NCBI GenBank assembly: GCA_916610825.1 | Contig: OU744449.1 | Span: 12,283,520-12,347,519 of the forward strand | Direction of reading: 5' to 3' | Length of the DNA stretch: 64,000 nucleotides | DNA from: Haliclystus octoradiatus | Lineage: Eukaryota; Cnidaria; Staurozoa; Stauromedusae; Haliclystidae | Shown: positions 1 to 64,000 of the stretch, one piece after another | Numbering within the stretch: position 1 is the stretch's first letter | Layout of the letters: the number at the start of each line of letters is the position of its first letter | Translations under genes and position numbers: made by a program | The notes under the pieces: model-generated | Database searches by the model: none | What the model saw: only the letters and a program-made list of their open reading frames with translations | What the model was told of the DNA's origin: nothing

Positions 1-145
1 GTTGCAAGCAAAATATGTTAGAATTTAAGCTGAGGTATTAGTTACAGGAATGGATCTTTCGGTAGAAGTAAAAGAAACATGATCCTTTATATAAACACTT
101 ATTAAATGTTGATAACATTAGGATTAGTGGATTACAGTACATACC

Positions 146-1500
146 TTCGAAATGAATGAAAACACCATCCTTTCGGCGGTACGGCTTTCTCTGCCTAATT
201 ACCACTGCCGGCATTACTGCAAATATAAATAAATAATAGATTGAATAAATGCGTTATAATAATTCACTTTGCAATTTACAAAATAAACATTTTTCAAAAT
301 ATTTCACTGTCTAATCGGCCAATAACTTCTGAAGTTACGAATAATAACTTTACAAACAAATTTATTTACATCAAGTGTGTTGCATTGACCAGATGAACAA
401 CAATGACTATAGTTACTGTACTATTGAAGCAACTGATAAAATGCATACCTCAATGCAGAGTTTGTTGCCAAGATCTTAGTAGTCGCAGAACAAGAGTTTT
501 AACATCGATCTGGACCTTTCTGACCGGGCATTTTGTATTGTTATATTTCAAGTCAATTGCACACTAAAATATGATATGATATAAATTTGCCGCACAAATT
601 ACAAACTCTGCAGTCTGGCTCTCACTCACACATGACTTGGGCACAACACTGCTTTTTAAACTGTTTTCTGTCATCCAACTAGATATGCATGGCACAGATT
701 CAACAGTTTGAACTTTGCAATTTTTGTCATGGCATATAATAAATTGCAAAATCTGTACACAATTCCCAAGGCAAGCAATATATAAAATATAGGATATATC
801 CCCGAATAAAACTGTCTAAATCAATTATCAAACAACCTTATATAAAATATGGAGTATACATAACTTTTTGCTTCATAGCAGTTACCGATATCACTCAGGA
901 CAAAATACGGTATTGTTACTGTATGCCTTGCATTGCCGTTTACGGTTGATAGCAAAGAAAATGTTGATCTTAAATTATATCTGAATGACTCTATTTGAGA
1001 AATTGTAATTTATGAAAATGAGAGAGAGCTAGGTAGATCAAAGTATCAAACAACTAAAAAGGATCACAAGATAGATGAGAAATAATTATGATTACAATTA
1101 ATACCAATGTCCAATCATATGCGCAATTCATACCCTTTTTCCGAAGCTCCGGCTTTCCTTTCTTGACAGTAGCCATGACCATGTCACCACTGGCAGCTGC
1201 TGGAAGTCGATTAAGACGTCCTCTGATTCTTTTGACAGAAATTACATACAGATTTTTACCACCAGTGTTGTCTGCGCAATTCATTACAGCTCCGACTGGG
1301 CAAGCCACAGCTATGCGGAATTTATTCCCGCAAGCTCCTCCGGCTGTAGGAATAAAACACAGACATATTTATGAATTAGTGTGGATCGTGGCATACACTG
1401 TTGTTTGAAGCAGTACACATTCAATAATTTCATTTCTTAAAGTAGGATGCATCGGATATAATTTTGTCTAATTCAAAATCGTACCTCTCTTGGCTGACAT
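146..1500 (-). CDS. RPL23: Ribosomal protein uL14 (RPL23), 3' end off the window
   Basis: Large-subunit cytosolic ribosomal protein uL14, which sits at the subunit interface. Three exons are visible: 1500-1485 (starts MSAKR), 1343-1134 and 216-146, all with GT..AG junctions in phase 1. Exon 2 encodes the family core, including [38 protein letters not shown] and [10 protein letters not shown]; exon 3 encodes [18 protein letters not shown]. The reading stops at the codon split before the expected DNAG segment, so the C-terminal exon(s) lie to the left of base 1. The start is the only ATG in frame before the short basic N-terminus, as in other animals. Identity to human RPL23 is very high in the core, so the family call is safe. 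An overlapping plus-strand frame (1088-1408) is a shadow of exon 2. Confidence 0.95.
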
Positions 1501-2020
1501 TTTGATTGAGTTTTATTAAAAGAGAACCCTACTTGCAAGCGCGCGACTATGAGGTCGTATTTTCACTGATACGCGGCTGTTTCAAAAGGACATCAGAGAT
1601 GCTAAATTTTCAAAATACCGTTAGCTATAGCATAAATTCCATATTAAGCTGGTAATTAGCTGCTGGTGTGCACTGTGCTGTGTGGTGTGGTGTATTGGCT
1701 AGATAACTGGGAACTGGCAACTAGTAACTACTAAGCTTTAGCAAAGTTTAGCTTCACTAAATTAGCTAGGAACTTTGTTCTTTGTTGCAACTTGTAAGTA
1801 TGTAAACTTGTAGCTTTATTTAATTTAATTAATTGTAAAGCGTTGTCTTACTGAGCAGTGAGCTGAGCTGAGTTACATATCCAGATAGGGCTCAATCAAG
1901 CCTCAATGAATGCAATATTTAACATTGAAATTTGAACAGAGCTTTGATGAATAAAATACTTGATTAATAATATTTATGTTGTAATATCTATTCAAGTTCG
2001 AATAAAAAGAAAGTAATGTA
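1501..2020. other. RPL23 upstream/intergenic, no gene seen
   Basis: This stretch holds the upstream region of RPL23, with no open frame of note. A pyrimidine-rich TOP-like start site could not be pinned down. The sequence is AT-rich with short direct repeats around 1670-1760. Confidence 0.4.
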
Positions 2021-2024
2021 GACA

Positions 2025-2205
2025 GTGTCGCCCTACCGAAGGCACCCGTACCACTCCTCTATTTCTATGGTACTCATTTGATGTTTCAGATAAAGTTAAG
2101 GCTGAGTTGACCTTCGGGCGATTTGAACCACAGTCGATTAGATATGACCCAATCTGAAGTTCGGTCGCTCTGCCATCTGTGTAACAACCTCTTTACAGGC
2201 GACTA
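2025..2205 (-). repeat. tRNA-derived SINE, degraded
   Basis: On the minus strand the segment reads like a tRNA-derived SINE head. An A-box-like GATGGCAGAGCGACCGAA is followed by a B box GGTTCAAATC at normal spacing. The non-tRNA part then reads GGTCAACTCAGCC... ATGAGTACCATAG, a block recalled from tRNA-derived SINEs of several marine animals. It ends near the GGTACGGGTGCC stretch at about 2040-2050. No clear target duplication was found. The assignment rests on promoter boxes and this recalled block, not on a search. Confidence 0.6.
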
Positions 2206-2683
2206 TGAGTTAAGATGGGGACGGAAAGTAGAGATCCCGCAATCCTGGATAGCTGATTGGTATATTTGATTGTGGTAATTGTGAGCCGTTTTACTATAAC
2301 GATAATCGGAACGCACTCACCGAATTAAACGAAGTATAAGAAACTCCGGAGTTGATTGATCAATGTCGAGTACCATTGAAGAGACACACCAAATTCGGTA
2401 ATGACACATCTTTAGATTTTCTCCAATAGGGCCTATATTTCATGAATATTCAGTAAAATTGAATACAATGGACTAAACTTGTAATAATGATAATATAAAC
2501 TGATCAACTATATAACTGTGATCAATTTGACAACTCTGAAACAACAACTGGTAAATAATACATTTACATGAACTTTTATAGTATTTTCTAGGTTACGTTG
2601 CAAAAAGTGGTGCAATATTAATTTTGATTACATAAACATTAATATTGCTGAATCATACACTAATTTGTTTCTCTAATTACTTT

Positions 2684-3836
2684 CATGGCTTGTATTCCTG
2701 AAATCACACGCGTGCGACAAAACGCACGCCCCAGAAATCTAAGGCGTGCGATGGCGTGCAATCATTTGTTACCACGACGACACGATAACCGATTGTCAGG
2801 GCAACACGATTTCAAGCTGTTTTACAAATCGTTTTTACTGGTGATAAATACAAACTAGACATCACGTTTATTATTTAAAGTTAGGGATTTTATATTCATG
2901 TTAAAAAAAAATTCTGCTTTTTTAATGTAATATTGAAACAAACACAATTTTGAAAACACTCCTGCTCCTGCCTGAAGATCTCATTTCACAGTTATTCGCT
3001 TGATTGATTCTAATAAAACAGGAAGTTGAAAGGCGGTAACTTTTTCTAACAATATCACACTAGTAACTTTTTTCAAGGTGTTGAATTTCAATACAATAAA
3101 AATTAGGCGAAAGTCAAAACAGTAATCGAATATTCGACAATGCATTATTCGATTCTAATTGAATAATTAATCAAAATCTCTTGTTCTATTTGTTACCATG
3201 CAAGTAGACAATAAAAACACAAACAAAACCTTTTCCACGACTGCAAGAAATGTGTTGAAAACATCAAATTCAACTTAACTATCTTTACATAGATTTTGAA
3301 AAAGATTTTGAATACATAGATATAACAGTTTGTTCGCTCAGTTTGCTTCGACATTAGTTTACAGAATTCATGTTACTCAACGCGCTTTATGCTTCATCAC
3401 GGCTGTTCGATCAATTAATTGTCATAGCAACAGAGTCTGGAATAGAACTAATGGCGCGTAACTTGAGATCTTCTTTGTTATGGTAATTAGGGGGAATTCC
3501 GTAGACCATTCAAGCATGCAAAAGACGTCGCTTTGAATGGATTTGTTGCGTGTTTGTTTCGTATTTTATATCGGCAAAAAGAGCATTTGACTTTGAAGAA
3601 AAATTTATCCAAGAAAGGTTGCTTTATATTTGGAAACAAGCATATTTAAATTAATTTAAATAATCGAATTGCATCCCTAATAAAAATAAATTTTTGTTTG
3701 CTTTAATAAAGCTTCACATTGATATATTCGAAAAAAGGAAAAGAAAGTAGGCGTGCGATAGATCGCACGCCTTGGAACGCGGAGGCGTGTGCGGAGGTGT
3801 GCGCGTGCGATCGCACGCCTCGGAATACAAGCCATG
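2684..3836. mobile_element. Non-autonomous DNA transposon with 8-bp TSD
   Basis: The ends are a 15-bp perfect terminal inverted repeat, CATGGCTTGTATTCC at 2684-2698 and its complement at 3822-3836. Both are flanked by the identical 8-bp direct repeat ATTACTTT (2676-2683 and 3837-3844), a perfect target site duplication. Next to each end are GC-rich, CpG-rich subterminal blocks made of GCGTGCGA-like repeats in both orientations, in an otherwise AT-rich element. No transposase frame survives. An 8-bp duplication fits hAT or P superfamily transposases. The CATG start is more P-like than the usual CAG of hAT, but this is a guess. Confidence 0.85.
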
Positions 3837-4013
3837 ATTACTTTTACTCTATATTTAACTAATAGCATAAGATTTATTCTAGATTATGACGTTTATGATA
3901 TGTAAAATGATTACGTCATCTTGAAATAGAGGCTACTGGTAAATGTTCTATTGTAAGTATATGTCGCCAACAACAATCTGAGCTAATCCTCCTTCATTCC
4001 TATAAATTGCTTC

Positions 4014-5291
4014 AGTGGCGGGGCGGCTTGTCAGCATTTTTGTAGGGAGGACAGAGGGTGTTTCACCAGGCGAAATCCCCTCAAAAGTGTTGTTTAACCC
4101 TCCATCACGCAACTATGCCCAGAAAGCCTTCCATATTATGATATGTTGCTGAAATTTGAATATTTTTATGATTATTGAAGTCTATTGACTAAGTTATCTC
4201 ATCTTATTGACGCAAAGGCTTTACTTGAAAGCTTATGGGCAAGCATCATGTCTGCCCAAAACATTGTTTAATTTTGTACTATTAGCGCTTGCGAATAAAC
4301 ATAGAAGTTGAGTAAGTAGCAAAACAATTGTTCTTTGTGGGCAAAGTGTGCTCTAGCCTTCTCAACGCCTGCTAAAAAGAAAGCGTTGGCACTTTTGTGC
4401 TGATGGCTTTGAATGAATTGCTGCTTGCGTCAACGCTTTGTGGTGAATAACCTCCATGGCGATAGAAAGTTGTCGCGCTTATTAATAGGGCGTCAAACGG
4501 CAAATAATTATAAAACTATGTTACTGAAAGCAGTACTGTGTAGAACGTGTAGATTCGTAGATGTCAGTCTTGGGCAGCCATTAGGTCTAAATAAATTCTG
4601 GGCGTGTCGTCCAATGTCAACACTGACGTTAAGTTACGACTGTTCAGACACACAATAAAACCTGTTATATTATATGCATCTGAAACGTGGGTTCTCTCAA
4701 CCACACTATTGACCCGACTTGACTCAGCTTATGACGCCATGCTTTGGCATGCTCGAGGAATACATTGACTCAACTTACTGTCTACTGCTAAACTTAAAAA
4801 ACTTTCCCCTTCTGCCTGCTATCGCTCACCAACGTCAGATGTCCTTTTAATGGTCACATTGAAAGATCAAAGATGTATGCCCCTCAACCACTGCATGACA
4901 TCCTTCACTGGCAACCGAATGAGATGTTTCGACGGGGCTATGGGAGAGTAGTATCTTTTCATAATATTTTGTAATGTGAATTGTGTTATTTACAAGTTTC
5001 TTTGTCAGCTATGTCTGACCTTTCTTTGTGGCGTTCTTTGTGTGGCAAAAATGTGAGGTGTAAGAGGGACGGCACATACCTATAATGTGACTGTCTATGC
5101 TACTACTGCTTCTTCTACTGTACTTACCAAAGCAGAATTTCGTATGTAATAAAATACATTAAACTATTCGAACAGGCAAGAATATTAAATTAAGGATAAT
5201 TTATGTCATTAAAACATGCTTTCTTGAATAACTAGTTGAAATGACTGGGAAGACACTGCCCCGCGTGCCCATATATGGACGAGCCACCACT
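4014..5291. mobile_element. Possible decayed hAT-like element
   Basis: The left end reads CAGTGGCGG..CTTGTC at 4014; the right end at about 5277-5291 reads GACGAGCCACCACTG, whose complement is CAGTGGTGGCTCGTC, a hAT-like terminus. The flanking octamers (AATTGCTT and GATTGCCC) match only in part. If real, this old element carries the LINE fragment at 4413-5150 inside it. Terminal similarity is short and the boundaries are uncertain. Confidence 0.35.
4413..5150 (+). mobile_element. Degraded non-LTR retrotransposon 3' end
   Basis: Around 4620-4780 the translation, with frame breaks, gives KLRLFRHTIKPVILYASETW, then VLSTTLLTRLDSAYDAMLWH. This is the typical post-RT region of LINE ORF2 proteins, where a 'PVLLYG.E.WTL' motif precedes a leucine-rich helix. 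Multiple stops and frameshifts show it is dead. The tail (about 5030-5125, containing AGAGGGACGGCACATACC) recurs in reverse orientation at 12355-12440, so it is probably the 3' UTR of the same family. Confidence 0.6.
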
Positions 5292-5571
5292 GGATTGCCC
5301 GTCGCCTGATCACGATGAATGATGATCGAAACTTCAACTTTGTCTTTAAGTAGCAAATACGACTGTTTGATTATCTGGCTATTTTCATGCGATTTTATTT
5401 ATATATTTTAGGCATATCTATTAAGCTATATACAATAAACATACTTTACTTAAGGCCTGTTATTAATGTCCTAGAAAATAGAAATTGTTGTTGATATTGG
5501 GCTATGTCAAAGCAATGTCTCTCAGCCGGCAGGTCTATGCATATTATGGTACGGCAGAGCCACCCCTGGGA

Positions 5572-6480
5572 TCATAGTTCAAGTCTCTCTGAACTCGCTC
5601 GCAAATATATATTTTCGCAAAAAAGAATATTTTTGTTTCTGCCTGCGGAATACAAGAATACGCTAAAGTGACCGATGCCTCCAAGATCATAGTTGACAAG
5701 CGTCATTCTCTGCAAACTTGTGTGTTGATATAATACAGGGTAGGTACAGGCCATACAGGGTTCTTGTAGTGTGAATGTCTACGGGGAAGAAAAGAAGAAG
5801 GATTATTAATAATTGTTTGGGCGAAAACAACATAATTATGGTAGAGACAAATTTTTCTAACAACTATTGCCAACTTTAATTATATATAAAATCAAATGTT
5901 TATTATATATTTTAAAATTTTTGTAATGCTGCTTGATTGAACCTTGCATCAATTTTGTGGATCTTAGATGTTCTATGATCTTCAACAGTCTTCGTCAGTT
6001 ATTTTTCTTTATAATAATTTTTTACATACTGATACTTGCTGGAAATCAAACTTGATCCTCCTGCCTAAGCCTTTTTCATCGCGGCTCAAACAAAGCTATC
6101 AAAGCTATGCATTATCCATGGTGTTACACAAGCAATTGTACCAAAATGATACAGTATTGATGTTTGAATTTTGAAAATAAATCAGTTTATTTGGAGTCCT
6201 CAGATAAAGATGGCATGTTCATGTTTTGAGATGCGATGGGTCAGGTGTTTTCGAGTGAAAACGTTACTTTAATTTATTTCGCTATCGATTTTTATCGGAG
6301 AGAAGTAACACTGTGTTGTTATAGGCATATGCATATCACAAATCCAAATTAAATTTCTTCCGGTTTCTTTTCTAAAAGTTATTGTAAAATAATGGCGCCA
6401 AACCGGTCAAGCACAAGTTTATTTATTTCTATAGCGCCATTTCAAAATTGCTCAATAGCGCTTTACAAACTATAAAGTTA
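5572..6480. other. Intergenic, no gene supported
   Basis: Only short open frames are seen (5572-5754 minus; 5968-6174 plus), without recognisable motifs. The stretch 6405-6480 (TATAGCGCCATTTC, then CAATAGCGCTTTACAA) resembles the 3' ends of dispersed retroelements that are often followed by simple-repeat tails, as happens here. Confidence 0.35.
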
Positions 6481-6511
6481 CGAAAACTATAGGTAATAAC
6501 TGGTTTAATAA

Positions 6512-6996
<485 letters not shown>

Positions 6997-6999
6997 TTT

Positions 7000-7530
7000 C
7001 TTTTTTTGTTTTTAGATTTTTATAAAATATGATAGGATAAGATATATACGAGTTAAAAAGTGATGACTATTGCTAAAAACTGTTCTGTCATTTAAAATGA
7101 GTTAAAAGCAGTTGTTAAAATTTACAGTTGATGGCTTGTTTAAAAGTAATGTTTTGATAGTTTGTTCAAAATTGTCTAATGACATGATATATTTGATGAC
7201 GCTATTGTACATATGGGCCTACATATTCCATAGAACAGATGCGGCATGTCTAAATGCTCGAAGTCCATGCCTTTCAAGTTTGTACTTTGGAATGCACATC
7301 TTTCTCAAGTTTGTGGATCTCAGTGTTCTTTGCGGTTTGTAAACTGAAATGATAGTGATAAGGATTGTTCATTTGATAGTGATCAATTAAGATCGCCATT
7401 ACTGTACTACTTTCTATTACATTATCATTATTTTAAGGGTAAGCATATTAGTTATACTTGTAAAAGTGTTGTGCCACCTGCATGTATTTAAACCTTTTTA
7501 AATTATGTGAATAAATTCTATTCTATTCTA
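7000..7530 (+). repeat. Possible LINE 3' tail with ATTCT repeat end
   Basis: The segment ends in AATAAATTCTATTCTATTCTA (7510-7530), a short (ATTCT)n tail after an AATAAA-like signal. That is a common ending of CR1/L2-type LINEs and mobilised SINEs. The 76-codon frame at 7112-7342 has no recognised motif. Weak evidence. Confidence 0.25.
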
Positions 7531-9110
7531 TGATCGAATATAAGACCGTTGAAAGTCGACCATCACAATGCTCGAAACAGGATCACGGCCTTAGGAAGCT
7601 GTTATGAACTCAGAATCCAGCCATATTATACAACCCGTTTTGTGTTTGAATACGTTTCTGTTTTTTAAGTTTTCATCGGTCAAGCGTGGCGGTTAAAATA
7701 TGTATCCCGGATATTGAGAGCTTACTTCTTTAGACAGAGAAATACTTTCTATTAGTAGCCTATAAGTTATTCTTGTGGTTTTTTTTCTTTTCACAATCAT
7801 CATCCCTCTAAAAATGCAGCAAAAGTAACAAATTGGTGTCTCACTCCTTTTCTACCATCAGGAACCCGTTTATTTTTCATAAGAAGGCTTAGACCAGAAA
7901 ATATTTCATGTTTTGGTCTATAATTAAAAAACGGCTGATCCAAATGACAATCTGCTTTCAGAATGATCATTTCAACGTTCAGTTCAATATGCAGAAATAT
8001 TTTTATCTGAGATCCAACAAAGAGATATACCGGTATGTCTCTAAAGTAAAAATATGCAAACTTTAACTTTTTACAAGCGGCTACACCTCTTTCATTTACA
8101 CTTGAAAGAAAAATATCCAAAACTAAAATTGTTGACTTTAGAGACTCATATCTCTTTTGCTGTTCTTCAAAGCTAGATAAAATATATCCGTACATCTTCA
8201 GCTGAGTGATCGATCATTCTGAGGGCAGTTTCCATTTGGTTTAGCAGTTGTTTTTAAGATACAGAAACTGGAAATGTTTAATCTATTTTCAGTGTAAACC
8301 CACCGGGTTCCTAGTGACGGAAAAAGAGTGAAACACAAAAATAACCTGAAAGAGCCACTAAGGGGTAATGACCCCGCAAAGCAAAAACACAAGAACAACA
8401 GGTACAAATAGAAGATGCTTCCCTATCTGTAAAAGCAACCTCCCAATATTTAGGATATACATTTTAATTCGTCTGACTACTGTGCAGTGATACAGGTTCA
8501 ATTCCTGATATTGTCATTAGATAGATAATATTATTTTATTATCATTATTTATGTTTCAATCATGTTTCTATGTTATGTATTGTTTATAATATGTATGCAT
8601 TGCTTCAATTAAAAGCGAAAAAAAGGAACGCGTGTTGCACCTAATGGCTTGTCTTCAAATTGCTTTCTCAAACTGAATTGTCGCTCATTATTATAGTTCC
8701 TCCTTGCAATCATGGATATCGATCTATAAATTAGCTGTAGCATACTAGTATTAAATCGAAAATATTATTTGTAGAAATTAGAGATAACATCCTGTTATAA
8801 AAGACTTGGAAACAGACCAATTTGCAAGCACTTTATACGTAACTTTCTATATTCTTCTTCATAATAAGTCTTACAAATAAATTATTTAATTCATAAATGC
8901 GTAGCATCAGTACAGCAAAATATCCCAATTTACAAAACTTCATCAACAACATATATGTAATATTTTCAATAAAAATTCCAATTCGACTGCTGGTACGGGG
9001 AAAAAATAAAATTGACGATATTTGTTAACATTGTTGACCATCAGTCTCAGTCAAACAGTTTGTTGATTGGAAGTGAAATCTGATTTAATAAGATTCAAGA
9101 GAAATACAAT
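7531..9110. other. Intergenic, unrecognised minus-strand frame only
   Basis: The longest frame is 131 codons on the minus strand (8195-7800). Its protein shows no motif I recognise, no splice-supported extension and an AT-driven composition, so I do not call it a gene. The rest shows nothing identifiable. Confidence 0.35.
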
Positions 9111-9115
9111 CCTTA

Positions 9116-9242
9116 CCCCTGCGAAAAACAGTTCAGGAGTTCATGAACAGTTCATGAACAGTTCATGGAAATTTGGGGCCATTTAACGTTCATGAACTAT
9201 TCATGAACTGTTCATGAACTCCTGAACTGTTTTCGCAGGGGT
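9116..9242. mobile_element. Foldback MITE of the GTTCATGAAC family
   Basis: Nearly the whole 127 bp is one palindrome: CCCCTGCGAAAAACAGTTCA at the left and its complement at the right, with TA on both sides (9114-9115, 9243-9244), as expected for Tc1/mariner-type insertion. The arms are made of repeated GTTCATGAAC/CAGTTCATGAA words. Relatives occur at 60956-61135 and, less complete, near 10200-10300, 11750-11890, 12540-12610, 55310-55390, 58180-58335, 58745-58860 and 61400-61570. Confidence 0.8.
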
Positions 9243-9519
9243 AAATGGTGGTCTCGTTTTAAAGCTGTGATGTACATGACTGGATAAGGGGGTGACAATT
9301 TGTCTCTACACATAGCATCCCTTAAGCATAAATGCTTGATTATTGGAAGACCCGTAGTAATTTACAGGACTTAGCTATTATATCAGTAAGTTTCTACTTA
9401 TTAATTTTGTAATAAAAGTAAACGATAAAATAGACGTTGATTGAGCTTTCAACATTGCTTATGTCATCTTCAGAAATATAGTTTTTAAAAGAAAAATTAT
9501 TTAAAATACATGGGTTCAG

Positions 9520-9793
9520 AAGTGTTAAGTTATACAATGTGCTAGAAGCAGGATGCGTTAATAACAATAGATTATTATAGACAAAGGCAAGAACAATAGC
9601 TTTTCAATATCCTGCTGGGAAAAGCCGAGATTTGACTGAGTCAGACTGAGAGGTTTGGCTTGATCAAATCTTTCAATCAAATCTCGGCTTTTCCCAGCAG
9701 GATATTGAAAAGCTATTGTTCTTGGCTTTGTCTATAATAATCCATTGTTATTAACGCATCCTGCTTCTAGCACATAGTATAACTTAACACTTT
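9520..9793. repeat. Long inverted repeat (hairpin), about 120-bp arms
   Basis: The left arm (9520 to about 9641) and right arm (about 9672-9793) are near-perfect reverse complements. For example GCTTTTCAATATCCTGCTGG on the left matches CCAGCAGGATATTGAAAAGC on the right, and AAGTGTTAAG at one end matches CTTAACACTT at the other. The loop is about 30 bp. No coding frame. Probably a foldback element; arm identity suggests recent origin or gene conversion. Confidence 0.85.
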
Positions 9794-10481
9794 TGATTAT
9801 TATAGCTAGGAATAATCGTTAAAAAATTAAAGAGAAAAAAAGAAACAAGTATTTTGGTTTATAATATTAATTAATATTAACAAAACCTTGCTATCTCAAG
9901 GCACAGAGGACCTTCATAAACTTAGCAGCTCATGAAAAGTTCATCAAATAGGCCATTTTAAATTCATGAACTGTTTATGATATGCTTTTGTACTGCTCAT
10001 CAAAGATTATAAATTTCATGAACCTGTTTTACTGCAAGTGCAATCTAGAGATGTGACGGTTTTTGAATTTTAATTTCAGGGCATGTGTAACGGATGAAGA
10101 ATAAATATGGAAATTTTCATCAGAATGCATCTTAATTATAAGGTCAGGCTAAATCAATCAAGTCAATGAATTAAATGATATCAGTTATTATCCCTATAAA
10201 AACTTAAAACAGTTCATGAAAAATTTGTTCATTTAACATTTATGAACTAGTTCATGAACTGTTCTTGAACTGCTTATAAGTTGTTCACGCAAAGTTCATA
10301 TATATTTATAAAGCATGAACCGTCAGTTAGTGAGCTCAACAGTCGTTTTTTTTGCAATGGTATGTCCTTGTTCATTGATCATTTGTATTTTATTGACACT
10401 GTTTAGTCCTAATCATGGTTTAATTGTTCATTGTAGGATACAGAGCACTCTTTCAAGAATTAAATCTTAGAGCTTCCCTGT
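9794..10481. other. TERT upstream region
   Basis: This is the sequence immediately 5' of the TERT start. It holds a diverged cluster of TTCATGAACTGTTC words (about 10205-10300) from the foldback MITE family, so part of the TERT upstream region is transposon-derived. No TATA box can be assigned with confidence. Confidence 0.4.
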
Positions 10482-13400
10482 ATGATTCATAACACAATGG
10501 ATTCAAAACAAAATGGAGATTTGTCAAAATCTATAAATGTAATAAACCAATTATTTAGCAACGTAATAAATCTTGATGACTTTTTGACTAAATATGGAGT
10601 TGAAAACCCTGGATTTCTCCCTAATAGAGAATTCTATGATAAAAAGTCAAGCAAATTTACGCCATTCCTTCAAAAAACAATTTTATGCTCTAACTGTGAT
10701 ACAAAAGATATTATCCCAGAAGAAATAAAAATATCACATGTCTTTAACAAAAGAGAAATGTACCTATCAGTTATTCGTCAAATTAGTAAATACTACAATG
10801 GATTTTTAGATGTCATGTTTACCAGAAGTGATCTCCATAAGACTATTGGAAGGAATATTTATAGATCAGACAGCCCTACTGTTTACCCATCACACCCTGC
10901 ATGCTTATTTGAAAATACACAAGATAGATTATGGAAGAGTTTACATGGTATGATTGGTGATGATATGATGTATTTCATCTTAACAAAGTTTTTAATATTT
11001 ATTCCTGTTAACAATAAAATTCTGTTGCAAGTAGCTGGAAAGCCAATATTTTTCACCGCAAAATTTAAAATCAATACTACATTACCGATAAACAAAGATT
11101 TTAAGATTTCAAGAAAAAGAAAATTTAAATGGGAATACCCATTCTTTAACAAGAAAAGAAAATTATCTGTGTCTACCATGAAACCCTCATCAAATACACC
11201 TATTATTACTTCTACCATGAACTATGTAAATCAAGAAGCTATGAAAGTTACAGAAATTGCAAAAAAATCTTCAAAGAGTATTATCAAGAAATCCAGACTA
11301 TTGTATTCTAAAAGGACATCAGGGAGATGTCCCAAAACATTTATTCTGAGCAAGACAAACTGCACAAATGCTTGTGTGCTTGATCTTGTAACACACTTCC
11401 TCAATCCAAATCAATCAAAATGCTCACCTGATAACAGATCTTCAATACGCAGAAGGTTCACAAAACTGAGAAAGAAAAGGGTATATAGAAACCTGTTACC
11501 TATCATTAAAAAGATGGTCAAAAGGCATAAGCAACTAAACTACAATTGTCTTCTTGATTATTATTGTAAGTCCATGATCATTTTGCCGAATGATAATACA
11601 TCAAATGATACAATTAGTCAGGAAAAGTATCAAGCTGCAAAGGCTGCATATATACCAAAGTATAAGGTAAGTCTACAAAATAAAAAGTAGATTTTATAAC
11701 ATAGCGGAATTATTCTGAGTCTGATGATAACTTATGTGAACGTAACACAATAAAACATGAACTTTTCAAGAATTCCATTAACTGTTGGCTTCCTGAACTG
11801 TTTACAGGGTGTTTTGTTGATGAACAGTTCATGAATGTTCATGAAGTTTATGATTCATCACATTGATGATGAACTGTTCATAGACCTAGTCAACGTATTC
11901 CCAGGGGAGAACAAGTAAAATAACCAAGCCTCCCTCTGGACTCATGCACTAATCCAAGGAAGTGTACACCATATATATGCTCAACTGATTAAGAAAAATC
12001 GTTTGAAATGTCTAGCTGAATCATATGAACTGTAGCCTACTGTAGCTTTAATAAACCCATTAGTTGCAATACTACATATCTTGTCTACAATTAATATAGG
12101 CCTACACATTAAGGCAAAGAAAAGCAAATTCTTACGTTCCAAGATTTACAGTTTTCCGGGCAGTTTTCAGGTGACATAAGAGCTATCTTGAATTTAAACG
12201 TTAATTTTACTTGATTTTTTTAATAATGATCGAACCTATGTGAAACCCAACTACTGACTGTTTAATAGCAATTACGTTTTAATTTACTATTCAAAACAGC
12301 TCATTGGAGTTTCACAAAATTTCACGAACAACATGTTGATCAAATGTTCACAGCTGACAGTAGTAGTAGTATAGACAGTCACATTATAGGAATGTGCCGT
12401 CCCTCTTACGCCTTACATATTTGCTACATAAATAGCTACAGCTACAGGTGACAGGTCATTCAACAAGGACAAGTATAGATAATAGATTTCTGTAATTTAG
12501 TTTTAATCCTGTATAGACATTTTTAATAAATATATAAATGAACTTTCATGAATTGTTTACAAACTGTAAGAAAGAACTAGCCATGAATTTTCATGAGCTT
12601 TTCATGGTCATTAATTTACTTTCGCTTGGAAATATATAAGTTCAGCCACTAATATATATATCGCTCCAACGTACTAATAACAGTAGAATGGTCTAAGTTA
12701 TCAAGTTGCTTCAATCCTAAGTGTTATGTTGATTTCATAGGTCGTGATGTTTGTTAATGCATTCTGCAAGCGTATAATACCAATGGAATTATTTGGAAGC
12801 AAAGAAAACTATCAAATTTTCAAGAACCATCTGAAAGTACTTATCAACCAGCAGAAGTATGAGAACATGACTATAAATCAATTTATGAAAGACATTAAAT
12901 TAAACTCAATCAAATGGTTATCAAGCAAAAAACCTACTACTTTATCTTTATCTCATTTCAAGAGAAACACTGAATATTTCACTAATGTTTTGTTATTTGT
13001 TCTGAACAATATAATTATCCCATTGTTATCATTCTTCTTTTTTGTAACTGAACTTGGAAAACAGAGAAATCATTTATTCTACTATTTAAAAGATACATGG
13101 AAGATTATCCATTCATTTGCTGTGAAAACACTTTGTAATTCGTATGTAAGAATCAATGAGAGCATAGCTATGGAAGAAGTGTCTGCTAAACAATGTTTAG
13201 GTATTTCACAAGTGAAACTTCTGCCAAGAGACAATGCTGTCCGATTAGTTGTTGATATGACTGCTACACAAAAATCTAAATTGAATATGGTCCCTATAAA
13301 TATCAAGTTAAAAAATTTATTTACTGCATTGTCATATGAGCATAAGATGAACTCAAAAGATTTTAAATACAGTGTTTCTGACATGAGCAAAGTATACAAT

Positions 13401-16400
13401 CTGTGGAAAGATTTTGTTGTGAAAGATAAAACGTCTATAAATAAGGAACATTATTATTTTGTTAGCTTGGATGTTGCTGGATGTTTTGATTCAATACCTC
13501 ACACAAAGTTATTGGAAATCATTGAAACTAAATTGCATCATATTGATTATCGATATCGTACTATTGCAATGCTTGCTATTGACAACAATGGAGTGTTAAA
13601 GAAAAAGACACATACGTTTGTTTCACCAGGATCAGATTGTTATACCTTCCAACAGTATCTAACTACACAATTAAATGGTGACCATCCCAAGGGAATGCCA
13701 GGCTGCGTTGTTAGTAGCCCTGTCCTGTACAAAAGCGAGGATAAATCTTCTTTGATGCAGCTACTCAGAAATCATATTTGTCATAATATAATCCAGTGTG
13801 GTTCAGAATATTACAAGCAAAAGATAGGTGATGTTTACGTTTGATGTTTACTTGCAGCATAAATTCATACCTCGTAATAATAATATGGCAGCAGACAAGT
13901 ATTTGATTCTGGCCGTTGGCTGTAATCAGTACTGCTTAGTACCTCTTAATATATTTTTTAATGTATCCCTTTAATTTACGTTTGATGTTTACTTGCAGCA
14001 TAAATTCATACCTCTTAATAATAATATGGCAGCAGACAAGTATTTGATTCTGGCCATTGACTGTAATCAGTACTGCTTAGTACCTCTTAATATATTTTTT
14101 AATGTATCCCTTAATTTTACGTTTGATGTTTACTTGCAGCATAAATTCATATCTCTTAATAATAGTATGGCAGCAGACAAGTACTTGATTCTGGCCATTG
14201 GCTGTAATCAGTTCTGCTTAATACCTCTTAATATATTTTTTAATATATCCCTTGAACTAATATTTTTCTTATATGTGGGCCACTTGTGTTCAGTATTGCA
14301 TACATTTTCCAAGTCAAGACTTTGACACTAATATGATAAATAATTCAAAAACAATAACATGTTCTAACTAGTTTATAATCCCTTAAATAAAAACCACCTG
14401 TTTCCATCGGTCATTTATAAAATACTTTCCCTGATACAGTTAAATCAGATTTCATGATATTATTATAATATGATATTTATATAGATAGATGTTTATTTAA
14501 TCATGTAAAACACTTAATAATAATATACAAATCCACGTAGTTGAAAGTTAATTAGTGTTACATAATAAGGTTAATCCCTGAAGCAATCAATGCTTGTTTA
14601 TTTGGGATACCTGTAAATTTATAAAATGATTAATGAAACATTATACTTAGATAATTTGTAAAATTTAAAACAACATTTAAATAAGAATATGATTGACTTA
14701 TCAAAGCAAAATAGATGTAAATCCCAATGGTAATATAATTGATGAGCATCTGTAGTTTAAACAGGGTTTAAAAATTGAACAATTGTGACATACCGTTAAA
14801 ATATTCTTCTGCAAAATAATTAGATCTTCGCATTCACTAATGTAAGCAGCTTTACGACAACTGTAGACACCTCTCCATCGTTGTCTACCGTCGGTGTCGA
14901 TATCCGATTGTTAATTATCTGATATTCCCCGTAGCTGAATATTTATCCCTCCTCCAATGTGTGCTTATTACCTTTTACGTGTGAATTTTTATTTAGGTAT
15001 ACCACAAGGAGCCAAAGTTTCATCTGTTCTGTGCGACTTTTTGCTTAGTCATGTAGAAAATGCCGTCCTCTCAGAGCTAGCAAACAAAGAAGAAAGTATT
15101 TTGATGCGTTGGGTAGATGATTCGTTATTTGTTGCAACATCAAAGGAGACGGCTGAAGCATTTCTAGAAGGTATTGTTACCAAACTTAAAGAATATGGTT
15201 GTCATATCAACAAACAGAAGACTAAAATCAATTTTAAAAGTGATTCAAACTATTTGGAAATGTCCACTTTTCAATACCGCTTGCTGCCATGGTGTGGGTT
15301 GCTATTGGATACTGCAACACTGGAGGTTAGAGCTGATTACAATGCGTACGCAGGTAATTGTCCGCATCAAGACATAGGCGAAGTTATATTTCGTAAAGTA
15401 ATGTAGTACTTTCATCTAGTAAGCATTAGAGTAGAGAGAGATTATATCTGATTATCTGACCTGGGGTGATAATTTTTCTAGTCAAGAGAGATGAACATTG
15501 TCTGTGTACTACAGATTATGGCCGTTCACTACAGGTAACACAAATGTGAAGTCATACGTGCAGACAAAATGTAGTGTGTCTGATCGAAAAAGAGTCTATT
15601 ACTCTGGATTCTATACGGCTGAAGTATGAAATCATTGGTATCATTTTCATTTAATTAGTTCTGCCACCCATTTTAGTATTTTTTTATTTCAGGTAAGCGT
15701 TTACGCAACATTATATCTATTGATCTATCTCGTCGTCCTGGTTACGCAATTAGAAGAGCCCTGCAACGTACAGTAAAACTTAAAGTGTATTTGGTTCTAC
15801 TCGATCCAATTATAAATTCATTATTTACGATTCACCTTAATATATACCAGGCATTTTTATTTACTGCGAAGAAATTTCATGTTGTCGTCAAAAGACTATC
15901 ACAAGGTAATAATAACTGATATGCTTTATGATGATCGTCAGAATATTTATTTAACTCGGATTAGCGATTGATTCAGTTATTGTTTTATAGATTGATAATT
16001 GCCATATAGTGGCATGAAATTTGCGAACGAAATCTAGTAGATAAATATATCATTTCAAAAGGAGAGGAATACTATGCTACTATACGCTCTGAGCTCTCTT
16101 GTCGCAACATGTAAACGCTAGTTAATGTTTTAGCGTTTGTTGTAAAATGTGAAATCTGAAGACTCTTCTTGGAATCTAAATTTTCGGGATGTTTACATCT
16201 TACAGTTTATAATAATTTTCAAACTCAGATGTATATTTGATTATTTGTGCAGGACACATTCAAAATAGCCGGAAAATATCGCTAATACTTCGCTCCCAAT
16301 TATATGATAATAACAGATTTCAAACCAAAAATTACATCACAGAAACTTTGCAACTCGTTACTTGCAATGTACAAATATCTTTGTCCGGTGTCCGCAGACT

Positions 16401-17355
16401 CCGCACACAAAATGTCCAGAAAAGAACTGAAATACTTCCAAGGCACCACATACACGAGTGGTCGCTCAACGCAGGTAAATAATGATCGGGAAACTTTGCT
16501 TGATTGTCTGTAGCGTTTTTATTTTATGCCAAATTGGGGCTATTAAACCTTGAAATGCCGATTGCATCGTGTTATAAATAATAAATCAACAAAAGTAAAT
16601 AATAAATCAACAAAAGTAAATAATAAATCAACAAAAGTAAATAATAAATCAACAAAAGTAAATAATAAATCAACAAAAGTAAATAATAAATCAACAAAAG
16701 TAAATAATAAATCAACAAAAGTAAATAATAAATCAACAAAAGTAAATAATAAATCAACAAAAGTAAATAATTATGAGTGAAAAAATATAATGTCAGATGT
16801 GGGATTCGAACCCACGCCTACATACGTAGACCAGAAATCTCATTCAGTTGAGAAGGCTATGAACCTTGAGTCTGGCGCCTTAGACCGCTCGGCCAACCTG
16901 ACACATACCATCGACAATAAACTTGAGATATTTATTATAGCTATGATTATAGTAAGATAGTAACTAACTAACTATCCATTATTTTTGCTGTACATTTTGA
17001 TACAGTACCTTTTACCACTTGTTTTATTTTTCTTCCAGGTCGTGTTAATAACAATGTGAAATATTTCATGTTTCAAGTGATTTTATCATTACCAAAAGAA
17101 TTATACTTATCATGGCAACGGCGTCTCATCAAAGTCAATCAAATTGATACACCTTGCATTCCTCGTTGCTCTTTACGGTGTCTTTGTCTGTTAGCTTTTC
17201 ATGATGTTTTGTTACAGCATTCATCTTGTTACTGGAGGTTATTGCCTTTGACAAAAAAGCTTCTTCGTCGGTCTATTATAAGAAAACCAAAAAATAAACT
17301 TATTCTAATAAATGAACTAAGGCAGCATTCGACTGTTTTCAAAGCTATTACATGA
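10482..17355 (+). CDS. TERT: Telomerase reverse transcriptase
   Basis: Catalytic subunit of telomerase, which copies the telomerase RNA template onto chromosome ends in the nucleus. Exons: 10482-11666, 12741-13827, 14997-15353, 15693-15905, about 16253-16474 and 17039-17355, giving about 1,125 residues (human TERT 1,132). Exon 1 carries the TEN domain (GDDMMYFILTKFLIFIPV) and the start of the RNA-binding domain. Exon 2 has the CP/QFP region (CKRIIPMELFGS), the T motif (FFFVTELGKQRNHLFYYLKD), motifs 1-2 and motif A (SLDVAGCFDSIP, catalytic Asp about 639). Exon 3 has motif B' (GIPQGAKVSS), motif C (RWVDDSLFVA, Asp about 798-799), motif D (GCHINKQKTKINF) and motif E (WCGLLLDTATLEVRADYNAY). Exons 4 and 6 form the C-terminal thumb. 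All catalytic residues are present. Exon 5 is ambiguous: the phase-consistent frame looks less TERT-like than the frame reading KLCNSLLAMYKYL. The start is the first ATG of the open exon; an ATG five codons later is also possible. Confidence 0.95.
11700..12740. other. TERT intron 1 with transposon fragments
   Basis: This intron contains GTTCATGAA-family fragments (about 11755-11890 and 12535-12610). At 12355-12440 it has an inverted copy of the LINE tail seen at 5030-5125 (shared words include GACAGTCACATTATAGG and GCCGTCCCTCTTACGCC). It ends in a standard acceptor, TTGATTTCATAG, at 12740. Confidence 0.7.
13836..14255 (+). repeat. 141-bp tandem repeat, three copies, in TERT intron 2
   Basis: Three head-to-tail copies start near 13836, 13977 and 14118. 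Each opens with TACGTTTGATGTTTACTTGC and includes ATGGCAGCAGACAAGTA and a TGTAATCAGT..TGCTTA block. The first copy begins only a few bases after the exon 2 donor (13828). Each copy contains a strong acceptor-like TTTACTTGCAG, giving three decoy acceptors ahead of the true one at 14996. The 110-codon frame at 13993-14325 runs through the repeat and is not taken as a gene. Confidence 0.85.
14330..14996. other. Rest of TERT intron 2
   Basis: AT-rich intron sequence with nothing identifiable. The acceptor TTTTTATTTAG ends at 14996, directly before the GIPQG motif B' codons. Confidence 0.5.
16572..16772. repeat. 21-bp minisatellite in TERT intron 5
   Basis: About nine perfect copies of the 21-bp unit AATAAATCAACAAAAGTAAAT. 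Because 21 is a multiple of three, it is open in several frames (NNKSTKV repeats on plus, LLLIYYL on minus); these are not genes. It abuts the 3' flank of the antisense tRNA gene. Confidence 0.95.
16791..16902 (-). tRNA. tRNA-Leu-CAA: tRNA-Leu(CAA), intron-containing
   Basis: On the minus strand the gene starts GTCAGGTTGGCCGAGCGGTC (A box) and ends GGGTTCGAACCCACATCTGA (B box within the T arm). The seven-base acceptor stem GTCAGGT/ACATCTGAC pairs with the expected small mismatch pattern. The anticodon stem CCAGA/TCTGG encloses CT-CAA-G and a roughly 28-nt intron placed just 3' of the anticodon, as in animal tRNA-Leu(CAA). A class II variable arm follows. No CCA is encoded and a T6 Pol III terminator lies 5-10 bases downstream (about 16780-16785). 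It sits antisense inside TERT intron 5. Confidence 0.95.
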
Positions 17356-17684
17356 CCACAATATATTGCAACACTATTAATTCACGACAAAACGTATAAG
17401 TTGCTTGTTATTAATTGGGCAATTAAGTTGCCTTTCAGATTACATTTGTACATATTAGATGTATATAATACTAATGTAATACTGTATACAAAATGATCGC
17501 TTTCTAATCAATGGAAATACGCGTCTTAATAGTTCTCCTCTCACACTTTATCTAGCCCTGTGATCTGCAGGTATATGTCTTTCCACGATAGCTCCCATAG
17601 TCTTGATACTGTAGTATCTCGTCTGCATAATTATAGTAAGGTAAAATTGTCCACACTTGCGTATTAAGTGACTCATTTGTTTTA

Positions 17685-17764
<80 letters not shown>

Positions 17765-18351
17765 TATTGACTAATTATCTATATAATATATTCTTTGATA
17801 TTGTACAGTACATAATTTAGTAGTTTAGTACCTACCCTTCATTTTCGAGGGACACGAAGAGGGATGAAAGAATAAAAATAAGAAATCACCCAATCTCAAT
17901 TCGTAAAACTGTCTTTCCGATTTTATTGGGCTGATTGGTGATACAGTAATATAAAAACTGGCATATAAATTTAAAATCAATTAAGACATAGTCAAAAACA
18001 TATATACGGAAATAGAATTTTGAATCGGTTGAAACAGAATTTTTGTTATAACTTTTGGCATGTGATTGACTCTAAGTTGACTCTAACTAATTGATTTTGG
18101 ATCATTTCCATACCTGTAATTTATCAGTTGCAGTTAACTTTTTGGGCAAAACATTCGACGACTATGCTACCCCTTTCAGGGTTTCAGGACTTTCGCAGCA
18201 TCAGCAGCTAAAAAGAGTCTGGTAATCAGTGTATATTTCTCGGCATGTTGACATTTTGCAACTCATCACTCTTCTCACGAACTTTTGGATTTTAACTTTT
18301 GCATTTTGCTCTGATTGGAAATTGGAATAGGCTATCGTTATTACATGGGAG
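17356..18351. other. TERT-RAB18 intergenic
   Basis: Includes a pure (TA)n microsatellite at about 17694-17762. The rest is AT-rich with no frame of interest. It contains the TERT 3' UTR and the RAB18 promoter and 5' UTR. The two genes are co-oriented about 1 kb apart. Confidence 0.6.
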
Positions 18352-21300
18352 ATGGACGACGATGTATTAACTACTCTGAAGATACTTATTATAGGGGAAA
18401 GTGGCGTTGGTAAATCGAGGTAGGTCAATTCTCTTGTTAGTTTATTCAAGTTGAAAGTCCTGGCCTGAATTTTGAAGCCGGCTCCCTAGCAAAGTTTGTT
18501 GGGAAAGGCCTAGGTCACGAGCAGACTTAGTAGAACCAAAGGCGTCAGTCTTTTAACTCTCTTCTAATTACTTTTTTGAATTTTGTATTTCAGTTTGTTG
18601 ATTCGATTCACGGATGATACTTTCGATCCCGATATAGGTGCTACTATTGGTAAGATGCCAAAATGTGTTTTGCTATTAAAAAGTTTGATAGGCCTACTTT
18701 AATAAATGACTTTAATGCATTGATCATTATGCAAGTTTTGAGTCATTGAATTAACTCGAAACAGATAAACAAGAAAAGAAGATTTACAACTTTAAATTTT
18801 GATCTAAAACTCACCTAGATTTAGGTGAAGGCAAAGTGCCCATCATGATTATCATTGCAATGCTCATGCTGCAGCCTTTGTTTGGGAACGCAATGCCCTT
18901 GTTTCTGAACTGTGGTATAGCACTGGGTACCTCCGTGCAGGGTCTGACAAAAGGTTCAGCCTTCTGGAATCCTAGAGGCATGTCAACATTTTCTTTTGGA
19001 TTATTTTGTTGATGCTTGACCAATAAATCATTAAAAATATCAATTTTCTTCTGAATTTGCTCTAACCTTCCATAATCTAGGATTCCTACTTTGACGTTGA
19101 ACCCTGGCACTGTGAGTTAATTCACTCCATGTATACATGATGTAGGCAAACAGCCCCTAAGCCATTGACTTGGTTGGTATTTTTCTCCCTTTGTTAGCGT
19201 TTGTACCTATTAATGCATTTACCAGGAGCAATGCTTGTGGCAAAGCTATATCCAAATTCCAATCATTTCTGGTAGACTTTATTGTATTAATTTCTGAACA
19301 AAATTCAGCTACGTTTTGACTAATTCGTTGAGAATCTGTCCTGTCTGCATTAACAAGTAGGGATGCATATTTCGATATGTATGCTGGCATTGCAGGACTC
19401 AAATCTGAAGACATTGCAGCTGCTACTGAAAAAACAACTGGGCATTGAAAATTGTTCAATAAATGTCAATACTGCCAAAAGTAGTACCATTGTTTTGAAG
19501 AAGCAAGTGTTGAAAAGTTGGTACTGATAAAAGTGCTCAAAGCAGTTGAGAAGATGCTGTATAGAGTGTTGTGAGAAGAACCTTGGATCAAAAATAGATT
19601 GAAATGATTTTTCAAAAGACGATTCTGTGCTCGCCACATATAAGCTCTACTAATTTGATGTTTTTGAAAAATTCACTAAAGAAACTGTATGCTTATCTAC
19701 AGTATATAAATACATAGGCTACTTTGCTGTATCAGTTTCATATATTTCATATAACAATTTCAATTTTATGTAGAAAACAATAGTAATACATGCTCGGTGT
19801 GAGGCATGGATTTGCTTTGTACAATTGAGTCTGTTTTTGTTTAAATGTAGGTGTAGATTTCAAGGTTCGGACCTTAACGATCGATGGAAATAAAACAAAA
19901 CTTGCTATCTGGGTAAGTTTGGGTAAATATTTTCAATTATCTCTTGAATGTATAATTTTGTATATAGACCTATTGGCATGGACCTGTAAGGTCTATTAAC
20001 TTCAACAGACAGCCCTAATAGCCGTCTGCGGCTGTGATGTTCATTCTGATCTGCTTTTATGCTTGATTTTTGTGGACATTTAATTTTGTAGGTGTAAAGA
20101 GCTATATGTAGTGAACATTTTTGAGTTCTCTTCCAGGATACTGCTGGTCAAGAAAGGTTTCGTACATTAACCCCAAGCTGTTATAGAGGAGTACAAGGAT
20201 GTATATTGGGTGAGATTGACATTTGATGTGCCCTACATTGTTGCAAAAACAGGTCCAGTATCTTGCTTGTTCTTTTCAGCATTTTTTAGATTTCGATAGT
20301 ATGAAAAATAAAGCTTATGCTAAAGTTAATGTTATGAATACTGTACATTGGATTTGAACCTGCCTTTGTTACTCTGGCTCATTATCAATACTGAAATTCA
20401 AGGGGAATGAAATCAGATGGTGTGATTCTGATTAGCTAAATATGAAATGGAGCATGCATCCCTTTGTGTTATGATAAATATTGCTTCCTTAAGTCAATTA
20501 AGTCATCCAAAATCTTGAACGCCAGATATTCTGAGAAAGGAGAACAATAGATTGGAGTAGTTATAGTTTTGACGCTAAAGTGTTATTGCTTTATCAACCA
20601 TTTTAATATCTACTCTGTTTAGTTTATGATGTTTGTGAGCGATCAACATTTGATAAACTTCCTGTTTGGCTTCAAGAATGTGAAACATATTCAACCAAAA
20701 GAGATGTAGTTAAAATGCTGATTGGCAATAAAATTGACAAGGTGGGTTGGTTGCCTTTTACAACACAATTTGCCTGCATGGGAAACAGTATATTTCTTCA
20801 CAATACCAAACTAGCTAGATTTCATAATAACTAAGTTGGTTATCAAATATTTTGCCTAATCCACTCTAACAAGATTGCTGGGTTAGTTTGGGCTGATTTA
20901 GTTTTAAAGTAACTAAATTGTTAAGAAAGTGAAATATTTTAGCTATAGTTAAAACAGAATACCACTTGAGCCATGATTATTTAGATTTCAAAACTAACAG
21001 AGGCAAAAAAGTCGATGAATCTAAATCAAGAAATTACAATATTTACGTAAACAATAATGAATGTTTCAACTATGGTAATGTGTTTACAATAGATAATTGA
21101 AGTTTCACGGCTTTTGCATTGCTAATTAGCCTACTGTAATCGGCTTCGTACTGAATTTTGAAAAAGTTCGTCAGCAGAAACAAACTTTTGTGGTATTTAC
21201 GCCCCTGGTCAACGTTTATGTATCCAGAGTCTTCAATCGCTATAAAATATATCTAGAAAGGTTACTACTGGAGAAAAAAAATGTTTTTGAAATATTTTTT

Positions 21301-24300
21301 TTCTACTATTGATTTAGCCTGGAAGAGAAGTGTCCCTTGTAGAGGGAAGAGCATTTGCTAGAAAACATTCAATGTTGTTTATTGAAGCCAGGTGAGCAAT
21401 GATGATAATTATTACATAGTTATTTACGGTGTACTTTACCATACATGGAAAATCTCTGAGCTTGAAACAAGAAATATTTAGAAGAAAAAAAAGTATTTCA
21501 AGTACAGTTTAACCGTTATATAGCAGCCAGCTGTAAGATGTAAAATGCTATCTTAGATATTGCAATGGTGACTGCTATAACAGGTTTGACTGAACATATA
21601 TTCTGAAAATATTTTATCAAGAAAAGTGGGGAAAATTTGTCTGCATTTGACCTTATATTTCGCTGTGTATATTTCATTTTGATTTTATGTATACCTACGT
21701 ATTGACGTCAATTCATCTATAATAGGAGAACATGTATGATGTACACGTGATTATGATTTGAGTATATGATTGGAATAAAGATTCATTTATTTATTCATTC
21801 ATTAATCCATTCGTTTGTTCATTTGTTCGTTCATTCATTTGTTCGTTCATTCATTCGTTCGTTTGTTCATTCATTCATTCGTTCGTTCGTTCGTTCATTC
21901 ATTCGTTCGTTCGTTCGTTCATTCATTCATTCATTCATTCATTCATTCATTCATTCATTCATTCATTCCTTCATTCGTTCGCTCGTTCGCTCGTTTGTTC
22001 ATTCATTCATTTATTCATTCATTCGTTCTTTCGTTGGTTTGTTCATTCATTAATTCATTCGTTTGTTCATTTGTTCGTTCATTTATTCATTCATTCATTC
22101 GTTCATTCATTCGTTCGTTCGTTTGTTCATTCATTCATTCATTCGTTCGTTCATTTGTTCATTCATTCATTAATTCGTTCGTTCGTTTGTTCATTCATTC
22201 GTTCTTTCGTTCGTTCGTTTGTTCATTCATTCATTCATTCGTTCGTTCATTCGTTTGTTCATTTGTTCGTTCATTTATTCATTCATTCATTCGTTCATTC
22301 ATTCGTTCGTTCGTTTGTTCGTTCGTTCATTCATTCATTTATTAATTTATTCATTCATTCATTCGTTTTTCATTCGTTTGTTCATTCGTTCATTCATTCA
22401 TTTATTCATTCATTCGTTTTTTAATTCGTTTGTTCATTCATTAATTAATTCGTTCGTTCATTCGTTTGTTCAGTCATTCATTCGTTCGTTCGTTCGTTCG
22501 TTTGTTCAGTCATTCATTCGTTTTTTTGTTCGTTCATTCATTCATTCATTCATTCATTCATTTATTCATTCATTCATTCCTTCGTTTGTTCATTCATTCA
22601 TTCATTCATTTATTCATTCATTCATTCCTTCGTTTGTTCATTCATTCATTCATTCATTCATTCATTCGTTCGTTTGTTCGTTCGTTCGTTCATTCGTTTG
22701 TTCATTCATTCATTCATTCATTCATTCGTTCGTTTGTTCATTCATTCATTCATTCGTTCGTTTGTTCATTCGTTCTTTCATTCATTCATTTATTCATTCG
22801 CTCATTCATTCATTCATTCATTCATTCATTCATTCATTCATTCATTCATTCATTCATTCATTCATATTGCATTATAAAAGCAGTATATTCATCATGGACA
22901 TTAGACAGAATGGAATGACCCATGAAATTGATGGCCATAATTCATCACAACTTTCCTGCAGCATACATGTAAATCATGTGTATGTATTGTAGGACGAGTT
23001 GTATGCAACCATGATCTCGTATCATGAATTTGATTAGAGATGAAAAGGATCGAAGGGAGCATGGTTAACCCATGATTGAACTCTTTGAATACGATAACCA
23101 TGCAAACACATGGTAGCACTTTGTAATCATTTCTATTAGCTCTGTTGAGCTCATTTTAAAGATGTTGGTATAAACCATAGACATAATAGATATAGACTGC
23201 TGATGACGTTCGAAAACGGGCTTAAAACGTAGCACCTATTGGGGATCCATAATGGCTGACACATGCTCCCAAAGTGGCGGGAAAAGCAGTGTTTTGACCC
23301 AATATTGTTGTTAGAAAATAAAAGAATAGATCAGCCAGATTATTTCGAGCTACTTTTAAAACAGCTAGATATGATTGAATTTAACAGTTTTGTTGTGTAT
23401 CACTGAATTTCGAACCAAATCCGCTAAATTATTATATCAAATTTTCACTGAAATATCCCAATTTTGTAAGTAGGAATATCGCTGCTTTTGTAACAATAAG
23501 ACATCAAAATTTCAGAGTTTGCTCAGATTTAACATGTATTAATCATCCAAGCTGTATTTACCGGACAAGGTTCATGTTTACTGCTGGTTACAGCAAAGCA
23601 CAGGACGCAGAATGAGCGTAGAAAAGTTGATATTGAAACAATAACAAACAAATTCCAATAATGCTACGAAAAATATTCAAATTTAATTCACCAAATATCC
23701 AAATATTTTACACCCCATAGTGATAATAGTTATAAAGTCTAAGATTGATGAAGATAACCACAAATTAAGTCTCATAACCAGCAGTACCATCGCAAAACAA
23801 GCGTAGCGGATACCAATTAATATCAAAATATGCAAATTTTTATTATAATCAATGTTTCCGTAGCATTAAAACCATCTTAAAAATGTTCAAAAGCAAGAGA
23901 GATAGATATATGCAGCGATTTAAATCAATCCAAACACTTTGTGTTCACTTCAAATACCAAATTGTATTGGAATTTTGACTTTTGCGGTCAGTTTACAACA
24001 TACAACTGTAACTTTTGGGCGCATCTGTCTACCATTTTGGCTGCTCATGAGTGCCACGCGTCACGTGACCCCATCAGCGGTCTATATCTATTATGTCTAT
24101 GGTATAAACATGTATTTCAACATCACACGTCGTCGTCATTGTTCGGTATGCAGTTCACTGAGCAAGAACGATCATTTCACAGAGGATGAATTTGGTACGC
24201 AATTTGTGAGCAAAACGAGGATGGTATATTGTGTTGTTAACCAGATCTCAGTATAGGCCTACCCTCAAATAAAATCGAACAATTTAGAATTGAATATTAC

Positions 24301-25493
24301 ATTTTTCAGTGCGAAGACAAAAGATGGAGTTGATTGCGCATTTGAAGAACTGGTAGAAAAGGTAATCATTTTTGAAGCACTCAGATGAAGCATTTAATTC
24401 TGAGAATTACCTCCCTTCTAAACATATCACATGCACAGTCTCGCAATGTATATAAAGATTACTTCATTGGGAAGCGCGTCGTACGGTTGAAGATTTGCAC
24501 ATGCTTTCTCTGTTGCTTAGAATTCAATTCATTTAGCATGTAAATTTTGCTCCTTCGGTAATTCTCAACATGAAACGAAGACATTGTCCTTAAAGGGGCA
24601 AAATTGACCGGCGACCGCTGCGAGTACAAGTTGAATTTATGCTTAGCGTAATTCAACCGTCTCGCTTTGAAACAATTGTTATACGCAGGCCTAACTTGTA
24701 ATAAAATTAATGTCAACAATGAACATTGTGTTATAACAATAAGCGTGCACGTGATCCTAAGTGCGTGGCGCCTGCCGGTCATTTTTGCTCCTTTAATTGT
24801 TCTAGTAGTCTGTGCGATGACGTCATTCTAGGAGAATTTACATTCGATCATTATGTTGAGCTTTTTAATGTCAAGATAAACAGTTTGTTTACTTTGTAAA
24901 AAAAAATAGAAAACGGTTGATCGTGTTAAGTACTCTGATACAAACACTTTGGGTGCTATGAGACACGTAATTAGTCTAATGGTCTAAATCACTGGCGGCT
25001 CGTGATATTTTAAGCCTCTTTCATGTCTCATTGCGCACCCAGCGTTTTCGTATCGTGTCAAAGTACATAGAACTAGGCACATTTTTCTATTCGCTAATTA
25101 CAAGGGTTTCATTACTGTTCTTTTCATTTTCTTGTGAAACAGGAAATGGATTTTGATTGTTTATATCGTATTTCTCACATGTGAGAAAACATTGTACAAG
25201 TAATCTGATTGGTTATATCGATTTTTCACATTGTGGTGGCCTATATTGGCTCACACTGTATATATATATTGCATATCTATTCGTCAAAATTATATTTTGC
25301 TGTATCCTATTTGAATCAAAAGTCAAAATGGAATGGTTCTAACTTCTAAATTAAGTTGTGATTATTGCATTTATAGATTATCCAAACGCCTGGTTTGTGG
25401 GAAAAAGATCAAAACAAATCACAAGGTGTATCATTATCAAACACAAGTTCAGAAGTCGTACAAAGCTGCAATGGCTATTGTTCAATCACCTAA
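18352..25493 (+). CDS. RAB18: Small GTPase Rab18
   Basis: Rab-family GTPase of the ER/lipid-droplet surface, acting in membrane traffic. Eight exons: 18352-18419, 18594-18649, 19851-19912, 20137-20209, 20623-20741, 21318-21391, 24310-24361 and 25377-25493, totalling 621 nt and 206 residues, the same length as human RAB18. The start MDDDVLTTLKILIIGESGVG matches the vertebrate start almost exactly. P-loop GESGVGKS, switch I DPDIGATIGVDFK, switch II WDTAGQERFRTLTPS, NKID (GNKIDK) and SAK (EASAKT) boxes are all intact. It ends GYCSIT, a single-cysteine CaaX-type prenylation signal like the vertebrate CSVL. Introns are long for this gene, especially intron 6, which holds a large microsatellite and a transposon. 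Confidence 0.97.
18811..19640 (-). pseudogene. Unrecognised antisense coding-like remnant in RAB18 intron 2
   Basis: Three adjacent minus-strand frames (19637-19350, 19459-19157 and 19110-18811) together span about 830 bp. Composition is less AT-driven than the surrounding intron and the residues look protein-like (for example RISQNVAEFCSEINTIKSTR and DIALPQALLLVNALIG). Frames shift between segments. I do not recognise the family. It could be a degraded retrocopy or transposon ORF, or chance. Confidence 0.3.
21785..22865. repeat. 1.1-kb (TTCA/TTCG/TTTG)n microsatellite in RAB18 intron 6
   Basis: Interrupted tetranucleotide repeat of TTCA, TTCG and TTTG units running more than a kilobase. All plus-strand frames stay open for long stretches and translate as runs of FIHS/FVRS. 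These are artefacts of a repeat that lacks stop words, not genes. Confidence 0.97.
23175..24102. mobile_element. Non-autonomous DNA transposon in RAB18 intron 6
   Basis: The terminal inverted repeat is about 30 bp: CCATAGACATAATAGATATA at the left and its near-perfect complement at the right. Both ends are flanked by TATAAA (23169-23174 and 24103-24108). Similarity continues inward in weaker form. No transposase is left. The 6-bp repeat could be a duplication, or a TA duplication within chance similarity, so the superfamily is undecided. Confidence 0.75.
24594..24792. mobile_element. piggyBac-type MITE
   Basis: This 199-bp element has terminal inverted repeats AGGGGCAAAATTGACCGGC and AGGAGCAAAAATGACCGGC, and lies between TTAA tetranucleotides (24590-24593 and 24793-24796). 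TTAA target sites are the hallmark of piggyBac. No coding capacity. It is inserted in RAB18 intron 7. The TTGACCGGC core also appears in the element at 32521-33046. Confidence 0.75.
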
Positions 25494-27369
25494 CATGGAA
25501 TTTGTTCTCAATTGAATTATTATGAAATTATTTATATCCATTTTGATAAATCAAACTTTAATAGGTCAATTTATGGGAGCCTATCATATGAACTATATAT
25601 ATATATATATATGGTAAAATGCCACAATCCGGTATACAACAACGAAACCAAGTAAATAACATAGACAAACGTTTAATCAACTTCGTAACAACAACTTGTA
25701 TCAATCAGAATCAGTCTAACAGTATAAACGATATTACATTGTCTCTATAACTTACAACAACAACAACAACACAGACACAAGTTTGCTGTGAAGATCAAAG
25801 TCCATATATTATAATTATATGACATATCAAGGTAACAATTTGATATATTGATGTTTCATTGTGTCTATGGGACTGTAGACGCAGTTCTTCTTTTACTATA
25901 GTTGTGAGTATAGTATTGAATGATTGCTCCTTCCATGAAACTGAAATGAATTTCATTTTGTTGCATGTTCTCTATCTTTGCAAGTTCAATGTAAATTTCC
26001 ACGTGATTTATATTCGATTATCACATTATCAGGATTTCGATTTGTAAATTCATAAAGATTGTGAATGGGTATAGTCTTTGACTCCTTTTATTATATTATT
26101 ATACTTACCTCCTGAATTTGTTTTCCATCGCAACGCACCTCAAATTGTGAAAATAAAGGAGATTTTATATGCTTTATCCACATATTTACTTTTAATTATT
26201 GCTTGTCAAAATAAAAGAAAATATTTGATATTTGTCCATACAGCAATCATATATACCACTAAAGCCAAATCTTCTGAACAGCATACACATGTGGATTGGA
26301 ACGTAAACAATTGCATTTTGCATATGGGAGCGTATTAAACAATCTTTTGAATAGGCAAATTTGATATTGATATATATATCTGCCGAAAGATGAACGCTAA
26401 TTATATTCATCAAGAACAATTTTGGCATTTTACTCGAAACCTAATTAAGACATTTCTATCCAAACCTTAATTTCGCTCTGGAGAATGTCGACAAAATCAA
26501 ATGTCAAAATTTCTGAATAAATTGTGTTGTGATATTTGTCCATATCCTTTGTCTGCAATTGTTTTCCAAAATATGTTTGACTACTTATACAAATGTTTGA
26601 CTCCTTTGACTGTAGTATGTTATCGCTATATCGTCAACGATGCAACAAAATAGGTCGTCAGAAAGTCTTCACGACAGTGGTCAATATGCTGTCCTATTTA
26701 GGTACGGCACGACCTTTGATGCGCACTTCCTCTAGACGCCGTGAAAAGACTCCAATAGACCGAATCTGGGACATACCTGGGAGTTTTTTTACAACAATTT
26801 AGAAACATATCTGTCAATATCCTGTCTCGTTTCAGAGAGTGGCACCCTCGTTTCTACTATTAATTAGAAGTATTTTCTGATCTAATATGTGCATTGCAAG
26901 GTAATGTATCATCGACCATCTCTGCAATTTCAATGACTACGCCCCTGTCAGTGGATGGAATATATCACTTATTGATACACAAATACATAGAAGTTGAGTA
27001 GATAATATAATTGATGTAATAATTCAGCTGGCCACCAAATAGAAGAGCATGAATAGAGGTTGATTATATCGGCGATCTATACCTAAGAGATTACAAACGG
27101 AAGCTTTACAGTTAACAGAGGAGACGCATGATAGAACAATAGATATAAAACAATCCATTATACCTGTATAGGTCCTGTGTGAGCACTGGTGGAGCAATGC
27201 ATTGACACAGTTGTACCAATTCAACTGTTATAATACCCATAGCCTGCGTCACAGACCGCAATACCCCATGCACAGCTAGAGACAAATCCAATCTATTTCT
27301 CTTCCGAATTGATGATAACGCAACCAGTTTTATTTTCTTATCTAAATACGGAAAAGGCTCAATTTTATT
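25494..27369. other. RAB18-PIPOX intergenic
   Basis: Holds the RAB18 3' UTR. Short (TA)n tracts occur near 25597-25612. No supported gene. Frames of 60-86 codons here show no motifs. Confidence 0.5.
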
Positions 27370-28539
27370 ATGTCTAATATTATGGATAATGATGAGTTTG
27401 AAGTCTGTGTTGTAGGTGCTGGTGTAATAGGGTGTTCAACAGCATTTGCACTTGCTAAATCTGGTCGAAAGGTTTTACTATTAGAACAGTTTGGTATTCC
27501 TCATACTCGAGGTTCATCGCATGGTCAAAGCAGAATATTTCGCTTATCTTATCCTAAATGGAAACATGCCCAATTTCTTCAAGAAGCGCTTGAATTATGG
27601 CGTGAAATTGAATCAGAAAGTGGAACAGAATTATTAAAAATGGTTGGTTACTTATCTATTGAAGATCTTGAGGATAATTTTTTTGATGATAACTTGGTAC
27701 AACTCAAAAGACAAAATCAAAAACCAACGATTTTAAATGCTAAAGATTTACAAAATCGTTATCCACAACTAAATTATAGTGGAAATTTTCGCGGCTTTCT
27801 GGAAGAAAATGCTGGCATACTCAATGCTAGTAAATGCTGTGCGAGCCTACTCAAATTAATTCAAGCCCATGGTGGAACTATCCGAGACCTTGAATGCGTT
27901 AATAAGGTCATTCCTGCAGGTCCAGAAGTAAAAATAGTCACTAACAAAACAACATACACAGTGGATAAACTAATATTAACATGCGGAACATATTCTACCC
28001 CATTGCTGAAGGAACTAGGTCTGAATGTACCATTGAAGCCTCTAGGCGTACGAGCTATCTACTGGCCAATTGAAGACTCCCGCTATGAGGCTGTAAATGG
28101 TTTTCCTATTGTTAGCCACAGAGTAGATGATAACTTGTATGTCTACAGTCTTCCATGTCATGAATATCCGGGACTTATCAAAGTGTGCCTGCACAAAGGT
28201 ATGGATATTAATCCTAGTCAAAGATCGTCAGATATGGATAAAGATCGTAATGAAGTAGATTTTATGTCAAATTATATTGCTAAATATTACAAAGGAGTCA
28301 AGGCTATTCCTGCCATTGTCGAAGAATGTATGTATTGTGTGACACCAGATATGGATTTTGTTATTGATGTTCATCCAAAATATTCGAATGTCATCATAGG
28401 AACAGTTGCTGGGCATGGCTTTAAGATGGCACCTGTTATTGGAAAAATATTAGCTAAAATGGCGTATGGGGAAACTACAAAATATGACCTTTCAGCATGC
28501 TCGTTAAAGCGTTTTGGGAATCAGAGAAGCTCATTATGA
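27370..28539 (+). CDS. PIPOX: Peroxisomal sarcosine/pipecolate oxidase-like, intact copy
   Basis: FAD-dependent amine oxidase of the monomeric sarcosine oxidase family. It oxidises sarcosine and L-pipecolate, producing hydrogen peroxide, normally in peroxisomes. It is 389 residues, the family length, in one uninterrupted exon. The N-terminal Rossmann motif is [20 protein letters not shown], followed by the FAD-binding GSSHGQSRIFR. Near residue 317 EECMYCVTPDMDF carries the cysteine position expected for covalent FAD attachment. GHGFKMAPVIGKILA is the C-terminal FAD-contact block. The protein ends SSL, a weak variant of a PTS1 tripeptide. A second in-frame ATG four codons downstream (MDNDEF) aligns with the start of the sister copy. 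Vertebrate PIPOX has several introns, so this is either intron loss or a retrocopy. Confidence 0.9.
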   Translation: MSNIMDNDEFEVCVVGAGVIGCSTAFALAKSGRKVLLLEQFGIPHTRGSSHGQSRIFRLSYPKWKHAQFLQEALELWREIESESGTELLKMVGYLSIEDLEDNFFDDNLVQLKRQNQKPTILNAKDLQNRYPQLNYSGNFRGFLEENAGILNASKCCASLLKLIQAHGGTIRDLECVNKVIPAGPEVKIVTNKTTYTVDKLILTCGTYSTPLLKELGLNVPLKPLGVRAIYWPIEDSRYEAVNGFPIVSHRVDDNLYVYSLPCHEYPGLIKVCLHKGMDINPSQRSSDMDKDRNEVDFMSNYIAKYYKGVKAIPAIVEECMYCVTPDMDFVIDVHPKYSNVIIGTVAGHGFKMAPVIGKILAKMAYGETTKYDLSACSLKRFGNQRSSL

Positions 28540-30305
28540 ATTAAAAAAAAACTCTGAATATTTCAAAGTGGATAATATATAGTACTTAGTATAGTCAGTA
28601 TATTTCAGTTTTAGTAAGCTCCAAACGCAACCAAATATTGTAGCAACAAACAGAAAATGGCGTTCATTATGACGAACGAGCTTTGTTTCACTTTTAAACC
28701 GAATCATAAATTGAACATGTTCAATGTTCAATGCTTCTGTCCCGTAATTCTACGCAGCATTTTTGTTTTCTTTATAAACGCCAAAGCGGTGACGTTAAGC
28801 TACGATAAATATCAATGTTTGACTGCTTCAAAAGTATAAACGCATATGACCCTAGGATCCTGTTTACGAATGGTTGAATAATACTCTTAATGTTCTTCTA
28901 AATTATTTCTGCTGTTGATGATGAAATGTTTATATTGGTCGTAGCAAACGAATCTTCACAGGTATAAAATCCTAATGTCCTTGACCACGAAACCGCTTGA
29001 CTTGATTTTCCTCTAGACCTCTTGGAATTGTATCATCATCTCCTTGTCTGAAAATCCGCGGCTTCTCTATTGATCCGGATCTCTGGCATAAGACACAAGT
29101 ATCCAACATCTGCATAAACATCTCCAAGAAGTCCTCAATGTTGAGTCCTCAAAATCGTGTTTCACCTTGATACGTCGATGGCAAGATCGGTACGGACAGT
29201 CATTGAAGACATCTCAGAGCGAGGCTATACATGCTCAGCTCGTAAAATCTTAGTTGTATGAACTATGAAGCAAAACCTAGGATGATAGAGTTGATAACAT
29301 CAGGTGTGGGAATTTTGAAATTGTTACCCGAAAATGTATTGGCGACTATGCTTGTGTGTTCAGGAACATGAATAATATCGTCAACAAATTCCGAAAAGCA
29401 TAGATACATTAAACGAGAGGTAAACGTGCTTGTCAATTAATTATTATACGAGGCTATTGTACTTATCATTAAAGGCGAGGCTGTTCCCCGCATTATGCCG
29501 TCAGTCAGCACCATACGACCATTGCTATCGGGTGACTCGCAGTATTTCTCTGAGAGAATTATCAATATACAGCGTTTGAGTCTACGTTTGAGGAATTGAT
29601 CAATCCCAGGAAGTTAGCTCAATTTCAGCCCATGTGCATTTTTGCGTCAACATTTGCCACCTAGTGACCTCAGCTGATATTTTTGCCATGTTGCAGAAAC
29701 ATCAAAATGAAACGCTCTGAGAGTCTGAGAATGTTGACATGGCTACAATCGGGCATGAGATTTTTTTACCTGAATCGCATTTCTCAACTATACCACAGCG
29801 GGCTTACTAGATGGTATATAAGCTGACAAAAATGAGAGTTGCATCGTTTGGTGTCCCGCTTTGAATTGTTGGTGGACCACCGTTCGTTATTGAATCTAAT
29901 ACTATATTTAAACGGCAAAACACTGACATCAATGAGACGACATAAGTTAGCAAACCCAAGGGTAAGAGACAATACAGGCTTTCATGCTACTTTGCCTCCA
30001 AGATCAAAACATGATGCTGTATTGTTTTATTCCGCGACGCTTTGGTCACCATGGATCCAGATCTTGATTCCATTTCGGTATAATACTTTCAAAGGTATGG
30101 CATAATAAAATGATTGACATTATTATTTGTTTACAAAAACTAACTGCGTTGTGTTATTATATGTACATTTAAAACTTTGGATAAAAATTAGAGTTCAGTA
30201 ATCAATGGAACGCGTACAATTTAAGCGATTTTTGTGGCAACACCTTTTCAAAATTTATACTATACCTATATATCTCTACGTATATATTCATCAGTTTTTT
30301 ATTTT
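28540..30305. other. Spacer between the inverted PIPOX copies
   Basis: About 1.77 kb with no homologous extension of the PIPOX repeat and no supported gene. Short frames at 29784-29972 and 29839-30105 overlap on opposite strands and show no motif. Confidence 0.5.
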
Positions 30306-31466
30306 TCATAACGAGCTTTTCTGGTTTCCAAAACGGAGTAATGAGTAAGCCGAAATATCATATTTAGTAATCTCTCCATACGCCAATCTAGATAATATCT
30401 GTCCGGTAACAGGTGCCATCTTAAAGCCATGCCCAGAGAACCCTGTTCCTATGATAACATTGGAATATTTTGGATGGACATCAATTACGAAATCATTATC
30501 TGGTGTCACACAATACATACATTCTTCGACAATGGCAGGAATAGCCTTGACTCCTTTGTAATATTTAGCAATATAATTTGACATAAAATCTACTTCATTA
30601 CGATCTTTATCCATATCTGACGATCTTTGACTAGGATTAATATCCATACCTTTGTGCAGGCACACTTTGATAAGTCCCGGATATTCATGACATGGAAGAC
30701 TGTAGACATACAACTTATCATCTACTCTGTGGCTAACAATAGGAAAACCATTTACAGCCTCATAGCGGGAGTCTTCAATTGGCCAGTAGATAGCACGTAC
30801 GCCTAGAGGCTTCAATGGTACATTCAGACCTAGTTCCTTCAGCAATGGGGTAGAATATGTTCCGCATGTTAATATTAGTTTATCCACTGTGTATGTTGTT
30901 TTGTTAGTGACTATTTTTACTTCTGGACCTGCAGGAATGACCTTATTAACGCATTCAAGGTCTCGGATAGTTCCACCATGGGCTTGAATTAATTTGAGTA
31001 GGCTTGCACAGCACTTACTAGCATTGAGTATGCCAGCATTTTCTTCCAGAAAGCCGCGATAATTTCCAATGTAATTTAGTTGTGGATAACGATTTTGTAA
31101 ATCTTTAGCATTTAAAATCGTTGGTTTTTGATTTTGTCTTTCGAGTTGTACCAAGTTATCATCAAAAAAATTATCCTCAAGATCTTCAATAGATAAGTAA
31201 CCAACCATTTTCAATAATTCTGTTCCACTTTCTGATTCAATCTCACGCCATAATTCAAGCGCTTCTTGAAGAAATTGGGCATGTTTCCATTTAGGATAAG
31301 ATAAGCGAAATATTCTGCTTTAACCATGCGATGAACCTCGAGTATGAGGAATACCAAACTGTTCTAATAGTAAAACCTTTCGACCAGATTTAGCAAGTGC
31401 AAATGCTGTTGAACACCCTATTACACCAGCACCTACAACACAGACTTCAAATTCTTTTCCAGTCAT
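30306..31466 (-). pseudogene. Second PIPOX-like copy with one in-frame stop
   Basis: Inverted paralogue of the gene at 27370-28539, also intronless. It reads from ATG at 31466 ([14 protein letters not shown]) to a stop at 30306 and is very similar throughout. One TAA at 31320-31322 replaces the glutamine codon of the FAD-binding GSSHGQSRIFR block (CAA in the intact copy). Downstream, about 330 codons remain open, with only conservative differences such as GFSGHGFKMAPVTGQILSRL near the end and the same SSL C-terminus. The covalent-FAD cysteine region is kept. It may be a very recent pseudogene, a polymorphic null allele or a base error. Translation from a downstream ATG would lack the Rossmann fold. 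Confidence 0.85.
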
Positions 31467-32520
31467 TATAGAAGTCGCGTATGATGGCATGTGGTTTCTA
31501 TTTATCTCTTGTAACTACTCTTCTCATCTTGTTATCAGAGCATTCCGCTTGTCACAACTGATATCATTTGAGCCAAGTCATTATGAGGCCGCAAAAATGG
31601 TCCAACTCAGAGCGAGGCAACGCACGAAAACTGCATTTTGCAATGGCTACCGACCAAAGCCACAAAACTAGGATTGTCTGACTCGCGAAACTCTCGCTTT
31701 TAAGCATATGATTTTGTCGATAATGAGGATATTTACTAAAAAATGGAATGGAAATATACTATAACTGCAGAAGATTCTCATATTTAGCTGGAAAGTGTTT
31801 AAGCCTTGCTGTATTTACGAAGGTTGTTGACTGCTTTACCCACGAGGCGAAAATGTCTTACTAAAAAGGCTACTTCAGTCGCCTCTAACAGTATAGCAGC
31901 AGCTCACTACGGATAATATTGAATTCTGAATCGTAGGAGTTGGTTAAACCAATGATTTATTTGATTCAAATAAATGGAGAAGGTTTCATTGTAATTTATT
32001 AGAACTGGTACTGGACCAGTATTGAACTGATTTGACTTCTCTTTCAAAATCGTTAAAGAAAAGGTCGAAAGAAATAATGGAAAGTTGACTCGAAGAGGTA
32101 TGATCATTGATTATAATACCAAAATCAGTTAAAAAGAACGAGTCAGCTTAGTACGTATTTAATCTTATAAGGCTATGTATATTATACAATGAATATACAC
32201 TATTATTCTAATATCACAATATGCAGGTATCATTTCGTATTTTCCCTCATTGCTATTGATCGTAAAGCCTTCGTATAAGTAGCCTGCTCGCAGACTCCAC
32301 TGTCAAAATGTAAATTTGGTAAACAGTAGTCTGCTAACTCGAGGTCAAAAGCTTGCCTTTGCTGAATCAGCACCGGGCGTGGAAAGGTGTAAAAACTATT
32401 GTCCTACAAGGGCTGTGATTCGACGCCAAGATTTTCTGGCGACGAATCAGCAAAGAGTATGTCAAAGAGAGGCTTGGTGGGCTAGGCTGCAATAACTCCC
32501 TTTCCTTTTCATTTTTCAGA

Positions 32521-33046
32521 ACGAAGTGTCTATTTGACCGGCAGTCGCAGCCATTATGGATTCAACTGCGCGTTCGCTGACAGTTAATTATGTCATTTAC
32601 TCGATCACGTGTTTCACTCGTCCCAGTATTAGGGTTAGGTTTAGGGTCCGATCACGTGATCCACCCGTTTAGTGTTAGGGTTAGGGTCAAGTCACGTGAT
32701 AACCACTCGGTCGAGTATAAATTCATTTCTGTTTCATTAGCTCTCGTCGGTTGGCGTAGGTCGTTCGGATCGAGTCTGACTAGAGTGCAGGGTATGCTGG
32801 TTCGAGTCCTGGTCGATCCGAAATTTTAATTTATTTTCATTATTTATAACCCAAAATGTTTACAAGTTACTGTTCGTTCATTATACACATGCGTTGCCGG
32901 TCAAAATAGTCACAGCGAACAGTCAAACATAGCGAATAGTCGAACATAGATAGTGTGACGTATACATCTTTGCGCATGCGCTGATGACTGCCGGTCAAAT
33001 AGCCTTGGCGCTAAATGACCGGCTGCCGGTCAAATAGTCACAGCGT
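32521..33046. mobile_element. Nested element with TTGACCGGC termini and internal TTAGGG/CACGTG repeats
   Basis: Imperfect 24-bp inverted ends share CTATTTGACCGGCAG (32530-32544; complement at 33022-33037). Inside are TTAGGG-type words at 32628-32647 and 32673-32688, and three CACGTG palindromes (about 32605, 32653, 32693) in a loosely repeated ~50-bp pattern. At 32745-32822 a segment with a B box (GGTTCGAGTCC) is bracketed by TCGGATCGA/TCGATCCGA. No clear target duplication was found. Confidence 0.5.
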
Positions 33047-33500
33047 TTTCAGAAAACTTTATGCCTTTCGAAATCGTTTGGAACATTTGCGATAAACTTC
33101 AATGCCAATGATTGAGAATTAATATCATTTCCAAGACGTGAACCATTAAATGTCGTAATTTGGGTCGTAATTGCATCAATTATTTTTATTTATATCTCTG
33201 ATTAGTCTCATAAATGTATGAAATGTTTTGGACAGCGTTTTTATTCAAAAGCTATCACAAGCGGAGAGGCGCGACACGAAAACAACATGGCAAGGAAAAT
33301 TAATTCAACAAACAACAAACACTTTAGTTCAGCCGCATTATTTAATGGCTATAGAAAGGAAGCTATTGTTGAGCCACTGTTTTTCGTCGTCTTCTTATTT
33401 TCATTATGATTACTCTATATTTGCTTCGTTCGTTCGACAAAATAAGTCTATCACGCGGCTAATTCAAATTCGTAGCGGCTCAAGTTTAATTCCGATGAAG

Positions 33501-34239
33501 CAGTGCCGGATTAACCCATAGGCGGTTTAGGCGGCCGCCTTAGGCCACAGATAATAATAGGCCTCCGGAAATTATGAAAAAAAAAAAAAAAAAAATGAAA
33601 ACACCCAAAAAATTGAAAAAACAGTATTTTTGTGGTCTCTTATGAAATTCTCATATTTTAAACTACAGTAAATACAAGTGTAATTCAGTTTTATCTACAA
33701 GCCATTGGTCACATACATTCTTACAGAAATTGATCAAATTGTTTACAAAGGTCAAGATTTAATTGTCATAACGATTTTGAATTTCCTTCCTGTCTCATAA
33801 TTTTGGTGACAGCATTGCTATTTCGAGATCAAATTACACTTGCTATTCAAGGAAAACAATCATTGACAATAATAACACATTGTTATTAACCACACATGAT
33901 GACTTGTAACTTCCTGTTGTGAAAAAATGATCCCAAAAAGATCGTGTTGCCATGGCAACGACCGATCGCATCGGCTCAAATAAACTGATACAACAAGTAA
34001 GTTGACTTTAGAATGGGAAGGACATTCATTCCATACATTCTATTACAGTAATACTGTATTTATACTAAAAAAGTTATATTCCTAAGAGAGTGATTGTCAT
34101 TGCTCATATAAAAGCAGAATAAAGAGGGAGACCAACAAACAGTATAATTATGTTATTTTCACCAAATTTCCGGAAAAAATTTTTTAGGCCCCATATTAAT
34201 CAATCGCCTAAGGCCACTGATAATATTAATCCGGCACTG
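33501..34239. mobile_element. hAT-type non-autonomous element with 8-bp TSD
   Basis: It starts CAGTGCCGGATTAA and ends with the complement TTAATCCGGCACTG, with similarity continuing about 70 bp inward (a CTTAGGCC block at both ends). The identical octamer CGATGAAG lies on both sides (33493-33500 and 34240-34247). An 8-bp duplication with a CAG terminus is diagnostic of hAT. No transposase frame. It is inserted inside the long-TIR element. Confidence 0.9.
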
Positions 34240-34585
34240 CGATGAAGCATGAATTAACGCAGAAGACCATTTGATCATTACTGATGTTAAATTCGAATTT
34301 CAGATTTATTGAAAACTAGATATCTTCCCTAAAATTAATCGTGAAATATTAACTGTAAATGAGTTTCAAGTAAATTAATAATAAATATGATTGGAGTCGT
34401 TGGTCTTTTTCTGGGCTTGACTTTCATGGCCAAGCATTCTTAGCGAAAGCGAGGCAACCAATTTCCACGCCCCGTGCTGATTCAGCAAAGGCAAGCTTTT
34501 GTCCTCGAGTTAGCAGACTCTACTGTTTACCAAGATTCCATTTTGACAGTGAGTCTGCGAGCAGGCTATCGTATAAGCTGATACC

Positions 34586-37500
34586 TATCTTCAGACTCAG
34601 AGAGAAAACTGTTTCTTTTCGTTCAGAACTTTTTTTTTTACATCATGACGACTAAGGCTTGATATATTGCGTTCTCCACACAACGCTACGACAAAGCCTA
34701 TGTTATTGAATCAACAATACTTGACGGCATCCCTGTTATGATATTTTGGTATTATAAAGTGAGTTACTCTTGATGAATTTAATATCTACTAGTGTTGCAA
34801 ATTTTCAATTTTCAGAGGAGAGGTCAACTCTAACTCCAGATGTTGCGGTGGTGTATTGTTCAGGTTATTGTGTGGTTTTACGGTTTTTATTTACCTGGGT
34901 GTTATCTTAACTAGCTTATGATTATACAACTATTGATTATGAAAGTATGAACTATATTAACTTGTTACATTTTAATCATTAGCAATTAGAATGTACTATG
35001 TTTGAAAATTGCTAGAATTTGATATTGTCTATTTGCTGACTATGTTGTTCTCCTCCACTTGTATTTAAAAATAATTATAATTTATGAAAATAATTGAAGG
35101 GAAATTCTTTATCTTTTATTGTACAGCTAAAATTATGTAGGATCTTGTGTATTAATTTTTACAATTACTTATCTCATTTTCCTTGTGGTAAATTAGTATG
35201 AATTCTGTTTTTGGATTTTATTGCTGTTTTCTTCCCTAACATTTTCAAGAATAATTTTGCATTGTCTGTCCTCTCATAAAAACAAAATTTATTAACAAAA
35301 TGGAATGTTATCACATTACCCTTTTCAAAAGTCTTCCATGCCAGGGCTTCTCTCTTTACTTATATTTTGTATGAAGATAAAGTTGATGCTGCATAGCCCA
35401 ACTGGTCTATTTTTGAAGTTTGGAATGAATAAATCCACCTTTTGAAATCTACTTATGTAATGGTAGATGGAAAATAGAATTACCAAGCAATCGATTTAAC
35501 AATATGAGATAAAATTTATGTGTAAAATCATGCCAACAGAGCTTATTAAAGTTATTATGAAGAATAAAAAACGAAGACATGGTAAGTATTGTTACCTGGC
35601 AGAGTAGATTATTGTTAGGTATTTTGTGTCCTGTTTTCAGCTACTGAAACCAGGCAATGCTTTTCTCTGAATTTCTCTTTCAAGACAGAATCCTGGAAAC
35701 TTCATACACTTCGGAAACCTGTTGCTGCATCCAAAGGCACAACAACATCCCGTAATAAATAACATAAATTCAACAAAGCATAGATCAACCCTGAAAAGAA
35801 GTTCTTTTCGCAATTCTACCCACGTGTAAAGTCAATTCCCGCGATTACAAGGAAACAACAAAAAAATAGCTTCGATTCAAAAATTAAAATAAATTACTTC
35901 CCGATATAAAAATAAATTTTTAGCAACGATTCCATATTTAGCATCATATTTAGCAGCACGTAGGATAGCTCAATATTGTATAACAGAATACTAAATCGAT
36001 ACATATCGCAGAAATAGAGGGAAGAGCTTTTTCTCTCCGTACAAACTTTGTTAGAAAACCCGAGGTGTTGGATCAAATTCTAGCGGAAAAGTCACGTGCG
36101 GCCCTTAATCCAATCAGCGCTGTTAGCGGCGACTTCACAAATTGGCTCAACTCTTTTGGTGTAACCAACAATATTTACTTGGTCTTGGTAATATGATCTT
36201 CATATCGCATGATCTTGATATCTGTATAACAATAAATCCCGCGGTCACGGTCTTTTCAAAATACACCACCAAGATTATCAATCTTTTCTCAAGTGACTCA
36301 ATGGCCATTCTCTTGCCATATTACTAATTTTGAAGACTTTGGTGTAAATAATTGTCACTTATGATTTCAAGTCATCCGATCACTGTTCGACAATCTCTGC
36401 CAAGGCGCATAGAAGAACCCATCTTATTTTTGTGATCATTGACTCCGAGAACATTATAATTTACAATAAAATTTGAGATCATTTCCAATCTCCGCAGATC
36501 ACCCAGCCACGCGGGTAACCATTGCTAGCTCAATATAAGTAATTGCAATATTCATTATAACTTTTTGAAATTAAAAAAATGTTATTTCAAAGTTCAAATT
36601 TTAATTTTTTTAAATTAATATCTACAATATTTGCAACGGCATGACCACCACGACATGGCCGTAAAATCCAGGGAGATGCGGGTGCGATACTTCACTAAAA
36701 ATTCAGATACAGATAATAACTTTCATTCTGTGCTTTGATGAAGAATCAGGTCATTCTACCGAATCGAATATGTGGCATGTTACAAATGCAAATTTTGCCA
36801 AGTTGAATTATTTCCACTAGAGCTTTACTGCTTGTAATAATTTGCACCATATAAAAGATACATTGTCTATAACAAAATTCAAAATTTACCAAATTCGCTG
36901 CAATCGCTATGTATCATTCAAAAATGTTCGATCACTCCCCTTACGCTACTTCTCTTTTCGTCGTTCTGACTTCTCTCGCACAGGGCCTTCAAATATCAGA
37001 GCCTTCTGCTAACCTTCTGTTAGCCTTATTCTTCTTCTCCAGCTATAGAAGGCTGTGTGACACGTTCTTTATACGAAATCCAAGGATTGAGCAACATTTC
37101 TGTCGGTCGTATAACATCATTCTCGTATATCGAGTAATCAACGAAGAAAACGTTTTCCTCTCCAAACAACAAATTCAAATTAAATCGTTTTTCATTTTCG
37201 CACTAATTGTACGCTTGATATGCATCATGAATCATCCAAAACATTTTGTTGTGCAAAATTAAATGACCCCTCAACCAGGAGTATACTGTTACTGCCGTGA
37301 TGATGAAGGATGAAGTCTTAAAAGTATCTTTGAATCATAGTACAATGATTTTAACAAGCAAAAGATACATCATGCATCATAAATATGCAAATATACAGTA
37401 CCATAATATATATATATATCCGTTTCGAAGTAATAGACGCAAAGAGAGGTTGAAATGCATATTTATAGAGCTAAGGAACAAGGGAGACAATTTTTCTGGG

Positions 37501-38022
37501 AGATGGGGAGATCATACTCTGAAAGGGATGCCTCATTCAAAACTGGGTTTATACAATGTGGAATTCACTCAAGACAATTCAAAAATACAAGGATTTCAAG
37601 GTTTAATCGCGTTTAATAAAGGAGTCATGAATCTGTTACCCTTCTTTTGTAAAGTTTATTAAATTAATTCGTTTAGTCAATTACATTTATATTTATATAA
37701 GTAACTTTATTCACATATTTTAATTTAACAATTTTAAACCATAGCATTTTATAGCATGTATCAACTGTCTAACTAATTAGACCCCGTGTAAAAGTATGTC
37801 AGCGAGAGAACATTTTTAAAACTACTTCTTTTCGTTATTACCCGTTCCTGATTAGCCTGTGTGCAGACCTTTAACACTGCAAGCTATGGAGAGCTAGCTA
37901 TAGTTCTTGATAAATGTGGAAGTAGAATTTGATTGACAGAAGATCAACGAAAGCTTTGAAATGTATCCGAGCCTTTGTTGTCATAGAAACGAAAGCTTCC
38001 CCGCGAAAGTCGATGAAAACAA
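34586..38022. other. Intergenic upstream of FBXW10-like gene
   Basis: No supported gene. The plus-strand frames at 36909-37262 and 37297-37662 show no recognised motif and no splice support. The final 200 bp before 38023 would contain the promoter. Confidence 0.4.
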
Positions 38023-41000
38023 ATGGAGGACGAAAAGGGAAAGTTGCAACTAGGAGAGGATTTAAATTTAAAGCATAGCTCGGTAGAATTACAAAATTAT
38101 CTTCCGACAACGAAAATAAAAGGAGATTCACTACTTGTCAAATTAAAACTCAAACACATAGAAAATTATTTCAAAATTATAAGTAGAAGAGTTAAATTTG
38201 AATTGCTTAATTTCATGGTTGAAAATATGCTGCTTGATGGTAACAACTTGAATATACTTACAAGTAGTTTAATAGAAACAACTAAAGATGAACTCTACCA
38301 GCATATTCCTTGTAGACAAGACAATATTTCAAATGCGAAATTGAACCATATCAGCCTTACATTTGAAGAAATAAATTCATTTGTAAACAATTTTAAATGT
38401 TGGTATTCTAATAGTAATAATTGGATTAAAGCAAATACCTTATTTGGCTCCATAAAATTCTGTAATCCATCTTTGATTTGTGAATTAAAACAGAAATGGA
38501 GATCAAAGCAAGGTATGTGTTCTATATATTACTCTATATTGGGCTACTGTGAGCATTGTTTTAAGGTACAATAAGCATATAAATATACATATAAAGCTAT
38601 ATTACAGTATTGTCAATATTGAGTATATGCTATAAGCAGTGTATGGACTTTCATTTTTTATAAAAAGAACACACTTTTATTAAAATTAGGGCTCAAATTC
38701 TGGAAAATTCAAGAATAAACTAAGAACATTCTTAGGCTCGTGTTTGAAGATATTCATCCGCCACAAAATATTAAGATTTAAGGGTGACATTTCTAGAAAC
38801 TTTTGAAGCTCAATTAATGTTTTTATGTTCTTATATAAAGAGTGTAGCTATCTTAGTTGAATATATAAATCCAATTGCACGATGTTGGTTATAAATGTTT
38901 TTTTCTTTTTTGTAGATTTGAAAAATGATTCAAAATTGAAAAATGAAGATGAAAACGATGATAACACATGTGTTCTTGAGAAACAAGATACTATTTTTAA
39001 ACCAAATTCATTCTTAGAAGATCAATTAGTGAAATCTCAGCGACAGTACAAAAATGATTGCAAACATAACAAGAATGATAATTATTTTCATCCTCTAGCA
39101 AATTCATGGGTTAATCCAGATGCATTTACAATCAGTAATGTTTATTATAATTCAACTACAAGATGTACCCCATTTGATAACGAGAAAAATAATCTTGGCA
39201 TCTTGCAAAAGAACGATAAAGGGAGAATTATTAGGAAGGCATATAACATCAGAGAATTTTTAAAAGAAAAACCTATCATACCATTTCTAGATTTCATACC
39301 TTTGTTACCAATATATATTGCAAAATGCATTTTAGGGAAATTGGATTATAAGTCATTAGAAAATTGTGTATGTGTTAGTAGAAAATGGAGAACAATCGCC
39401 GAAGATGTGAAAAGTGAATTAAATTCAACCAAACAACAGAATGAGGATGAATTATTATCAGAGGTAAATTCCCACTGCAATAATTATACTATAAGGCCAT
39501 ACAGTCTATCATCCAATTAGTCAAATGAGGCTCGCCTGTGACTTCAGTCTACAATTGATGATGGAAAAGTTAATGAACGTGAAGTTTCTCAGGCACGGCC
39601 CTAATTACATGTTTCTGTAGGAACCTTCCTGAAACATCTATAAAGTTACAGATGTTTCAGGAAGAATCTCTATATAGGGTATTTGTAGTTTTTCTGTGTA
39701 AGCTGTCTATAGCGGGCAGTGATGAGGAATATTTACGACTAAATGGAAATGACCTCTCTAGACTTTCTAAAGAGGTTAAATTCTATAGAAATCAACATTT
39801 CTAGCATTTTCAAATGACCACTATAGACAATTGGTTGCTCTATATAGGTTAACCTTTATATGCAGGTTTCACTGTACCTTACGACCTGTTCATGTGTGAG
39901 AATAAGACGTAGCTTGATACCTTTCTTGTTAATAATTCTAAGCTTGAAGCAAACCAAGGGATATAGTACCAGTCTTGAAATGAAAGTTGCAAATTTCATC
40001 TTTTACAGTCATGGTTTTTAAAATAAAATATATGAAAAATAAGTGGTGATGATCAAACTACTACTATTTCTGTACCACCGGCGCTGGGAAATTCAAGAAA
40101 TTACTGATTTACATTTTATTTTCAAATACCATCCACAGGTAATGTCGAGAGTCAATCCTGCTTATGCTAGAATTATTCCACTCCATATCCCATGTCTTGA
40201 TGGAGAAGACAAAGTAATCCCTAACACTGAGTCTGAGCATATCAATGTTGAAGAGGAGAAAAATGTATTTGAAGAGCTTGATATGAAATATTGCTACCAG
40301 AATTTAGAGACAAGAATTGTGAATTTTGAAGAACGAAATATTTACTGCTGTGCATATAACGTAATCGTGTTGGTCAATCTGTAAGTATATATATAGTTTT
40401 TGATAATTTTAATCTAACAGTCTAATTCTCATTTTAAAATAATGATTTGTTTTCTTGATGAAGGATTTAGTTGGCGCTTAATCAATGCATGAGTAAAATT
40501 CAAAATACAAGATTTCGGCGACATTTTATCGACCTACTTTCGATCCAATAATATAAAGACACCTTGTAGATTTATGCAACTCCTATATTCTCTATCCACA
40601 CCATGATACCCATGTCCTAATCCTAGAAGGAATATATCTTGCTGGTTCGTGCCACGAAAGCTGTAATTTTACTATAGCCTGACACAATCATTAACATTAA
40701 CCAATCAGTGATCGGAATTACATAATACAAAATAGAAATGTATAAATGGTACTGGCTATAAAAATTGGAAAGCATTAATTTTATTTCTATTGTATTTCTT
40801 CCATCCTTAATTTATTCTGAAATTGTGGCATGTGTAAAATATGACCTTTGTAATGATATAAAACGAGCGAATAATAATTACATTTACAAGGTTAAATATA
40901 AATACACAGAGGGAGACACGGCATAATATATTTGGGTACAATGCAGCGATATTGCCATTTTCTCCGTCATATCCTCAGATAGCATTTTGATGCATGACTT

Positions 41001-44000
41001 TGGTGCATGACTATGCAATAGAATCAGAATAATTTTAAAGGGTAGTATAGCAACTCATACCCTTTTCTCTGAGATAATGTTACTAATTCCATATGCTATA
41101 TTATTATCGTTCAGTAAAGACGCCCATCGTCATATTAGCAGTAGTGATGGTTCAGTTGTTGTTTCTGGATCTGTTGATGGGAAATTAAGAATAATGGACT
41201 CGTCTACTGGAAAGAACCTAAGGACATTCTATGCCCACGTGGGTTCTGTTCGAAGTGTGCAAGTAACTGATGGGAATGCTTTTATGCTCAGTGGCAGCTA
41301 TGATACATCAGTGAGGTAAGTCAAACAACTAATAGAATAATTTTACTGTCGTGCTTCGCTTTCATTTAAATATTTCACTTTTCTATGTCTATAAATAGCT
41401 TGTAATTCTCTATGCATGGTAAGGTAGTCTTTATACTGTATTATATTTGGAATGAATTACAATTGAAATGATGATTTATATATAAAGTTTATATAAAGCA
41501 AAAAACAAAAAGCAAAAAGGCCCTCATCGAGGGCTTAGTTGGTCAAGAAAGCATTTATCTAAAGACCGTGATATTTTGTGACCAATCATGGAATCGGCTA
41601 CTCCGGTATGGAGCCTATATTTAAAGAAAGATTTTTCAATATTATAGCGTGTCCATCAACTACTCTTTTTAAAACATTATAAATTATTTTTATTGTACTG
41701 AAATAATTATGAATAGATATAGAGGTAGGCTACCACCCTAATTTGATCATATATTCAACCTAATGATTATATTAGCGTAACGTTATTATCAAAAGACAAC
41801 ACAGCTGATACAATCATTGTACTAGTTGTATACACTCGTCAGTATGGCTGCTCAAGTCACAGGGGAAATAATTGAGATGCATTCACGTACAATATTCAAT
41901 ATACAGTAATGTATGTTCTGTTCTGAAAGGATATTTTACTTTCAATTTATAGGTTTTGGTCATTAGGCACAGGGCGTTGTCGATACATTTTCAGGGGGTA
42001 CGGTATTATTCATTTAATCATTGTCGACATTATTGATTGGCTGCTGTATACTACTCTACTCTTTCACTCTTAGCAGAAGTAAAATATATTCGTAATTTCT
42101 CAATATATTCTTGATGCATCATCTAATTTTAATTATTTGAATTTTTACTCCAATAGACATAAAGCTTCGATTGTTTGCTTGGCGGTTTACGGCCAGTACG
42201 CTGCTTCAGGATGTATAGACAAAACTGTGAGAAGTGAGTGTTTGTATGGATTAATCGAATTGATAATTTTAGTGTGATATGGTTCATACTAGATACAGTA
42301 TATCGTATCATGATCGTATATAGTGATGAGTTGTCAGTTGTCACCTGAAGTTGTACACTTCAATAACTTATATTGATAACATGAATCAAGATGTTGCTCT
42401 CGTAAAATTAATTCCATATTAACTTTGATTTTAGTTTGGAACCTATCAACTGGAAAATGCAAAACTATTCTAAAGCATCCTTGTGTAGTCAGAGTAGTTA
42501 AAGTGAGTCACAATTATTATAAATTAACTGTTTGGCTTATGTGATACAACAACTATAAAATGATATATAATTAATTATTTTGTTGGTAACATTTTTCATT
42601 GATCAGATCAATCGTGATTTTATTGTCAGTGGTTGTAATGATGGTCAAGTTTTCGTTTGGGATATCAAAACGTCATCAATTATCAAAGTAAGTTATTGTG
42701 TTATCAGAATCTATGTATGCTGCTCTCAAGACATGTAAAATGATAGCGTCTGGAAGATGAAATGATACTATGGCTGACGCTCTCTGAATATTACATTAGT
42801 CAGATTAGGCTGTATATAAGTGTAATACATTAAATTTAACAATGAAGCTAGCATTGAAAATTTTAAAATTATATTAAAGTATCTACCTATACATGTTAAT
42901 ATTACAAAATAAGAAATAAGTCTGCTAACTACCTAAAATATTATATACAATCTTAATATTGATATAGAGATTAACTTTTCATCATTTCTATAGTTTTAAT
43001 CTTATACTTGTTTTATTAAGTTTTGTGCTTCCTTTTTACAGTTATTATTTATTTCTCATATTGCAGATTTACCAAGGTCACATGGCAAGGGTGACTTCAT
43101 TAGCTTTCAATGAATATCACATTGTCAGTGGTAGCCATGACAAATACGCAATGGTATGGTGCATTCTGGGTAATCTGACTTCTTGCTTACATGCACTACG
43201 ACATCGAAGGTAATCCATGGTAGATCAATGGTGGTCCTATATATACAAGTAAATTTATTTTGAGACTCGAGTTCTTGAATTATCAGAAGTTGATGAACAT
43301 AAAATTCAATGTCTGTCATTGGAATAAAGTGAGAAAATAATTGATCATTAACTATGGGATCTGCTATGTTATCTCTCAAGTTTATTACGATTCTGTTATT
43401 GAACATTGATTCTGATAGAATTAACTGCAGATTATGTTGATCCTTTTATCCCATTCATGCATGCCGTAGAAATATTCTTGGAGATATATGGACTGCATAT
43501 TCCGATTTGAAAGTAGACATGACCTAGATTCACACCCATAATTATGTCTGATTTTATTTATGACATTTTACCTGTCTTTATATCCACCCGTCTTAACGAC
43601 TATATAACCTCTCTTTTGTACATACACGCCGTGCCATTTAGCTGCTAAGAATACGTACGCTGCGATAATCATTTGCATCAGCAGCTCACATAGAGGGGGA
43701 TATTTTATTACACAAGGTTACCATTCGAAATTCTTACAATGATCCCATGTTTAGCCTCCTCCAGACATATCCAATAGTCAGTATTTTTGAACGACATTAG
43801 TATAGATCTTATTATGTGCCAATTATTAAAAATATTTATTCATTTTTAACCTCGTAGTGAAGTCCTTTGTCTTGAGATGATGTATGGTCGTATTATCACT
43901 GGATCAGCAGATGGAAAGGTAACTGTATAAATATTAGTTATTTTATTAATTACAATAATTAATACATATTGATCTGGTCATACATCTCCATTCACAGTTA

Positions 44001-44863
44001 CGTATTTGGAGTCTCTTGAACGGTCATTGCATCAAAGTCATTCGTGGTAACAGTCATAACGATGCTATTCGACAATTATTGGCATTTGAAACAAAGTACG
44101 TATAAAGTGGGCACTCTATTATATATATATTCAGTATATGTATGCTGGAATGTATTATAATGGACAATTACTTGGAATTCCATTTTATATCCGCTATTCT
44201 AGATTGATTATAAACACCGAATCAAATGTATTGGTCTATGATTTTGAAAAGGTCACGTGGAACTTCAAATGTAGAGCACACTATTCCACTGAAGACGAAG
44301 CGTCATCTGCTGGAAAGAACAAGCACAGAGATACCATATACCCTCATTCATATCACAGGGCAGCAAGACTCAGAATCTATGGCTCATCCATTAATGCTAA
44401 ACATTCAATGATGTCAACCGTGCGGGTTAAGACGCCGGTTAAGGCAAGACCACGATCTGCATTTCCAAAATCGTGTATTATAGATAAAAAAGAAGTCATT
44501 CGCCCATGCTCCAGCAAAGAATTGCTGGCTCCAAACATTAGCCGTATAATTCCAATTGTAAGCAGCCGTTTAAGCATAGCCGAAAAACAGAGCAATCCAC
44601 ATATTATGCTAGATAGCAATAGTGCAGATGATAAGATATCTCATTGCCAATCGGCTGATCCTTCGAGGCTGAGATCATCTACTAAATCAAAAGCACAGCT
44701 ATATCATCATAGAAGAATTCGACCTAAAACTGCCCCACCTAAAATGTCATCAAGTATGGACAACAATTATCAACCTCTTTGGAAAGATAAATCTGACTTG
44801 AACTTGAGGTCATATTATCAACAGATTGCTTCACATGAGCATCTTTATGATGGGTACCCGTGA
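38023..44863 (+). CDS. FBXW10: F-box/WD40 protein, FBXW10-like
   Basis: Predicted substrate-receptor subunit of an SCF ubiquitin ligase: the F-box binds Skp1 and the WD40 propeller binds the target. Twelve exons keep frame: 38023-38512, 38916-39463, 40139-40380, 41115-41315, 41953-41997, 42157-42233, 42435-42502, 42607-42687, 43067-43209, 43858-43918, 43998-44095 and 44203-44863, giving about 904 residues. The F-box (about 290-325) reads FIPLLPIYIAKCILGKLDYK, then CVCVSRKWR. WD repeats (about 427-690) include VVSGSVDGKLRIMD, AASGCIDKTVR, IVSGCNDGQVFVWD, IVSGSHDKYAMVW and IITGSADGKLRIWS. The long basic tail has two related motifs, KARPRSAFPK and RIRPKTAPPK. The order N-terminal domain, F-box, WD40, basic tail and the length suit FBXW10/CDRT1; another FBXW family member is possible. 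Confidence 0.8.
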
Positions 44864-45358
44864 AACTATACTGCTGAAATGTGAAACGTCACCTTTCGAA
44901 TTGATTGTTTGGATGGACAACCAATCCAATGGAGATAAATAATATTCAGAGATCAATTTCATATAATTTCAATACAAAATGAGTTATATATTTTGCATAT
45001 TCGATGTATTTTTAATATGTAACACAAAAAAATGTATTATGTATAGTTTATATAATATGAAGTGCTCGCTCTGGGAATACCAGACGTACTCAAAGCATAC
45101 ATCTTGAATCATAACATCTTCCGTATCGGTATTATTATTTGCTTGATATACTGTACAATTGTTTGCCTTCTCGACAAGTTGTAAAGCTCAAGTTATCGTC
45201 CAAAAAGCGACCCCAGTCATCATGATCAATCATAATTTCAGACCGAAAGCTGCTTTCCATATGCGAATTCCTGAAATGAAATATGCATGCTTAGACGTTC
45301 TTTGAAACTAAGGCCACACTTTTGAATGTCCATTTTTGATCCCTTGATAGAGGTGATT
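44864..45358. other. Convergent 3' ends
   Basis: About 500 bp between the FBXW10-like stop and the stop of the minus-strand gene. AATAAA-like words occur on plus near 44936. No coding signal. Confidence 0.5.
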
Positions 45359-48033
45359 TCAAAAATGATGCATCGATTCTTGTCCCATATTTCTGTCTTC
45401 TTCTTTCTGTTTAATGATTTTTAATTTTTCATCTGTTGTTATTCGTACAGCGTAAGATGGTGGTTTACGATCGGTCTTGTAATTCACCCTAACAAAAAAG
45501 ATTCAATACCGTCAATTCATCTCTACCCATCAAGACAGAACTCAGCTAGATGTCTATTTCCGCAGAATACATGCAGTCACGGAGAAATTCAAATATTGTT
45601 AACTAACGGTTTCTTTTCATAGTTGTTCTTTCTTTCTTTCATTTTTGATGGTTGAATCTGTACTTTTATAAAATATTTGGGATCCCGTTGAAGTGCAGTG
45701 GAGGTTAGCCACTTTTATCGTATGTGACGTTCCACATTTGTGGTACTTTTGGTACTTTAATTTTATAGTAAAGTATTTGCTCGGAATTTTTGATTACCGT
45801 ATTTGAGTTTCGGTAGATTTTTGTCATTTATTTGGCTAGAAAATGAAATAAAAGATGAAGAACAGGAAAACTATTATGGTTCAGTAGTATTAACAAGTTA
45901 CACAGAGGACTGCCTGTCTAGGAGTTTCATTGTCTTGTTATATAGTTACTTCAGAAATTAATTAATGGGGAAACATTTCACATGATGCATTTCTCCTAAA
46001 AGTGACACCTCATTTGACCTATATCAGGGGTTACCACCTAGGTCAACATATCATAAAAATGTATAGATGGTTTATTTTTACTCACTTGAAAACATTATGC
46101 AGAAGTTCGTTTGATTCCGTCTTTTCTACTAATTCTCTGACTGTTATTGGCGGATCATCCAAGGTGGCAATCTCTCTTAAATCAGGATGATATTGTAAAA
46201 CAGATGGGACAAGAACGTGTAAATTCAAATCAATTAAAATTTGCAAAATTGTTTTTAAGGTTCCTGTACCATTATCAAGATATCCTGAATATAATGGATC
46301 GACCTGTTCACCATATAATATATCATACTGCATGAAGAATGCTACCAAATCTTGAAGTTCTGACTGTAATTGAAAAAGATTGACATCAAAATAATATGTA
46401 ATAGCATATTTCCAATTTTTCAAATGTGAAATTGAGTAGATTATTGTTCAGTTATGTGGTTAGTTGCTCTATATAAATTCTTCGTGGTTCAACAGTCAAA
46501 TCATTATAACCCATAATTATTGTTACTGTTCTCGTCTAAATATGTTGAACTATTTTCAGTAACTATTTTGAAGTAAGACAATATGAGTTACACTTACTCT
46601 TTTATCACGTGGAAAGTCACTGCCATATATGGATTTAATTTCATGAAGGATTTGTACCAAAGTGTCTACCTGTTGATTGATGGCTTTGTATTTACTAGAT
46701 AATCGTTGGATCCTTATTAATTGAAATGCCTCGTATCCATCATAACGAACTCCTTGGCGATATTCTTGCTCTTTGGTATTTACCTATGAATGTGAATTTG
46801 ACAACTATATATAGAGATCACGTGTACAGGGCTGATATTAAGAGAAATTGTGGGCCCTGGGAATGTTTCAAACATAACATCCTGAAATATATGTTCTTTA
46901 ATTGTGCCATTTGCGAATATTTTGTTCCGAAACGTAGTAAGAAAAGTTTGTTGGCCCTAAAACTTGACCACTGCAGTGCAAGTTTTACTACCTATGAGAG
47001 GTGAATATATATTTGAAGAGGAATGTGAGAAATAAATTGCTAGTGGCACATGTTTCAATGATAATCTGCATTTTAACTTCAATTTAATGCTGTGAGCTAT
47101 GTATCGGATAAACTGCAATATTGTCGAGAGCATTTCGAGTCCTTGTCAATCAATAGTTCTAGATATATTTATTTATTTCCACGATTCCATGTCAATTTTA
47201 AGTGTTAATTACATTCAGATGCTTTATTGGTATCAATTTACGTATATCTTGTAAGCTCTATACCGTTATCCAAAAATCGTAAGATTACATGCGAACAGCC
47301 GCTATATAAGAAAATCCAATCTGGAGGATTTACTCAAAGTGATTAATTGGCTTTATATAGAATGAACAATATTTTCAATGACATGATACATGATAGACTC
47401 TGAGGACTCTATTGAACTGTGGTGGATACTCATTATGATTCATGCTAGTTGGGTATAACCGGTGACAAAGTTAGTTAATCAGTTATTCGAATGAATGATT
47501 ATTCCTTTCCTGGATGTCTATTCTATACATCAGCTCAAGTCTTGAGCTTTTTAACAAAACATTTCGGGTGTCTGTGTCATGATCTGAAACATCTCCCAAA
47601 TTTCTATTTGAGCATCCCCCGTCGAAGCGCAATGGAAGTTACCTCCGGCTATGCTATACATATATATGATGTAACTTAAAATTGGCTATTTTACACACTA
47701 ATAACAACAATTGGATAATATTGATGCTAGTGAAGTAGATATCGTAAATCATCAATGCCCAACCTATAAATACATAGAAGTTATGGTGCCCACTGATTGT
47801 GCTTGCTCATTTTATTGTGCCGAAATATTTCAAGCAGGGATAAATTTACATAAAAAATTCTATAAAATCGTTTCCATATCACAATCACGTACACGCTCAT
47901 ACAATCTTCTTACCTCTTTCCAAAAGTCATCATCAAATGGTTCCTCAAATGGCAACGCTACTTCATCTAATTGTATTACAATGATTTTACTGTGAAACTT
48001 ATGTAAAAACGGAAATATTTTTCGTTGTGACAT
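45359..48033 (-). CDS. Unrecognised 237-residue protein, four exons
   Basis: Four exons with consistent phases: 48033-47914 (starts MSQRKIFPFLHKFHSK), 46783-46598, 46363-46086 and 45488-45359 (stop TGA). The first exon has a hydrophobic-then-acidic stretch (IIVIQLDEVALPFEEPFDDD). The second is helix-rich (RIQRLSSKYKAINQQVDTLV). The third is leucine-rich with TLKTILQILIDLNLHVLVPS and PPITVRELVEKT. The end is basic. There is no signal peptide or transmembrane segment. I do not recognise the family; an all-helical scaffold or cilia-related protein is a guess only. Coding is supported by three independent frame-preserving junctions. A TTG-initiated longer frame exists, but the ATG at 48033 is the natural start. 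Confidence 0.65.
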
Positions 48034-49038
48034 ACTGTTATATCTTCTCTGCTGTCTTTTCGACAAAGAAAACAAAATAACAGAAAGTGAAGTCAAGCAG
48101 CATTATTTCCATTTGTTTGTGAAAGTCATTTATACTGAGAAGCAATCTAACAGGTGTCCTCAATGATTCCGCAGGGCGTCTATTTATACTTTACAACAAG
48201 GCGATATGGAAAAGAGACAGTGTTTGCAGTGTAGTTGAGGCCAATGGAAATAGTACGCAGTTAATTATCCTCAGACTGGAGACTGCTTGACAAATTCGAC
48301 AACAAAGGCAGATTTGTAATCATGTTTTTGATAATCGGAAGTAGCTAAAGAAGGGACTTTTCCTCATCTCGTGTACAGTGCAGCCCTGGAAGGCCGGGAA
48401 CAATCCCCCTCAAGATTCTGTTCCATCTTCGTCATTAATATACTCCGTTCTATATATTTATATGCAAGTTAAATTATTGAATTTTATCAAAGTTTTGTAA
48501 ATATTTTAAAAGCCACTCTGCAGTGTCAGCATAAGTGTAGCTGCTTTTTTAATTCATTCCGCTTAATAGTTTAAAGCGGACATCAGTTTTTCAGTTCTGC
48601 TTCAAGGTGACGAGCGTAAATCAACAGCCCGGGGGAAGTCGATATTTTTTGAACGGGGGTCACGAGGTGTACCATTTTCAGAAATCGGGAAGGAAAAATT
48701 TCACAGCCGACAAAATTAAGACTCTAAAATGTCATGTTTTCCCGATAAAAACAAAAGGAAAAGTCCAAATGTTTCGAAAATCTTTATTGATATCGTAAAA
48801 TTTCACAAGCATCTGGGAAAGAAGAATCTTAAAAATGGCACGTCCCCGTATAGTAGATGTATGAAGGTCCCCGCTCCAGTTAAATAGCATCCCACAGCAT
48901 CAATTATGTCATAAAAGCAAGAAAAATTATTCATTCTAATATATACATACTATACATACTGATAAGGAGCGAACAAAGCTATTTAACTAATAATATATAC
49001 ATCATATGATTATGTGCAATGGTAAACTATTTTATATT
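48034..49038. other. Intergenic, 3' of the FGF gene
   Basis: FGF 3' UTR and the upstream region of the minus-strand 237-residue gene. No supported frame. Confidence 0.45.
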
Positions 49039-52000
49039 CTAAAGATAGATAATTTGAAATTGAGATGATTTGTGCAATCTTTTCATTTTGATATGATTCT
49101 TTGGTAACCCATTCCGTCTGAATGCCAGGTAGAAATTACTTTGAATAGATAAAAACGTATTGTAGAATTCTTTGTCAAGTTTTTCCTCGAAAATGGAATG
49201 ATTTGTCAAATTGATCTGCAAAGGAAGAAATCATGTTTCTCAAATATTTGAGCTTCATATATTATTATATTGTCTCGGTGTTGCGTTTCAAAACGTATTT
49301 TTTTCGATTAAAGAATGATATAGTCAGTCCTAAACAAATCTGAAGGCTTCTAAACAGATAGAAGTATTAGGTAATTTCAGGTTATCATTCGATTTCCTTA
49401 TAGGCGTATATAGCTGAAGTTGTTTTAAACATCTCCCGTAGTCCGAATGAGTCTATAGTGAAATATTTTTATAATTATTATCAACTTACTTGAGATCTTG
49501 TGATTCCGCTTTTTGTGATTGCTATATACTTAGATGTTTTGATATTAAACAAACGAACAAGGCTTGGTCCAAATGATTGGATCAAGAATTGCGCTGAAAA
49601 TAAAAGAGAATAAAGCTTCAATTATATTTTAAATGGTTCATTGTATAAATAATGCATGGGGGTTATTTCTTTCCCCTCGATCCATTTCAACTCATAGGTG
49701 TATTGCACATAATACCCGGGACATAATATGTTGAAATATTTACTATTTACGTCTGTTTTCCAACCCCCAGTGAATGTAATTCATGGAAAATAAAATATTA
49801 ACAAAATCAGATATGATCCGAAAGTTTCCCGAAGGTAATTTCTAATTTTTAAGAGCTACAACACACGTATGTTGGCAGGCGGTGCCCACTCTGTATACCA
49901 TCATTAATCACCAGAGAGAGAGAGAGAGAGATAAATTTACGATAGAACCGGGACAGTATATGACATAGCATGTCCAATAGAGAGACTATCGAGCTGCTCC
50001 TAGAAATGAAAGAGCGACGACAGAGACTATATCGAGGCTGGTTATAACCAAATTCAAGAGTTCTTTCCTACCATGGTGATTCAGTTTTTACTATCACACC
50101 CCTATCACATACTAAAGATTGAGAAGATATTTACCATTTTATTAACGTCTTATTTTTTAATTCAGGTTCTCAGTCCAAGTTAATCAATTAAATTCAGAGG
50201 TAAATTATGCTATACTTGACCACTTTAAAATTTATATTATTTTATGCAATATGCATTTGAAGCCAATACAGTCAAACCTGTTATAACGGCCACCTCTATG
50301 CAGCGCCCACCCATATATAGTGATCACCCTTGAAATGCATATGTAGTATTTTCTATTGAATTAGCCCTGTACATAAAGGCCGTAGCATATAACGGTCAGT
50401 TTATCTATATCTCATAGCTGACTTTTATACAGGTTTCATTTTACATGCATAGTAGTAAATTCAATCCTTAAGCATGAGTCATGGTTCCGGTAGTTAAACA
50501 ACTGAGTAGACGGCAGTGTTAGATGAGAAGATTGTCGTTATGCAAACAGAAACCTTCAGAAATACAACATTATAAATAACTTTTTCAAAGAGCTGATTGA
50601 TAGAATTAGTAATTAGTAGCATTGCGGGGGCTGCTGGCATTGGTTTTCATTTAGTGTATAATTTCCATTGAACATCTTCAATTACGGTATCATGAGATCG
50701 GGCAGCGGGCATTTCTCAATTGAAGTGACCCTTACAGCCATGTCATATCATGATTATGACTATACGGAGGTAACCATGCAGTACGTCCAGGGTCCAGTAG
50801 AAGAACAAGCTATGTTGTACTCTTGTCCGTGCAACCTTATGCCCAATAACCTGTACAGAAACCAATCGCATTATTTCTTTATGCTATATTATCGATTGTA
50901 CGTGGTAATGGAGCTATCTATATGTCTGGATTAGATGTACAAAGCGACTATGATTTCTTTTACACACGAATGATAATTATTTAAAATAAAAAACAATAGA
51001 AAATCGCTGAAAAATCAAAGTGAAATCTAAATATAGACAGCATATATGCAATACACAAACACAGTACAGTCTTTATAATCGTTGCCATTCAATAGGAAAA
51101 TAATACTATATATACGTAAGTGAAAGTAATTAACTGATTTATGAAAGAATTGAGCGGCACGATGAAATACAATGTACTTGACTGTAACAAGGAGAAAAAT
51201 AGACTGATACAGACTAATTAGAAAGACCCCACATGTAGGAGAAACTACAGATCTAGTTGTAACTCACGATACGTTAACTCTGTAAATGCTTATCGCAAAA
51301 ATTATTATACACGTTCACAGTCTACACATGTGGTACCTAATCTCACAGAATCATAAAAAATCGATGTTTCAACCTTGTAAAGCCATGATAGAGCATTTTC
51401 TGAGTAATGCAAAAAGTAGATATGCCAACATTAACCCAATATGAGACGATTTTGTATGACGTAAATGTATTTTAATTTAGCATGATCATATTAAGGGAAT
51501 GATAGCATAGAGGATGTAAAATAGTATTCTTACAGTTTGGATCATCAGGCCTGCTATTGGAGATCACAGATCCGTTGCTTGAGATTTTAACAAATCCAGA
51601 CACTCTTGAGAATATGCGAACCCTTCTTGAAAGTGATGGTTGAGTATTTTCAATTTGAACTTTGGCTTTTGACCCTGTAAGGGCTGCGTCCAATAACATT
51701 TGTGAATATGCTGTATGATGCTTTAGAGGAACGGAATTTGATAGATGCATCATGTATACCCCAGAAAGTATAAACTGTAAAAGAGATAGGGAAAAATTAA
51801 AATTAGGCTACATGTTTTGTTAAGTATAAAGGTGTGCATTGCACGAGGACAGAATATGCATTTATTAGAGAAAGCGTTGGATAGCGATTTAAGCCATGCC
51901 GGACTTCTATACTCCATGAAAATATTACGGGATTTCTTTACTTGTGGACCGTCTGTTTACGATGCAAAATCTAGTGAATGATTCCTCCTCTACATTTAAA

Positions 52001-52209
52001 TTTCTAAGATGTTCGCAATTGGCTATATAGTTGGCTACACTTTGCCAACAGAGAACTGGAAACCGTTGTTCTTATTTGCATATTACTGACAAAGTTCATA
52101 GACGAAAAATAGTCAAATTAGCAATATATATTAACAAAAACTCAGTTTATTATTTAATTTTGAAATGTTTATAACTTACCATCATATCAAGAAATGTATA
52201 ATGCAACAT
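49039..52209 (-). CDS. Fibroblast growth factor-like ligand
   Basis: Secreted beta-trefoil growth factor expected to signal through FGF receptor kinases. Four exons: 52209-52180 (30 nt, MLHYTFLDMM), 51774-51534, 49593-49490 and 49215-49039; phases agree, total about 183 residues. The N-terminus MLHYTFLDMMFILSGVYMMH can serve as a signal sequence. The core follows the FGF order: RRVRIFSRVSGFVKISSNGS, then SLVRLFNIKTSKYIAITKSG, then FEEKLDKEFYNTFLS (the family 'E.L....YNTY.S' block) and FYLAFRRNGLPKNHIKMKRL. The cysteine common just before this last block is serine here (NHSIFEE). The intron positions match the three-coding-exon FGF core. Subfamily is not assignable by eye. The first exon lies in a seven-copy tandem repeat, so which copy is used is unknown; the nearest is given. 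Confidence 0.8.
49913..49931. repeat. (AG)n microsatellite
   Basis: A short pure AG run inside FGF intron 2. Confidence 0.85.
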
Positions 52210-52808
52210 CTTGTTAGTTAATGAGCAGCCATGCAGTGCCTTGCCTATTTATCGTTATGTTTATAACTTACCATCATATCAAGAAATGTATAATGCAACA
52301 TCTTGTTAGTTAATGAGCAGCCATGCAGTGCCTTGCCTATTTATCGTTATGTTCATAACTTACCATCATATCAAGAAATGTATAATGCAACATCTTATTA
52401 GTTAATGAGCAGCCATGCAGTGCCTTGCCTATTTATCGTTATGTTCATAACTTACCATCATATCAAGAAATGTATAATGCAACATCTTATTAGTTAATGA
52501 GCAGCCATGCAGTGCCTTGCCTTTTTATCGTTATGTTCATAACTTACCATCATATCAAGAAATGTATAATGCAACATCTTATTAGTTAATGAGCAGCCAT
52601 GCAGTGCCTTGCCTATTTATCGTTATGTTCATAACTTACCATCATATCAAGAAATGTATAATGCAACATCTTATTAGTTAATGAGCAGCCATGCAGTGCC
52701 TTGCCTATTTATCGTTATGTTCATAACTTACCATCATATCAAGAAATGTATAATGCAACATCTTATTAGTTAATGAGCAGCCATGCAGTGCCTTGCCTAT
52801 TTATCGTT
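52165..52808 (-). repeat. Seven tandem 92-bp first-exon modules of the FGF gene
   Basis: Copies start at 52165, 52257, 52349, 52441, 52533, 52625 and 52717, exactly 92 bp apart. They differ at only a few positions: T/C in ATGTT(T/C)ATAAC, G/A in CTT(G/A)TTAG, and one T in copy 5's left neighbour. Read on the minus strand, every copy has GATAAATAGG (TATA-like), a four-codon upstream ATG (MAAH-stop), ATGTTGCATTATACATTTCT and the donor ATG|GTAAGTT. All seven start codons and donors are intact. The first two copies share T and G variants, so the array has a left and a right subtype. Confidence 0.95.
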
Positions 52809-52809
52809 A

Positions 52810-54714
52810 CACAGAAAACACGACTATTGCTATCAATGATTTGTGCACTTTAATGAAACAAAGAATATGGAATGGCACAAAAGCATCATTTTTAAGTATA
52901 ATAGAATTGACATCGATAAATTTTGTGGGGAATCTCATTGGACTAAGAAAACACATTTCACACTATATACTTTCCGTTCGTTGGCCATCATAAAAAGCAA
53001 TAGTTGATATATACTTTTACTGGACATATCAAGCAGATACAAGTGTGATAAACGTAACAATTAATATTCTGCCAGACTATATACTGTATATATATGCTAT
53101 GGATGTCACATGCTCCAAATTACTAAAGGACATGCATATCCTTTTCAAAGTTATGGGACTTTACGACATGGGCATCAAATTCTAGGAAATTGTGATAAAT
53201 TCATCTGATTTGATTACCATAGATATGGAATTCTGACTGTTTTTGGAGTACGACTATTTTTTATCCATTTCAGAATTTCATCTGAAGGCTCATTTCCAGA
53301 AAGTGCTCCCTCGTCAATCTTGTTCAGGAAATTAACCTGGGGCAATAATTCTTGATTTAAGCCGGATTCAGATCCTGTTTCCTGTCGGTTTCCGAACTGG
53401 GATTTGTATTTTCCACATACAGTATTTAATAAATTTGACAATATGTGATGTCAATTAATGTAATTATTGATCCTCTTGGTATGTTGGTCTCGGAACCGGA
53501 GACAATTTCCTATATTTTTAGACGGAAAATCCTAAATGTAACATCGATCTCTAATACCAAGTACGTTAATGCGTTCTCTCAATTAAGGCCCTTCGAAGTA
53601 CGTCGAACATGCATGTGTTTCTGCAATATAAATCGATTGTAATTATTATCAGATACACACATTACATAACAGTTAACTTCTCAACTGCTTCGACATTAAG
53701 ATTCTGACATTTTCCAATGTTTCAGCCAGCATGTGCTAGGCATTACTAGCTTTGTATGTCATTTTCAATGCAGCGTGGCGTGTGATATTGAGCACATAAA
53801 TACTAAGCTTATTTATACAAACTGTTCTCCTACAGATGATAGAAGTCATATATAAGCACTTCCATTACATATTTAATAATTCTGAAATGATCTATCGTTT
53901 CCAACAGTGTATAATTACAGTAAAAACATATCGTGCAGTAAGAGTTCGTGTGAAGACACAGTATACTAATATGAATATCCTTACAATCTAATACTTAAAT
54001 GGAACATTCCGACTGTTATAGAAAGATTTCCTTGGATTCAATCAAAATAAAACGTAATCAATTGAAGTACTTCAATCTCCATTATTCCATAGAGAGGGTA
54101 TTGATCCTTGACAAGACAAGTGAGTACTATATACTTAAATACCTAATATGCCCTATTCATAGACAACTTTTATAGCGATTATGTATTTGTAATGACCGTG
54201 TTATTCACTTTTTTAACACAAGCTGTGTAGGAATTGCCAGAAAACTTTTGATGCCTCTATAGACAGGTAATGGGAACTTATTGGACTAAATTAGAAATCT
54301 TGTTATCAGAGCCAAGGATGATATAGACTTCAGAATCAGCAATAATCGAAGCTAATTGAATACAAGGGTGCACGATTGACAAGAGTGGATTTGATGAGCC
54401 TAACCTGCGTGCAGAATAAAACCTTATTATAATCGAAAAGTCTGCACAATGCTCCCACTCTTAAAAATGGTTTTAGTTTTGCAATCAAGCAACAAAACAC
54501 ATGTTGCAAATTGTTTTTGAAAATACATTGTCATGCCAATATAATCAATTTTGTTATACTGTTTTAGTATATATTTTTATTGATTAAGATAATTAATCAA
54601 GTATTTTATGTATTTTATACAATCTGATTATTATCCAAGTATGAATATATATGCTTCAATTGACTAATAATCGGATAATCTGTTTATCAGTCCATATCTG
54701 GGTTAAGGTGACGA
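52810..54714. other. FGF upstream / HAT1 downstream region
   Basis: About 1.9 kb with no supported gene. It must contain any distal FGF regulatory sequence and the HAT1 3' UTR. Short frames (52793-52993, 53214-53441, 53445-53642) lack motifs. Confidence 0.45.
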
Positions 54715-57700
54715 TTAAAGTGTATCTATCCGATCGATGACTTTCTTGTATTCTTCTTCAATCATTCGATATGTTTCATCAAGGCGTTGAATTCTTTCTT
54801 GTGGATTATTTCCAACCATTGCTGCTTGGTATTCATCAGCAGATAGTGATTTCTGGGCTTTTATCATATCACGGGCTTGTCTCTGATAGATTAAAAATAA
54901 TAATACAAATATAATCTATACAACTGCTCGTTTACATTATTACGAAGTTGAATGTAAGGGGATCCACAATATACTACGGATTAGGATAGAAAAAATTATA
55001 ACAGCATAAGAGCATAAAAATCAGAAGAGCATAAAAATCAGAAGAGCATAAAAATCAGAAGAGCATAAAAGTATAATTTATGGGCACAACCTCGACACAT
55101 TTTACATATTCGCATTTTCATTGCTCAATTCTAGTTAATCTGATTCCATTGGCGGGATATTGGAACTTGCACAACGTTTTCGTCAATATGAATTTGGTCA
55201 ACAAAGCATATCTGAATCTACGAGTTATTTCTGGGTGGCATCCAGCAGGGAAAAGAAATAGGACATTTAGTTACAACCTTTCAAACTCATGTCACGAGGT
55301 GATAATCTGACCATGAACAGTTCTATAGAAAGTTCATGAACGCTAAATGACTTGTTTTTCAAGAGTCTATTCAAGGACGTTTAATAGACAGCGTTTCATA
55401 GGGGGGAGGGGGAGGGAACAAAGACGCCATCATCATAATCATTTTGTGCAATGCAAATGTCGCCACTGGGAGTAAAATTTATCACATTATTTTTTATAAA
55501 TTTTCTCATGAGCAACAGACTGGAAGGGTAATCCCCATTCCCAGTCGGTTGGATAATATCACAATTGATATAAATCAGACAGAAAACCAACCTGGAATGG
55601 CACATTCAATCGATTTTTGACATTGAGTCGATATTGATGATATTGCTGAACATTGGAACGATCAGTAAATTTGAGTCGTAGAATCTCGTAAATTCGACGA
55701 GATTGTTGCTGGAAAAGAATTGTACAAATAAATGATCACAATCTCAACAACTATATTGTAGCTTCTACTGATCATCAATCACATAGAGTTCAGAGTTTTG
55801 AAGAGATCTAAGTTATATATATAATATATTATGAATGAAATCACAAAGTTGATCGTTAGCAGAGATGTAACTGACATTGACTCAAACCTTGTTTATTTTG
55901 AACTTTGATTTTGCTTCATTTGCCATTTCGTCAGAAAAACCTTTCACAAGATTTTCAGCAGAGAATGATGGAAGATCCATACAATGTTTGCAATCGAGGT
56001 AATCTCTTAAACGGATGAACTCCTCACTTGGATCTTCCACTTAAAATTTAAATCAAACAATTATGAAAATTAGTTACCAATGAACCAATTCATAGCATTG
56101 TTTGCAATCTACTTTAATAAGCCAATACTTCATTGCAGATTGAATAATTTATACTATAAAGGGTACTATGATCATCAATTTGTGTATGTATCGTATAAAT
56201 AGCAATGAAACATGTACATAACTGTCACCTTGTAAGATCTACATAAATTGACTACTACATACAGGTGATATTTTTATGTACAGGGTTGATTCAATAGAAT
56301 AATGCTGTTTGTATATAACTGAAGTGGCCATTATATAGAGGTGACCGCTATAGCAGATTTGACTGTAATTTGAATAAGAAATAGAAATTACCTGTAATAT
56401 CAATCACTTCTTCGTCTTTGACATAGAAATCAGTTATGCAATTGAGCAGAGAGCCTGAAATATAATAGTGTTGACATCTGAGAAGTGTCTTTGGCAAATG
56501 AAAAGAGTCTAAACTCCTGCCACTATATACAATACAGTCATATATCGTATTTTCAGTTTACAACATACCTCCGTGTCCTCTTTTTTGGTATGGAGGAAGA
56601 ACAAGCATTTGACTAAAATTATAAAAATAATATTGAACATTTAGTAGTAAATCATATGTAGTAGTGCAACCGGCTGCTGCTTCTATGTGCAATATGATCG
56701 ACACATAAAACATTGAAAATCAAAATTTTACCTTAACTTGTTGTACTAAGTGACTTCCTGATTACTTTTCCAAGTTTTTTTCGATAAATGGATAAATATT
56801 TTTTGAGAAATAAGCATTCTAAAAATGAGAATTTCAAATCTTGAAAAACGGAGAATGAAAGTTAAGTGATGTCATACTGTAAACATTTCTATCACGACGA
56901 GTGAGCGCGATAAGATCACCAAAACTATCAAATATTCGTTCGTAGGAACGAAATATTCGAAAATCGTATTGTCATTATGGACGAATGTTCGATAGTTGTG
57001 GTGATCTTATCGCGCTCACTCGTCGTGATAGAAATGTTTACAGATGATGACGTCGCTCAACTTCATTTTCCGTTTTTCAAGATTTAAAATTTACATTTTT
57101 CAAATGCTTATTTCTCAAAAGATATTTATCTATTTATTGAAAGAACTTGGAAAGTAATCAAGTCACTTAGTGCAACAAGTCAAGGTAAAAGTTTTGCTTT
57201 CGATTTTTTATACGTCAAACCTATTGTTTAAAGTGCACATTGACATGAAAAAAATTATGACAGATTAAAGTAGCTGAAGGTAAATGATGAAGAATGGTGA
57301 CAATGATTTCTTAGTTTGAACGTGTATAAGCGGAGATATTTAATGTTGAAACTATCCTATTTTCGATACAGCAACTTTTTCCAAACTCGGGACGATAGTT
57401 TGAATGACAAGAGAACTTACTTAAATATCCCCACTTACATGGTCCAAATTAAAAAATCCGTTTCACCATTCTTCATCATTTAACTGCAGCTTCCCAAATC
57501 AAGTTTTTTTTGTCATGCGCACTTCAAGAATCAATACTAGGTGGTTGTCAATGAATATGAATGTGCAAACATAAGTAATATACATTCCTTGATTTTGATG
57601 AGCCCTGGAGAAAAACCATTGTTTTCAAAAATTGTACAATAAGTGATTCAATGAAATACAAAATGAGCCAATCAAACTGAGTTTGAGTACATTCGTGGGC

Positions 57701-60700
57701 AAAAAAATAAGATAGGATCTTATCATAGAACCATGGCTTATTGGAACGAATGAGAATGATGTCATTAGCAGGATGAAAACAGTGGTAGCAGTAGTCTGAT
57801 AGAAGTATTATTCATTTGAAAATACAGACCAGATGATAGAGATGTAATGCTAGCTACAGTAACAATCAAATCTCATCATTAACTTGATGCCTCCATCGTC
57901 AATAACTAATTCAATAATAAACAATAAAACAATAATGATATACACCAGTAACAAACCTTATTCGTGGCCTTTTGTTGCACGGATATGCGTAATAATGGTA
58001 GATTGTTGCATAGCCAACAATTTTATAAATTGAATTATCTTGCTTCGTTTCTTTCTTGAAACTGAATGTCAGAAAATAAAAAACTTCAAATCATCAAAAT
58101 ACATGCACATTTGTATGTTCACAATCAGAATCTTTAAAATCTACATATATCTCATTCCCTGTTGAAGCGTTTATGTTGATGCTCAGTTTATGAACAGTTC
58201 ATGAGCATTACATGACCCTATCTTAATGAAATTTGTCATGGACATTTTACAAACAGTTCATGAATTGCCATAAACTGTTCATGAAATTGGGTCATTCGAC
58301 ACTCATCAACTCATGAACAGTTTTACGCAGGGGATGGACAATTGGACATGCTTATAAACATCACAAATAGGCCATAACCCTTTCAGTGATCAATCCTTGG
58401 AACTTACATGACCTCTTTTTCGAGAATAATTCATGGTTAATGCATAACTTGTCTTTGGATTGTTCATGAAAAGGACATTAAGACTAATATTGATAAACTT
58501 ATAATTTACAGTCAGCAAGGAATGATGCATGACTATTAATGTCATTAAAATCTGTTACTTACGTTAAAAAGAAGTTCCACTTCTCATCGTCGATATCTGC
58601 CATAAAAACATCACAATATTGATAAAACTAAAAGTTCAGCATTTAATCCCTTCTGATAGATAGAGGAAAGGCAATATAGGAGACGTCATAATTAGGCAAA
58701 CAATGAGTATCATTTCAATGTAATTAAGTAGCCTGAGATGTTTTTCATGAACATTTCACGAACTGTTCACAAAAGGCTGATGAACAGTCTTTGTGAAAAG
58801 GAAGCCATTTAGCGTTCATGAACAGATCATGAATGTTCGTAAATTTCATTATAAACTGTTCTTACCTATATATGAAGCAGCATCGATGTACCATAAAATG
58901 AATGTTTGCAGCTTTTCATGGTATTCTTTGAATTTCAGGAAAGAAATATCCACCTACCAGAAAAGAAAACATGTCATTTAACACGTTTTCAAATATATTT
59001 ACTGTATTGTATCCTATCTCTAATTCGCAAGGCGCAGTCAAATGTTTTTAATTGATCAAACAATAGAATCACAGCAGGGTATTTTCTACAAGGACATAAA
59101 TTTTACGATGAAATCCTTCTTAGCTAAAATGCATATAAAATGGCCATATAAATGGGAACAAAGATTAGGGAAATGCTAAACAATATATTAATTTCTAATA
59201 CATTACAATCCTATTCTCGAAATACGAATTGAAATTTCAACAAAAGTCTAAAATCGGATTACAACATGCCATATTTAGCAAAGGTTTGTACTGGAAAGTG
59301 TTTGGTGCTGTGTATCGATATTGGTCGTGTGATTGCACCTACCAAATCTTATTGATATCAACACTGGATGAATAATTCAAATTTCATTTTTGCTAGAATA
59401 TCATGTTGTGATTAAACAAAAGTTTGAGATGGATAGAAAATGCAGAAACTTTCTAATCAGAAATTATATTTTATGTGCCTAGGGAGACTAAATGCATTTG
59501 ATTCTGTCGGCTGGTACTGAGACAACAAAGTTGAGATAGGCGGCATATAGGCTAGTGACTGATACATTGTTCTTATTTATAATTAGAGACTATGAATTTA
59601 CAAATGATTCATTTTAATCAATGGCATCACAATTATGGTGATAGACTAACTGCTTCTCCAAACTTAAACAGCCGGGCCAGAATATAATTTCTGGTTAGAA
59701 AGTTTCTGCATTTGCTATCCATCTCAAACTTTAATCACATATTCGATATATATTGCCTGAAAACAGCAATGCATATCTGTTCCTATGAAAACAGATTAAA
59801 TTTCCCATTGTTAATCGAGTGAAAATTTCAAGTGATGTTGACTCTTGTTGAGTGGAAAGTTGTTGAAAAATGTTCCACATATATAATGTAAATATGCATT
59901 GACAATTAATAGCAATTATATTTCATAATAAAGTAAGGCTACCTGATAAATTTCATATTCTGCGCCTTTGTTTGTATAAGAACACATTTTGTTGCCGATG
60001 GGTGTGAATGAGTTTTCACTGTCGAGTTTGGATTGAAATTCATCCAAATTAGACATGTAACCTGAATAGAAAATCAAAAGACATCGTTGGGTCAAAATAA
60101 CTTGATGTAAAGTGTGAAAATGAATACAGTAACAAGAAAGAAATTCAAACAGTAAATGTTTATTAGTAACAACGTTTCGAATTTCAATTGAATCCCTACC
60201 CAAATTAGAAAGTTACTTTACAAAATAATAAAATAAAATATTATAATAAAATATAAAAGTATTTGTGTTGTTGTTCGTTACAAAATTTGTATAAATTTGA
60301 AGCTTCTCATAAGAAAGAAAATAGCTTGTATTATGGAGATGACGAGTCATATTGACTTTCTTCAGGCCTAAGATGCATATGATGACGACACAGATACATG
60401 CATACATGATGTATTCTCACACTTATTTGCACATTAATCAAGAAGGTGTGATAGAAGCAACAAATATGATCAAATCAAACTTATGACTTCTATAAAGTTA
60501 ACCATATGAAAATTGCATTTATAATTGCCTATTAGTAGTTAGGAAACTGAGGCTAATATCTGTCAACTAGCGGTATATTTCAATTGTAGATTTGCTCGGC
60601 TTGTCATAAAATTGAAACCCTCAAATCAATATCCCTTTGGCACAATTAGACAAACATCAAAACATTTAAATTTTGTATTTTATTACAGTCCTCCTTTCAG

Positions 60701-63422
60701 TAAAGCATTCCAATAACTATCATTACCTGCAGGAAGTTTTTCAGCTATGGTTGCCAAGACAGAATCAGGCTAGAAACAAAACAAAACAAATCAGGGGTCA
60801 TCTGCTTAGTAATACTTTTGGAATACCATACAACTAATCATTTCATTGTAACGACTCTGCAAAAGAGTCAATTAAATATAACTATTCATCATGACTTTAA
60901 TGGACAGTTCATAAATTTAATGGACAGTTCATGAGCTACTGTAGCTCCGTGTGGACCCCTGTGAAAAACAATTTAGGAGTTCATGAACAGTTCCTGAACG
61001 TTAAATGGCTCAATTTTAATGAACTATTCACAAACTTTTCATGAACAAATCATTGATCAGTTCACGAAAACGTCCATGAAACTTAGACCATTTAACGTTC
61101 AGGAACAATTTTTCCTAAATTGTTTTTTGCAGGGGAACTGAGTGTGAAAATCTTATCAAATTCTAATGATTGAAGGTTCACGAGTTGTTTACAAAATTAG
61201 TAGGAATGAAACCTGCTATATGGGTTGCCAACCTCTCCATTATCACATCATATATAGGATTTTCTTTGTAATTTTGACTTCAAAAGTCATCCACCTACAG
61301 ACTAAGTAGGTCTACATCACCTTTGATCTTATTTGCTGGCCAATATTCACCTTATTCACATTATTATCCATTACATTGTTTACGAATTTTCAAGCAATTT
61401 CACATCCATGAACCAGTTCATGAACCGGTCATGAACTGTTCATGAACTGTATGTGACTGTTCATGAACTGTTCATGAACCACAAAAATGTTTATGAACTT
61501 TTCATGAAGTTTTCATGAATTGTTCATGAACTGTGCGTGAGCTGATTGTTCATGAACTCATGTACTTTTCCACAGAGGCTGTGAACAATAGACCATAATC
61601 AATCATGATATAGAACATCAAATAGCACATGTGGGTTGCTATTAAATGAAACAAGAGAAATGTCATCATCATCATCATTTATTCAGAATAAACATGGTAA
61701 GCTGTAAGCTTTTATTCACAGGACTAATAAAAGACGAAATATTAGAAATATAAATCACTAGATCAAATATTGTTGATAGTGTGCCATTGATTTTATAATG
61801 GAAAGATAAAAAACCTGAAGCAGAGAAAGGCCTAAAATTTTCCTAAGAACCACTCTGTATAGACTGGAGGGAAAAATCGACACTTCACTGACCTGAACTC
61901 CAAGATCTGGACTAATCTTTTCAGAATATGTCATACCCAAATATGTGAGAAGACTTGAACCATGATAATATAGCTGAAGGAAATTAAAATGGTAAAGCAG
62001 TGTTTTTTTCAGTAGTTTTTCAGTAGTTTTAAAACTCATAGTGTAATGTGGAAAGCAGCTAACAAAGAGATTTCAGATCAAACGTTTCAACCTTAAAAGT
62101 TAATTTTTTTTAATCAATTAACATAATGTCTATCTTCAAAAATCATATAACAATACATAAACATGTGGACAGCACACACATACTGCATTGACATTACTAC
62201 ATTGACAGCACACACATACTACATTGACATTACTTGTGCTTACAGAGTGACTATCAATTCTCATTATGTAATTAACTGAAAATATAATATTACTATTATT
62301 ATATATGGTGGAGGCTACAAAGCTAGCGATGTGTATCCTAAATTTAGTATACTTTGACTAATTTATTGTTTGATGATCTGCATTCTGATTAGATTCTTAA
62401 TTGTTCATTAATTTGATCGCTCATGCCTAGCAAAATTTGATCGTCTCGATTGACATTGATGGATACTTTTGCATGTTAACGTTTTTCAAGTTAGTGAATA
62501 CTTTAATTTGACAGAAAAGCAATTTGTAACAACACAATGTGTTAATATGTACTAATGTAATTGTTTTCACAATGTTATAAATATATAAGTACTTTGAAAA
62601 ATTTGTTCAGGTATCTTGAAAATAATCACTAGTGGCGATCGAAACATTGATCTTTATAAAATAATAAATTATGCTGTTACAAATTGCGTTTTCAGCCAAA
62701 TGTATGTCGCAGAAGCTTCTGTTGAATGTTTTTGTATCTAGTTTAGATTGAACTATAGGCTATATTTAGTTGATTCCTATTAAAATGATAAAGACAATTT
62801 GGTGTCTATGTCTAATGTATTGAAAATTATGTGACTAATTACAAGTTTGTGCGATATATTTATTTACACAAAGTAGGCCTACTAATGAACAATTATATGT
62901 GTAGCACATAATCTATTAAGATTTCGTTAAAGGTTATATGAATAAACGATGGATTGTTGTTGATGATAATCTTAAGATTACTGGTAAACAAATATGATAG
63001 GTGTAAGATTCTTATACGGTCGGCATGGAGGAGACAGAAAACACGCCGTCAACTTCACGTTAATAAATCTAATACTTCTTCTGCAACAGTCAACAAGCAA
63101 GAGAGCAAAACAACAGACATGCAAAATACATATAACAGTTACTAATCACATGACAATATTACGAAGCACCAACTACAACACATTACTAATTATCACATGG
63201 CATCACATCAACTCAAACAATACAATCACATGAACAACATGCACAATACCTAAAATACTACATGACATCACATATTCAACACATCGTAACTACAACATTT
63301 CACACAGACATACAACTGAGACCAGGAAGACGTGTTACCATAAACAATATCATAACTAAATCCTACAATAGGTATTATTTTTTACCTTGATTCTCAAATC
63401 TTTATATCCAAAAATAGTTTCA
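54715..63422 (-). CDS. HAT1: Histone acetyltransferase type B catalytic subunit, 5' exon(s) off the window
   Basis: GNAT-fold enzyme acetylating Lys5 and Lys12 of newly made histone H4 with the RbAp46/48 chaperone. Twelve exons: 63422-63386, 61973-61893, 60769-60727, 60061-59943, 58953-58866, 58596-58563, 58061-57957, 56612-56569, 56454-56392, 56039-55888, 55708-55592 and 54882-54715. All phases agree. Landmarks in order: ETIFGYKDLRI; FKEYHEKLQTFILWYIDAAS; DIDDEKWNFFLT; YHYYAYPCNKRPRIR; the acetyl-CoA loop MLVLPPYQKRGHG (Q/R-x-x-G-x-G); VIDITVEDPSEEFIRLRDY containing the likely catalytic Glu; SRRIYEILRLKFTD; and the helical tail ending KKVIDRIDTL. Each block aligns with human HAT1. The roughly 60 N-terminal residues before the ETIFGYK exon are not in the window. 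Several introns carry foldback elements. Confidence 0.95.
56716..57213. mobile_element. Long foldback element in a HAT1 intron
   Basis: Inverted arms of about 210 bp (left about 56716-56925, right about 57000-57213) share long identical words such as ATTTCTATCACGACGAGTGA and GCGCGATAAGATCACC, with a short loop near 56940-56990. Outer parts diverge slightly (for example TTAACTTGTTGTACTAAGTG against TTGACTTGTTGCACTAAGTG). No coding frame. Located between the exons at 57957 and 56612. Confidence 0.85.
57230..57528. mobile_element. Second foldback element next to the first
   Basis: Ends AAGTGCACATTGACATGAAA and its degenerate complement at 57508-57528; the best-matching inner part is AAATGATGAAGAATGGTGA on the left against TCACCATTCTTCATCATTT on the right. 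About 65-bp arms. It directly abuts the larger foldback element. Confidence 0.65.
59395..59757. mobile_element. Terminal-inverted-repeat element in a HAT1 intron
   Basis: Left arm about 59400-59475 and right arm about 59688-59755. Shared words include TTTGAGATGGATAG and AAATGCAGAAACTTTCTAA in opposite orientation. No frame. Between the exons at 59943 and 58953. Confidence 0.75.
60956..61135. mobile_element. Older copy of the GTTCATGAAC foldback MITE
   Basis: Starts CCCCTGTGAAAAACAATTTA and ends with the complement AAATTGTTTTTTGCAGGGG, with the same internal GTTCATGAAC and GTTAAATGG/CCATTTAAC words as the 9116-9242 copy. More diverged and about 50 bp longer. Confidence 0.75.
61395..61570. repeat. 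GTTCATGAACT word cluster
   Basis: Roughly a dozen imperfect copies of an 11-bp word, TGTTCATGAAC, run tandemly. It is probably a tandem expansion of the arm of the foldback MITE family. Located in a HAT1 intron. Confidence 0.8.
62040..63385. other. HAT1 intron 3' of the ETIFGYK exon
   Basis: AT-rich intron. A small direct repeat occurs at 62170-62233 (CAGCACACACATACT..CATTGACATTACT, twice). Nothing else is recognised. Confidence 0.4.
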
Positions 63423-64000
63423 CTAGATGAAAACAAAATGATAAATAGTTAATAATAATATTTGTCTTACATAAAGTCAATTTGATAACAAACACAGAAA
63501 AAAGAATGATGCAGCATCTTGAATACAGGGATTGTTTACTTCTGTGTAGCCTGTTCTTGTGTTTGTTCTGTGATTAATGTATTGGAAATGCTTGGGGTTG
63601 AAATGCCCCAACACCAGAATCACAGTGATATCCAATTTAATTTAATATTTGGAAAGAGCATTTCATTAAATACTTAATACAGTCAAGGTTTACATAATAA
63701 CAAAATACAATCACAGATCAGGTTAGACATCAAACTTTACATTTCACATTGATAATATTAGGCCTACTGTGATATGATACGTTCATTTATTCTATGTATT
63801 GCGTAAAAAATCTCTTCAGATGGATTTTTGAAAAATAAAAAATAGCTCCGCTACGCTCGGACTCATGGTGAATAATATAATAATCAAAGTAAACCAATTG
63901 AGATCAAATTCAATAGAATATCAAATCAATAAAATCATCATGCAAAGAAAAATCAAATCAAATTCAAAAAAGTAAATCAATCCAATCGAATGATATAAAA
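63423..64000. other. HAT1 intron continuing to the window edge
   Basis: No exon matching the missing HAT1 N-terminus was found in the last 578 bp. The start of the gene therefore lies to the right of the window. Confidence 0.45.

Follow-up and report, generated by a model that had tools for sequence, protein, structure and literature searches.

Seven near-identical 92-bp units, placed head-to-tail upstream of an FGF gene on the minus strand of the window (the whole stretch of 64,000 nucleotides from Haliclystus octoradiatus that was analyzed), probably represent the promoter and the first exon of this gene, amplified as a young minisatellite. This reading is based on the strong splice donor of the units, its right phase toward the next exon, the lack of an in-phase rival with a donor of equal strength and the start of exon 2 without a methionine. 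A more far-reaching scenario, in which several identical start sites would feed one FGF mRNA from a self-contained 92-bp cassette of variable copy number, with splicing erasing the array, is possible but doubtful.

The Tandem Array

Tandem Repeats Finder (TRF) showed one array at this locus, in which 7.0 copies with a period of 92 match by 99% without indels (table 1). Within the array, only three of the 92 unit positions are variable, that is, positions 12, 46, and 89. At position 12, which lies in the TATA-like box, unit 4 alone has A in place of T (GATAAATA to GATAAAAA), and positions 46 and 89 carry a variant shared by units 6 and 7. One more difference, at position 1 of unit 1, concerns a flanking base located just beyond the array as delimited by TRF, and the first base of this unit is therefore flank and not array. 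In detail, there are three types of units in a fixed order: units 1, 2, 3, and 5; unit 4; and units 6 and 7. The mean pairwise difference among the array units is 1.3%, or 1.7% when the edge base is counted.

When the DNA of the array was searched against its own genome (262 Mb in 33 contigs), matches were found at one place, with seven copies. This search skips very common words, and its one-place result is thus no proof of uniqueness.

Table 1. Coordinates of the tandem array and of the FGF exons in the window. On the minus strand each unit starts at its higher coordinate, in register from 52810.
Feature	Coordinates	Strand	Remarks
Seven-unit 92-bp tandem array	52165..52809	-	TRF, repeat search, unit list
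Unit 1 (5'-most)	52719..52810	-	TATA-like 52805, initiator-like 52777, ATG 52761, exon 1 end 52732, donor from 52731
Unit 2	52627..52718	-	TATA-like 52713, ATG 52669, donor from 52639
Unit 3	52535..52626	-	TATA-like 52621, ATG 52577, donor from 52547
Unit 4	52443..52534	-	TATA-like variant GATAAAAA at 52529, ATG 52485, donor from 52455
Unit 5	52351..52442	-	TATA-like 52437, ATG 52393, donor from 52363
Unit 6	52259..52350	-	C at 4 bases 5' of ATG, A in the intron part; ATG 52301, donor from 52271
Unit 7 (nearest exon 2)	52167..52258	-	also has the two variants of unit 6; ATG 52209, donor from 52179
FGF exon 2	51534..51774	-	acceptor TTTTACAG; opens with hydrophobic FILSGVYMM
FGF exon 3	49490..49593	-	Pfam FGF on the hand-joined translation
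FGF exon 4 and stop codon	49039..49215	-	phmmer to solved FGFs

Anatomy of the Units

Each unit contains, in this order, GATAAATA, CTCATTAA, an ATG with ten open codons and GTAAGTT. The TATA-like GATAAATA is found in six of the seven units, with GATAAAAA at its place in unit 4. The initiator-like CTCATTAA is found in all seven, with its first base located 28 bases after that of the TATA-like box. Both labels refer to a resemblance to the respective consensus and not to a functional test. The sequence ATGGTAAGTT is also present in every unit. The ten codons (MLHYTFLDMM) are identical throughout the array, and in all seven units the ATG, the ten open codons and GTAAGTT are in phase with the FGF frame. 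The distance from the TATA-like box to the donor is about 80 bp, with a leader of roughly 13–16 bases.

The units are unlikely to have other coding roles. Their use as internal exons was set aside, as a unit has no good acceptor: the best AG inside it is preceded by 8 pyrimidines out of 15, compared with 12–14 for the three acceptors of the gene. Coding through the array was also set aside, because the 92-bp period shifts the frame and reading into the following unit meets a stop after 18 codons (from units 1, 2, 4, 5, and 6) or 27 codons (from unit 3). The 37-base part from the ATG through the donor has no variable position. The chance probability of this is 0.21 with three variable positions or 0.12 with four, and the unvarying coding part was consequently dropped as a sign of selection.

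These results are in accordance with the first-pass annotation, which had described seven head-to-tail 92-bp units on the minus strand, each with a TATA-like sequence, an initiator-like sequence about 30 bases on, an ATG plus ten codons and GTAAGTT. The location that it gave for the array is right, but the end at 52808 falls one base short of the TRF end at 52809. Its interpretation of the near-identity as recent expansion or ongoing conversion, that is, homogenization, fits the mean pairwise difference.

The FGF Gene and Its Probable First Exon

The 30 coding bases of each unit join the exon at 51774 with phase 0, so that the FGF frame opens with them, as had been claimed for the ten codons. 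Together with exons 2–4 they encode a complete protein of 183 residues with a stop codon, and the length of the first intron ranges from 957 to 405 bases, depending on the unit used. A hand-joined translation of 173 residues, with approximate exon edges, passed the cut-off of the Pfam FGF domain (PF00167; E = 7.4e-12; score of 45.8 bits, cut-off of 24 bits). For the exact 183-residue join, a phmmer comparison with solved structures returned 127 distinct sequences at E up to 1. Among the best 60 of these 127, from which the names were taken, the first is a designed consensus FGF (E = 5.2e-10), followed by heparin-binding growth factor 1 (E = 5.1e-8), which is the best natural-type name.

The open frame of exon 2 has no methionine before its hydrophobic stretch. 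This is an indication of a start located upstream. Exon 2 has ATGs of its own at 51753 and 51750, but a protein starting from these would miss most of the hydrophobic start.

A secretion signal is found in many, though not all, members of the FGF family. The plausible signal peptide proposed in the first-pass annotation corresponds to a hydrophobic stretch that is not distinctive. Among 475 ATG-started open stretches of 30 codons in the window, with low-complexity ones removed, 32% (9-residue measure) or 22% (13-residue measure) match or exceed the hydrophobicity of the joined N-terminus. Being ordinary for the window, this character was dropped as evidence for the first exon.

On a home-made scale with a maximum of 11, the donors of the array score 9.5, and the other two donors of the gene score 6.5 (exon 2) and 9.0. 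The search for rival first exons included 121 other GTs from 54600 to 51834 and covered in-phase ATG exons with a coding part of at most 117 bases. Eight of these GTs reach a donor score of 4.5 or more and join such an exon. The top one, at 53217, scores 6.5, equal to the donor of exon 2, and its coding part is the ATG alone; another, at 52970, scores 5.5. No in-phase ATG exon with a donor as strong as that of the array was found between 54700 and 51834.

The upstream neighbor is a HAT1-like gene, with a HAT1_C domain in 55885–56040. Its last exon was read at about 54715–54915, where no Pfam match above the cut-off was obtained. Between this gene and the FGF array, an open, coding-looking frame of 78 residues is located at 53217–53450 on the minus strand, with no Pfam match.

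Proposed Origin and Usage of the Units

An ancestral single core promoter and the short first coding exon of the FGF gene were probably captured whole in a 92-bp segment, and a young minisatellite of seven head-to-tail copies would then have arisen from this segment. Every copy would retain what is needed for starting and splicing, that is, a TATA-like box, an initiator-like site, a leader, the ATG with its ten codons and a strong donor. In an RNA begun at any copy, one donor would be spliced to the acceptor before 51774 and the remaining copies would leave with the intron. Since the units have no good acceptor, RNA from any copy is predicted to splice to 51774 and to give the same protein. 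The donor nearest to the cap would have to be used, because a retained unit brings an early stop: the use of a later donor would lead to a stop 18 codons past the first ATG, or 27 if unit 4 is retained, and such transcripts are predicted to be dead or to yield a regulated product. The mRNAs from different copies would be alike except for a T (units 1–5) or a C (units 6 and 7) located 4 bases 5' of the ATG. In the mRNA itself, this base distinguishes units 1–5 from units 6 and 7, and ordinary RNA-seq could tell the two groups apart.

The earlier claim that any copy could serve as the first exon for the same protein agrees with the anatomy, given the identical codons, the phase 0 and the lack of a good acceptor; that several copies really fire is less likely. 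We infer that the unit acts as a promoter and first exon with one or few copies firing, and that the copy number varies between individuals. Copy number might tune the output of FGF. A distance of 92 bp between start sites probably leaves too little room for the simultaneous use of all seven units.

Within the first-exon reading, a tentative variant is that a single copy is used, either the outermost or the one nearest to exon 2, and that the others are passive repeats. A nucleosome covers about 147 bp, and as the 92-bp spacing is shorter, few copies could be accessible simultaneously. As six of the seven units have identical core signals, position would decide which one is active. Against this variant, the sequence itself singles out no active copy; an altered TATA-like box is found in unit 4 alone.

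If several units fire, the array would act as a natural dial that sets how much of a developmental signal is produced, by simple gain or loss of repeats and with the protein unchanged, and would also provide a natural test of competition among closely packed identical promoters and donors. If the cassette scenario is true, signal dose could evolve by repeat number with an unchanged protein and an almost unchanged mRNA.

Chance Expectation and Alternative Explanations

A different and rather unlikely explanation is that the array is a chance minisatellite, located upstream of the gene or in its first intron. The FGF gene would then start with exon 2 itself, with some other exon upstream or through the addition of a spliced leader, and the signals within the units would be coincidental. 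Tandem arrays as such are ordinary, since arrays with a period of 30 or more and 2.5 or more copies were found at 10 places, including the FGF array, in 233.8 kb (14 rows, merged by hand), and minisatellites of comparable period are therefore frequent in this genome. Among these 14 rows, the FGF array is the only one with at least 5 copies and at least 98% matches. The ATGs within exon 2, the weaker in-phase first exons of the eight donors mentioned above (e.g., 53217 and 52970) and the ordinary hydrophobicity of the N-terminus are also compatible with a coincidence.

The frequency of the signals was examined in a background sample of 468 kb of single strand, which comprises the window and 17 ten-kilobase pieces of the same genome, each on both strands, with the array excluded; all the module patterns were composed after the unit had been seen. 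In this sample, a TATA-like box is followed by an initiator-like site at the correct distance 20 times. A looser module (TATA-like box, open ATG exon and GTAAG, with no initiator) occurs 7 times, or 0.0014 per 92 bases, which counts against the first-exon reading. Against a coincidence, strong donors are rare, with 21 GGTAAGT in the whole sample (0.004 per 92 bases, the length of a unit), and the strict ordered module of TATA-like box, initiator-like site, ATG, and GGTAAG has 7 matches within the array and none in the 468 kb of strand outside it. The hydrophobic start of exon 2, with no methionine before it in the open frame, also speaks against a chance minisatellite.

The near-identity of the seven units would suit an assembly artefact, with the real genome carrying fewer units, but this is highly unlikely, as 645 bp is a short distance for long reads and a simple stutter would not give three types of units in a constant order. 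In spliced-leader genes, which form tandem arrays, a strong donor follows a short exon, and the array resembles them in this respect; its identity as a cluster of small spliced-leader RNA genes is nevertheless extremely improbable and was set aside, as neither of two Sm-like patterns tried on the unit as a binding site after the donor was found, the sole Rfam match of the window at gathering score is a tRNA with none at the array, and the seven copies occupy one genomic place, in phase before an FGF exon.

Comparison with Known Systems

The interpretation of the array as the promoter and first exon of the FGF gene has its closest case found in PEP1, the FLC orthologue of Arabis alpina (Albani et al. 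2012). In this gene, a tandem duplication includes the first exon and a portion of the promoter, and both first exons are spliced to a common exon 2; the predicted proteins are identical in accession Paj, and separate start sites were shown by 5' RACE in accession Dor (PMC3527215, PMC7927791). The likeness lies in the tandem copies of promoter plus first exon before a common exon 2 and in the identical predicted proteins of Paj. At the level of sequence, all seven FGF units have this arrangement, each with a start codon and a donor. The differences are that PEP1 is a plant gene in which a segment of about 2 kb is present twice, with little upstream homology, whereas the FGF array has seven 92-bp units and belongs to an animal, and the use of its units is predicted from sequence. 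Two-copy duplications of promoter plus first exon are known, and seven compact copies are new with respect to the literature covered.

The first exons of UGT1 and of the protocadherins encode different peptides. In these variable-first-exon clusters, many first exons are located before shared exons (PMC1885805, PMC1851988). The FGF array is similar in having an array of first exons predicted to be spliced to shared downstream exons. It differs in that one ten-residue peptide is encoded in all seven units; no difference among first-exon peptides was found, the ten codons being identical in seven of seven.

Minisatellites or VNTRs of promoters consist of head-to-tail near-identical units, whose number is probably variable, and the array has this composition by its period of 92, its 7.0 copies and its 99% matches. 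Contrary to a promoter VNTR, where the unit is a factor-binding site, the FGF unit apparently comprises a complete core promoter, a start codon and a splice donor. In rDNA, spacer promoters are whole core promoters in tandem upstream of one transcription unit. They resemble the FGF array in this repetition before a single transcription unit, but they are served by RNA polymerase I, are non-coding and have units with neither exon nor donor.

In barley, HvFT1 alleles with several copies of the promoter and transcribed region had no clear link between copy number and expression (PMC4047512). The HvFT1 copies are larger and partly whole-gene, unlike the FGF units, but they call for caution in assuming a dosage effect for the FGF array. 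In the full-text literature searched, with most subscription papers outside its scope, no array of seven identical promoter-plus-first-exon units was found, at least in the portions available, and a search for FGF together with minisatellites in the same literature gave no paper.

Other Features of the Window and the Genome

A telomerase reverse transcriptase (TERT) gene is located in pieces at 10464–15406 on the plus strand, with matches to the TEN, telomerase RNA-binding and reverse transcriptase domains in three open frames. At 13834–14253 (plus strand), a 141-bp unit is repeated three times (95%), and the first copy overlaps the last 11 bases of the open TERT frame 12741–13844. All three copies contain the acceptor-like TTACTTGCAG. 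This is a second tandem array of the window at a probable exon–intron border.

Two genes of FAD-dependent oxidoreductases (Pfam DAO), at 27346–28539 (plus strand) and 30306–31319 (minus strand), are inverted and about 1.8 kb apart; judged by eye, they are very similar. The window also contains two long tetranucleotide arrays, that is, ATTT with 125 copies at 6515–7011 and ATTC with 271.5 copies at 21781–22865. Elsewhere in the genome, two contigs (L021 and L022, positions 1–600 of each) begin with CCCTAA repeats, which correspond to telomeres of the TTAGGG type.
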